A stretch of DNA of 64,000 bases from Daphnia pulex (lineage: Eukaryota; Arthropoda; Branchiopoda; Diplostraca; Daphniidae), in assembly GCF_021134715.1 (NCBI RefSeq), contig NC_060023.1, positions 992,001-1,056,000 of the forward strand. The letters are read 5' to 3'. Positions 1 to 64,000 of this stretch are shown piece by piece. A program made the translations under genes and the position numbers. Numbering within the stretch: position 1 is the stretch's first letter; each line of letters begins with the position of its first letter. The notes beneath the pieces are model-generated. The model was not told the origin of the DNA. It did no database searches and saw only the letters and a list, made by a program, of their open reading frames with translations.

Positions 1-1673
1 AGTCACGGAGAACAGATTGGAGCCGCCGGCGAATGGACGAGGCCTCTTCAGCTACTTGTGGGATCAAGTTGAGTACACCACCATATTCACCTGTTGAAAT
101 TAATCGTAATTTTAGAAATTTCTCCATCGTAGCAATGTGATTTTATCATCCAAGATGTGGTGCCGACAATTCAACGCAATAAGATGGTTGACTTGACAAC
201 CTATTGGATTTACGGGATTTTAACTTTTCTTTTCCCCGTCTCTCACGAAACGGTAAACATCAACGGCGTCGCAAAACCATTTCAGTGGCCGGTATGCAAA
301 TTCTACCCAATGTCGTTATAAATTTGAAAGTCATAATCAAAAAATTCTATTCTATTAAAGGTTTGGTTGGGACTTGGCCTTTCAATTCTGTTTGTTATCT
401 CAATTTTAAAGTTGACGCAACACGCCTTAAACTATCTTCCCGCAAACTGGGAATATAAATCCCGATCGAAAAAAGGATCAAGGCAATTAAGAAACAGAAA
501 CATTTTGCTTGTAGCCAAGAAAAAGAGCGAAAACGAGTACCTCTACGTATTTGGAAATCTGCTGTCACAAGGTTCAATTGAAGCTATTTGTTATGATAGC
601 AAGGATTGAGGAGAAAATTAACTTTAAATAAAAATGAATTAGGTATCCCTTGTCAATCAAGTCGGCTGCCATTTCGTTTGGTAGCCGGGGTTTGGACAGT
701 GGTAGCTTTCTTTTTCGTCCAGGCATACACCTCGACTCTCTTCACCTACATCGTTATGCCGGTTAATCGCCCGTTAATAACTTCAGTTTACGACATTCCG
801 GACAATCCTGACATTAACGTCTTCATCGAGATGGCGGGAATTCCCGATATTTTGCTTTCGGCAAGTTAATTCAAATACAATGTTATTTTTTTTTTAGATC
901 AAACAGCTTTAACTTGTTGAATTTTTATTTGAAATTGATTTGACAGTTGGTTAACGATACGGTCCTGTTCAGGACGCTGCGAAAAAGGATCGATTCTTTC
1001 CCTAATTCACGATGCAATTTAGCATCGCATTGCATCAGTTCAATAAGACCCGGAACGAAAAACGTCTTTTTCGCTGTAAAATGTTTCAACTATTTTTACT
1101 CGATTGGATTAACAACTAGTGTTTGGAATTAAGCTAAATTAGAAAATAATCATGCAAAAACCCAAATTCAACAACAAATTAAAACGTAATAATTTGATAG
1201 GTGAAAAATTATCTCAAAGACGCAATCAACGCAGATTTCAAAAGAACTGGAAAATGCAATTTGCAGATGACGAAAGACGGCTTATTCCCATCGTTTGTCA
1301 CCTTTGCGCTCCCGAAAAATAGTCCCTACACGAAAAGTATTAGCAAAGGGTAAGATACAAATTCACAAATCCATACGGTTATTGCCTTAATCTTCTTTGA
1401 ATCTATTTTCTTTTGAATTGTAATATTTTATGCGCGTAAAAAAAAAGACTGTTGGATCTGCATCAAACTGGGTTGATCGACTTCTGGGACACATGGTTCC
1501 GCCCAACGTCTCCGCAATGCACGGGGGACATTAAAAGTGGATCCAGGAAGTCGGGAAACCAAACCTCAGCACTTTCCCTCAAAAATTTGACTGGGCCATT
1601 TATAGTCTTCGCAGTTGGATTGAGTCTTGCATTTTTGGTTTTTCTTTTCGAGCAAATGTTTTACTATTACTAA
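1..1673 (+). CDS. Ionotropic receptor (IR)-like, copy 1, 5' end off window
   Basis: Divergent ionotropic glutamate receptor-like subunit, probably a chemosensory cation-channel subunit of the plasma membrane. Seven exons are visible: <1-67, 133-291, 361-571, 643-860, 947-1075, 1201-1349 and 1448-1673. Frames join without a stop. Exon 133-291 carries the S1 core with the ligand-site Arg (QRNKMVDLTTYW) and ends at FQWP. Exon 361-571 holds the first membrane segment (VWLGLGLSILFV). Exon 643-860 holds the main pore helix with VQAYTSTLFTY, the counterpart of the iGluR SYTANLAAF motif. The last exon has GLIDFWDTWFRP and a final membrane helix after SLKNLTGPF. Exon sizes equal those of the downstream paralogs, except the variable 211-nt exon. 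Intron 861-946 begins with GC instead of GT. AATAAA lies at 1779-1784. The ligand is unknown. The missing 5' exons should encode the signal peptide. Confidence 0.88.
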
Positions 1674-3578
1674 ACCTGTTGTAGCAATCAAGCTAGGCGT
1701 CACTGGCTTTAAGTAGTGCCCATTTAATTTACCAGTTTTTCAAAAATTTGAGCTGAAAATGTCGCGCTATGGACATTCAATAAAAGTTCAAATAATTTGT
1801 TGTTACTTTTGCTCGGTTATTAACTTCAAAACTTGACAGCTAATCTGTAATAAAAACTAATGCGACTTAAAATGTAAACATTTTATATCGATCCATTCGG
1901 AACATAATAGTTAAGTTTGACCTTACCTTTGTTGCATTGATCTCGATGTTGCTACATTAAATCACCAGTTTGGCGACTGCTGGCATCGGCAAAGTTTTCC
2001 GGAGCGAACGTAGCGTAGTGCTCGAAGAACAGGTGTACCGAGTTGTGCCGCTGTCCAATAACAGCACCGCCATTTTTCTATCTGCGATTGAAATAAATTT
2101 ATTAATGTATTGCCTAGTTTTATCGATCGCACAACGTAGAGGGAACGATTCGACGTAACATTCTTTTTCTTGAGGCCTTAACCTGAAAAGACTAAACCGA
2201 GATAGGTGGCACTTGCAAATCGAAACATTTGCACGGAGCATTTATAATCCTATATCAATGGGGTTGGCTCTTTCCCCTTTTTGGCAATCCTGTGCGAGAA
2301 AATTCTACTGAACAGAAAGAAACGTCCAGCACACTCATTCGGGGCTAACCAGAGCATTTGTTGATATTTTTTATTCGATTAACTTTCACATAATTTTGTA
2401 ACTATCCAATGTCCGCTGGGTAACGACATCCGGGTTGCGGCGGATACAATATACAGACACAGAATCACCGAGAATTACAAAGTTGTACGCGATCCTGAAC
2501 AGTCTGCATATGGACTTGAGACGAACTGATTTGATGACAGAAAACTACAGATTCTCTGGACGATACAATTGATTTTGTGATATCCAATCCAAGATACAAG
2601 TGAAAAGGTGTGCCTACCTTTGTCTGCGGTGCTATGGTGATCATCGATTCGGCCAATGACAGCAACTGACACCAGAAAAGACGAACATTATTTTTCACAA
2701 GGCAGCCAGGTCAGCCGGGGAAACATCCTCTTAGACTATCAATGTTAAAGTGCACTTATAAATAATGTTGAACGGCAGCAAAACAATAATACGGATATTC
2801 CATTTTAGACCTACAACAGAACGCTTTATTTCTATTCGAAATTGATTCGTATTATACTAGACTCACTGATCGCAAATGGTCAAGAGAGAACAGGGCAGGC
2901 GTGACATTGCTAAGACAATGAATAACATATTAGTGAATAAATCCGCTGTCAGAAATCGCTTATTCCGCTACTGCTACCGTCGCTACTGCTGTAACCACTG
3001 TTACTATATAAATGAAGATGTCCTCCCATATACGTTCTAATGGGCAGTCTTTAAGGTAGCGCATTCAACTGATATCCCCGCTGAAATTCCGTCAAGGAAT
3101 ATCAAGCTGAGTTTATTCAAAGAAAAAAGGAAAATCGGTTCTTCTAAATTCTTCTACCAGCACAAAAAGGAATGCAAAATGATTCACTCTGTTGAACTAA
3201 AAATTTTCTAGAAAACTACCTTTTCGGACCGAATATTATCTCGCGCACCGAGGTCAACACAACAACTTGCGTGGTTCCACAGCCTAAAACTAATTATCGA
3301 ATTGATCGAGCACAGGATATAATCTAAACCAATCCTCCCACACAACGAATGTTCCAGTGTTCTACTAAATATCTAATTCCGCAGTCCAACGAGAGCATTG
3401 GTTCATGTCGTTCTGAAACTGAAATAGATCAAAATCAATGGACTGGCGTTGAATTAAATGTGTTCGTCCAATGTCGAGAAGCACAGACGTGCATTTTGTG
3501 GAAATGAATAACACAACAGCGTAAGTGTCAATCTTCCGCCAATCATTTGGTGTACTCTAATACCGCTGTCGACCGTCA
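1674..3578. other. Intergenic DNA of the IR array, duplicated elsewhere
   Basis: No gene found. The segment consists of blocks that recur near the neighbouring IR copies: 2470-2690 resembles 6750-6970; 2818-3107 resembles 7527-7795, including a TATA box; and 3228-3400 resembles 10429-10600 and 10640-10770. The short ORFs here are not conserved between the copies. Confidence 0.6.
3004..3013 (+). promoter_or_regulatory. Distal duplicated TATA box upstream of IR copy 2
   Basis: CTATATAAAT followed about 30 bp later by GCAGTCTTTAAGG, inside a block of about 270 bp nearly identical to the immediate promoter of IR copy 3. Here it lies about 790 bp from the next ATG, so it is either a distal promoter or a stranded duplicate. 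Confidence 0.45.
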
Positions 3579-3586
3579 CTATAAAC
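3579..3586 (+). promoter_or_regulatory. Putative TATA box of IR copy 2
   Basis: CTATAAAC, followed by a CTGCAGGATAGTCTTC segment that resembles the CTGCTGGACAGTCTT start region of IR copy 3. It is about 215 bp upstream of the ATG at 3796. Confidence 0.45.
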
Positions 3587-3795
3587 GAAGAAGCTCTTCA
3601 TATACTGCAGGATAGTCTTCGAACGTTTCAACGCACAAACAGACATATTAGTGAATCGGGAAAAAATCCCGCGTAACAAAGTCATTTACATCGCGTGATA
3701 ATAGGGCAGTAATAATTGGAATTAACTAGAGAACCGCGCCCATTACATCTGTGCTTCGCTGACAACACAAAAAAGAAATCTGATAGTCATCTAAA

Positions 3796-6006
3796 ATGTT
3801 TTCTTTACCTTATTACTTTCTGTCGTTTGTCACCATTTCGCCCTGTAGTTTCTCGTCGTCATCCTCGCTGAATTCTATCAGTGGTCACCACCTTCGTGTC
3901 ATCTGGGTAATAAACCGACATGATTAACTTTTTGGAATTAACATTTAATAGAAAAATTACGTCACCTTGCGATCTATTTCAGCCGCTTTGGAGTGGCAAC
4001 CCCAGAGGATTGTCTGGGCCACTCAAGGGAGGTGTCGTCCTCGATTATCTGTCGAATCGATTAAATTTCACGTAAAACAAAGAGAGAAAATGAGTTGTCA
4101 ATACTTTTCAAGCCAACTGCCTGCCCTCTTACCTCATCATCCTTACACAGGTACGAAATGGTCCGAGTTACGGAGAACAGGTTGGAGCCACCAGCCAATG
4201 GACGAGGACTCTTCAGTTACTTGTTTGATAAAGTTGAGTATGCCTTTTGATTCTCCGTTTGACTGGCTCAAATTTCCTGAATAATTGAGAGAAGGAAACA
4301 CGTAAACTTACTGAAACACAAGTGATGAAATTAAACTAATAATTTTTAAACAGTGAGCTGAGCTTACGTCTAGTATAGACTTCACACAAAATACTATTCA
4401 ATTAATTTGTACACTTTTTATCAAAGCAATGCGATTTAATTATCTACGACGTGCTGCCGACAGTTCAGCGCAATCAGATTGTTGATTTGACAACGTATTG
4501 GATTTACGGAGACAACGGTTTCCTGATTCCAGTGTCGGGAGAAACGGCCAACCTCAACGGCGTCATCAAACCGTTTCAATGGCCGGTAAAACGAATGAAA
4601 AATTGTGTTGGATATCATTATTAGGACCATACCATTATTCTTAAACTAAGATTTAAACTCTTATAAAAAAAAATACATCCAAAGGTTTGGCTGGGAATAT
4701 GCGTATCTGTTGCTTTCGTTATGTTGGTGTTGTATTTAATGCAACACTGCATAACAGTAAAACATCTCCTCGCAATTAATGACAACTTGACGACCCGCAG
4801 CGGAGGCAATCCGAAATTCGCCACAGAACAGATGGAAAACGAGTACCTTTACGTCTTGGGAAATTTACTGTCGCAAGGTTGAACTTAAAACAAATGATGT
4901 TAGCAGATAAATCCTAAAGAAGTAATACAATCTTATAGGGATCCCCTTCAAATCGAAACGTTTATCTTTCCGAATGGTGGCCGGTGTTTGGACGCTGGCC
5001 GCTTTCTTCTTCGTCCAGACCTACAACTCGACTCTCATAACGTACATAATTACGCCAGTTAACGTTCCTATTATGAGCACAGTCCAAGACATCGTTGAAA
5101 ATCCCAATATTTATGTGTTTATTAAAAAGGCGGGAGTTAGTGACACTTTGCTTTCGGTAAAATTAAATTCGAATTCAAACTAACTGTCGCACATATAAAA
5201 TTTCCATTTTAATTCACAGACGTTAAACGATTCGGGCATGTACACAAAACTACGAAAAAGACTGGACTCTTCTCCAAATGCCCGGTGCAATTTGACGTCA
5301 GAGTGCATCCGTCTAATCACACCCGGATCAAAAAATGTTTACATCGACGTAAGATATTGCGAAAGTCGTAACACAATATTATTTCAGATGACTGTAATAG
5401 AAAAGAGCATGAACCCCAACTTATTAATAGGGGAGAAATTACCTCAAGGACGTTATCAAATCTGATTTTCACACGACTGGGAAATGCAACTTGCAGATGG
5501 CAAAAGAAAGATTCATTCCATTATTTGTAACATTTGCGCTACCGAATAACAGTCCCTACACTAAAAGCATTAGCATCGGGTAAAGACTAAATTTATCCTA
5601 AATTGCTCTTGTACGCAAACATGTTGAAATTCTAAATGTTGATGTTGCACGTTTTCAAATTTAAAAAAGACTAATGGATCTGCATCAAACTGGGCTGATC
5701 GACTTTTGGGACACATGGTTCCGCCCAATGCCCCCGCAATGTACGGGCGACATCAAAAGTGGAAACAGGAAATCGAAAAATCAAAATTCGTCGCTATCCC
5801 TCAAGAATTTGACGGGACCATTTTTGGTGTTGGCAGTTGGAGTGAGCCTGTCTCTTGTGGCTTTTATTTTCGAAAACATCTTTTCGATTCCTGAACGCCA
5901 TCGTCGACGACGTAGAAAGTTGCAGCAAGAACCACCAACTAATAACGCCATCGAGGTTTCACCCTACATTGCCCAAGAAGAAACACCCCCATTCATCCTT
6001 GACTGA
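3796..6006 (+). CDS. Ionotropic receptor (IR)-like, copy 2
   Basis: Complete 9-exon IR-like channel subunit, 488 codons: 3796-3906, 3983-4071, 4151-4232, 4427-4585, 4685-4877, 4939-5156, 5220-5348, 5431-5579, 5670-6006. The start is the ATG giving a hydrophobic N-terminus (YYFLSFVTI), a likely signal peptide, followed by HLRVIW. S1 follows (YEMVRVTENRLEP, then QRNQIVDLTTYW with the conserved Arg), then TM1 (VWLGICVSVAFVMLVLYL) and the pore helix ending VQTYNSTLITYII. S2 is spread over three exons. The final helix after SLKNLTGPF precedes a tail unusually long for this array, with an Arg-rich stretch (HRRRRRKLQQ). There is no large amino-terminal domain, as in most divergent arthropod IRs. AATAAA at 6163. 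A chemosensory role is inferred from family membership; the ligand cannot be read from sequence. Confidence 0.92.
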
Positions 6007-7708
6007 GCGTGGCAGACAATATTGCGCACGACTACAATTAATACTTCTATAAGCACTCAAGACATTTAACTCTGATCAATATACAATTAACACGAAATAG
6101 CATTTTGTTTAGTAAGTATAGTATAGGCTTATTGAAATACAAAAGCTTTGCAACTAAATTTTAATAAAAAACTAAACTTCTATCACTATCGAAATATTTT
6201 TCAAATCTCATTCGAGTTGAACAGCATGACGCAACGTAGAAATCATATCAAATAGGGAAAGGGTCTTTTTCAATGACCACTGGCCAATCAATACAAAGAA
6301 GCCATATTAGAGTCCCATTTGCACCAGTGAATAAAACATTTGACGTCTATCATCCATAAACCTGACAATCGCTCTACACGAGTCACGAGGTTGCATAGCT
6401 AATATTAGCCTAGTTACGGTACTGTGTGGTATTTAAAAGTAATAAGAAGATATTCCCATGTATCGCTGGGGTTCTAATGATCTACCGCGGGTCGTCACAA
6501 CAAAACTGACATGGGCGTATGGTACTTAAGTTGGGAGAACAATTGCAAAAGCCGAAAGAAAATTATGTAACGTCATGTCTTCGTTCTGCTGCTGGTAGTA
6601 TTTCAAAATCAAAATTCGTCGAAATTGAAGTTTTATGGTTAAATTCTCGCAACTGCTATCAATAGGAAGGCGACGAAATTCAATATCTCCCATTGGAAAT
6701 AAATCACGATAAAAATAGACAAATTTCAGCAACTTTGTTGGAAAGAGACCGTTCAAATGAGGGCTACAATTATTTGGAGTTCTATGCGACCCTGAACAAT
6801 ATGCATACGGACCTTAATAGAGCGGGTTTATTAGCAGAAAACTACGGCGTCTCTACGCACCCAATGATTTTGTGAAATTCACTCTGAAATAAGTAAATTT
6901 GCGCCTACCTTGTCTGCGTTGCTGTGTTGATCATCGATTTGGCAAGTGACAGCAACTGGCACCGGAAAAAATACACGGAAGTGGGATGAGCCCAGTTTAT
7001 CACATCACCAGATGCAATTTCACAACCTAAAAATCAGAGAAATGAGAAATACAATTAAATTATTGATGATCGAGGAAATATTCTCTGGCGCTATAAATTT
7101 TAAAGCGTTCTTATGAATATTCAATGCCAACAAAGATTTTGCTATTCCATTTACTAGGTCTACAACAGCACGCTTTAGTTCCATAGCAAATAATTTGAAC
7201 AAGGTTCATTGATCGCATGTCGTAAAGGACAGGAGTGACATTTTGAAAAGCCATGAATAGCGTAACAGCCAACAAATATCCTGTCAATGATTTTGTTTAC
7301 TTCGCTATAGTTACTGCCAGAGACGGTTACTATATAAATGTCTCGCACCAATGCGAGACAGCTCTCAGCCTAGGTTATTCCATCAAGATCATAACCCACA
7401 GTTAGAAAAGTATGATTCAATTATTTTGAACGCCGGGGAAACATCCTCTTACGCTATTAATGTTAGGGTGCACTTATAAATGTTGAATGCCAGCCAAACA
7501 ATGGTAAAGCTATTTCATTGAGGCCTTCAACAGAACGCGCTTTATTTCTATTTGAAATTGATTTATATACTAGACTCGCTGATCGTTAAAGGTCAAGAGA
7601 GAACAGGGCAGGCGTGACATTGCGAAGACCATGAATAACATATACTAGTAGATCAATCTGCTGTCAGATTTCGCTTATTCCGCTACCGTTACCTACTGCT
7701 ACTAGGTC
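6007..7708. other. Intergenic DNA between IR copies 2 and 3
   Basis: No gene found. Contains duplicated array sequence: 6690-6970 resembles both 2470-2690 and 11200-11283. Positions 7150-7400 are a further diverged copy of the promoter block, with its own TATATAAA at 7333-7340. The ORFs at 6526-6756 and 6693-6875 overlap on opposite strands and show no family signature. Confidence 0.6.
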
Positions 7709-7717
7709 TATATAAAT
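7709..7717 (+). promoter_or_regulatory. TATA box of IR copy 3
   Basis: TATATAAAT followed about 30 bp downstream by GGACAGTCTT, an initiator-like element. The ATG of IR copy 3 is at 7810. The surrounding block is shared with 2818-3107. Confidence 0.6.
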
Positions 7718-7809
7718 GAAAATGTATACGTACTGCTGGACAGTCTTAAGGGTAGCGCATCCAACTGATATCCCTGCTGAAATCCTGTCAAGGAATTTTA
7801 GAATTTGAA

Positions 7810-9992
7810 ATGATTTCTTTACATTTTCTTGTTTGGTTGGTCATAATTTCAACCTACAATTTCTCGTCGACGTCAATGCCAGATTCGCTCAGTGGTCGTC
7901 ACCTTCGTGTCATCTGGGTAATAAAAAGTTATGCTTCACTCTTTTTAGTACTAAAGATTTTCAATAAAAAAACTACGTTACCTATGGCTATTCATTCCAG
8001 ACACTTTGGAGTGGGAATCCCAAAGGATTGTCAGGACCACTCAAGGGAGGTGTCATCCTCGATTATCTATCGACACGATTAAATTTCACGTAACAAAAAA
8101 AAACGAAAAATGAATAATTCTGTCTAATTGAAGTTTCGTTTAAAATATTTACCTCGTCATCCTTGCTCCCTCCACAGATATGAAATGGTGCGAGTCACGG
8201 AGAACAGGTTGGAGCCAACAGCGAATGGACGAGGATTCTTCAGCTACTTGTTCGATAACGTTGAGTTCCTGTTTTTTTATTTAAAAAATAATAAAATTAA
8301 TTGTTAAAAATACCTGATACATATCAATTTAAAATTTTATTAAATATTTCTACTGTTCAGCACTGAGGAAACTATTTAGTCTACGTTTATAACGATATAA
8401 GGTCAACATACATAAACAGTAACTACATTTTTAACGAATGCATTATCACAGCAATGCGATTTGATCGTTCAAGATGTGATTCCGACGGTTCAGCGCAATC
8501 AGATTGTTGACCTGACAACGTACTGGATTTACGGCGATTCAGCTTTTCTTATTCCCGTCTCTGATGAAACGGCTAATATTAACGCCGTTATCAAGCCATT
8601 CCAATGGCCGGTATACATGTGTAGAATTACTCTAAATAATAAGCGGGGCTTTTAATTCACTTTCAAAAATCCTATTCAAAAAGGTTTGGTTGGGACTTTG
8701 TGTATCGATGGCATGTGTAACGGTATTTTTAAATTTGATGCAAAGCTACAAATTACATCATCCAGCAAATTGGCACAATCGGATCCAATCGGAGAAGAAA
8801 AGCGAACAATCCGGAAACAATTATCTGATGTCCATCAAGGAACACAGAATTAACGAGTACCTTTACGTATTTGGCAATCTACTGTCACAAGGTCTAATTT
8901 AGACTTTCAGTTTTATTTTTAAAATGAGGCACTTAATTTTGTAGGTAAATGAAGCAATCAAGTCTTGATATCTTTAACACTAGGAATCCCTTTCAAATCG
9001 AAACGGTTAGCTTTTCGTTTAGTCGCTTGCGGTTGGACTTTGGCCGCTTTCATCTTTGTTCAGACCTACACCTCGACTCTTTTCACCTACATAGTAACGC
9101 CAGTCAATCATCCGTTGATTAACTCAGTCTACGACATTTCGGATAAATCTGATATTAATGTATACACTAAAATGGCAGGGATTGTGGATACTTTACTTAC
9201 AGTAAGTTTCATGGCTCATTCAATACAATAGTGAAAAGATTTCGCCCGATAGAGGTTTACTAATTATTTAATGATTTAAAATCGATTTCAATTCATTTGC
9301 AGTCCATTAATAATCCGGACTTGTACTCGAAACTCCGAAAAAGAATCGACTCGTCATCCAAGTCTAGATGTAATTTTGCGTCAGAGTGCATTAGTTTAAT
9401 TACACCCGGATCAAGAAACGTTTTTCTCGACGTATGTTCCATTAAAAACATTTGAAAAATTTAAGACCAAATTTAACTTGAAAAATCCTTATTGTATCGC
9501 AATGTCCCACAGATAAAAAATTACGTCAAGGACGCAATCAAATCAGATTTCGAAAAAACTGGGAAATGTAATTTGCAGATGGCAAAAGAAGGATTTATGA
9601 CATCGTTTGCCACCTTGGCCCTACAGAAAAACAGTCCCTATACTAAAAGTATCAGCCAAGGGTAAGAGAACTTGACTGCAATTCGGTAGGATTAACCAAA
9701 ATGATTTATCCCTTAATCAATTGTTTTTGTACAAAACAAAATAAGACTGTTGGATCTGCATAAAACTGGACTGATCGACTTCTGGGATACGTGGTTTCGC
9801 CCAATGCCTCCGCAATGTACGGGCGACATCCAAAGTGGACACAGGAAAGCAAGAAACAAAACCTCATCACTTTCCCTCAAGAATTTGACTGGGCCATTTA
9901 TCGTCATTGCAGTTGGACTGAGTTTTTCGTTGTTGGCTTTTCTTTTGGAGCACATTCTTTGTGCGCAAGAGCGAAATCAAAGCCCCACGTAG
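7810..9992 (+). CDS. Ionotropic receptor (IR)-like, copy 3
   Basis: Complete IR-like subunit, 462 codons in nine exons: 7810-7917, 8001-8089, 8178-8259, 8452-8610, 8684-8891, 8984-9201, 9303-9431, 9513-9661, 9746-9992. Residues 1-25 form a signal peptide (LHFLVWLVIIST). S1 spans about residues 37-146 with the predicted ligand Arg at about 108 (TVQRNQIVDLTTYW). TM1 is about 147-166, the pore helix about 227-252 with VQTYTSTLFTYIV, S2 about 260-425, and the last membrane helix about 430-449 after SLKNLTG. The exon-6 donor is a normal GT, unlike copies 1, 5 and 6. AATAAA at 10226-10231. An IR-type cation channel subunit is well supported; the partner co-receptor and ligand are unknown. Confidence 0.92.
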
Positions 9993-10769
9993 CAAGTTAC
10001 AGCCCAATTCCGAACCAAACATCCCATATTTGAAGTGTCATATTCACCCGTTGAACCGAACAGTTATATAAGATACCTGCGGGCCAAACGACTAATAGAA
10101 AAATGGCGCAAAAATAGCAGCTTAGAACTAGCAAGTTCCTTAACGAATAAAATCCCCACGTCTACGTACGTAAAAACACTATTGTTCCCAAAAATGAAAC
10201 TATAAATGATGCACTGTGAAGACTAAATAAAGTTTGGCATTTTGATCATAAAACTCACCGCTTTCAACAAATTTTTAAGGTCCAACAACTTGTAGTTTAA
10301 TTAAGGAAAGCGTTCTCCCAAAACAGACTAATCAAGTAAAGTTGGAACTTACTTTGTCCGTGTGTTGCTGCGTTGCTCAAATATATACTACCGGTCCAGC
10401 AACTGCTGGCAAAGGGAAGGTTATTCGTACCGAATATTATTTGGCGATAAAAGGTCAAGTCAAGACAACAACTTGAGAAATTCCACAGCCTAAAATCGAA
10501 AAATTAAATGCCAAAATTATTGATCGAGCGGGAAATCATTTAAACCAATCCTCCGGCGCAATGAACGTTTCAGTGTTCTAATAACGAATTTAGACATTAT
10601 AATAGGAATAACAAAGAAGAACAGGTAAGGTCACAATTTTTCACAGCCTAAAGTCAAGAAATGGGAATGCCTTAATTATAAACCGTCCGAGAAGTAATTC
10701 TAAACCAATTCTCTAGCGCAATGAATGTTTAAGTGATCTAATAAATATTTGATTTCGTTGTTCTATACG
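9993..10769. other. Downstream flank of IR copy 3 with duplicated upstream blocks
   Basis: No gene found. Includes the copy-3 3' UTR (AATAAA at 10226). Positions 10429-10600 and, again, 10640-10767 are two diverged copies of the sequence at 3228-3400 upstream of IR copy 2, marked by the repeated phrases CACAGCCTAAA and CTAAACCAAT. Confidence 0.55.
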
Positions 10770-11283
10770 AGCATTGACTTTTGGGACACATGGTTCCGCC
10801 CAATGCTTCCGCAATGTACGGGACATCAAAAGTGGAAACAGGAAATCGAAAAACAGAAATTCGTCGCTATCCCTCAAGAATTGGACCGGCCCATTTTTAG
10901 TCTTTGCAGTTGGCTTGAGCCTGTCCTTTGTAGCTTTTATTTTAGAACAAACTCTATCGATTCCTGAACGCAAGCTTCGTCGACGTAATAAGTTACAACT
11001 GGAATAACCAACTGTCGTCGTCGAGGATTCACCCTAAATAACCGAGAAAGAGAAACCCACATTCATCCATGACTGAGCACGGCAGACGTTATTGCACACG
11101 ATTAAAAACTACATATCTAAAAGAACAATCACAAAAACTGAAAGAAATTTATGAAAGTAGGTAATTCCTTCCTTTCAGCTGCTTATATAGTATTTCAAAA
11201 TCAAAATTGAACAATAGACAAAATTCAGCAACTATGTTGGAAAAAGACTGTCCAAGAGAGGGCTACAGTTATTTGCAGTTCTG
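10770..11283 (+). pseudogene. Collapsed IR copy: last-exon relic plus 3' flank
   Basis: From GACTTTTGGGACACATGG the sequence matches the last exon of IR copy 2 (5699-6006), including the TM helix region, the Arg-rich tail and the 3' flank. Two bases are missing in the TGTACGGG(GC)GACATC segment near 10818, which shifts the frame before the membrane helix. No other IR exon is upstream. Instead the sequence jumps directly to a copy of the promoter-proximal region (3228-3400), so about 2.3 kb of gene body is gone. The match resumes downstream at 11190-11283 against 6600-6785. Confidence 0.85.
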
Positions 11284-12498
11284 AGAATACTAGTTTCTGG
11301 ACATGTGTTTTCAATTTTCTATTTTTTAAAAAAGGTAACAGATGTCGAAAAAGACTTTCTAAAACTTTTCACGTGTTCTGGCATGGTTAAGAACTATAGT
11401 GGGGTAATGGCAATGCTACTAGCACAACGGATGTAACGGTTAAAAAAAGTTGTACCCAATACTAGTACTGTAATCAGACCACAGGAATATACCGGAAGTA
11501 ATTATTTGAAATTTACCTTTTTCGTTACTAGAGCTAAACTAGGCGTTTGGTTTTGTTGACTGAGCTGAGTCTGCCCCTACTGTATTTCATTCAGTTTAAC
11601 TTTCGACATTCACCAAATTTCCTAAATAATTTGGAGATTAAAAAAGTTAATTAAAAGAAATTCATGAGAAAACTAGACTGAGTTAAGCACCAAAATATTC
11701 TAATCTTCATAGAAACTAGGAATAACGACTCATATAGTGCGTATCCAATAGATTGAGACGTTCACACTTGAAAAATGTGTGCAACGTTATGCAGCAGATG
11801 GCCTTGCAAAGGAAATTGTTACTCTATTAGCATGAAGTCTGTAACTTCATGCTATTAGTGCGCATCAACAATAAAAATAAACAATTTCTTTTAAAACAAA
11901 AATACGTCAGGAGCGAAATAGATTTCAACGTCACCCAGATGTTTCGCTTTTTGTCTTTTGGCGATAAATGTTCCCGATTTGGCAATAACTTGAGAAAAAC
12001 CAAAATGTAATCGGGAATATCGTTGGCCCAGATTTTCAGTCCCGAAAGGATTCCACATGCTTGTCCACATTTCGTTTAATGTCAAACCAATGACATCTCA
12101 AACATGAAATTCATTTTTACAACTTTGGTGACTTCTATAAGACTATTGTAGTCATTAACAAAATAACTAGTGGGATTTAGGTAATTACATTTCAGAAGGT
12201 TTGACATGTAACGCGGGAATTTTGCGTTTAATACGCACTACAGTTTATCTCTTCTGATTATGCGCGGTTCGAAATAGTCAAATGTTGCAATCAAAGCGGA
12301 CACAGCATAAAATAGCGCCTTAACATAAAATTTTAAAAAATCTTGTCTATAGCTAAAGAAGGTAACAGAACCCTTGATGTTACGTCAGCAGCTGCGCAAA
12401 GCGATGGAACGAAGGAAATGAAATGTCCCCGTTTGAATTTCCCGCCTTATTTCCCGAGTCCTCGCCCAATGTGTTTACCACCTGCTGTTTGTGCACAG
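11284..12498. other. AT-rich intergenic region
   Basis: No gene recognised. Contains a perfect 11-bp hairpin at 11828-11854 (TAGCATGAAGT, 5-nt loop, ACTTCATGCTA) and a short motif at 11418-11458 that recurs at 15828-15890. The ORF at 11891-12085 has no recognisable features. Confidence 0.5.
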
Positions 12499-12507
12499 TA
12501 TATAAAT
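12499..12507 (+). promoter_or_regulatory. TATA box of sulfotransferase gene
   Basis: TATATAAAT with a TCAACC initiator-like site about 25 bp downstream, 211 bp before the chosen ATG. Confidence 0.55.
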
Positions 12508-12709
12508 GGCCAGCTCAGACGGAATCAACCTAGTTATTCTCTAAGGCACCACCGGTCAGACAGTGCAGACGTCTGGGCTTCAAAGTTTGAAAAATTCAAA
12601 TTCAAAATTCCGAGTTTCGCCAAAAGTCCAAAACCAGCAGAGCAACGAGTTCATCGATCAAGAGGAAAAGACAAACGGAATTTCCTTTTCTTTAACTGCT
12701 GAGCATGGA

Positions 12710-13830
12710 ATGACACGACAAAAATATCAAAACGGATGGCTAAAGTTTAGTCAAATTGGCGGGGTTTACAAAAATTTCAATCAAAATTTGAATACGATGA
12801 GAGCAATACCGAGATGTGGACTACACCAAATCGTCATCTGTTTTTTCGTGTGCTCTTTGTCGCTAATATTATTTCTCAATCAGCTGTGCTCAAATGACAT
12901 CGCTTTGTCCCCTGAAACAGATTTCACGGCCGAGGAAATCACGCAACTGGAGAGGAAGAATTTAATCCAAGAGCGATGCGGAGAAACAACAAAAGAGAAA
13001 CAACCAAGACGCACAAAGGTCACCCCGGTGAGGTTCAAAATTGAAGATCGACATCGAGTCATGTACTGCGACGTTCCCAAAGTATCAGTTTGAACCATTA
13101 ATCATCAATTTGATAGCAATTAAATTTTAGTGTTCTCTAGGTGGCCAGTACGTACTTGAAAGGACTCATGTTGGTACTTTCAGGCGTAGTCGAGTTCAAC
13201 AACCTGGAATCTCTTTTTCCGAAATCGACTATCCACGAAAAAAATCCACTGCGAATGTTTGACGCCAACAATTTGGCGGATACTATCCAAAATGGAGTGG
13301 GCAATTTCACCAAATTCATTTTCGTTCGCCATCCGTTCGAGAGGCTCGTCTCTGCCTACCAAGACAAACTCGCCGGTGATAATGTGTTTTACCAAAAGGC
13401 GGTTGGAATAGCCATCATCAGAAAATATCGTAAAGAACCCAGTGCGCTATCTTTGCAAAAGGGTCACGACGTCACTTTTCCAGAGTTTGTCGATTTCATC
13501 GTCGACGAGTGGAACGACGGGCGGGTACCGCTGGACGTCCACTGGCGACCGGTCGTCGACCTATGCCATCCGTGTTCCATGGGATACGATTTCATCGGAA
13601 AATTCGAAACGCTCGACCAAGACGTCGATCATTTGCTGCAGACATTGAACGAAAGTGGCCTGACGAGTCAATTACTTAAATCGCCAGGTAACACGAAACC
13701 GAAAACGACTGCGACTTTGTGGAGCCAATCCATGAAAACGCTCAGCCGGAAGCAGTTGAATGAACTCGACAACATTTTTACGGAAGATTTTCGCCTGTTT
13801 GGATACCCGCAAGAAACCACAGAACAATAA
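12710..13830 (+). CDS. Carbohydrate sulfotransferase (HNK-1/chondroitin type)
   Basis: Golgi type II membrane sulfotransferase of the Sulfotransfer_2 family (CHST8-14 relatives), which moves sulfate from PAPS to a glycan. Two exons, 12710-13081 and 13141-13830, separated by a 59-bp GT-AG intron; 353 codons. An N-terminal cytosolic tail is followed by a signal anchor (IVICFFVCSLSLILFLNQL). The 5'-phosphosulfate loop spans the exon junction (CDVPKVASTYLKGLML) and the 3'-phosphate site is FVRHPFERLVSAY. The CHPC motif and the KFETLDQDVDHLL segment are typical of the family. An in-frame ATG at 12797 could also serve and would shorten the tail by 29 residues. The chosen ATG overlaps a two-codon uORF at 12705. 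AATAAA at 13886. The glycan acceptor cannot be assigned. Confidence 0.92.
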
Positions 13831-16800
13831 ACCAACCCTTTTATTATTAATTTATTATACGTGCTAATGTTCTTGCTACGATACTAATAAAAATCATATC
13901 CTGAATTAAAATACATTTTGAAATAATATTCATCCTATGACTCACACACTTTAGTCTTTTATTTTTTAGAGATTAAAAAATGTCGTTGGCTGTCGAAATC
14001 TCACGCCATTAATGTTAATTACCTTTCGTCCCCATAACAGAAAAACTTTTACGCCTAACTATACGACACACAATCATATGAATTTTAAATTGTAAGGACA
14101 TTAACAGAAATGACAGCTGAAATTAGACATAACGCAAGTCTCGACAAGCCTGACTGTTACTGACAGCTGTACCTGTTTTCTACTCAATCAACCTGGAATT
14201 AAACCGAATTTTCACCGTCGGTTGCATTCCGAATTGATTAACCACAATGCACAACTAAAGTTTAAAAAATTTCTATTGGTGGCATTTTACGAATTTTAAA
14301 AATAAAACGACCAAAATAGAGCCTTATTAAAACCTGTCTGGATGATTTTAATTAGTCTGTAAACATAAACTACGTTTGATGGTTGACGAACCAGATGTCC
14401 GCCAGTCGCCTACATACGGTGAGAATAAATCCCACGCTCTGTCGCTATTGCTTATGGAACGGAGGCATTTGTGGCATATGGTAATAGTAAATCGGCTATA
14501 GTAATGGTCAATCGTGTCGAGAACGAGCCATATACAACAGTACATTGTGAAAGCCTCTACAACAAAAGGGATAGAACTATATGAGTGGAAAAAGGAAGCA
14601 GAAGGCAAACTAGTCGAAACGTCTTGTAAGAAAAGTTGAAACGTGTTGTGGGAGGAACAAATGAGATATGGCGATTCATAACAAATAAAATCTTCGGCTG
14701 CACAACAACCACATTTCCAAGTTTTAGTTTAAACAATTGGGGTTCTTTTCTAGGAATTGCTTCTACCTTGAAAACAAACGCTACAGAACACTGGCAACAA
14801 CAGGTTTGATTCGCTAGAGCAGAGATTAATAAAGCAAATTTCCCGCTAACAATACATAATTTCTAGCTATAGATTATTGCCTAATCTTTTTTTATTTCTG
14901 TAATTCCTCCACAGCTGTGTTCTCAGGCGTTGGCCATCCGCCGCCCCATCACACTCGACTCACTCTTGGCCAGCGAATAACGCTGGGTTCGTTCACCCAC
15001 TAGCTATACGGACACTATCCCCATGAAAACATCGGACAGCAGAGCGACATTGATAGCATCAGCCAGCTGAAAGAGATCTGACAGCTAAACTACTGGTGCG
15101 AATTTTCAACCAAAAACAACCACAATGCATTATCCACTAATAGTTTTGTACTTTTGTTGTTGTGACTTTATTAGCTACACACCGATTCTAAAAGCTTGCT
15201 AAAATGTTCAGCTATTGGACGTCTTCATGCTGCTGGAAAAGAAACGCAATAAAGAACAATTTCTCTGTTCGTCTAATGTGCAGAACAAAGAACAGCAATA
15301 AAACGTACGACATCTTAACATTCATTGTCATTCACATGTTTCGCTTTTAAATTTTGTTTTCCTTCTTTCACTTGACAAGTTAATACCTCTAAAACGTGCG
15401 AGTATTACTTAGTCTTTGTAAAAATACTATGGTCGTTCTCATTTTTGCGACTCGCCGGGACAATGGACTTGATTCTATTCAACTAAATTATTCGAAGGTG
15501 AATAGCCCCCTCACTGAAACGAAAGTTAAACACTTTTGGGGGGATTTTAACAAAAGAACGTAGTAACAGGAAAAAGTACGAGGGCATTTTGGCAAAGGAC
15601 GATAAGCTACGGATAATTAAAAAATAAGTTTGTTTGCGGTCCAAAAAATGCGCGAAAACAACACAGCAACAGAAAAACGTGGGTGACGTGCATTAATGGC
15701 GGATTGAATAAAATTCCCTAGCTCGCAGTATTAGAATTGGATCAATTATAACTGGGTGTCTGCCAATAAGTAACAGATGGCAAATCAAATGGACACTCAA
15801 AGAGCCTAGGTACGTAAGACAGATCGGGAACAACGGGTGTAACGGTCAAAAATTGCATCGGGCATGTAACGATCAAAAATTGTACCTTTTAGAATCTTTT
15901 AGAATTGAAGTTAAACCAGGTGTTGCGTTGATTGGGATGATCTATGATGTTCTAGAAATGTCGACGACATCATCGACGGTTGTTGAGTGGACGGTCGTGA
16001 TGATTCTGCTGATGAAATTTTCGTCATCCATCAAGGTTGAACTATCTAGACGATAACAATAAAAATTTTAGCTCATTTGAAGTTTAACTGATTCAAGTTT
16101 ACATAACATTCAGATAAACTTTAACGTAAATTATGATAAAACTTGTGACTCACCAGGATTATGGGACACATGTGCACTGTGACGACGCTGAGAAACAACT
16201 GAACACTGAACTGCATTTAGCAATGCTGCCAATTCACACTCATTAACTTCAAGGCTATTCATCACTCATCCCCCTCTCAAAAACTGGAAATGCAAATGCC
16301 TCCCTCCCTCAGTCCCTCCCACTCCCACCCCCATTTCACCACATGGCTGAATGATGCCAAGTCTGCCAGATGATGAACCAACTCTAACATTTCAGTACCA
16401 ATCAAGCAAGTAATTATTTAAAAAAAAAGAAAACAAAAACAAGTTTAGTTTTATGAATAGTTTTTTTCGTATTGACCCAAATTAGTATAATCAAAATATT
16501 CGGCCAAGGTTGCCATAAACATTGAATTTCTTTGCTACACGTCGCAGTTGGGCACTGTAGCTCTGACTGAGCTGACGGGTTTTCATTTAGTCCGAATCGT
16601 TCAGCCTATTAACTATTATTATCATGAGCACGTTTGAAGCAAAAGTAATTTATCGTAATTAATTCCTATCAATGACCTTGAGAAAAAAGTTCCACCAGCA
16701 GACTACATTTGGGTTTTGATTTTTCTAATCGTCACATCATCTGCTTGAGATGAGATTAACTTTCGTCATCCATCCATTTTTGTCAAACGTATCGTGAATC

Positions 16801-17319
16801 AAGTTTAAGATTATGTGTTGAGGCAATTTGTTTCAGAATTAAATAGCTACCACTGACGCTCGCAGTCATAAAATTAAAAGCAATGCTTTCTAACAATTTC
16901 AAGGTTATGAAATGTAACAGGAGTCAAGCAACTTCACGTTATAATTGACTAGAATCGAAAGGTATGGTTATGTCCTGGAAAATTATCAACTCAAAACTAT
17001 AAACTGCCGTTTTTTGTATCTACAATTAGGACAATTGCGCAACAGAATGACAATTTGCTGATTGCAGGCCACGAAAACGGAAAATCCAACAGATGAAAAA
17101 CACAAACCAGACATTCAACTCGACGTTCACTGGGAACTTTCGGACGCCCGCAAGGTGTGAACTATTTAATCTGATTTTTTTTTCTATCACTAGCGTGATC
17201 GTGGAACTTCAATCCATCCAGTTATAGCCGTTCTCTTACAGCGATTAACAGTCTCTAATTATCATCCAGTATCTAAAAACATCCATCAGAAACTAGAACA
17301 AGGTGAATCAACAAATCCT
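13831..17319. other. Intergenic region, 3.5 kb
   Basis: No gene established. Noted contents: a C-rich tract at 16268-16340 (CCTCCCTCCC type), a duplicated phrase GTAACGGTCAAAAATTG at 15840-15890, and an isolated 87-nt open segment with splice-like flanks at 17068-17154. The ORFs at 14348-14608 and 15853-16056 look random. Confidence 0.5.
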
Positions 17320-17327
17320 TTATAAAG
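17320..17327 (+). promoter_or_regulatory. TATA box of the 51-residue-repeat secreted gene
   Basis: TTATAAAG, with TCACAGTC about 30 bp downstream as a likely initiator and the ATG at 17386, giving a short 5' UTR. Confidence 0.6.
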
Positions 17328-17385
17328 GCTGGCTTTTTCCAAATGGACATTCACAGTCAAACCGAAGTTTTAATCGAAAAGTAAG

Positions 17386-18592
17386 ATGAAGTTCCATTGC
17401 TTGCCTTTGGTAGTTGCCATTTTGTGCATCTCAGTCACCCATTCTGCACCGTGGCCCAGGTTTTAAATATTTATTCGAATAACTTTAGAAATTCCTATTA
17501 ATTAAGACTCTGTTTGTGCACAGGGAAGACTCCAGTCTCTTGAAACAACAAGGAGCTGATGGAATTAAAAATGGCGAGTCCGTGAAACGTGCTGCCAATA
17601 ACCGCAGATCAATGACTGGTGTTCCTTTCTTCGAAGTCCATGATCTGACCGGAGTTAAACACGAACACATCCCTCATGATGTCATGCCGTTTGAAGTCGT
17701 TAACATCGACGGTCACACCCACAACACTCTTCCGGCTGGTATCATCCCCGTTGAAATTATTCAGCAAAATTCACCCGAAGTCTTTGAAGTCCACGATCTG
17801 ACCGGAGTTAAACACGAACACATCCCTCATGATGTCATGCCGTTTGAAGTCGTTAACATCGACGGTCACACCCACAACACTCTTCCGGCTGGTATCATCC
17901 CCGTTGAAATTATTCAGCAAAATTCACCCGAAGTCTTTGAAGTTCACGATCTGACCGGAGTTGAGCACGATGACATCCCTGATGACGTCGTCCCTTTCGA
18001 AGTCGTTAACATCGACGGCCACACCCATGAAACTCTTCCGGCTGACATCATCCCTGTTGAAGTTATTCAACCGAATTCGGCCGAAGTCTTCGAAGTTCAC
18101 AACTTGGACGGAGTTGACCATGACGATATCCCCGATGATCTCTCCGTGTTTGAGGTTGTCGATATCTCCGGACACACCCATGAGACCCTGCCTAAGGATG
18201 TCTTCCCTGTCCACATCACTCCCATTGGCCCAGTTTCTGCTGGAGCCAGTGCTGTCAGCACAGACGGATCTGCCGTTTTTGCTTCCGCCTCCGCTTCATC
18301 GTCTGGAATTCCGGCCGGCCGGCCGGCCGGAGTGACTCGCACCTCATCTGGCATGTCCCGCATTAAAGTTGTTCCATCTTACGTCAACCGGATGAAGTTC
18401 CCTACCAAGTCTGCTGTACCTCATGTCGCTCCTGCAGTTGCCAGTGCCAGGCCTTATGCTGCTACTAAAGTGAAATGTCGCCAACCGGATCTTTTCCCGT
18501 TCAGAGGACCTGCCACAGGCATGTTCAAATTCTTCTCGGATATCGTACGAGAGGAACTGTCCGATTGCACCGCTGGAGGACAAATGCATTAA
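17386..18592 (+). CDS. Secreted protein with four 51-residue His/Asp-rich repeats
   Basis: Family not recognised. Two exons, 17386-17459 and 17524-18592; 380 codons. A clear signal peptide (CLPLVVAILCISVTHSA) is followed by a short linker with dibasic sites (ESVKRAANNRRS), possible propeptide cleavage points. Four tandem 51-residue units begin at 17630, 17783, 17936 and 18089. Each contains two related half-motifs of about 20 residues, FEVHDLTG..HEHIPHDVMP and FEVVNIDGHTHNTLP. Units 1 and 2 are almost identical in DNA, unit 3 is changed mainly toward Asp, and unit 4 is diverged. An Ala/Ser-rich hinge follows, then a basic tail with two cysteines (VKCRQPDLFPF and SDCTAG). An extracellular or cuticle-matrix role is possible, and the periodic His/Asp/Glu residues could bind metal; both are inference. 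Confidence 0.85.
17630..18230 (+). repeat. Four 153-bp tandem repeats within a coding exon
   Basis: Units start at 17630, 17783, 17936 and 18089, exactly 153 bp apart. Units 1 and 2 are identical from GATCTGACCGG to the end of unit 2, implying recent duplication or gene conversion. Units 3 and 4 are progressively diverged but keep frame and length. Confidence 0.9.
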
Positions 18593-20977
18593 AAAAAGAT
18601 ATTGCCAATTATTTATTTAATAGAAAACCACTACTTGCTGCTGTACGCAATACTATTTATTTAAATGAAATAAGCCAGTAAATTTGTCACAATCAATCAC
18701 TTTGGCTTGGAATTTTTTTTACTGGTGTCCCATGGTATGGTATTATTGCGGTGGTTATTTAAATTTTAATGCCCACACCCAATGAAGTTGAGCCCAAATT
18801 TTCCAGGAACGAAATGCCCACGATTCATTCTCATAAAATCATAATAAAACGTTTAAGAAGGTTTTCTCTCAAAGAGATAAATACTTAAATAGCCATTGTT
18901 TATATTTAACCACTGAATATAACAGAGCCTTTATGCTTGGAGGCTTTTAAGAGTAGTGTTAACACAAGTGATCAATATGTGGTACAAGGAATTTAGAAAG
19001 GTGAATTCCAGTTTTGAAGCCATAGCCCTCAGTGCTAAAAAAAGTGAGAATATTAGTATATTACACAATTTCCAAATCATTTTTGTGGTCGACGTGGTTA
19101 TATCATTGCTTATTACTTCTATTATTTATGTTGGCGTTCCTGTTCAATTTCAAACAATTTTGCAAAGTTTGTAAAACACTTGAAGGTATTTTTGCATTAC
19201 ATATCCACCATATCCACTACCCGTCTTAGCTGTGGACTGTTGATTGGTCAAGGTTAATCCATCATGGCCGCTGCATTGCGACGATTGGTCCCCTCATCAC
19301 CCTGACAATCAGAATGTCGTCTGCTCTCTGCAAATTTTTGTTACCTAAAAAACCGCTAAAACGTGACACGCCACGCTTTAGTTTTGTGGCTATAAAATAT
19401 AAAAAATCTATGAGTGTAAACTATTAAAAGTGATTTATATCTCAACTTGTGTAATCTGTAATACAACAACGACCTGAAAAACGAATATCCTAAAAACCTA
19501 GACTTTGCCTAGACACACAAGGACACAAGTTCTGGATTGGGATTTGGGAAGCACATGGAATTCCTCATGCAACAAGTATAATATTCTAGAAGATGGTGTT
19601 TTTAATCTTGATCATCATCGTCTTTTCGTTGTTACCTATGGACTTAGGAATGAAGTCAATTTCTTTTCAAACTGTGCTACCAAACTGAATTGAACGCTTT
19701 TGTGTCTGCTGCTGCATTTTTCCAGTAAATTAAACGAAAAATCACACCTTATAATGTGTGTGTTGGCTTCTCAAACTAAAACCATTTATTAATTTTATAG
19801 GTAGACTTTTCCTGCCCTTCCCCTCAAAATATTGACGTGAGGCTGCCATAAGTTCTAAAGCCGAAAATGATGTATGACTTTATGAGGTATGGGCTCAATG
19901 CCATTTGTTGCTTCCTTTGTTCAGTTTTTGCAATGTGTTTCAAAGGTTTCACTTAAGGAGTGCACACATTAATGTTTGCTTCCTTTTCGAAACAAAGCTT
20001 TGACTAAAAAGTGGTCCTATTATAATCTCATATTCAGCTTTTTTTCTTATTTGTTATTTCAAACTAAAGTAAATTCCAGCGATAAAGTCTTCAAAAATAC
20101 TCCTTTTCTGTTATCATATTAGTTTTTTTCTTGTCAACCAGCATTAAATATTTAGTAACATTTGCTTTTATTTCCTTTAATCTCGCTATAAATTTACTGA
20201 TTCTGACATGAAAGTCCTTTCAATGAGAAATTGAACTTTGATATATTGACCTCTCGGGCTGGGTTTCTCTCTCTTCGATATCATGATTGTGCAGTTCTGA
20301 CGAAAGTGCCATGTAAACAAGTCTTTTAGAGCAGATCGGTTTTTTACTCTACGAACCGACAAAAGGAGAAAGTTAACAGGATACAACTCGTGACTGAGTC
20401 GTAGTACTCAATCATCATCGTTTTTCTTGCAAACCAGAGGCCATTTGCATAAGTAATTGGTCGTACCACCAAAAACAATGTGTATTTTTTGCTTGTTTTA
20501 AACATTTCTTTCCTTTCCAAGAGTGGCGTGAACTCTCTGTCAGTCCAGATGGAACGGTGAAAACAGGTGAAACCCGTCAAGTGTCTATTCGATTTCACTT
20601 TCTGTATCACAGCTCCTTAGAAAACAAACGAACGGGTGGGCCGTGAAGCAGTTTACTTTCACTGTAGAGCAGAGTTAACGATTAAGGTGTTCTCCACAGA
20701 GTTCACGGTCGTTCGTCTGTACACGCCCCAACTATAATTTCATTTCCTTAAACGAATGTCTTTTTTCTTCCTTCAAATTGTTACTTTCAATACTTTCCCA
20801 AATTAATAGAAGATAAGAATCAGTTCATTTTAAAACACATTCATCTAGATGTATTTCAGTCCAAGATGAGCACATATCGATATACAATTTAAAGCATTTA
20901 AAACTTGAATAGCAGTTGATTAATAATACATGTTTTTCTTTCTCTCTCTCTCTTACTTTAGCCACTCAGGAATGGAT
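18593..20977. other. Intergenic region, 2.4 kb
   Basis: No gene supported. The only noticeable open segment (18956-19174) is hydrophobic, AT-rich and lacks a family signature. A (CT)n run lies just after the stop of the next minus-strand gene, at 20939-20953. Confidence 0.5.
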
Positions 20978-22243
20978 TCAGTACGGTGGGCACTTTCCAG
21001 TCTGCTTCCTGTAACTTCCCAGAGAACAACTTTGCTGATCCCACATGGACGAAGGATTAAGCTCGACAGGAGTCACCGGTTTCTTGGTGTCCTTTTTCTT
21101 CTGTGGTGCCGCTTCAGCTTCCGGCTCAGGTGCAATGGTGGTGGTAGCACCGGCATTGAGTCTGGCGTTCCGGGTGGCCGTGTTATTACGTGCGGCCGTC
21201 TTGGCGATCTTAGCGGCGACCGCCTTGACGGGTTCCTTTGAAACAACGCAGCTGACGGCACCGGTCGCATCGCGCGATACAACCTGATCGATGCTGCACG
21301 GCCCTCGTTTGCCTATGTGGTGGCATTCAGCTGGCACCGTCTCGGGATTCGGGCTCCAGTAGATGTGCTGACCATCGGCAACGCAATTGGCCGGAATGGC
21401 CTCGCAGGAAATGGTTCCGTTGATCATGACCAGCCAGAAATTCGGCGAACAGGGACCCTTTGTGGTAAGAATAATTTTAATTAGAAAATCTATATTTACT
21501 TTGAAGGGAGTGCCTATTGTACCTGGAAATTCTGTTGGTAGCACTCGCCGTCGTAGTAAACGAGGTGCCTCTCATCTTCGACACAGTCACAAGTTCCTTC
21601 GTTGTTTTTGCCGTCGTAGAGAACCTGATCCTTCTTGTCGGCGCAGGGGTTGACCTTTGCGTTGGCTCCGAATTTCAGGCATTTTTTGGAAGGAAGATGG
21701 AAAGTTTCGTGAGGAGATAGACAAGCTCGGGCGCTGTTAAACAGTTTAATTGCATTACAATTTATAATTTCAGAGAATGAATTTATTTTTTTAAATTTAC
21801 CCAGCTTTGTAGAGGATGCGGGTGATGTCTTCCAGGAGTCCCTTTTGGAATTTGTGCTCGCCAGCCTTCTGGTCTGGGTTGATCAGAGTGGCATCAATGT
21901 CCTTTGACAATCTGGCCACTCTTGGTCTGATCCTGGTTTCCAGATCCACCAAAGCGTACCTGATGTCGTAGTGGTCGTTGTTCTCAATGTCCGTGTCCAT
22001 TTTCCTTTCGATGCGGATGAGTTCGCCGGCTATTTGTTTCCTTTCGTGTTCAGGATCGCCTTCTCCGCCCTCACCTTCTTCACCTCCTTCTCCTTCCTCG
22101 CCACCTTCACCTCCTTCGCCGCCTTCACCTCCTTCGCCACCTTCTTCTTCCTCCGATCCTGCTTTCTTACCAGGAGCGCAGTAAACTTGGTCAACAGCCA
22201 ACGACAGGACAAAGAGGAGCGCCAGATATTGAGCCAACCGCAT
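20978..22243 (-). CDS. Secreted Cys-rich protein, DUF4789-like, copy A (Glu/Gly-rich)
   Basis: Minus strand, three exons: 22243-21801, 21733-21523, 21457-20978; 377 codons. A signal peptide (LAQYLALLFVLSLAVDQVYCA) precedes a low-complexity Glu/Gly tract at about residues 30-60. A charged helical region follows (AGELIRIERKMDTDIENNDH to ITRILYKAG), then a Cys-rich domain with GPCSPNFWLV and GPCSIDQVV repeats, C.DGQHIYWSP and paired cysteines. The spacing resembles the insect DUF4789 domain, but the assignment is from memory. Ala/Lys/Pro-rich linker, then WDQQSCSLGSYRKQTGKC at the C-terminus. Paralogous to the gene at 25044-26210, which lacks the second intron. The domain has no established function; an extracellular structural or cuticle role is plausible. 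Confidence 0.85.
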
Positions 22244-22306
22244 TTTGTTTCGTTTCGCTTATTCCGATGGTATTTGCAATAATGACGAGAAGAACGTCAA
22301 CAAGTC

Positions 22307-22314
22307 TTTATATA
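22307..22314 (-). promoter_or_regulatory. TATA box of DUF4789-like gene A
   Basis: On the minus strand this reads TATATAAA, with TCATTA about 25-30 bp downstream as an initiator and the ATG at 22243. Confidence 0.6.
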
Positions 22315-25043
22315 AGGATCTAGAAGCCTACACGCTCTACCGAGCAACTTTGAACTAGCGCAAACTGCATCCATTCGCCGCCTGTCTCTTGCGTTTCTGT
22401 ACCAGAGAGAAATGGAGGGAGGTGGGAATTTCCTTATTGTGATGGTAGAGAAATTTGTTGTTTTTTGTGTGTGTGGTTCTGTTCATGTTTGTTTCATTCC
22501 TTCCATCCTTTCTAATAATCAAAAAGTAACTGAACCGGTTTATTGGGCTAGTCCAGACGGGACAAGCGTTTGCGTGCAGGTGAACTCTTCAAAGAAATCG
22601 AAAGCAGTGAAAGTTTTCCTTCAATTTTTTTAATATCTCTTCTAGACGAATGAATCAATCTCTCGGCTGCTGCTTATTCACGCTGAAAGTTGGTACGCAA
22701 TTTTATTTGCATTCCAATTTCCTCTGATCACTCTTTTTTTTTTTTTTCTTTTAGGTTTTAGCAGAAAAAAAAACTGGAATTAATATCAGATCAAAACAAA
22801 ACCTCCTGTCTGGGTGAAACTAAGGTGATATGAATCATAATCATAATAACAATTCCCCGTTGTGTTTTTGGTATGAAGTGCAGGGTATCAAAATAGGATC
22901 TCGATTCATATCTGTCGTATCATGCACGAACTGTGTAATCATATTGCGGTATAACGTGTTGACGTCATTCATTCTGTCGTTTTCGAGATGGTAAGAAGAG
23001 AAACTTTTCATCAAGATTTATGTGAGGGTTTTTTTCCATCTTTTCCTAAATTTTGCGTGTTCAGTAGGTGCAAGTCACGGATACTTGTGGGATTGGCCGA
23101 CCAAACCCAGATTTTTTTTTTTTTGTGATTAATTGAGTTCAATCACTTTTCACTTACAACCAAAAATTGCAAGTGTGACTGGCCTATTTTTAAGAAATAA
23201 GGCATTCGCAATTCGTGAGTAACCTCCGAGGAAGGGTGGGGTGGGCCTAATTTTTGTAGAGTTGAAAGTTGATCGTCATCGATCAATTTGATTAAAAGTA
23301 CCTAAAAAAGAGACTTGAAAAATGTTAGGTGTAGTGGGTTGATTGAATTTTGTAGCTACAAGAATTTCTCTTCTGGATTTAAGCAGTTAATGCTATACAA
23401 TCCAGGATTCGAATTTGTTTTTTTAGTCGAGTGCTTTTCTTGACTATTTTTAGTCCCTCGGTTATTTTTGATAAATTTCCCTTTCTTTTTTTATCAGATT
23501 CAAATGTCTAAATTCAGAAAATGTCAGTTCTTTCATTTTTTTCCTGATTTTTTTCAAACTTGGTCAGTCAACAAACTCTAGAAACTGGTTAAACTACGTT
23601 AACGTTTCCTCTTCCCTGGATTGAATCGAGCGTGTTAAAAAGCCGTTTTCTTTGTGGATTACCTTGTCCTTTCATTTTTTTTTTCGCCATTATAGCTCTC
23701 GGGACATTTTAAAATCTGAAATGCGGATATTGTAGTGTGACAATTTTACTCGACAGTTTCAACTTTAATAGAAATTAATAGGAGAAAGTTTTCTCGTGGT
23801 TTAGACAGTCCATAGATTTTACCCTTTCTGCGATGATGAGGTTATTTTCCTGTTGGCCAGATTTTCACTTTTTTCAATTAATTCTCTTCCTTATCCATGA
23901 ATTCCAGCCTCACGCTGCTCATTGTTCATTTTTACGCCAGGCGTGATGACGGGAGAGGAGGAGACGTAACTTTCTACTTGTACATGCATATCCTGGAAGA
24001 CGAACCCCATTGGCAAAATTACCATCTTGGAGAGAGATGAGAGGCTGCCTGTGGATGCTGAGAGCATGTTGCCTTTATCAACAATCACCGTAGAACGAAT
24101 CCACTTCAGATGAGCAGCGGATGCCGTTGCGTTTGAAACAGTTCCTCCTTCCTCATTGGATTTTTTGGTTTGCCCTTACCGAGTTGTCCCCCATTGGATT
24201 ATATCATTCGACGACACTCCAGACTGAAAATGTTCCAATTGGATTTCAAGTTTGGATTTCAAGTTTGGATTTCCATTTCACCGTGTCCTGAACTGCATTA
24301 ACTCGTCGGTAAGAGAAAGAGGAAGTTGACATTTCTAAACACTAAAACTGGATTCCGGTCTGGTTTTTTTGTTTTGTTAATTTACTTTCGACGTTGTCGT
24401 GATTTTTACTTTCTGTCTTTCTCCAGGAAATGAAACACTGGTTATTTCACTTTCATCGTTCGCATCACTTTTTAATGGGGTAAGCAATTTCAATTTTCTT
24501 TTCTTTTTTTTTCTTTTTAATTATTATTGGATCAGTGACAACAAAAGTCAACTGGTTTGATCATTCGTGAAATTGTTTGCGAGTCGAGTCGTTTTTAATT
24601 ATTCTATTTTTTATTTAATTTCTTCCTAGTCTCTCGAACAGATTGAATAGAAAGTTGAAGGACTTATCTTCGGGTTAGTTTGTAATGTATTTCTCGCACA
24701 ATATTTGCATATAACATTTGATTGAGCTTATTGCTAATCATAAAAGAGGATTGGGGAGCATGTAACAGATAGTAGTAAAATAAAATCTTTCTTTCTTTCT
24801 TTCTTGGTATCTAAAAAAGCAACAAAATTCGAATTGCAACACTCAATGAAAAACTTTCAAGCCAAAAATGGAAAAGATACATTTCCATTTAGCGTTTTTT
24901 TTTTGGAAGAATAGTGGACAGGAAGGCACATTATTTAAGGGAACCAAGCCCCTAAATAGTGAGACAGTATTGATTGTGTAAAGCACAAAATTCCTTTTCA
25001 AATGTGCAAATCTTTTCTAGGTTCTTTTTTGGGGTCTTTCTCT
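22315..25043. other. Intergenic region between the DUF4789-like paralogs
   Basis: 2.7 kb without a supported gene. Pyrimidine-rich, with several poly-T runs (for example 22733-22749) and a (CTTT)n microsatellite at 24788-24807. The open frames at 22412-22633 and 23891-24088 show no signature. Confidence 0.5.
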
Positions 25044-26210
25044 CTAAATTGCACACCTTTTATTTTGGCTTCGATAACTGCCCTGCGAGCAACTGGGTCG
25101 ATCCCAGACTGAAGAAATCGGCGCCTCGGTTGTTGGTGCAGGTGTCGTCGGACCGGTTGCACTCGTTTTGACAGCAGCAGCGGCTGCCGCAGTAGCCGGA
25201 GCTGGGGTTGTTGTAACTGTAGTTGTCGGCTCTGGAGGGAAACTGCATTTGATGGTTCCACCGTTTTCTCTGGTGACGATCTGACCTAGACTGCAAGGGC
25301 CGCGCTGGCCAAGGACGTGACAATCTGCGGGGACTTTGACAGAATCGGGGCTCCAGTGGATGTGCTTGCCGTCGGCGGTGCAGTTGGCCGGAGTGACTTC
25401 GCAGGTGGGCGTGGAATTGGTCATGACCAGCCAGTTGCCGGGCGTGCAGGGACCGCGGACGTTTTGGCTGTGGCATTCGCCGTTGTAGTAAACGAGTTGC
25501 CTGTCATCTTCGATGCAATCGCAAGCGCCTTCGTTGTTCTTGCCGTCGTAGAGGATCTGATCCTTCTTCTTGCAGGGATTGACTGCGGCTTTGGGTCCGA
25601 ATGGCATGCATTTGTTTTGGGGGGCGTAGAAAGTCTCATCGGGATTCAAACAAGCTCGAGCTCTGCAAATGAATAATTTTCAATTATTTAATCCATTTTA
25701 GGATCGAATTGAGGAAGGATTTTTTATACCCAGCCTTGTACATCATCCGGGCGATGTCTTCCTGGAGTGTCTTCTGGAATTTGCGCTCACCGGCGCGTTG
25801 GTCGGCGTTGAGTAGAGAGGCGTCAATCTCCCTGGAGAGCCTGGCCATCCTGGGCATGAGTCTCATTTCCAGGTTGAGCAAGGCGTACCTGATCTCGTAA
25901 TGATCGTTTTTCTCGATATCCTGATCCAGTTGCCTCTCCATCCGGATGAGTTCTCCAGTCAACATTTTGCGATCCTGTTCGGGATTGCCCGATCCCGCTT
26001 CCTCCTCGGACGAATCAGCTGCGAATCCACCGAATAATGGCGAACTTCCTCCATAAGGTCTGCAAATGTTTTGAAAATTTCAATTCCAATTAATTTAAAA
26101 GCTATAAGAAATAATTTTCGAATTGGCACTGACTCTGGTCTGGATGTCACGAAAGTGAAGAGGAAAGTGAAAACGATGGCGCAGAGCGTGAATTGCTGGA
26201 ACGATCTCAT
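25044..26210 (-). CDS. Secreted Cys-rich protein, DUF4789-like, copy B
   Basis: Minus strand, three exons: 26210-26134, 26059-25730, 25662-25044; 341 codons. A signal peptide (SFQQFTLCAIVFTFLFTFVTS) is followed by a short Gly/Glu segment and then the same helical region as copy A (GELIRMERQLDQDIEKNDHY to ARMMYKAG). The Cys-rich domain has DGKNNEGACDCIEDDRQLVY, GPCTPGNWLV and GPCSLGQIV. A Thr/Ala/Pro-rich linker, probably O-glycosylated, leads to VWDRPSCSQGSYRSQNKRC. The signal peptide is encoded by a separate small exon, unlike copy A. The junction at NVR/GPC is continuous here but interrupted by an intron in copy A. Function unknown; secreted. Confidence 0.87.
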
Positions 26211-26306
26211 GATTTCAGATGAGTGTGTGATGATTGTCTTGTCTCGAACTCTATTCTCTTTGCTGGATGGACGATTAATGACAGCCAACGGTGTTACAGT
26301 CCGAAT

Positions 26307-26314
26307 CTTTTATA
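26307..26314 (-). promoter_or_regulatory. TATA box of DUF4789-like gene B
   Basis: The minus strand reads TATAAAAG. TCATTA lies about 30 bp downstream (plus 26276-26281) and the ATG is at 26210. Confidence 0.6.
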
Positions 26315-29300
26315 CTTTTCTAACCTGGCGATCCTGCCCCCCCCCCTCGACCGATCAAAGCTAGCCACCCACTTGCAGTCGAAAAAAATCTATCCGTGCG
26401 TTCATACCCGATAGCAAGTGGCCCGAGAAAAAGAAGGAATTCCGGCTGCTAGCGTGCACACACACACACGTTAGAGAAATTTGTGTCGTGTAAGAAAAAA
26501 AAGAAAGAAAGGACGAGAGAGAGAGAGAATTGTTGGTGGATGTCGTCGCCCGCCCTTTCTAATTATTTGTAGCCCCGTTAGCGTCGTACAGACAAGAGCA
26601 ACCGGTTTTTCTGTCAGTCATTTGCCACTTTTTAGCCTATAACTCATCGGAAGAAACTGAAAGTAGATACCAGTGAAAGTTGGATGTAGGCTATAATCTA
26701 AGGAGGTGTCTTTTGTTTTTTTCTCCCAGTTTTTTTTGTCGACGTGATTCGTTTGAGCCACAAAAAAACATTTCGACTCCCGACTGTATGGAGTGTGAAT
26801 GTTAACGGCGTCTGGAATTTTTCAAAAATAAATTTCAATGCTAAAGTGAAAGTGGGGTAGGCTTTAATATCATTCTTGAACTTGGGAAAGAAATTTCGTG
26901 AACTTGTGAAAATGATTACGAGGCTCTGATAATGACTAGCTCAATCTTTTGTTTCGGTTTTCCATGCCGATTGATTTAATTTGTCGACAGTTTTATCCGT
27001 GAGTGGGTGTGAACGATGAAATGGCGAAATTGAATTTTTATTTTAAAACTAGATATTTCTTTTCTCCGTAATTACAGAGAGGCTAGTTCGTGACTCCGTT
27101 TAATTAGCAACGTTTGATTTCGCTTTTAATTGTCGCAGGAAAAAGTTGTTGGTGCACTTGACAATTATTGTCGTTGCGCGCTAAACCCGGAATTAATTTG
27201 TACCTGTTTGGTTTCATCTGCGTGTAACAATTAAACGCATTTGGGCGACCGAGAAAAGAGTTTCCTGACTGCACTACACGCCGTGTCCACCGGATCATTG
27301 CAAGTTTGTGTCGTTTTTGGGAAAGTTTGTCCAAAACCAGTCGACTGTGTCATTTTTTTTAATCCCCTACTTCTTCCTCGTTCAACGCTTTTTGGTCATG
27401 TGTACTCTATACACACACATACACATGCAGGTATTTTACATAAATCGTTGGCATACCGTCAAATTTTCTCCGATTGAATTCGACATTTTTCATCCGATTT
27501 AGACAATTCTTGGTAGATGGTCGCCATTATTTCTTGGCGTCTATGTCCCATCATCATTAGATTCGCAGTTTAGAAAACTGGAATCTACATTACTGGCTTT
27601 TTATTTAGTCCAGTTTTCGTCTCAGGTTTAATTTGCATGAGGTGGCAATTGAAATTCGAGAAGGGCGGGGATTTGGGAAAGTTTTCAATCCTTGACGTCA
27701 GGTTTTTTTTTTGTTGTTTCTTTCCAAGTTGATCTCCGTCCAAAGATCGGGGCATAACACAAACGCAAGTGATCGTTTTACACAATCAGGTGCGAATCCC
27801 AAAAAAGGCGTAACTGTCCTAATAATACTGATTCGGTAGGTTGTGTAAGCGCGTGGGCCTCGAGGCTGGGCGGGCATCGCCAGTAGCGTGAATGCACTTT
27901 GATATGCGCCTGCTGGCTCACGTATACGAATTGCACCGCCAGTTGGCCACGACATTATGAATTGGGCCCCCCTTTTTTGGTAGGTGTTAATTAGTTACCT
28001 ATGCATAGTTTCGGGTCGAGAAATTTAATCTTTGCCATCGAATTTAGCGGTTGTGTAGCGGACACGTATTTCTAGAAAACAAATTCAAACGAGTTTGCTA
28101 TTTTATTTCTCAGAAATTATTTGTATCGACTCCGGATATCCTAGTCGTCGTAACAAGAATTTCGAACATTTTGATTGATTGATTTGAGAAATTTGGTTAT
28201 CGCCGAATTAGAAATGTCGAGTGAAAATAGATTTGATTTATTCCGAAAATTATTGACGCTAATGTTGCGTGCGTATGCGTACCCTGTAACCGTACGATAA
28301 AAATTTATTTTGGCAGCCAGCGAACTCAAATTGGAAATCTGTGCCCAAACTAAGTTTTGGAGGTGTTTCTTTTACTTTTTATTTTTGGTTCTGGTTTGGG
28401 TTCTTTGAAATTAAACCCTAGTAGGGGAACTACTTTTACCTTTTTCCACCTCATTCGAGAGCTAAGTTAATCGTATCGTAATCTCTGGAGCGACTCATTG
28501 CGTAAACATATCGTCGTCGTCTGTTGGGAGAGGTTTCCTGCTGAGCATTGCGTACTGCGTTTTCGATTGGATTTATATGCAAATGACGTTGAAAAAAAAA
28601 AGAGTCTTGACTGGAGATCGCTTTCTTTTTCGTGATTGACTTGACGAGAAAAAAAGGTGCTTTGTTGTTTCGTTTTTGCTACTGTTCTCATTTCCAAGAT
28701 TACTCTATTTTTTGTTGTTTCTATTCTTTCTTCTTAATTTATGCGCCATTTAAACCTTCGACCCGTGCCGAGCGTCATTACAACACGGTCCCTCTCTCCT
28801 CTGTTTAATAATGGATGTCAATTCAATTAATTTGTCGTTTACGACGAACTAGCCACAAATGAATATGGATTGTTTCTTTTGGGGGGGAATATGACGGAAC
28901 TCTATTTGCCCTTCGGAACTTGAGAACGGTTTATTTTATGGATGGAAAAAACAATCTCAATCGTTTTTTTTAGTTTTCTTCTCTTTATTACCTTCTCTTC
29001 AATTGCATCATTTGGCGAAATTTAGTTTTGTATTCACCGTTTCAAATCAGAGCAACTTGCATTCCCTCCTTCCTTCTTAGTCGTCTGTTTGGTATATTTT
29101 TTTGTCTTTACTACTACTTTGAATTCTACGTTATTGGAAAAATATTAACTCCCTTTATGCAATTCGGAATATAGACCAGAAAGGAAATTTCAAGTCCAGT
29201 ACGCAGATATCAGTCAGCTGCAGCTCAACTACGCCAACACGAGGAACTACGCAAGCTTGCACGACGATTACTGACCCACAAGAGCTCCTGTCCGTGACTT

Positions 29301-30220
29301 AAAAATAGTTAATATTACAGAGACGCTGTCAACGACTTGTGGAGTTTATTGGCGACATCACTTAGATTCCACGTTCCACTTAATAGTAGTTGGTAAGTGG
29401 AAAATTATTGTAAATGTAGTATTGTAACTGTAATTTATAAAAATTATTATACAGTCTTTATTTGTAATAGACACGCAAGCTACGAACGATTGTCGACACC
29501 AATTGCCGTGCTGATCAGTGACACCTAGTAGATGAATTTTGTACAGCTTCATGGGGTAACGACTGTTTTCCGTCGTCTGCTGTTCTTTAGTGGTGGACGA
29601 ACGCTTTAACGCTTTCCTCTCTTGTATCTCACAATGGCTTCAATTTGAGCTCAATTTCTTACGACAATTGAAGCTTCAACATGTTCCAACTGGTGCAGTG
29701 TTCATTAGGTATTTTTAAAATTCCCATTTGTAGTGATCATCTCCTTCAGTGTCGTAGATAATTGTATCTTTTATTCACAGAAGGTTGCTGAAGGACTTAT
29801 TCTTTGACGGTTACTGACAGTTGTGAAGCCATCAAGCCAGGATGGAAACATAGTTTGCTTTGATTTTCTATTCTCTCCATAAACTTATGTTGTGAAATAT
29901 TTTTAACATCTGTATAAGTGTGTGCAGTTGAGAGGAGAAAGGAAAAATTTCCTCAGATAAAGGGAAAAGTGAGCTGACGTTATGTTGAAAGAACTGCAGC
30001 TCTACATAATAATACATTTGGTAAAAGTAGAGTTGGAATATTTTGGGATAGTCAAAGGTGTTTGTATCATATACTTTCAAACTCATATCTCTCAACTCAT
30101 ATGCGGAATATCAAATAAAAAAGAAATGATGTAAAATTGTGTTATATTTGCCCACCTCCACCCACAATTCCACCACATTTTACAATGACATACACATATA
30201 CATACACACATACACTTAAG
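26315..30220. other. Gene-poor region, 3.9 kb
   Basis: No complete gene recognised. Simple repeats include (CA)n at 26458-26470 and (GA)n at 26515-26527. The one segment with coding-like sequence is 29180-29274, listed separately. The other open frames are short and featureless. Confidence 0.45.
29180..29274 (+). CDS. Candidate orphan terminal exon (tyrosine-rich tail)
   Basis: After an AG acceptor (GACCAG) a 30-codon open segment ends in TGA. It encodes KFQVQYADISQLQLN followed by YANTRNYASLHDDY. The composition looks coding, with four tyrosines, two of them in V-x-Y-A-D-I and N-Y-A-S-L contexts. No upstream exon was found, so it could be the last exon of a gene with distant exons or a chance frame. 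Confidence 0.25.
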
Positions 30221-30442
30221 TTAACCCGTTGGCTGCCACGCCATACAACCAGTAGGTTGTACTATCTACTATTCTACGCGCCACGTCTGAAGGATCCATG
30301 GCCAAGGTGGGACTTGCCATTGCTGACAAGTCCGGGCTGACAAGGGGGAAGTCCCTATGGTGCATTGCCTAACAGGGCCTTTCGGCGCGGCCAATGCTTA
30401 AGGAGCTAGGGGAGAACAAAGGCGTGGCAGACAACGGGTTAA
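30221..30442. mobile_element. piggyBac-type MITE with TTAA target duplication
   Basis: A 214-bp element (30225-30438) flanked on both sides by TTAA (30221-30224 and 30439-30442). Terminal inverted repeats are CCCGTTGGCTGCCACGCC at the left and, read inward from the right, CCCGTTGTCTGCCACGCC: 17 of 18 match. TTAA plus CCC/GGG ends is diagnostic of the piggyBac superfamily. The interior is GC-richer than its surroundings, has no transposase ORF, and has internal hairpins (TACAACC/GGTTGTA at 30244-30261; GGACTTG/CAAGTCC at 30310-30333). Confidence 0.88.
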
Positions 30443-33400
30443 CTAACACAAACACAAATATTACCAACAACAAATGATGATCCGCGCTGACATTTTGGAG
30501 ATACCGTCGACGTTTTGGTGTCCATCTTCTCGACGTGCATTACCTGAATAAAGAGAAAACAATTCTTATATAGTGACATGCCAATAAAAGTTACATAATA
30601 CAGATAGAAACAATAATCAAGTTTTTCAGCTCAAAGATTTAAAGATGCAATTTTTTTAACTTAAAATCGAGCTTGCAATATTGAAAACTGTAAACAGAAC
30701 AAAGTTCACTTGCTAGTCTTTAAAAAAAAATTCCGGAAGTATACCGGAAGTAACCACAGCGCCTCAACCATTGAGCTGTCGTCAAATTCAACCACATATT
30801 CGTGATCCCCATGAAATTTGGGGTCGATTAGGTGTAATTTAAACGAAATCCAAAATTTGGCCAAAATCGAGAATTTTCCTGAACTATAGTTCAGGAAAAT
30901 TTTCGAAACCGGAAGTACGAATACGTAAAAAACAAAACATGAACTATACCACAAATTTGACGAGGATCACGAATATGTGGTTCTTTCGTACGTCAGATGA
31001 ATATTTACTAAACTACAGACTGAAATGAGTAAACCGGAAGTAGAAATAAAAAATCAAATATCGAAAATCTAACAAGTGAGCTTTGTTGGGGGAATAGTTA
31101 CGGTTAGTTATCACTAAATATTTCAACAAAATAACTGCCAATAAATGTTTAAAGAGATGTGCAAAGTAACTGAAACTGACTGTTTTGACAAATGCAAATT
31201 TTAAAAAAGCCATCTAGCGTTAGAAAAAAGAAACGTCAAAGTAAAACTTTGTTTGTGCGTAAGAAGGGCCTGATTTTGGAAACTTTTACACACACAAGAG
31301 TTTAACGCAACTAGACTATTAGTAGATAACCTACGAAAATAAGTCAATTGTTGGATACCTGGGCATAATCCCGTGGTGAATGACTGCAGGTGTGCAACAG
31401 CGGCACGGAAGCGACCACTGAAGTGTTCCAACTCGTCAGTGAAGTTGTTTTTTTTATGTAAGAAGCTGGATGAGCGTACGTCGGGAAGATAAGGATGGAG
31501 CAGAACGTTGGTCATGGAAAAAAGCCAGCGTTGGCTCAATAATCTCCGTGCCAGGACCACACGATTCCATAAAGAAACTGCGTACTCTGTGAAAAAAAAA
31601 GTTTTACATTAATGAAAATATAAAAATGAATAAAGCATATCAATCTTTACCTTTTCTAAGAAGCACACTGAAATGTTAATGATCAAAACTGGAAAAATGG
31701 TATTCTCAGCATTATTACTCCTCAGGTTGAGGTAAATTTCCTGAATGTTAAAGAAAGTGTCATGAAGTATTTCAGTAGCGTGGTGATAGGTGATATTGAT
31801 GCTTACCTTTATCGTAAGGATGAATGGTGATGAATTTAGTAAGGCATAGACCTTTTCTTCAAAAAAGTTGAAAAGTTCATGACGTGGTGTGGTTGGTGTG
31901 GTAGCAGTAATGGGGAAATACCTTGTCTCCACACATTTGTATTCCACGATATATGGGCTTCACACATGAGTTTTAAGCTTTAGACAGCATGAGGATGTAA
32001 TGAAGGGAAAGTGACTGAGCGCTAAGTAAACTTGTTGGAATGACTGACAGTGCTCATGCTCATGGACTGACAGTATGCATCTAGAATTTGAAGAAATAAG
32101 TTGGTATAATATCAAAATAAGTAAACTAGGTCAAGATAAACTTACATAATATACAAAGCTCAATTTGGTATATGAAATCACAGGAATATAAGCATAAATT
32201 AGCAACAATTAGTTTCGCCCATTTCGCCTCTTTTCACGACGTAGAAACAACAATAGCGACACTGGCGACATCTAGTAATGAGTTTTGAGTCTTAAGTTAG
32301 TTGCACTGTCACAGCTGGTCGCAAACATGACAGTCGTTCGTTACTTTCATAAGTTACTTCAAATTTCAAAACAAATTGAAACTGTTAAACAACGGAGATC
32401 GGATAATGAGTTAACTGTTTTTAAGTAACGATAACACAATCTTTAGCAAATGATTATTGATTCGTACTGTATTCTTGACTAAATGTTTTCAGATAATTTC
32501 AGCTGACGTTTTCGTGTGCCTGGCCAACTAGGTGTTCGACTGCTCGTGTAATAAATTGAAATAAAATGGCTAATCCAGTAATGCAAGTTTGAAAGCTGTG
32601 TCTTCTGAAGCTCAATGATCTCTGCTGCAAGGTAGTTATTTTACAAAAAATTATTTTAATAAGGTTTCTAATGTTCCCATTAACTTTTCCCTTTCGAGTT
32701 TTTGTAAATCTTCAAGATATTGATGCCTTTGCCAGATCCAACTCTTTGCTGCTATCTATTTTGCAGACAACAGTAATAAGCTACTCAAGATTTTGTGGTG
32801 ATCTTGAGTGATCTCACCATTAGTTCTAATTTAGGACATGTATAAGAATGATAGATTTTAGGTATTGCGTTCTACCACAAAAATATGGTTTTAAAACTTT
32901 ATCTAAACATACTCTCCTTTCAGGATAATCCCTCTCCTCTGTTATGGTTGTTTGGAAGAGAGATTGCTGGATTTGAAGACTGATAATTTGTGTAGACAGT
33001 AGATAAATTACAATTGCATAATCTGGGCTCCCTTCTTTTCTGTGGCCCCGTTTCCCAAACTAATTTTATAAAGAAAAAGTAAAACTCACTCGAATCTCTA
33101 TTTCAAAACATAGTTGATTTTTCAGCTTCCCATTGCTTTGCATTTACATACATCAGCAGACGACAAATATTCTACAACGCTACAACATTTAACTTATTTC
33201 TGTAATGTGTAATTGACTCTATGACTCATTTCTATTTTTACGTTATTTATTTTATTCTTTTTGCGTAATTAAAATGAACTAGATGTATAAATTTTAATTT
33301 GTTTATTTCATAATGCAAGAAAAAATTAAGCATAATGCAAGAAAAAATTAAGCACAGCAACACTGGACATATTGCGTACGAACCAAAAAAGCCCGGCAAA

Positions 33401-33758
33401 GAGAAATCTAGAGCCAACTCTTTGCGATTCTCTCTTAATAATTCAAAAATTGTAATTTCAAAATAACTTGATATAATTTTTGAATATGGAATTATGTTTG
33501 AAATATTATTTTGAATACGTTTATCGACAAATAAAAATGCTGCTGATTGAAATCATTTATAAAAAGTTCGAAAGAGAGCGAAAAGTTACCACTGCAAATG
33601 GATATCCAGGTTGGGCAATAGATATAAGACCTCGATCAAAATCCAAAATCATTCAGCTATTCAGTGGAGCAGAACCTTTTCCTTGAATCTTAGCAGTTCC
33701 AAGAAAGTGAGCAAACAAGTATTTTATCGAGCTTATGCTATCGCAATCAAAGTAGAGA
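30443..33758. other. Intergenic region with palindromic repeat
   Basis: No gene supported. Contains the CCGGAAGT-rich palindromic repeat (30727-31045), AT-rich DNA, and a 22-bp direct tandem duplication at 33309-33352. The plus-strand ORF at 33480-33686 lies directly upstream of the long repeat ORF but is in a different frame and AT-biased. Confidence 0.45.
30727..31045. repeat. Palindromic, CCGGAAGT-rich interspersed-type repeat
   Basis: CCGGAAGTA occurs at about 30732, 30743, 30908 and 31034. A perfect 19-bp inverted repeat pairs 30790-30808 (AACCACATATTCGTGATCC) with 30964-30982. Between them lies a perfect 30-bp palindrome at 30872-30901 centred on CTATAG. No protein is encoded. It resembles a non-autonomous element, but no target duplication was identified. 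Confidence 0.6.
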
Positions 33759-36700
33759 ATGTTTTTCAAAAGTTCTTTTCCCTCAACACCGAAGCCTTTA
33801 CCTGGTAGGAAAAAGGCGTACCCCAACATCGAGAGTCGTGTAGTGCCTATTGCTGTCCAAAGGTTGTCTAAAGTTGAGCCTCGTGACAATGACCAAAGTC
33901 TGTCCGTCTCACGATTCTCGACATTGTTAACACCGAGATGCCCATTACCATCGAAGATACCCGTAAGGAAACAGGAGGGCACTTTTCCCGCCAAAGTCAA
34001 ACCAGCGCCGAAAGAACAGGCCAATACCGACGATAACGTCATCTTTTTTCACTGGTGTGAAACTTCCTCAAAAATCCCTGTTCGGGTTAAATCGTTGAAT
34101 CGTACTGATTCGCGTCCTCGAAATACCATCAAAGAGGTGACGCCTTCTGGTAATCTTCCAGCCCAGACATTTGTTTCGTCGGCAAAGGGTGTGCTGGGTC
34201 CCAAATTTCCTGTGCGTAGTGTCCCACGGAATAAACCAATCAGTTCCGGCGATGCTATGGCCAGTACATTCCAGAAGCGCGTCCTGGTCAATCGGAAATC
34301 TAATATCCCAGTACGGTTGATGCAGAATTCACCAGCAGGAGGAAAATCGACTGAAAATCATCATCTGAAAAAGTCTGATGGACTGTCTTGTGGTATGAAA
34401 TGCAACTGCGTAATTCTACCGGCGGGTATACCTATCAATCGTGAGACTAAGCCCGTTGTTGCAATTCCTCTTGTTTCATCGACGGATGATAGGGAGAAAA
34501 CTGGATTGTTGGATGATCCCCTTGTTTCATCGACGGATGATAGGGACAAAACTGGATTGTTGGATGATCCCCTTGTTTCATCGACGGATGATAGGGACAA
34601 AACTGGATTGTTGGATGATCCCCTTGTTTCATCGACGGATGATAGGGACAAAACTGGATTGTTGGATGATCCCCTTGTTTCATCGACGGATGATAGGGAC
34701 AAAACTGGATTGTTGGATGAGTCTCTGGTTTCATCGACGGATGATAGGGACAAAACTGGATTGTTGGATGATCCCCTTGTTTCATCGACGGATGATAGGA
34801 AGAAAACTGGATTGTTGGATGATCCCCTTGTTTCATCGACGGATGATAGGGACAAAACTGGATTGTTGGATGAGTCTCTGGTTTCATCGACGGATGATAG
34901 GGACAAAACTGGATTGTTGGATGATCCCCTTGTTTCATCGACGGATGATAGGGAGAAAACTGGATTGTTGGATGATCCCCTTGTTTCATCGACGGATGAT
35001 AGGGACAAAACTGGATTGTTGGATGATCCCCTTGTTTCATCGACGGATGATAGGGACAAAACTGGATTGTTGGATGAGTCTCTGGTTTCATCGACGGATG
35101 ATAGGGACAAAACTGGATTGTTGGATGAGTCTCTGGTTTCATCGACGGATGATAGGGACAAAACTGGATTGTTGGATGAGTCTCTGGTTTCATCGACGGA
35201 TGATAGGGACAAAACTGGATTGTTGGATGATCCCCTTGTTTCATCGACGGATGATAGGAAGAAAACTGGATTGTTGGATGATCCCCTTGTTTCATCGAAG
35301 GATGATAGGGACAAAACTGGATTGTTGGATGAGTCTCTGGTTTCATCGACGGATGATAGGGACAAAACTGGATTGTTGGATGATCCCCTTGTTTCATCGA
35401 CGGATGATAGGGAGAAAACTGGATTGTTGGATGATCCCCTTGTTTCATCGACGGATGATAGGGACAAAACTGGATTGTTGGATGATCCCCTTGTTTCATC
35501 GACGGATGATAGGGACAAAACTGGATTGTTGGATGAGTCTCTGGTTTCATCGACGGATGATAGGGACAAAACTGGATTGTTGGATGAGTCTCTGGTTTCA
35601 TCGACGGATGATAGGGACAAAACTGGATTGTTGGATGAGTCTCTGGTTTCATCGACGGATGATAGGGACAAAACTGGATTGTTGGATGAGTCTCTGGTTT
35701 CATCGACGGATGATAGGGACAAAACTGGATTGTTGGATGAGTCTCTGGTTTCATCGACGGATGATAGGGACAAAACTGGATTGTTGGATGATCCTCTTGT
35801 TTCATCGACGGATGATTGGGAGAAAACTGGAATGTTGGATGATCCCCTTGTTTCATCGACGGATGATAGGGACAAAACTGGATTGTTGGATGATCCTCTT
35901 GTTTCATCGACGGATGATAGGGAGAAAACTGGAATGTTGGATGATCCCCTTGTTTCATCGACGAATGATAGGGAGAAAACTGGAATGTTGGATGATCCCC
36001 TTGTTTCATCGACGGATGATAGGGACAAAACTGGAATGTTGGATGAGTCTCTGGTTTCATCGACGGATGATAGGGACAAAACTGGATTGTTGGATGAGTC
36101 TCTGGTTTCATCGACGGATGATAGGGACAAAACTGGATTGTTGGATGAGTCTCTGGTTTCATCGACGGATGATAGGGACAAAACTGGATTGTTGGATGAG
36201 TCTCTGGTTTCATCGACGGATGATAGGGACAAAACTGGATTGTTGGATGATCCCCTTGTTTCATCGACGGATGATAGGGACAAAACTGGATTGTTGGATG
36301 ATCCTCTTGTTTCATCGACGGATGATAGGGACAAAACTGGATCGTCGGAGAAAGCAGTAAGTATCGAAACTACTGTAATATTGCCAACAGAAGATGAAAT
36401 GAGGGCTGCAAGGAAGAAAGCCAAAAAGGCGAAGAAGAACTTTGATTTGGCTGCCAGGAGACGGGAAAAGAGGCGAGTAGAGAAATTACAAAAGTCTTTA
36501 CTTTCTGACCAGCCAACCGGCAACCCGGGCGAGATCGACGTCATTTCGACGATCGAGGATTTCGTTCCATCCGTTCCGACTTCTCTTCCCGCATTGCCAG
36601 AGATTGTAGCGGACTTGGACACGGTTAATAATATACCTGATTATAATGGAACGACATTTCCGGACACTTGCATCGAGCCTGCTGATTTGGACGTCTCTGG

Positions 36701-37148
36701 TGGGCAAGTGAACTCGACTAATGCAACACCCGAATCGACAGAGGTTCATCCCCAAAGCCACACCTCACCTTCTGAAATTGAGAAAGAAAGTTCGTTATAC
36801 TCCCAGCAAATGAACGAGCACTACGTGGAATACATTCGAATATCAAACTTGCCTTATACAGCACCAGGCGAGAAAATCGTAGCCTTCTTTGAAAATCTAG
36901 TTGGGCCTGTGCGGTACTTCAGCATGTTTCTGGATGAAAACGGTATGTACACGGGCAAGGCATCATTAATTTTCTCCAATTCTGGCGATGCTTTCAAAGC
37001 GATGTCCCTCTGTCGCCTTGGCTTAAAAATACAGGGACGTAGGATACGAATGAAACTCTTTGGTGATGGATTGGAGCTGCATCCGGGTGATTTTATTTTA
37101 CCTAGCGACCTAGCCTCAGGTTTCAACACGAGTTATTACATGCTGTAG
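33759..37148 (+). CDS. RRM protein with SxIP motifs and 37 17-residue repeats
   Basis: Single uninterrupted ORF, 1129 codons, starting at the first in-frame ATG. Residues 1-236 are basic and Ser/Pro-rich with three SxIP-type motifs: PSKIPVRK at about 65-71, SSKIPVR at about 103-109 and SNIPVR at 181-186. SxIP is the EB1-binding signal of microtubule plus-end proteins. Residues about 237-865 are 37 copies of a 17-residue unit, DDPLVSSTDDRDKTGLL or its DES variant. Next comes a basic helix (MRAARKKAKKAKK...RRREKRRVEKLQ), an acidic linker, and a C-terminal RRM at about 1022-1105 with RNP2-like YIRISNLPY and RNP1-like GKASLIFSN. An RNA-binding protein with possible microtubule contact is inference; the whole protein matches no family I know. 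The absence of introns is unusual here, and an A25 tract lies 500 bp downstream. Confidence 0.8.
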   Translation: MFFKSSFPSTPKPLPGRKKAYPNIESRVVPIAVQRLSKVEPRDNDQSLSVSRFSTLLTPRCPLPSKIPVRKQEGTFPAKVKPAPKEQANTDDNVIFFHWCETSSKIPVRVKSLNRTDSRPRNTIKEVTPSGNLPAQTFVSSAKGVLGPKFPVRSVPRNKPISSGDAMASTFQKRVLVNRKSNIPVRLMQNSPAGGKSTENHHLKKSDGLSCGMKCNCVILPAGIPINRETKPVVAIPLVSSTDDREKTGLLDDPLVSSTDDRDKTGLLDDPLVSSTDDRDKTGLLDDPLVSSTDDRDKTGLLDDPLVSSTDDRDKTGLLDESLVSSTDDRDKTGLLDDPLVSSTDDRKKTGLLDDPLVSSTDDRDKTGLLDESLVSSTDDRDKTGLLDDPLVSSTDDREKTGLLDDPLVSSTDDRDKTGLLDDPLVSSTDDRDKTGLLDESLVSSTDDRDKTGLLDESLVSSTDDRDKTGLLDESLVSSTDDRDKTGLLDDPLVSSTDDRKKTGLLDDPLVSSKDDRDKTGLLDESLVSSTDDRDKTGLLDDPLVSSTDDREKTGLLDDPLVSSTDDRDKTGLLDDPLVSSTDDRDKTGLLDESLVSSTDDRDKTGLLDESLVSSTDDRDKTGLLDESLVSSTDDRDKTGLLDESLVSSTDDRDKTGLLDESLVSSTDDRDKTGLLDDPLVSSTDDWEKTGMLDDPLVSSTDDRDKTGLLDDPLVSSTDDREKTGMLDDPLVSSTNDREKTGMLDDPLVSSTDDRDKTGMLDESLVSSTDDRDKTGLLDESLVSSTDDRDKTGLLDESLVSSTDDRDKTGLLDESLVSSTDDRDKTGLLDDPLVSSTDDRDKTGLLDDPLVSSTDDRDKTGSSEKAVSIETTVILPTEDEMRAARKKAKKAKKNFDLAARRREKRRVEKLQKSLLSDQPTGNPGEIDVISTIEDFVPSVPTSLPALPEIVADLDTVNNIPDYNGTTFPDTCIEPADLDVSGGQVNSTNATPESTEVHPQSHTSPSEIEKESSLYSQQMNEHYVEYIRISNLPYTAPGEKIVAFFENLVGPVRYFSMFLDENGMYTGKASLIFSNSGDAFKAMSLCRLGLKIQGRRIRMKLFGDGLELHPGDFILPSDLASGFNTSYYML
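34468..36349 (+). repeat. 37-unit, 51-bp coding minisatellite
   Basis: The TTGTTTCATC phase marker of the first unit is at 34471 and of the last at 36307, exactly 36 x 51 bp apart. Two linker variants alternate: GATGATCCCCTTGTT (DDPLV) and GATGAGTCTCTGGTT (DESLV). Minor variants change RDK to REK, RKK or WEK and GLL to GML. Units 6-14 and 15-23 share the same order of variants, showing a block duplication of about 459 bp. Confidence 0.95.
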
Positions 37149-37964
37149 GTGTCAGAGAGCTCGAGGTACCCTGGAACTTCAATAGAATTATTTTCTTTTC
37201 TTATGTCTTCATTGCCAACTTCTTTTTTTATCATTCATGCCTCTTCTCTACCCTCGATTCTGCACCCATAAACGGTGGTATGTCTTGAGGGGTCGTTTTC
37301 CGCCGCTCCGGGCGGCCGCACCAAAATATGCGGCTCTGGGCTGGCAGGGACGGCAAGAGGGGAGGTGTGTGTTCTGTTATTATTTCCCGCTTGTTTTCTA
37401 CTTTCGATTCTGCGCCTATAAACGGTGGTATGTTTTGAAAGGTCTTTTTCCACCGCTCCGGACGGTCGCACCAAAACATGCGGCTCCGGGCCGGCGGGGA
37501 GGGCAAGAGGAGAGGCCGGTCAGAAATCTCATTAAAATACATCGTCATGTCATGTTTCTTAATACAAGGGTTCTCACCCGCTAAACGCAACCAGTTTCTG
37601 TTCTTAAATGTTTTAAATTACGAACTTTCTTTACTTCATAAGTCTTAACAAAAAAAAAAAAAAAAAAAAAAAAATTTAAGGATCAAACCATTAAGGGAAT
37701 CAACACACCGTTCCGTTCTCATGACTTATTTTAAAACTTTGGGGACCCGAGTCCCCTTTAGAATTTACATTTGTTATCACAGTGGAAGCAAGCTGACGGT
37801 AAGTTGCGACAAAAAAAGAAACCAGATCTTGTTGCAACGACGTATGGCCCTGCTTTTCTTCTATGTTACATTAGTTCGGCTAGGCTTCATTAATCCCCGT
37901 GAAAAAAATTTAGATTTAACTGTTGTAATTTTCATGAAAATTCCAAAGCAACATAAACCCAGGT
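37149..37964. other. 3' region between convergent RRM-repeat and RPC2 genes
   Basis: Contains a diverged tandem duplication with 150-bp spacing: 37250-37370 and 37400-37525, each with CGATTCTGC, ATAAACGGTGGTATGT and CGCACCAAAA. An uninterrupted A25 tract at 37650-37674 follows. Open frames run through the duplication on both strands but show no protein signature. Confidence 0.6.
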
Positions 37965-40900
37965 TCAGTCAAAGTACTTGTCTAGTTTAAGACGGGGGGC
38001 TATGTTCATGGATTGAAGCTCCTGAAAGAGAAGTTTGCAGGCGTAAGGAATGCGGAGCGAGGAGACAGAAGCGCTTGACCGGCAAAAATGGCACCATCCG
38101 AAATAACCCATCAGTCCGCACTTATTGCAGACATCGACATTAAAAGCATCACTCGAAATCATCAAACGCTCCAAAATCAGCATGCTACAAATAAAATAAA
38201 AAAAAATCTTACTTGAAGTTCACACAACTTGATGAATGAGAGGAATGTCAAACCTTGAGCCGTATGCGATCAGGCAATCGCGTTCCATCTCACCAAGACG
38301 AAGTCCACCGTCACGGGCTCGACCCTCTGTCGGCTGCCGAGTAAGAATGGCTCTGGGTCCCTCAGAACGTGCGTGCATCTTGTCCATCACCATGTGCTTC
38401 AACTTTTGATAGTAGACCTTGACAAAGAAAAAGAGGCAAAACAGTTGATAAAATAAATGGAGATAAAATCATTTGCTGAAGATTACCGGTCCGAAATAGA
38501 TATAGGCCGTTAATTGCTCCCCTGTGGTACCAGACGTCATACACTCTTTCCCTTGGTAATTGAATCCGTGCTTCATCAATTCTTCACTCACATCTTGGAC
38601 CTGAAAAGTTAAAGACGTGACATGAAAAGAACAAATTCCGATAAATAATTAACGTGGTTGTACCTTGGATCCACCAAACGCTGTGCCGTAGTGAAACTTG
38701 CCTTCCATAAGACCTGCTTTACCAGCTAAAAGTTCAATTAGCTTACCCACTGTCATTCGAGAAGGAAAACCGTGAGGGTTCATGATAACATCCGGGCAAA
38801 TTCCAAGCTCAGTGAATGGCAAGTCTTCTTGCTCCGCAACAAGTGCTAGAAAAAAAAAACAAGGGTTTTAAATACAGCTTCTTCAAATCCTTACAAGATA
38901 ATTACCAGTAACTCCTTTTTGGCCGTGCCGACTACTAAACTTGTCGCCGATTTCAGGTCGACGAGTTTGTCTCAACTGAATTTTTATAATGTTCGCCTCT
39001 TCGGCATTGGACGAGAACATAACTTTCTCAACGTATGACGGAATCGGACCTTTATAACTAAATTTTAAAATATTTAACTAAAGAAGAAAAGAACCAAGTT
39101 CAAAGTAGAACCCTACGTAATTGGCACATCTCGATACTCCGGCAATGGAGCAGCTGCTGCTGGCACTCCAGGAGTAACGGCAACCGCAGAAACAGTCGGC
39201 ATAATTTTGTTAATCAAAACCTGCCGTATAAAATGTATTCAATAATATACACAGTTTACTATAAAGGGCGTAAAGAAATACCTGCTTAGGTTGAACAGGT
39301 TGACCAACGCAAGCGAAACCATCGATGTCAATGATTTCATGTTTCCAGGCAGGTTTCTTGGTTACTGGATCAATCATAGGACCGTTGACACGATCCGAGG
39401 TTCCATTATTGTATCGTTTCAAAACACATTTTGCATTTTTGTAAACGATACAGCGACCGTAACCTGAACTCGAACAAATATAGACATTAGCAAATGGAGG
39501 GCAAACAACTTGGCATAGAATTACCTCGATCCAAAGAGGCTTTGTTCAAAACAGTAGCATCTTCAATATCGAAACCAGAATAGCTCATAACAGCGACCAT
39601 GGCGTTTTGCCCAGCAGGAATATTCTCGAAATTGACCATTTCAATCGTACGGGTTTTGACCATCGGCTTGTGCGGGTAAACCAAATTGTAGAGAAGCCCA
39701 TCGATTCGATTTCGTTGATTGCAAGCGATAGTTCCCATCGCTTGTTTTCCCATGGCGCACTGGTAAGTGTTACGGGGACTTTGATTGTGATGAGGATACG
39801 GAATCAGGCCAGCACAGACGCCTAGCAAGGTAAACGGCTCTATTTCAAGATGGGTCGTTTCTTCGATGATATCTGATTCGTAAACAGCAATGTTGCTGTC
39901 GTTTTCTTCATTTACATCCAAATATTCTACTAATCCGTCGTGAATGAAATCCTCAAACGTCCGAAAGCTATCGGCAAGTTCTTGCATATGATGTTCCGTT
40001 ACGGCTGGTCTTCCTTGTCTGACGATGATGTAAGGACTAAAAAAAAGATTAACATTAGAATAAGCTGTTGAGAAACTTAACATGTTGGCAATCTTACCGA
40101 CACAAACGACCACCATCACAACTGATGTAAACCGATCGAGTAAGGAAGTGCGGGTAGATGGACACAAACGCATTAACGAAGCCGTGGCGACGAGCCAGTT
40201 TAAAGTAACGGATTAACCGCAGGTAGTCCTTGACCAAGCCGAGAATATTACCTAAAATGACAGAAATGTAACAAATAATTCTTTTAAAAAGGATGTGATT
40301 GCATACCATTAAGGAAAACTGTGTAGATGCTTGGATCACTGATTTCCTCGCCACTGAAAAGGTTAATATCTTCGACGCCCATATTCTGCGCAATTTTGAT
40401 GATTGGTTCTTCTTCGGCTTCAGTTGTTATGTGAGTCATCAGAGCCAAATTTTTTACCAATCCGCAACCCTACAATACGCCAGACGTTAAAACGACATTT
40501 AGGGCATTCAAAAAATTTAATGATGTTGTTACCTCTCCTTCAGGGGTGTCGGAAGGACACAGCATCCCTAAACAACAAATATTTTGAATAAAAATAAATG
40601 ACTAAATTTAATACAAGTATCAATAAAGATTTTACCCCACTGTGATGGTTGAAGAGAACGCGGTCCGGACACTTTACGTGTTTTTTCAAACTGTGAATTG
40701 ACTCGAGTCATCATTCCAAGGCCAGAAATGTACGATAGGCGACAAAGCATTTGAGTGACACCTTGTCTTTCCATCCGAAAACGTTTGATGGTCCAATTTC
40801 CCTAAAAGAAAAATAGAATCCAGTGAATTAGGGAAGATAAATACAAATAATTGTGATAGTATTACCGTAGCAATGGCGTTTTCCAGTCCTAGAGTTAAGG

Positions 40901-42504
40901 TATCTGTTCGTATATGTTTAATCACGTCAAACTGAGCTGCTTTAACTTTTGGAATATTCTTATCGGCGATTGACTTCAGCTCAAAGTTCATGCGTTTGAA
41001 CAAATCTTCGAACAAAAGAGAAATGAGCGATCCTGCCAGCTCGCAACGCTTATTTCCATAATAATCGCGATCGTCGACCGATGTTGGGTCTCTTTCTGCT
41101 TGGATCACTCGACGAATCATCAGGGCTAAATACATAGCTTTAGCTTTAAAGTTGAAATTAACGACCTGTTTGAAAGAACAAGGTATTAAAAGGAGATTAC
41201 AGAAAGGGTTATAAGGAAAGGCTCTTACGGGAACATGAGCTAAAACTGTATCGGCAAGGGCTTCTCTCGCCTCATCCAAGGGCGATTTCTTCGGACCCCC
41301 AAAAAATCGTTTTTGACGCAATTTCTTTGCCAAATGACTGTTTAAAAATTAATACAAAGATTAACAAATGTTTATACAAGTTAAAATTAGTACAACATTG
41401 AGTACTTTAATGCTTGCTGTTGCGTAAATATAGACGCTCGAACGCACTCTTCTAACGAAGGTGCAAACGAAGTCATCACATGGTCATCTGTACCGATCAT
41501 TTGGACTATTTCTTGATCTGACACAATACCCATTGCTTTGAACGCAATGACTACAGGAATATCCTTGAAAATAAATAGTCTGTATGAAAGTCTTGGTTAC
41601 CAATAAGAGTTTCTTCTACGTCAACTTACATCTTGAAAACTATTTTGCTTTAAATAGTATTTTCCTTTGTTCATAATTACGTTGGTACGCGTCTTCGTTC
41701 CATGGGTACTGCTGGTGACTTGGCAGGACATGTTTCCTTTCCTATCCTGCTCGACAATCATACGATTCTTGGACATTTGCTCTTGAATCAAAATCACCTA
41801 AAAGATTCAAAAAATTTAGAGAAACCAAACAATCTATCTCGAAAATGTTTTGAAATACTTTTTCGTTCCCGCGGACGATGAAATATCCACCACAGTCGTA
41901 CGGACATTCATTTTTCTTGGCCATCTCTGCAGGTAAAATACCTGCTAGTGTGCAGTTTGAACTTCTAAGCATGATTGGCATCCTGCCAATTGCAATTCCA
42001 TTACGCACAACCCTTTGTTGCCCTCTGGTGTACTCAATATCCACAGTAACTGGTGCAGAATAGGTCATGTCTCGCAGTCTACACTCATGTGGTGTGGTCA
42101 GACGAGACTGCAAAGGGAAACTCAAATTATAACAGAATCGTTTCACACTTAATGATGGTAAGACTACATACATGGTGCATGTCTTCAATCGAGTCTGGTT
42201 TCCCCACATGGATATCCAAATATTTGAGGTAGAAAGTAGGGTCAGCAAAGCTTAAAACTTTTTCATTGGCTTTTACTATTTTCTTGATTTCAACATTGAT
42301 AAAGTAATTATAGGAATCAATGTGCTGTTTTACTAATCCTTTCGTCTTCAGAAATGCTGGCACCAACTTCCATTTCTCCTACAAAGAAAACAAATTATTC
42401 TTTTGTTCCCTTTTTTTCTCACTCAGACCACCTACCTCGACAGCCTTGATCGGCTCCAATAATTTTTCCAAGTCATTATAAATATCTTTTTTAGATTCAC
42501 CCAT
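37965..42504 (-). CDS. POLR3B: DNA-directed RNA polymerase III subunit RPC2
   Basis: Second-largest catalytic subunit of RNA polymerase III (tRNA, 5S and U6 synthesis; nucleus). Nineteen exons on the minus strand: 42504-42436, 42378-42172, 42107-41859, 41797-41630, 41563-41406, 41337-41229, 41165-40866, 40801-40636, 40567-40533, 40469-40307, 40251-40098, 40036-39525, 39463-39282, 39220-39117, 39057-38906, 38845-38664, 38600-38487, 38417-38254, 38184-37965. They give 1135 codons, close to the usual length, and phases agree throughout. Signatures include [40 protein letters not shown], the active-site region YDIEDA-like [37 protein letters not shown] and the C-terminal zinc motif C-x2-C-x8-C-x2-C ([16 protein letters not shown]). 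The gene appears intact and single copy here. One exon is only 35 nt. Confidence 0.97.
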
Positions 42505-43287
42505 TTCTTAATATTTCCAATTACTATTCAACAAATTTACTGTATCTCGCTGTGTGCTTTATCCAAACACAAACGTGAAAACGTCTACTCGTTTAATAAA
42601 CACGTGGTGAAACAAAGTATCGATCCTAGTGGGCGTTACGTTAACCATGAGTAACGATGGTTAACGCCCTTGCCTCGCGCTCTGCCATCTAGGAGTGAGC
42701 AACAATTTGAATTTTTGAAAAGAAAATTTTACAACCTCTAACGCCTCTAACTAGAATAGAATTTAATGAAAATATACCCATTGACATATTTAATCTTGGA
42801 AACAGTTGCATAGTTTTTCTTTCAAAAATTATAGCTTAGTATGTCTTAGCCAAATCCTACTTTTTTTAAACAATAATTCTCCAAACAAACAACTTTTTTA
42901 TCTGCAAAAGCGTTTGCGATATAACTGAGCCATTTGACTCGGATGTTGAGCAACTCTCTCGCTTTAACTAGATGTATATCAAGAGATTAAAATTATTAGC
43001 AGATTTCAAGGAAAACACTTGCCGGCTGTCGCCCAACTGTCAACTCCCATCCGCGTTCCATTTCGAGGTCTTTGAATGTTAAAATATGGGGCACCAGGTC
43101 GACACACTGTGCGAGTCAAAAACTGGTTTGACTCACCTACTTTGCCGGGAGAATCCGACCCGACGGTATCGTGTGTGTGTTATTTACATATTACAGGATG
43201 CGTATAGCTGTACACACGCATTAGAAAATCCGAGTCTCTTGCCCTTTACAGTATCCAAGACTAGTTGACAGACGCCGGTTAGTAAAT
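42505..43287. other. Divergent promoter region between RPC2 and secreted helical protein
   Basis: 783 bp between two start codons facing apart. No TATA box is obvious near the RPC2 start, as is common for housekeeping genes. No other gene was seen. Confidence 0.5.
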
Positions 43288-43932
43288 ATGAAGTTGTCCA
43301 TTTTCTCGTTTCACTTGTTGGTCATCGCTTCCTTCCTCCTTTCTCCAATCAACGGCCTACCGCAAACGCTGTAAGTCTTGTATACGATAACATTTTTAGT
43401 TCTTATCCTATTTTGTAATGTGATTTCTATTTTAAAAAGAGATGTAACAGACCATTCGGACGATGTTGTCAACGACTCTGAGGCCGTCGCCGTTGTAGAA
43501 AGTCGGTCAAATTCGATGAATCCAGTGAATGTCACTCGAAGTTCATCAGTCGACTCTTATGTTGCGGAAGAATACTGGGCGACCGGGCTCTCGACCAACG
43601 CCAACGTCAAGCGTTTCAAAGCCATCCGAGCCGGTCTGTTGTTGAACTTGAACGAGAGCATTCGGGACCTGACGGAATCCATCAAGAAAAACGACGTCAA
43701 GGAAGCGGAATACTATCTGAGAAAGATGGGCGACAAGTGGAACAGGATAGAGAGCCTCCAGAAGACCATCATGCAACTGATTCCGGATGACGACCTCGAC
43801 ATGTTGGTGGAAGAGTCGAAATTATTCGAAGACAACCGCGACACCGTCGATCGACAACGTGAAATGGCCACCCAATTTCTACTGAAAGTTGTCCGCTCAG
43901 ACCTTAGCCGAATGTTTGCAATCTACAATTAA
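43288..43932 (+). CDS. Small secreted helical protein, family unknown
   Basis: Two exons, 43288-43370 and 43440-43932; 191 codons. A signal peptide (LSIFSFHLLVIASFLLSPING) is followed by an acidic and Ser-rich segment (about 28-70). The rest is predicted to be alpha-helical (RFKAIRAGLLLNLNESIRD, AEYYLRKMGDKWNRIESLQK, QREMATQFLLKVVRSDLSRM), with no cysteines in the mature part. Candidate N-glycosylation sites are NVT and NES. I do not recognise the family. AATAAA at 43975. Its 3' end lies 170 bp from the convergent receptor gene, so the 3' UTRs may overlap. Confidence 0.8.
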
Positions 43933-44102
43933 GTTATTTACAAGGTCCATCGAATTTATATTTGCTTGGAACAAAATAAATCTCAGCAAATAATATGTTG
44001 CATTACACTGAAAATGTGAATAAAATCACTTTGTTAAACGATTCAATTATTATTTTGTTAGCAAATTATTTTCTGATAAATTAGTTTAGAATTAGTAAAA
44101 GT

Positions 44103-46505
44103 TTATACGATGACGTGTTCTCGCTCGTCCACCGGTCGATTTCCAGCTGTCGTCGTCGCCGTCCTATCCACCTGAATAGCGTCGAGGTCGACATTCCACA
44201 AGTCGACATCGATTTCAATATCCTCCTCCAGGTCCTGATTGTTATCCGAGTTGGAATGGTAACCGGACGGCAGATCGCCCTGCGAATTGGACGAGAACTC
44301 GCCAGCCAGCTCGGATTGGCGGAAGATTTTCGAATTGTAGATGATGAAACGCGATCCGTTGTTGTCGCACAAGGAAGGCATCGAAGGCAGTTCGGGCGTG
44401 TGAGATTTATTAGGAAACATTGGACGCCGACTAGCGCGTCTACGTCGACCCAGAAAACAGCAAGTGGGCCACTTTTTCCTCAGCAAATACCAGACTCGTT
44501 TCCTGCAGGCGAAGATGACGAAGATGGTGAGTCCCGTTACCAGGTTGACGACGTCGGCAATCACCCAAGTCATTAAAGATTGCTCGGTCAGCAGAGAAAT
44601 CGAGTCTGTCATCCACAGGGCGACCATCAGCAAGAACAAGCCCATGGAAACTCGAACTCTGCATTTAAATAAAGTCAATTCATTTTCTAAATTTCTGTTT
44701 GATTATTTCGATTGCTATCAAATACCCCGTTAGATTTGGGAGGATGGTGTTGGTGGGTTCCTCGCTGTATCTGCTGATTTTGCACAGGGCGAAGACAATC
44801 ATGATGACGATGATGGCGTTACCCAACAGCATTATGGTTACTGGTCCGTAAAGGTAGGCGAAGAGGGGCGGACGGTTTTCAACTAGTGAATCATGCAGAG
44901 AATCAACTTGAACAAACATACAACCAAATGAAAGATAGTTATACTTAGAAACCAGCATTGCGACTGCTCGAAATTGGGGGTGACGATGTTTTCCGGTAAA
45001 ACTTGGATCGTCTCCAGCACTTGACCGACAATGTTGATGGTGAACGGCACACCCCAGCCATAAATGGAGTAAAACACTAGACGGCGACTTTTGGAACGAC
45101 TCGATTCACTCCGCTGGCTCTGATCTTCGTCTGCGTTCATTGAAGTTCTGAATTTAAAATTAATAGGTTAAAATTTGACGTACTGGAAAACTAATTTGAA
45201 TTTAAATTATTACCTGATATCCCACCAAAGATCAAAACATAAAACGTTGAGCCAGGCGAAAGTGGCCAGACAAGCGAAATGGACCAGCACGGCTACAAGG
45301 TAACAGACATTCATGCACGCCCTTTAAATATGCAAATTAAATAATTTCTCTTACGTAACGAAGCGCAAACAGTTTTCGGCATATCCGGCACAATCTGAAT
45401 AATTCCCAGTCCAGTGTAGTAGATGGCCATTGAACTGACGTAAGACATGATCATGATCCCGTTGGCATCGCGCAATGGCGGGAGCAGCACGTAAACCATC
45501 ACGGTGGCCGAAAGGAATAACACAGACAAGAACAACAAGTAAGGATAAACAGTGGCCGCCTTCATGAGACTCTCCGGAATCTCTGTCATGGCTGAGAAAC
45601 ACCTTAATCCCAAAATTTTCTTGAGGAACCAAAATAAATGTTAATTTAAAAAAAACGGCGGGAATTTTTAAAAATGTCAAACTTACAGTGTCATTTCCTT
45701 CGACAAAATTATCGATGCAGTATTTGTCAGTTGGGCGATCGGTGGACTGATCGAAATGGTAAAAATGGCGATTGGGTTGCATCAATCCATCCGAGTTGAT
45801 GAGAAAATTATCGACGAGGACAATATCTTCGTTGTGGCATTTGAATCCGAATCCGGCGTGAACCGTCAGCGAATCCTTGCCGTCGTCGCTGACGGGTCCT
45901 CCGTGTTTCCTGGTCAGTTGGGACACGTTGAACGGGGTCTGATGAGCCCGGCAAGAGTGGGTCGCACTGTCGACGGCCAAGCCCTGCGGGCAACACTTGC
46001 GCAGGCATTTGGTCTTGTTCTCCATACAAGGATCGGCGACGCAATAACGGGCGACAAATTCCGGATTGTTGGGATCCGTCGACGGGATTTCGTTGACACA
46101 AAATTGACCGGGAGTCAGAACGAGAGCGTCTCGCACTTTCAACGAGCCATCGACAAACACTTGGAATTCCATGGTGCTGGTGGCCATTTTGCCTATACGG
46201 CAGGCGGCCAATTTGTGGCTCAAATGGAATTCCTCCACACCCACCAGGAACGTTTCCTCCTCTTCGACGGCGTAGAGCACAGGGATGCCGGACACGACGT
46301 CATCGGGATCGTGAGTTCGATACAAGCACCTATCCAGTCCCGGTCTGTAGAACTCGCCATCTCTGCAGCATTTGGTCAGCGGAGTTTTCTGGTACACTTG
46401 AAAGGCGTCGCTTTCATTGTGTCCGGCTACTGCGTTGATATTAATCCAGGAGCAGAATAAACACACGAATAAAACCATCAAGTGGCTCGCCATCCTTTCA
46501 CTCAT
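44103..46505 (-). CDS. Methuselah-like G-protein-coupled receptor
   Basis: Family B GPCR of the arthropod Methuselah-like (mthl) group. Six exons on the minus strand: 46505-45687, 45619-45355, 45292-45214, 45147-44945, 44882-44726, 44658-44103; 692 codons. The start chosen is the ATG of MSERMASHLM, giving a signal peptide (LMVLFVCLFCSWININAVAG); upstream in-frame codons lack an ATG. The Cys-rich ectodomain is about 270 residues with KCCRDGEFYRPG and RKCCPQGLAVD, typical of the group. Seven membrane segments follow, including YPYLLFLSVLFLSATVMVYV, the TM3 signature FACLATFAWLNVLCFDLWW, and YGPVTIMLLGNAIIVIMIVF. A long cytoplasmic tail is rich in acidic residues. The third acceptor (TTGTAG at 45293-45298) was chosen because it keeps frame and restores the TM3 consensus. 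The ligand is unknown. Confidence 0.92.
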
Positions 46506-47920
46506 CTTGGGCCGTTGGCAAAATGTGATGACTGCACTTTCATACGGTCTAGACACGGACGCCTCAAGTCAATAACGGCTGGCCTGTAATTAATCATCAA
46601 TCAAAATATCATCAAGTCAAATGAGTTGGTCGAGTTTTTTATTTACCTGCTGTTGTTGGCTTCATAAATTCAATCGGTGGCGATATTTTCCAATGCGCAA
46701 ATATTCAAATTAATTGTAGCACAGATTCACAACAATTGGGAGATGGAAGTTGGCTGACGTTCTGGTGTCGACTGGCACTCTAGTAGGTTAGAAGCTGTTT
46801 TTTCAAAGTAAGAAAATGCATATAACTTATGTTCCTACCTACACAATGGGGTTAGCAACTATGTCAAACCTCAAACACAAACCAGTTACCTCCATTATAC
46901 CTGTCTCTCCCACTCCGCCTCTCACCCACACCTGGAATTATCACAATCGTCTCCTCAAAGGGGCGAATGTATTTCTAGTTTTGAAAGAAGAAAATTAAAC
47001 AAAAACGGGTTACGTTAAAAATAAATCTAAACATTTTTTGATTGCGTTACCATTATTGCGCTGGGATATTGAATTGATGGGGTTTTAATTTCTCATCTAT
47101 TGCCATCATTGCAACAAAAAAGTTATTTTCGTTCGACAGAAATGCATTCGCTTTCGTGATTCGGCTAGAAAACTGGGGCACCTTTGTTTCCATCATTAGA
47201 ATAATAATTGCATGACTTTTGATTATTTTTTTTTTGTTCGTCGACACGGCATATCCATTGAATCACGAGTCCAATTCTCGCAGAGGATTTAGAAAGTTCA
47301 ATTACTCATTTAATTTAAAGTGATAACCATTTTATACTTTCCCATATTTTAGCGGGTGGGTAATAAAACATTAACAATTTTTAGCAGATTCTTGATTACT
47401 ACCAACACTGATATCTTCGTATCATCCGAAAATTAAAACGTCCCCCAAAAATTCTTTTTCCAAAAATACAGAAACGCGTCAACGATGAATAATTTGTAAC
47501 TGGTTTTCATTTTGGTTTGCTTCTAATCTATATATCTCCGTGTAAAAGATGCATCACGCGCGTTCCACTTGTTACAACAATACGAGACCACATTCCGGTT
47601 CACAGTAACTTGTTTTTGGTAAAACATGCCAGAGTACGAGACGTGCTATTATTACAGTCACGAAACAGCAGCATGCTGACACGCTCATAGTTGCATCTAA
47701 ATTTTTGTTTTATTCCATTATGGGCTCTACACACACAAGTACATAGAAGTCGAGGGAAATCACTGACCTCATTCACACGTTTTGGAAACAATGAGAGCTG
47801 AATTTTGCCCTTTAGATTCATTTCACATTCATTTCTAATGTGTACGATTTTAACTAACGTTTATAATTAAATTCCTAGTGAAAACAAGACGACCATTACG
47901 GGGTGGATTACCTGACCGTT
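46506..47920. other. Intergenic region, 1.4 kb
   Basis: Upstream of the Methuselah-like gene and downstream of IR copy 4. No gene or clear repeat was recognised. The ORFs at 46816-46998, 47053-47247 and 47600-47821 look random. Confidence 0.5.
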
Positions 47921-49923
47921 TTAGAGTTTGTTGATTCGACGGCGTTTGGGCATCGAAAGGATTTTTTCGCACAGGAAAGCGAGAAAGGAGAGGCTGGAAC
48001 CGATCAAGAGGACGATAAAGGCGCCTGTCAAATTCTTGAGTGTCAGAGGCGACGGTTTGGTTTCCGTGTTGTATCCGTATTTGATGTTGGCCATACATTT
48101 GCGGGGCATCGTGCGAAACCAGGAATCCCAGTGGTCGATTATTCCCGTTTGCTGGAGATCCAGCAGCCTATTGCGAAAACGAATTTTTATCTGTGATGGC
48201 AATTGGTCAGGAATATTATAACCCTTTGTTAATGGTGTCGGTGTAACGGCTGTTTTTCGGCAGAGACATTGAAGCGAAAAAGTGGTTGAAATCCTCTTTG
48301 GCCAACTGGAAGTTGCACTGGCCAGTCTTTTCGTAATCTTCTTTGATGGCGTCCATTTGGTAAACCCCCGCCTACATGAATATAATGGCACGTTAGTAAA
48401 TTTGTCGGAATTAATTTAGATTTAATACATCAGCGAAAACATTTTTCGATCCCGGTTTGACTAAATCGATACACTCGGACACCAAGGTGCAGCGGGATTG
48501 GGGAAAGTTGTTGATCCTGTCTCGCAGTTTCTCATAAAATCCAGTCCAATTATTGCTCTGTTTGTAATAAAAAGACGGCTTTTTCAATAATAAGAGAGAA
48601 ATATTATTCCAACCTTACCGTAAAGTATCGATCCGGAGTCCCCTCGTTTTTGACCAGCAAATGAATTTCAGGGTTGTCGGCAATGTCATACAGGGAATCG
48701 ATTAGCGGATGATTGACAGGTGCCACGACGTAGGTGAATAATGTCGAAGTGTAAGCCTGGACGAAGATGAAAGCGGCCAGGGTCCAAACGCCAGCGACCA
48801 GTCGAAACGGCAAACGATTCGACGTGCACGGACCACCTATTGATTATGGAAGGGATGGCACCAACGCCCTTGATAACTTCTGGCACCATTAAAAGTCGAA
48901 CCTTGTGACAGTAAATTCCCAAAGACGTAGAGGTATTGATTTCCTGTTTGTCCTCTCGTTTCTCGGAGGCTAATGCCAGAAGGGACGAAAAGGGAACCGA
49001 CCATCGCAACAATTCGACGGCGACGATTAAGAGGTCGGCGGATGTCACCGACGATTGGCAATTTTCTGAGGTTCTTAGGATTTGGTCCAGTTTCGAATTG
49101 AGAACGATATTCCAGATATCGTTGGAGTAAATTCAAAATGGTTATGACGCAAATAATTGCTATGATCAGTCCCAACCACACCTGTAGTAAAATCATATGT
49201 CAATTAGGATCAAATGTTATCAATACGAATTTACCGGCCATTGAAAGGGTTTGGCGACAGCGTAAATGTTGGCCGACTCGTCGGGAATCGGAAGGAGGAA
49301 AACGTAAGAGCCATAACTCCACGGCAGAGTAATATCAACAATTTTCAAGCGAGAAGATGTCGGCACGATGGCAGAAACTATCAAGTCACTTTGCTGCAAG
49401 AAAATAACATTTCATTACTATTTAAGTAGGGAGAAAAAAGTAACACCGTAATTATTACTCACATTATCAAAAAGGTAGCTAAAAAGTCCTCTTCCATTTT
49501 GGGTGGGTTCCAGCCGGTTTTCAGTCACTCTAACATGTTCGTACCTGGTAATTCCAAACAGTCATACAGAATTACAAATTACAAATTTTACTTTATCCCA
49601 ATTAGAACTTATTTGATAATTACGTGAAATTGAACCGGGCTGCCAAATAATCGATAAGAACACCGCCTTTGACCGGCCCTGATAGTCCTTTGGGGTTACC
49701 CTCCCAGCGAGGCTGATGTCATTAACATGGATCAGAATTAAGATACGGTCAAGATTAGTTTTGATTTAAATTGTATAATAAGTATTACCCAGATGATGCG
49801 GAGATGTTGTCCTTTAAGCAAATTAGGAGACTGGTAAGCCGTGGAAGGAGACAAGGAAAACCCATTGCTCAATAGATGAGACCAGCAGACAATCATAATC
49901 CAAAAATTGAAAGTTACAAACAT
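47921..49923 (-). CDS. Ionotropic receptor (IR)-like, copy 4
   Basis: Complete IR-like channel subunit on the minus strand, 495 codons in nine exons: 49923-49789, 49712-49624, 49544-49463, 49393-49235, 49181-48902, 48836-48619, 48557-48429, 48371-48223, 48167-47921. Signal peptide FNFWIMIVCWSHLLSNGFS. S1 has RVTENRLEP and a diverged binding segment (TSSRLKIVDITLPW) that still keeps the Arg. TM1 is VWLGLIIAIICVITILNL. The 280-nt exon after it is the longest of the family and adds an Arg-rich cytoplasmic loop (RRPLNRRRRIVAMVG). The pore helix ends VQAYTSTLFTYVVAP and the last helix follows LTLKNLTGAFIVLL. It is the most diverged intact copy in the window. Exon 8 ends with a weak donor, GTTATA. 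Confidence 0.92.
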
Positions 49924-49960
49924 TTCGGACTGCTTTTAGTCGATTACCACGGTAATAGCC

Positions 49961-49998
49961 AACTGAGCTCGGGTGGACAACGGACATTTCTTATATGG
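49961..49998 (-). promoter_or_regulatory. TATA and initiator of IR copy 4
   Basis: On the minus strand, CCATATAAG (49991-49998) lies about 30 bp upstream of TCAGTT (plus AACTGA, 49961-49966), the arthropod initiator consensus. The ATG is at 49923. Confidence 0.6.
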
Positions 49999-51911
49999 AA
50001 TTAAGAACAATTGAATAATGCATTGCTATCAACTTTGAATGTTCGTTGTTGATAGTTTTGAGATTTAAAATTAAATTGGAGGCTGTCCCAGATGCCCAAC
50101 TGAATGACAACAGTCCACACATTTCCCTCTGACACGTAGAGTATCTACTAAATTATGAATATTAATATTTAAAGACAAATGTGACGGAAGGAATCATGTC
50201 CATCAAAATCACTCAACCGAATAAGTTCGGTTAATCATTTTTTTAAGTATCACGGCTAGTCACTCTGAGCCAGAGGGCATTTTATGGGGAACGGTAAAAC
50301 GAGGAAGAGAATTCTCCAACTGAAAAGTAGGGCGACACTTGTTTTGGTCTTAAATGGCTTTTTAAAAAAAAGTGATTCACGACGATTATTTAGCTGCTTC
50401 ATGCTCATTTGTGTCAACCTGTTGACCGTACCTGAAATAAAAACATGGTAAACTGTTAAATCAGTTCATTAATTGATTACCAAATGGCAGTGATGAGAAA
50501 TTATGAGAAGAGAACGATGGAAGAACCTAGCGGAACAGTTCCACTGCTATCCGGAAGATGGAATCGCCAGAAAATGATAAAGTTGTTGTGCGCGGATGCC
50601 CGGAATTTTCCGTTATAATTCGGTTGTTAAAACCTAAAACAAAAAAACAAAACAAACGACACAATGTGAATTAACTAACAATCGTAAAGATAATGGGCAT
50701 TTTGCCAGTAGAAAAATAAATCCTAACAAGGGAAAATAAAACTGGTTAAAAATTAATTAGTTAACATTCGAGTTAATAAACTGGCAGGACATAACACAAG
50801 ACATTAGGCTCCCATCCTGATTGATTATACGTTGCTTGTCAAGCAGCAGATGTGCTCAGGTTTTTATTTTTATTTTGTGATGGCCATTTACAACTGCTGG
50901 AACAACCACGTTTATGGACAACGGTTTTGGCTGATCTCGTTAGTTCTTGTTGCCAAAATAGATCCAAGAAAGCGAATCAGGATGAGATGAAAGAATTTCT
51001 GTTCTGCGAATTTTCACGTTGAGAACCACGGAAGGTGTTTCATCTATTTAAAAAATAAAAGAATGACAAAGAAACAAGTAGAACTATCACTGCATCAAAG
51101 ACAATACACGAGCAACATGAAGTCGATAACGCCACGTGCAGTTACAACTTTAGTTTGTTGTTAGCAACACAGAAATAGTTTAACGTCACGATAACACCCC
51201 ATAGGCTACTTTAAGGGAGGTTGACTTTATAGCAATTATTCATTGGGTGAAGGTTTAAACGTCCAGCTGTCCATCACTTGTTGTAGCACAATGAATAATT
51301 GACACGATTCCCCGTCGCCTATCGTTCAACTCTGTAAAACATTAATCACTTTTCTGTTCGACACGAATTGTTTTCGATCCGAATCGATGCCTGAGTTTCG
51401 CCTGTTTGGAAAACACTTTTAAAAATTAAACGCTTCTTCAACATTAGTTTGAGATAAAACGAGACAGACAGCGGTGGCATGGGTTGACAAGGAGATGTCG
51501 GAATATTTCGTGACTGGACAGTATCTAAAATCGTCGTCATTATCTTAATGAGAAATGCGGCTGACTTGGAGACACGGTAGGATAGCAGAAAGGTAAGTTT
51601 TTCCGTTTGAATTTACTGCAGACTCTGGAAGACTATCCTATTGAGGGCATCAACGGGATATAAAAGTGACAAACCCTTGGCTTGCCCAAATTTGGTAACT
51701 AAATCATCTTCACCAAACAAAGGAAATGATTCGTTACTCGGTCAAATAAACGAGTTGAGGGCCAGTACATATGCCCTAAAACACTGCGTTTACTTTCACA
51801 AATGTAAATTGAATCGTGTCGTCCCATCAGGCCATCACTAAAGATTTGAAGTTATTTCCAAATGAATCGAAATAATTAGAGATTTTAGAAACTTAATCAA
51901 ATTTACTTACC
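49999..51911. other. Intergenic region, 1.9 kb
   Basis: No gene supported. AT-rich without clear repeats. The ORFs at 51346-51540 and 51641-51841 lack features. Confidence 0.5.
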
Positions 51912-51994
51912 ACCAGGTTGGCCGAGTGGTTAAGGCGCCAGACTTAAGATCTGGTCTCTGAATAGAGACGTGGGTTCAAACCCCACACCTGGTA
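51912..51994 (+). tRNA. tRNA-Leu-TAA: tRNA-Leu (anticodon UAA)
   Basis: 83-nt cloverleaf with a 7-bp acceptor stem ACCAGGT/ACCTGGT, D arm with A box TGGCCGAGTGGTTAAGG, anticodon stem CCAGA/TCTGG around loop CTTAAGA (anticodon TAA), a long variable arm (CTC.....GAG) typical of class II tRNAs, T arm GTGGG/CCCAC with B box GGGTTCAAACCCC, and discriminator A. No intron. The first T4 run, a Pol III terminator, is about 60 nt downstream near 52055. Confidence 0.97.
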
Positions 51995-52694
51995 ACACGT
52001 CAGACGAATAAAAATAACAACATGGATGTAAAACAACAGTGTCAAAAATGAACCTTTTATCCCCCCATGAGCGTTAAAGGTTTAACAATCCATTATAGTA
52101 TCTCAACAAGTCGAGCAGACTCTAAAATCATATTGCTCGAATCGGCCCGATTACTGCACATTGGTGTATGGCCGTACGATACGACATTCAAAGTACAATA
52201 AATTTGAGAATAAATCAAATGAAGTTTGACGTCTCTGTCTATCTTTACTAAAAGGCAGAATAATTGATTAGTAAATGCTTTGATTCTCAAGAAAACGTCG
52301 TCCTATTTTTTTACTTTCACTTTAAATGGATAATTGATTGAAAGGAAATTTGGTCATTTCTAAGTTTGGATGTTCGAGGCCATCACTCACAGAGCGCGTG
52401 GACAGTTATGGGTTTGGATCGTCTGAATTCTAGCCATACTTTTGGCAATGACAATTCAAGTTCGCATAGAATAAAACCACACCCTGACACAAAAGCAGTA
52501 TCAGCCGGAAATGGATAGAGCCAACAGACAGCCATGGAGAGAGGGATAGAAGGAAAAACAGGTTTCATAGCCCAAAAAGATAATCAAATATCTAGTAGAT
52601 GCGGAAGAAGCAAACAATGTTTTCTTTCATTTTTTTTTCAACAGTAAAGACCTTGCTAGCGGCGCAATCGTCAGCAACTGAAAATCAGCTGTGG
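51995..52694. other. Intergenic region between tRNA-Leu and cuticle gene
   Basis: About 700 bp. No gene recognised; the short ORFs on either strand (52093-52290, 52383-52568) are unsupported. Confidence 0.5.
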
Positions 52695-52703
52695 TATATA
52701 AAG
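52695..52703 (+). promoter_or_regulatory. TATA box of cuticle protein gene
   Basis: TATATAAAG, 83 bp upstream of the ATG at 52778; the expected start site is near 52725. Confidence 0.6.
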
Positions 52704-52777
52704 GCCCTGGTATCTCTGAGATTTTCGTTAATTCCACTTCGAATTCCACCAGCTCCCAATCTCTTAAGCGAATCGAC

Positions 52778-53657
52778 ATGAAGATCTACGTAAGTTTTCA
52801 ACCTCTTCTCTTTAAGATAATTTCAATCAACTCACCATTTGAATTTTCCGTATCAGATTCTCGCAGTGCTTTTGGGTGTGGTTTGCTTTGCATCCGCTCA
52901 GCAGAACCCAACTGGATGGAACTACAATCCTTACCTCTACTTCCCTTATTCCGCTCTCCAGCCACCAGCACAGGAGACGGCGGAAGTAGCCGCCGCAAGG
53001 GCTTCTCACTTGGCCGCTCACGCTGCTGCTGCTCGTGGACGACGATCGATTCCCGACAGTCCCGAAGTCTGGGCCGCTAAAGTCGAACATTACCGCGCCT
53101 ACGCCGCCGCTGCTGCTGCCAACGGAGTCGTTTCTTCTCTCCCAACTCTTTACACCAACGAGGTCGCCGCTGCTCGTGCCGCTCACTTTGCCGCTCACGC
53201 CGCAGCTGCCGCTCGCGGTAAACGATCCATCGCAGATGCCCCCGATGTGGCCGCTGCCAAACTCGAACACATCCGCGCTCACGCCGTCGCTGCCGCCGCT
53301 AATGGAGTCGTTTCCAGCCTTCGCCATTTGGAACCCGTTGCCGTTTGGGGTCCCCCACAGCCCGTCCAGGACACTCCCGAAGTCGCTGCTGCTCGTGCTG
53401 CTCACATGGCCGCTCTTGCTGCTGCTCGCGGTAAACGATCCGTTCAAGATACTCCCGAAGTGATGGCCGCCACCATCGAGCATTACCGCGCCTACAACGC
53501 CGCCGCAACCGCCAACGGATTTCCCATGACTTTACTCCCGGCCCGTTATGCCAACATGCCGTTCGGTATGCCCCAACCCATTCAGGAAACGGCCGAGGTC
53601 GCCGCTGCCCGTGCTGCTCACATGGCTGCTCTTGCTCACGCCACTGCCCGAGGTTAA
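52778..53657 (+). CDS. Ala/His-rich cuticle protein
   Basis: Structural protein of the exoskeleton, secreted. Two exons, 52778-52789 (only four codons, MKIY) and 52857-53657; 270 codons. This tiny first exon splitting the signal peptide (MKIYILAVLLGVVCFASAQ) is typical of arthropod cuticle genes. The mature chain contains seven variants of a motif like ETAEVAAARAAHMAALA or DSPEVWAAKVEHYRAYAAAA, the PEVAAAxxAHxAA repeat known from arthropod cuticle proteins of the pupal-cuticle-C1 kind. It lacks the Rebers-Riddiford chitin-binding consensus. Three R-G-[RK]-R-S sites (RGRRS, RGKRS twice) separate the motif pairs. GC-rich with strong codon bias, as expected for abundant expression. AATAAA at 53750. 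Confidence 0.88.
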
Positions 53658-54706
53658 TCAACATCACAGATCTGAAACATGTCAATAGATATGGCTGTGT
53701 GTCAGCTATTAGTCGCAATGTACACACCTGAATTTCGAATGTCAACAAAAATAAACCGAACGTTTTTTTATGAAATGGACGTTGATGTTTTCAATGGGAA
53801 ATTCTGACAACTAACCCACAATTTTGAGGTATTAAAACTCATACACAGAGTGTTAACTGTTAAGTGAAGTAGAATTTCATTTAAAGGAGAATATGACCAG
53901 AGCATTGCCATCAAACAACACTTTCTATCAATTCTATACATGACTCTTTACTGCAGCAATCTGACATGCTTCCCATAAACAGATTTAAATTAAAATGCTC
54001 GCTTACAAAATTTAAATGATCACAAAGGTTCAAAGTTATTCAAAATTACCCCCAAAAAACAGTTGTATGTAACACATAAATAACTGTAATCCATAAAATG
54101 GACGTTGATGTTTTAAATGGGAAATTCTGACAATTAACCACAACTCTGAGGTAACTCATACACAAGGTGTTTATTACTTACATTTCTCCATGATGCCTCC
54201 TTACAGCAGCGACCTGACGAACGCGTTAACTTGTGAGCGTTTCGTTTGCAATAACCACATACCCTTGAAAAATAAGTTGAATTAAAAAAAAGGTTAATAA
54301 AAATTACCATCAAGAATTATCGTTCAGAGAACTGTTGACAGTTATTAATAGGCTACACGATGATTGCACTACACATCTTGAAAAAATTAAACCTATGATG
54401 TAGGGCCTTAATCACAATACTTTTATTGTTACATTGAATTGAATTTTGAATCACTTGCCATTCTGGTGATGTGGGACTCATTTTGGTAGACATTCTGCTG
54501 GAGCCACAACAAATTCGATCAACTTATTTTTGCACTTTTTGCATAACCAGTTCCAGACACTCACATCTTGCAAAAGTAAGAATCACAGCAGTGTTGATCA
54601 ATAAAGTTCACCCCACGAGGGCTTATTAGAATTATGAAAACGAGAGAAACGACCATTTGAACAACGCGACCGATTCACATTGAACGTCAACAACGACTAA
54701 ACTAAT
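53658..54706. other. Intergenic region with a diverged 320-bp tandem duplication
   Basis: 53770-53856 and 54092-54172 are diverged copies (both with ATGGACGTTGATGTTTT and GGGAAATTCTGACAA). 53930-53970 likewise resembles 54190-54220. From about 54366 onward the DNA matches 58699-58990 near IR copy 6, so it belongs to the duplicated IR unit. No gene. Confidence 0.6.
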
Positions 54707-55469
54707 CAGTGTTGCCAACTACTTTTTGGCGTTTTCCCGGTTTAGTCTTAAAAAAAATCCCGGAACCATCCCGGTTTCAGATTTTTCTCAAAAATCCCGG
54801 AAATTGTTGAGAAAAATCCCGCTTTTTTGTTTAAATCAATATAAATGCTGTTTTTGCTGTTTTTTTGAACGATTTTAACACTTGCTTGTTTTGTTTTTAA
54901 ACGTCCGCACAACTTAACAAAATGAAAATTCAGTTCTTCAGTCAGCAAGTCTAATTTAGAAATAAAAGAATCATTAGAAAGAAAATGATGCATAATGGTC
55001 GAAAAAAAAATTCCAAAAGTTCTTGCTGCACAATTTAAAAACTATCATTACTTTAAATAGACTGTTCATTTCGACATTTCCTCATCTAGGAATTGAAGGG
55101 GATCACTATCATCTATCATACCTTGAAGATTGCAGGCCCAGTCCAATTAATTCTGGTGACTATGATCGTCTGTCGACTATTGAATCTGATTCTGATAGTC
55201 AGTTATTAGGCACGTTAATAACAAAGGTATGCAACGACACCTATCGGGTATTGATAAGGTCTTCATAAAACTATAGGAAAAAAGGATTTGAAGTGTAAAA
55301 ACATATCGATTTTACGATTTATCCCAGAATTTATTGTGTAATTTACAAAAAAATTTTATTCGGCAAAATTCCCGGAGAAAACCCGGTTTTGGTCGAATCC
55401 CGGCATTTCTCCGGGTGCCACTCAAAAAACCCGGAAACCGGGATAAATCCCGGCTAGTTGGCAACACTA
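54707..55469. mobile_element. hAT-like non-autonomous DNA transposon
   Basis: About 763 bp with perfect 14-bp terminal inverted repeats: AGTGTTGCCAACTA at 54708-54721 and its complement at 55455-55468. Including the next base the ends read CAGTG and TAGTG, matching the hAT YARNG consensus. Many subterminal CCCGG motifs cluster within about 130 bp of each end. ACTAAT occurs on both flanks but boundary ambiguity prevents calling the exact 8-bp target duplication. The paralogous flank at 58985-59040 lacks the insert. No transposase is encoded; the internal ORFs of about 81 codons are unsupported. Confidence 0.78.
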
Positions 55470-56145
55470 ATTTCGTTTCTTTGTTGGCGCCTTTTTGGCG
55501 GCCATCTTGGTTCGTTTTCTTACCCTTACCCTTGCATCATTTGAAAAGAAAATGGCCGACCAATTTTCTTCGTAATGAAATTTAAAATTTTGGGAGTAGG
55601 AAATCGATGACAATAAATATTATTATTATTATTTTTTTTTAGAACATTAAAAGAATAACAGACTGGGCCAACCTGGTGTTTAATAATTAATAGGTAGGTT
55701 TACATAATCAGAAAGAATAAGCGTTGCTGAGGTTGACTTAAAAAAAGCAAAATGCTAACATTTGGCGCCTTTAATGCCACACAAATGTCATAACTGCTGG
55801 TTAGAATTAATTACTAAATACATTCATCCAGTAAATAAATGGCCATGTAATAAATATATACTGACAAAATTCCTACAACATGGAGTACAATTTTGACAAG
55901 TGCACAAACTAGCACAATTATGTGGATAGTTTTAACAATTATTTCAACAGCAGCAGCAGCATACGATTAAGTAAGGAACTAAAAGAGAAGTAAATAGCAT
56001 TCTAATTTCTAAGATACATTGTAGTGTAAGATCTGATTGGGTATGCAATAACAAATATTAGTTTGCTTCAGTGACGATATGGTGACGAATTGACTTTAAG
56101 TGGGGATTGTGGGACTCAATTAATCAGTCTCTTCTCCGGCAGATT
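55470..56145. other. Downstream flank of IR copy 5
   Basis: 55485-55580 (GGCGGCCATCTTGG, AAAATGGCCGAC) matches 59030-59135 downstream of IR copy 6, showing duplication of gene plus flank. The rest is AT-rich and has no gene. Confidence 0.6.
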
Positions 56146-58037
56146 TTAATGCAGCTGATGGCAGTTACGTTTAAACAGGAAAAGGATTTTCTCGCAGAGG
56201 AAGGCCAAAAGAGAAAGACTTAAGCCAACTGAAAGGATAATAAAAGCGCCGGTCAAATTCTTCAGGGAAAGCGGTGGATGTTCATTGTTATTCGGTGGAG
56301 TGTATCCGTACTGGATTTTGCCTTTACATTGAAGGGGCATAGGGCGGAACCAGGTGTCCCAGTAGTCGATCAGTCCACTTTGCAGTAGTTCCATCAGCCT
56401 AAGAATTATTTGTTACAATATGTGTGATAAAAGAATAAAACTAAAATTCTATTCCATCATTAGTGACTCACCCTATGTTAATAGTATTGGTGTAGGGACT
56501 CTTTTTCTGCAGGGCCATAACAACAAAAAGAGTGAGGTAGCGATCCCTGGCAATCTGCAAGCTGCATTTACCAGTTTTTTCAAAATTTTCTCTTATGGCA
56601 TCCAATTGGTACGGCTCCGCCTAGATATACAAACAATCATTTATTAGTCGTTGTGTAAAGAGAATAATAGGAGTAATGAATGTCTGGTTTGTTACATCGA
56701 TGAAGACATTTCTCGATCCTGGTTTGACTAAATTGATGCAATCGGACACCAGGGTGCACCTGGACTGAGGAAATGATTTGATCCTGTCGCGAATTTTCTC
56801 GTAAAATCCCGTCCAGTTGTTGTTCTGTGTCAGATATTTAAAACACAAAACGTATTAAAATTACGGGTTTATAGCTAACGTCATGATGTAAGGATAATTT
56901 CTCCACGACTTGCCATGAAAAGGGTCTCCGGAGTTCCTGCTATTTTGACAAGTACATTGATGTCACTACTATCGGCGATATCGTAGATGGAATTAATGAG
57001 CGGCTGATTAACTGGGGCCACGACGTAGGTGAATAATAACGAAGTGTAAGCCTGGACAAAGATGAAAGCGGCCAGAACCCAAACGCCAGCGACAAGACGA
57101 AATGGTAAACGTTTTGATGAGTAAGGGCCACCTGAGTACAAAGTGCCAAATTAAATGATTAATTCTTTAATTTAGTCTCTAATTACCTTGTGACAATAAA
57201 TTGCCAAAAACGTAAAGGTATTCTTTCCCGGCTTGACTTTTCAGAACCATACGATTTTCTCGGTTTGTTTGATTGCCATTCTTTAGTCGTTCTTCGTGAT
57301 CGCTTGTTTCAAATTGAGAGCGATATTCAAGATACCGATGCATTAGATTTAAAACGACGATAACACACAGGATTGAAATGATTAGTCCTATCCAAACCTG
57401 AAAAGTATGTAAGAAGGCAATAATTCCTTATAATAACTTAAATTTGTGTCTAACCGGCCATTGAAAAGGTTTGACGACTGCGTTGATGTTGGCCGTTTCG
57501 TCTTGGACAGGAATAAGTAGTCCGAGTTTAGCAAAATCCCAGGGTGTTGTCTGATCAACAATTTCATTGCGCTGAAATGTCGAATGAACACCAGAAACTA
57601 TCCAGTCGCTTTGCTGTGGATAACATTAATCGAATTAGATGAAAGTGTTTTCAGCAAACATAAAATATTTTCACGAAATTGAACTCAACTTTATCGAACA
57701 GATAGCTGAATAGTCCTCGTTCCTTTCCTTGCGGCTCTAATCTATTCTCAGTGACTCTGACCATTTCGTAACTGAAAATGAGAAAATGTATGAGTTTTTT
57801 GCGTCCTGAAAACAGCAGGAAATATTTACCTGAATTTGAAGCGGGCTGCCAAGCAATCAATGATGACACCACCTTTAAGCGCGCCCGAAAGTCCTTTTGG
57901 GTTTCCTTCCCAACGAGGCTGATTTGACCGACAAATTTGAAGAAAATTAACAACCAATTGTTCTTAAAATGACACATACTAGCATAACGTACCCAGATAA
58001 TGCGGAGGTGTTGGCCATTGAGCGCATTCAGTGACAT
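56146..58037 (-). CDS. Ionotropic receptor (IR)-like, copy 5
   Basis: IR-like channel subunit on the minus strand, 444 codons in nine exons: 58037-57993, 57918-57830, 57771-57690, 57613-57455, 57397-57187, 57131-56914, 56824-56696, 56620-56472, 56398-56146. S1 contains RVTENRLEPQGKERGLFSYL and TFQRNEIVDQTTPW with the conserved Arg. TM1 is VWIGLIISILCVIVVLNL. The pore helix ends VQAYTSLLFTYVVAP. S2 has LLQSGLIDYWDTWFRPMP and the final helix follows SLKNLTGAFII. Exon 6 ends at a GC donor (ATG/GCAAGT). The only in-frame ATG gives MSLNALNGQHLRIIW with no signal peptide, unlike copies 2-4; a TATATA box at 58081-58086 leaves little room for an upstream exon. Close paralog of copy 6. Confidence 0.88.
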
Positions 58038-59361
58038 ATTAGCCAGATACTGCTGTCTAAAACGACAAAAATAAGATCGCTATATACCAGCTAAAGACCA
58101 ACAGAACAAGTCTCAGGATATCTTCTTGAGGTTTTGAGGTAGTCCAGGTGATTTAAATACCTTTAAGAAGTGCGTTCAAGTATCACAAAAGAGTCATGGC
58201 AACGTCAACAAACGGTTGTTTTCAAGAATTAATGCGACACACCGTTTCTGTTGTTTGAAATTTGCTGAATATTCACCAAACATTTTCGCTTTTACGTTGA
58301 AGTTGACACCATGTCACCTCTGTGAATTCAGAATGAGCTCGTCGTTTTCTCGACTCATGCACCAGTCAGTAGGTCTAAACTTAGATTGTCTAAACAATCA
58401 CCAGCTGTAGAATGGATTGTAACTGTATAACATTTATCTGTGCATATTGCATGTCCTTTAGACATTGATTTTATTCGAATTTATTCAGATTCACAAATAT
58501 GAGCAGAACTATGCCATCAATAGAAACCATGGACCGTCATGCTCTCAATAAACAAATTGAAATTTTGAAAAAGTAGGTTATTAAATAGTGAACATGATCA
58601 GAGGTCCTGAATAGTCATTCAACATTACCGAAACCAAACAGTTAATAATGGGTAGACTGTAGAACTACAGTTATAAATTACAAGCTGATTGCACTAATAC
58701 ACGTATATAAAATTAAACATTATGTAATGCGAGAATTTTAATTATATGGATCGAACTGAATTTAGCATCAGTGCATCACTTGCCATTTGGTTTCTGGGGG
58801 TGGGTGCTGGCTCATTCCGTTGAACTTTATTATGAAATTACTTTCATATCGCCTATCCAAAAACTACATCAAGCAAAGGTAGGAAATCACAGCAATGATG
58901 GTCAATACATTTTACGTCACGAGGTTCTTGAATTATAAAGCCGAGTGACACAAACGTGCGACCGATTTCCAACAAGTGTCAACAAAGACTAAACTGAATT
59001 GTCTCTAACTCTCTTGTTTTGATTTGCGAAAAGGGTTGGCGGCCATCTTGGATCGTTTCTCGTTTGTTTTCTCACCCTCACTCCTCCTTTAAACAGAAAA
59101 TGGCCGACTGATTTGCTTCGCAAAGAAATTTTGAACATTAAAACATTGCCTAAATTGATTAACTAATTGTTGTGCAGTGAATATTTGTTATGGTTACATC
59201 GGTGGAACTGGTAAAAGGGACTTGCATGTGTGTGAAATTCTAATGAAAAATACGAATAATATACGACACACGTTAGACAAGTATTACTAGCTTAAATGCT
59301 AAATTGTGATAAAGGTGTGATCGGGCATGCACTAACTAATGTTAAATGTTTGTTCGATTAT
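58038..59361. other. Intergenic DNA between IR copies 5 and 6
   Basis: Includes the copy-5 promoter (minus-strand TATATA at 58081-58086). 58699-59135 is duplicated at 54366-54706 and 55485-55580, without the hAT-like insert. The ORF at 58216-58410 is unsupported. Confidence 0.55.
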
Positions 59362-61336
59362 TTAAGCCTTTTCCCCAACGATTTTGTGGGACAATTTTTT
59401 CTTGGATGTTTGATGACTGTGACTGTGTGTCACGAAAAGGATTTTCTCGCAGAGGAAGGCCAAAACGGAAAGACTTAATCCAACCGAAAGGACAATAAAA
59501 GCGGCAGTCAAATTCTTCAGGGAAAGTGGTGGATGCTTATTGTTGTTCGGTGGAGTGTATCCATTTTTGATTTTGCCTTTACACTGACGGGGCATCGGGC
59601 GGAACCGTAATTCCCAGTAGTCAATCAGTCCACTTTGCAGTAGTTCCATCAGCCTAAGTATTATTTGTTACAATATGTGTGATAAAAGAATAATAATAAT
59701 AATTCTATTCCATTATGAGTGACTCACCCCAAGTTAATAGCATTGGTGTAGGGACTGTTTTTCTTTAGAGCCATTACTGCAAAAATAGTGAGATAGCTAT
59801 CCCTGGCAATCTGCAGACTGCATTTACCGGTCTTTTCAAAATTTTCTCTTGTGGCGTCCATTTGATACGCCTCCGCCTAGATAAAACCAATCATTTATTA
59901 GTTGTTATGTAAAGAGGATAATAGGAGCATCTGGTGTATACATCGATGAATACATTTCTCGATCCTGGTTTGACTAAATCGATGCAATCGGACACTAGGG
60001 TACAGCGGGATTGGGGAAACGATTTGATCCTGTCACGAATTTTCTCGTAAAATCCCGTCCAATTGTTGTACTGCGTCCGTCAAATAAAGAAAGACGTATT
60101 AAATTACGGGTTTATAGCTAACGTCATGATTTAAGGATAATTTCTCCACGACTTGCCATGAACAGGGTATCCGGAGTCCCCGCTATTTTGACCAGTAAAT
60201 TGATGTCGCTACTATCGGCGATATCGTAGATGGAATTAATGAGCGGCTGATTGACGGGAGCCACGACGTAGGTGAATAATAACGAAGTGTAAGCCTGGAC
60301 GAAAATGAAAGCGGCCAGAGTCCAAACGCCAGCGACAAGACGAAATGGTAGCCGTTTCGATGAGCAACGGCCACCTGCGTACAAAGCGCCACAAATTAAT
60401 TGCTTATTTAATATGCTTTAACTGAATCGTCTAAATTTTTAAATTTACCTTGCGACAACAAAAGGCCAAACACGTAAAGGTATTCTTTCCCGGCTCGACT
60501 ATTCAGAATCATACGATTGTTTCGGTTTGTTTTATTTTCATTCTTAAGTTGTTCTTCCACTTCTTCGGGATTGTTTGTTTCAAATTGTGAACGATATTCA
60601 AGGTACCATTGCATTAAATTTAAAACGACGATAACGCACAGGATCGAAGTGATCAGTCCTATCCAAACCTGTAGATAAGTGTGTTAGAATGACATCGGCA
60701 ATAATTAATTTGTGTCTAATAACCGGCCACTGAAAAGGTTTGACGACTGCGTTGATGTTAGCCGTTTCGTCTTGGATGGGAATAAGTAGACCGAGTTTAG
60801 GAAATTCCCAGGGTGTTGTCTGATCAACAATCTTATTGCGCTGAACTGTCGAACGAATAGCTGAAACTATCAAATCACTTTGCTGCAAAGAACGTTGGAA
60901 ATTGAGTTAATTGAATCAAAATGATTTCCATTAAATTGAACTCAACTGTGTCGAACAAGTAGTTGAAAAGTCCCCGTTCTTTTCCCTCTGGCTCTAGCCT
61001 ATTCTCCGTGACTCTGACCATCTCGTAACTGAAATTAATACCAGAAAAGTTATACCAATCATTTACGTAATCAGTCACAAAATAACACAGGAAATATTTA
61101 CGTGAAATTTAAACGGGCTGCCAAGTAATCAATGATGACGCCTCCTTTGAGTGGGCCAGAAAGTCCTTTTGGGTTGCCCTCCCAGCGAGGCTAAATTGCA
61201 TAAAGTAAATAAATATTAACGACAGAATTTTTAGCAATTAACAATTAATTCTTCTTAAAATTACACATAATGTACTACTAGCATACTGTACCCAGATAAT
61301 GCGGAGGTGTTGGCCATTGAGCGCATTTAGTGACAT
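59362..61336 (-). CDS. Ionotropic receptor (IR)-like, copy 6
   Basis: IR-like channel subunit on the minus strand, 460 codons in nine exons: 61336-61292, 61190-61102, 61028-60947, 60882-60724, 60668-60449, 60374-60157, 60070-59942, 59876-59728, 59653-59362. Very similar to copy 5 (same MSLNALNGQHLRIIW start, TVQRNKIVDQTTPW binding segment, VQAYTSLLFTYVVAP pore helix), but with a longer cytoplasmic loop exon (220 nt) and a longer basic C-terminal tail (HSHSHQTSKKKLSHK). The exon-6 donor is again GC. The segment WFRPMP of other copies is LRFRPMP here. No signal peptide follows from the available ATG, although the in-frame codons upstream (CCWWFRTLDLIASLA) look like a signal peptide without a start. 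TATATAAAAA at minus 61473-61464. Confidence 0.88.
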
Positions 61337-62259
61337 ATTGGCCAGTGATGCAATCAAATCTAAAGTTCGAAACCACCAACAACAGGAAAAACTAGACGTT
61401 GTTGTACAAATCGCAATGTCAGAGTATCACGTTTGGCAAGTAGTTGAGGTGATTAAATACCTCTTTTTATATAATAAGTGTTTCTAGTATTACACAAGAG
61501 CCATGGCAACGTCAACAAACGGTTGTTTTCAAGAAACAATGCGACACCGTTTCTGTTGGTTGAAATTTGTTGACGTGTAACTTGCGGTAACTTGTCACCT
61601 CCGTGAACGCAGACTAAGATCAAAGTTTGACAAAACAAAACTCGACGCTTGCTCGTCTCACGCAGTAGTCGACAAGTGATGACATTTATGCAAAATCTAA
61701 ACAAACGCCGAATCGATTATAACTGATGTATACCATTTATCTGTGCACATCGCGTGCCATTTAGAAGGTAATTTATTCAGCAGATGCACACATTTCAGAC
61801 AAAACCGACGACTTCAAATGTATGCGCAGCATCGACTATCAAGTATTAACCGCTGTATCGTCTACGATTCAACACACACGATGCGGTTATACAAATTTAA
61901 TTTCGCAGCCGATTTAAATATTACAGATGTGAGTTTGGTTTCCATCATTCAGCTGTGTTTTTATGCCTTCTCAGTTTACAGCAGCGAATTCATGATGTAA
62001 GAAACATTTTCAAAAACTGTAATAACGGAATTGCATATACTCATAACCTTTTAATGTTCCTTGCCAAGTAAACCACGTCTGCTGGGGTCTGAACCTACGA
62101 CTCTACAAAGAAAAAAGGCAAGTTTGGCTCCTTAACTATTTGGCCAAACTAGTTTGATAGTTATCTAAATGTCTAATAGATTAGTACATTTCGTTATCAA
62201 GTTCCGCTCAGTTTCAGTCACAAGACGCCATCGACATAGATGCTGCCAGTTGGTTGATT
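61337..62259. other. Upstream flank of IR copy 6
   Basis: Contains the copy-6 TATA box (61464-61473). 61490-61560 resembles 58190-58260 upstream of copy 5 (TGGCAACGTCAACAAACGG shared). A tRNA-Leu-like relic lies at about 62073-62154. No protein gene supported. Confidence 0.55.
62073..62154 (-). pseudogene. tRNA-Leu-derived relic
   Basis: The minus strand reads AGTTTGGCCAAATAGTTAAG then GAGCCAAACTTG, followed by a degraded variable region and CGTAGGTTCAGACCCC. These align with the A box, anticodon arm start and B box of the intact tRNA-Leu at 51912-51994. The anticodon arm and acceptor stem no longer pair, so it is a dead tRNA gene or the head of a tRNA-derived SINE. Confidence 0.55.
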
Positions 62260-63780
62260 TTAAATTTCAGGAGATGACGTTGCGATCGTAAATAATAAGT
62301 TACCATCATTCATGATCGAAATGATTTGCTCGACGAGGAAGGCCAAGAAGGAGATAAGCACCTTCAAATTTTTCAGGGAAATAGGCGTTTGCTTAGTTTC
62401 CGGTTTCTTGTATCCTGTTTTCACGTTGGCCATACACTGACGTGGCATTGGGCGGACCCAAGATTTCCGGTGGTCATCAATCCAGTTTGAAGCAGGTCCA
62501 AAAGCCTTGGCACAACAAATCAACAATATAATAGTTCAAAGTAGCACAAGTAACTATAGCCGAATAATTTTTATTCTACAGTTTTACCCTTTGTTCATCG
62601 TTTGGCGTAGGGGCTGTGTTTTTTAAGTGAAAAATTAACGGAGGAACTCAGGAAACAATCACCTGCCAATTGCAAACCACATTTTCTCGTTTTTTTGAAA
62701 TTATTCTTGATGGCCTCCAAATGGTAGGATATCCCCTGTAATTTTACAAAAATAATGGGGGTTATTGTTGAAAAAAAAAAAATTTAGTTCATTTTTCATT
62801 TTCCTACACTGGCTGGCAAAAGCGTTTCTGGAACCTGGCGTAATTAAACTGAGTCCCTGTGATATCAAGTTGCATCGGGGATGAGGTGAAGAGAGAATTT
62901 TGTTTTGCAGTTTCACAAACACCCCTGACGTCATGTTGGAATGCTTTTGGGTACAGCTATCCATATAAAATAGAATAATGTGCATCAATCTATACGACAA
63001 ATTGGAAATTCATTAATTTGAATCACCATCAACTTTCCATAACAATAACATCCATAGTTGAACGAAATCGAATAAGTAGGTGGACATTGGTACTTTCAGC
63101 GACGCCGTGCATGGAATTAATAAACAGGGGATTGACAGGTGCCACGACGTAGGTGAATAGGGTAGAAGTGTAAGCCTGGACGAAAATGAAAGCGGCCAGG
63201 GTCCAAACGCCAGCCACCAGTCGAAAGGGTAAATGTTTCGACGTACAGTAACCACCTGAATTTGAGTAGGAAATTGATGGCATCAACGTCCCCGATAACT
63301 TATTTAAATCAAACCTTGTGAGAGTACATGCCAAAGACGTACTGCTTTCCATCTCGCTTCTTTACTCTAGATGCATGTTGCATGGATGACTTTTTGGTTT
63401 GTTCGTGTCAATAGTGTGGTTTTTACTTTTTACGGTCGCATTCACTAGCAGAATCTTCTTTAGGTAGCAGACGATCTTTGTCTTTGAATACATTCAAGAT
63501 GGTGATTACGACATTCATGGAAATCAACATTCCCAACCAGACCTAGACAACAGGATATTTTTTTAATTAATTACACAATGAGCTGTGAGTCGTATAACTT
63601 TTTTATTACCCACTGGCCATTGGAAAGGTTTGACGATGGCGTTTATGTTGGCCGTGTCATCGTGAACGGCAAAAAGAAGGTCGTTGCAGTCGTACATCCA
63701 AGGCACAGCCAAATAAGCCAGTTTCACTCGGAGTTTCGGACTCGGAGCGGAACTTTTGCAGTGGAACTTTTCCAGTTTTC
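62260..63780 (-). pseudogene. Degenerate ionotropic receptor copy 7
   Basis: Recognisable IR exons in order on the minus strand: about 63780-63614 (ends AIVKPFQWP), 63542-63315 (VWLGMLISMNVVITILNVF, then an in-frame TAA after CDRKK), 63255-63038 (LPFRLVAGVWTLAAF, VQAYTSTLFTYVVAP), about 62943-62808, 62735-62588 and 62505-62260. Lesions: a stop in the TM1 exon; a 1-nt loss near the end of the 148-nt exon (149 in all paralogs), giving KR-stop; a further 1-nt loss in the last exon at GGATTGATGACC; about ten codons missing from the last membrane helix; and a donor after 63038 that reads GA. The first three exons were not found. Confidence 0.85.
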
Positions 63781-63940
63781 CTGCATTAGCATTACTTAGT
63801 CATGTTTTTAGGCTCAATATCAGTATTCAGTTCCACGATATGAAAAAGAAATACGAATGAATTTTGTATTAGGTTTAGCTCAATGTCATCTGCATAAATT
63901 TCAGCGACGAATTTTCGATAGAATCACTAGGATTTATTCG

Positions 63941-64000
63941 AGCTCGGCACATTCAGACACGATATGCATGGAATCGATTAGTGAATGATTGACATGCAGG
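63941..64000 (-). pseudogene. IR exon-6-like fragment at window edge
   Basis: The minus strand encodes NHSLIDSMHIVSE, matching PVNHPLIDSLYDIAD of IR exon 6. It lies upstream of the degenerate copy 7, so it must belong to another copy, either a relic or a gene continuing past the edge. Only about 60 bases are visible. Confidence 0.4.

Follow-up and report, generated by a model that had tools for sequence, protein, structure and literature searches.

A repeat-joined chimeric gene of Daphnia pulex encoding a candidate EB1-docked adaptor with SxIP motifs and an RRM

Our analyses of a 64,000-nucleotide stretch of Daphnia pulex DNA (the window; C7:992001-1056000, with window coordinates used throughout) have identified a gene, referred to here as W, which is best explained as encoding an EB1-docked multivalent adaptor and as a chimeric member of a multicopy family of single-frame genes, a reading to which we assign a probability of about one half on the strength of sequence comparisons. 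In the mechanism that we propose, the basic N-terminus of W would use two to four SxIP-like sites to dock on dimers of EB1 at the growing ends of microtubules, the acidic array of ~630 residues that follows it would serve as a flexible spacer whose length and charge outweigh its sequence, and the C-terminal RRM would carry a partner, which may be either a protein or RNA bound through a non-canonical surface. Relatives of W were sought in the whole genome (133,188,837 bases in 13 contigs), and their distribution and evolutionary significance are discussed below.

The open frame, its relatives and the central array

W is a single open frame on the forward strand (33759-37148, +) that extends from an ATG start over 1129 aa to its stop codon, is free of internal stops and contains, in this order, an SxIP block, tandem repeats, a linker and an RRM. 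The first-pass annotation had described an intronless-looking long frame with SxIP motifs, 37 repeats and an RRM, and this description is borne out, the RRM being recognized by Pfam. The named frames of the family carry their modules without an internal stop, and introns are possible outside of these frames. Immediately upstream of W, and in frame with it, a leader reads MLSQSK followed by a stop (33735-33755, +); since the frames of two paralogs on contig C8 (viz. C8a and C8b) continue without a break across this position (MLSQSKLKM...) and W stops there, the translation start of W is probably 33759.

The relatives of W are found on several contigs. The RRM query gave 19 genome matches at E<=0.001, and the SxIP block and the linker gave 7 and 8 matches, respectively, with several matches in one gene and overlapping places between searches. 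On contig C8, C8a (9.64 Mb; L009) is a 957-codon frame consisting of an SxIP block, repeats, a basic tail motif, further repeats, the linker and an RRM; C8b (9.63 Mb; L032) is a 332-codon frame with an SxIP block and a basic tail and without an RRM; C8c (L014) is a 150-codon RRM fragment; and C8z (8.86 Mb; L037) combines a coiled-coil-like part, one or more RRMs and a basic tail. The latter organization is shared by C7p, C7q and C7r on contig C7 (8.07, 8.00 and 7.83 Mb; L034-L036), which also harbors C7x (11.23 Mb; L030), with a coiled-coil-like part, an RRM and an SxIP block, C7y (11.13 Mb; L031), with a coiled-coil-like part and an SxIP block and no RRM, and a further family gene, C7s (9.28 Mb; L045). 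On contig C3, the genes C3a (6.02 Mb; L010), C3c (5.91 Mb; L012) and C3d (7.36 Mb; L013) have an N-terminus of the form MGFxxSIK... and other repeats, followed by the same linker and RRM as in W, and lack the SxIP block; in C3b (5.89 Mb; L011) the long frame ends with the linker, and a second frame encodes the RRM. Besides C8c, the partial or broken copies include one on C7 at 6.2 Mb, which has internal stops, and a fragment of the linker on C5 (L028/L033). The coiled-coil-like and disorder labels were assigned by eye.

The SxIP block is thus present in five frames, and in one short fragment on C8, and it is accompanied by an RRM in three of the five (W, C8a and C7x). With these relatives in view, the emphasis of the first-pass annotation needs correction: SxIP motifs and an RRM do not form a fixed pair, as the modules occur apart in paralogs, and W is one of several related chimeras. 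Scans of viral contigs with the linker-RRM part and the SxIP block yielded no relatives. The coiled-coil-like part of the relatives bears some resemblance to shugoshin; this identity was rejected, as none of the Pfam families listed at E<=1 for L030, L037 and L034 is a shugoshin model. A Pfam ACT_7 match in C3d (E 5.2e-15) was likewise set aside because it lies inside the repeats and no single stretch passes.

The central portion of W is a tandem array of 37 units of 17 aa (34470-36356, +; net charge -104), which forms the junction between its modules. Tandem Repeats Finder describes it as 51 bp x 36.9 at 34466-36349, and all 37 units, the last of which is diverged at its end, keep the 17-aa spacing, in agreement with the repeat as it was originally reported. 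Two unit types, LVSSTDDRDKTGLLDDP (13 units) and LVSSTDDRDKTGLLDES (13 units), account for 26 of the 37, and 14 distinct DNA versions are present. The array contains 73 occurrences of [ST]xx[DE] vs. 46.7 (sd 5.0) in shuffled sequences, an excess that is in effect one observation, since the units are near-copies of one another; counts above those of shuffles are also seen in the arrays of C3a, C3c and C3d and, slightly, in that of C8a (27 vs. 22.0, sd 3.5). The CK2-type context suggested earlier for this region corresponds to this excess, and CK2 regulation was dropped as independent evidence. The W repeat has 21 matches in the genome at E<=0.001, of which 13 are in W and 8 in C8a, with none elsewhere, and its identity to the C8a array is 54-58%. 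By eye, the arrays of C3a and C3d look unrelated to that of W and to one another. All five measured arrays (W, C8a, C3a, C3c and C3d; three sequence types) are nevertheless acidic, with a charge of -0.16 to -0.26 per residue, and each has a period of 16-18 residues among its strongest, with longer composite periods also present in the C3 copies.

The positions at which DNA homology begins and ends bear on the origin of W. Homology between W and C8b extends from 33605, the edge of the compared C8b locus, to 34470, which is the first base of the array, and homology between W and the C3 genes starts at 36361, right after the array, and runs to 37169 (37176 for C3d). Because the SxIP-type homology ends at the start of the array and the C3-type homology begins at its end, W is, by these sequence boundaries, a chimera of two gene types that meet at the acidic array. 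A further 3' non-coding block (37552-37741, +) is ~70% identical to C3a and C3d, and C3b and C3c match it at 37552-37616 only. In searches of the genome, the SxIP block had no match at any C3 place, and the N-terminal part of a C3 query matched all four C3 copies, with one further, weak match on C5 (E 4.5e-4), the remaining 54 of its 59 matches falling in its repeat part.

The clearest trace of joining at a repeat is seen in C8a, whose array contains, at 98% identity, the basic tail with which C8b terminates. W and C8a lie within a wider C7-C8 duplication that extends to 41870. Along the W-C8a pair dS varies, viz. 0.07 in the N-terminus, 0.27 in the linker and 0.10 in the RRM plus tail, and this unevenness suggests exchange among copies. 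In 150-base bins, the W-C8a identity is 81-89% in the three linker bins and mostly 94-100% in the non-coding bins, the low ones of which go down to 87%. These low values for the linker raised the possibility of positive selection, which was rejected, as the dS of the linker is raised too and exchange with another copy fits better. A recent origin of W as a retrocopy was also rejected, because the flanks that match C8 run past an A-run at 37650-37674 to 38403.

The SxIP block and its predicted partner

The SxIP block of W (33759-34469, +) comprises 237 aa with a net charge of +25 and is equivalent to the C-terminal part of C7x and C7y and to the N-terminal part of C8a and C8b. A motif scan identified three strict SxIP sites in it, starting at aa 65, 104 and 181, viz. 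SKIPVR at aa 65-70 (33951-33968, +), SKIPVR at aa 104-109 (34068-34085, +) and SNIPVR at aa 181-186 (34299-34316, +). A fourth, degenerate site, PKFPVR at aa 148-153 (34200-34217, +), has no S and has F for I, and it is missing from C8a along with neighbouring residues. The motifs that had been pointed out in the N-terminus (PSKIPVRK, SSKIPVR and SNIPVR, with KFPVR as a related form) are all accounted for by these four sites. In 10,000 shuffled versions of the 237-aa block the mean number of SxIP motifs was 0.16, three were reached in 4/10,000 and four [IF]P[VI]R cores in 0/10,000.

The motifs are better conserved than their surroundings. Each of the five SxIP blocks contains three strict SxIP sites, with V or I as the next residue and R after it. 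The blocks of W and C7x are 35% identical with the motifs present in both, and identity amounts to 18/24 at motif positions vs. 60/192 at other positions (Fisher p 5.6e-5, a flattering value in that the motif columns were chosen post hoc). Hydrophobic and basic residues after SxIP are described as favouring EB1 binding (PMC12695022), and the sites in W, with a valine followed by a basic residue, match this character. An EB1 gene is encoded in the same genome, on contig C11 (PF03271, E 1.3e-15; L061), and reads FAAP; the EB1 segment is described as FVIP (PMC12695022). Of the earlier proposal that W docks on EB1, the recurrence of SxIP in a 35%-identical paralog, its stricter conservation and the presence of EB1 are in favour, and the absence of the Ser at one site and the FAAP of this EB1 in place of FVIP are against. 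On balance, we regard the predicted docking on EB1 through the SxIP sites as somewhat better than an even bet.

The most serious alternative is that the partner for which this block forms a docking platform is not EB1, in which case the [KN][IF]P[VI]R peptides and the Cys-containing end of the block would form one module and the match to SxIP would be partly incidental. The core that is most constant across the blocks is indeed [KN][IF]P[VI]R, [IF]P[VI]R being present four times in W, C8b, C7x and C7y and three times in C8a, and in four of the five blocks one of the four sites lacks the Ser (PKFPVR in W and C8b, PKIPVR in C7x and C7y). In addition, the end of the block, SDGLSCGMKCNCVILP (34374-34421, +), is partly conserved in the alignment of the five blocks, its SCG..C pattern being retained together with the motifs. 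However, all five blocks retain three strict SxIP sites, each followed by V/I and then R, and no acidic residue (D/E) is located within two positions of the three SxIPVR sites of W, which fits the published EB1 preferences (PMC12695022). A non-EB1 platform is accordingly judged unlikely, and EB1 is retained as the predicted partner of the block.

The linker, the RRM and selection on the modules

The C-terminal portion of W begins with a linker (36361-36818, +) that is common to the C3-type genes and includes the basic segment KKAKKAKKNFDLAARRREKRR (36414-36476). It is followed by the RRM (aa 1026-1096; 36834-37046, +) and by a tail (GDFILPSDLAS...; 37047-37145, +) that is alike among paralogs. 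The C-terminal RRM reported in the first-pass annotation is confirmed by profile, as Pfam RRM_1 scores 24.5 bits on the whole protein and 30.7 bits on the domain alone (cut-off 20.7). Pfam RRM was matched at E<=0.01 in 13 of the 14 family domains submitted; as whole proteins, C7x and C3d score 14.7 bits each, under the Pfam RRM cut-off.

Canonical RNA-binding RRMs have aromatic residues at position 2 of RNP2 and at positions 3 and 5 of RNP1. According to the alignment, RNP2 of W is IRISNL and RNP1 is TGKASLIF, so that the usual RNA-stacking positions are occupied by R, K and S. The claim of RNA binding therefore keeps its RRM and loses its three stacking aromatics, whose absence makes RNA binding appear less secure than the predicted docking on EB1, and RNA as the ligand of this domain is given somewhat less than an even chance. 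Single-sequence searches with the RRM matched Hrb1, nucleolin, RBM12, GRSF1 and hnRNP F/H, the last (E 0.06-0.2) ranking after Hrb1 and nucleolin, and a profile search placed Pab1, nucleolin and HuR first; as these searches disagree, assignment to a specific subfamily was dropped. The predicted model of the domain is of low confidence (mean pLDDT 53.9), and in the structure comparison no Foldseek hit reached E<=0.001 (best 5.7e-3); NONO/SFPQ and PUF60 are among the structures listed.

Selection was assessed by dN/dS (NG86), using C3a, C3c and C3d as the three unbroken C3 copies. For the linker plus RRM, the ratios of W against these copies are 0.34, 0.36 and 0.32, respectively (z -4.5 to -4.7), with 0.44 against C8a (z -2.8) and 0.33 against C8c (127 codons, z -2.8). 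The RRM plus tail gives 0.21, 0.22 and 0.32 against the same C3 copies (z -3.1 to -3.6) and 0.35 against C8a (z -1.6), and the linker alone, which is looser against C3a and C3c, gives 0.50, 0.54 and 0.31 for the three copies (z -2.3 to -3.6), the C8a comparison yielding 0.46 (z -2.4); the linker of C8a compared with those of C3a and C3c (0.59 and 0.61) is not significant. For the SxIP block the ratio between W and C7x is 0.43 (z -3.1), and none of the recent N-terminal pairs is significant (W-C8b 0.73, z -0.78; W-C8a 0.51, z -1.22; C8a-C8b 0.51, z -1.2). As dN is lower than dS against the older paralogs, the family modules are, by these ratios, under longer-term purifying selection, a result that says less about the present W copy.

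These data also bear on the view that W is a decaying, repeat-driven chimera without a selected function, whose frame is kept open by the stop-free 51-bp unit and whose fragments were spread by segmental duplication and unequal exchange. Truncated, split and interrupted copies (C8c, the short SxIP fragment on C8, C3b, L028/L033 on C5 and the 6.2 Mb copy on C7), the leader stop in W and the weak constraint on recent pairs are all in keeping with decay. Nevertheless, the 500 non-repeat codons of W contain no stop, and dN is significantly below dS in comparisons with older paralogs; we thus hold decay to be improbable and consider it highly probable that W encodes a real, constrained protein. A mobile-element protein, e.g., the ORF1-type of a non-LTR retrotransposon, would account for long, RRM-bearing single frames in many copies and for a reverse-transcriptase-like frame seen by eye upstream of C3c (L012 3-2498), but it is very improbable, as the copies share flanking DNA and resemble segmental duplications, their module order varies, and inspection by eye of the listed window frames of at least 130 aa revealed no polymerase frame.

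Wider reading and comparison with known systems

A broader and more doubtful reading of these results is that one genome keeps remaking plus-end adaptors by swapping modules (viz. the SxIP block, the coiled-coil-like part with its hydrophobic N-terminus, the RRM and the basic tail) within single frames at acidic arrays, and that W is an EB1-recruited RNA adaptor born by fusion. Under this reading, the replacement of arrays between copies with retention of the 16-18-residue period and the charge would point to selection on the length and charge of the array and not on its sequence. The modules of W are known already, and what is new is their combination and the repeat-joined exchange of modules; searches of open-licence PMC papers turned up neither an SxIP-RRM protein nor the W family. 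If our main reading is correct, W illustrates how the joining of existing modules across a tandem repeat can give rise to a new adaptor of the microtubule tip, and the family would provide a natural series for the sequence, length and charge of a spacer, with C-terminal domains with and without SxIP motifs and three kinds of array.

SxIP plus-end tracking proteins include CLASP and the Navigators. MACF and APC are also presented as SxIP-type plus-end proteins (PMC12695022). All of these proteins (MACF, APC, CLASP and the Navigators) share with W a basic stretch that contains several SxIP sites. To our knowledge, none of them combines these sites with both an RRM and an acidic array of tandem repeats, and APC, as far as we know, is without an RRM and is not homologous to W. 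The likeness of APC to W is one of working, in that RNA and microtubule plus-end biology meet in one protein, and APC is described as joining RNA and microtubule ends (PMC8594469). For the RRM of W, the single-sequence matches include Hrb1, hnRNP F/H, GRSF1, RBM12 and nucleolin, and the structures listed include NONO/SFPQ and PUF60; with Pab1, nucleolin and HuR at the top of the profile search, this domain is tied to no subfamily. Its own paralogs (C7x/C7y, C8a/C8b, C3a-d, C7p-s and C8z) have whole modules in common with W by sequence, but each type has its own set of modules and its own central repeat.

N-terminal features of the related loci

A hydrophobic N-terminal stretch, with a best 19-residue mean hydropathy of 1.5 to 2.1, is found in six relatives of the window gene (L030, L034-L037 and L045) and may be a membrane anchor; L031 (C7y) is without this stretch. 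The members on chromosome C3 (L010-L013), which carry the linker and RRM behind a different N-terminus, start with MGxxxS, possibly a myristoylation signal.

Accompanying frames and duplicated DNA

The array of one C3 locus is overlapped on the reverse strand by a 1238-codon open frame (L010, 3056-6769, minus strand), which is probably a by-product of the stop-free repeat unit. Upstream of another C3 copy, C3c, lies an 832-codon frame (L012, 3-2498, plus strand) that by eye is non-LTR retrotransposon polymerase-like.

Within the window, a candidate ORF of 367 codons (17489-18589, plus strand) contains a 153-bp tandem repeat in about 3 copies (17628-18153). The segment at 37547-41870, 3' of the window gene, belongs to the C7-C8 duplication (identity ~95-97%), and minus-strand frames at 40689-41348 and nearby show a putative likeness to the second-largest subunit of RNA polymerase III.

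Chromosome C5 frames weakly related to the coiled-coil-like part

Three long frames on C5 (L046, L047 and L048; 0.07-0.38 Mb) show weak kinship to the coiled-coil-like part of the relatives (E 2e-5 to 5e-4). Two of the three, L047 and L048, contain an apparent KH domain, and hence the coiled-coil-like part may in these frames be linked to a second domain of RNA-binding type.
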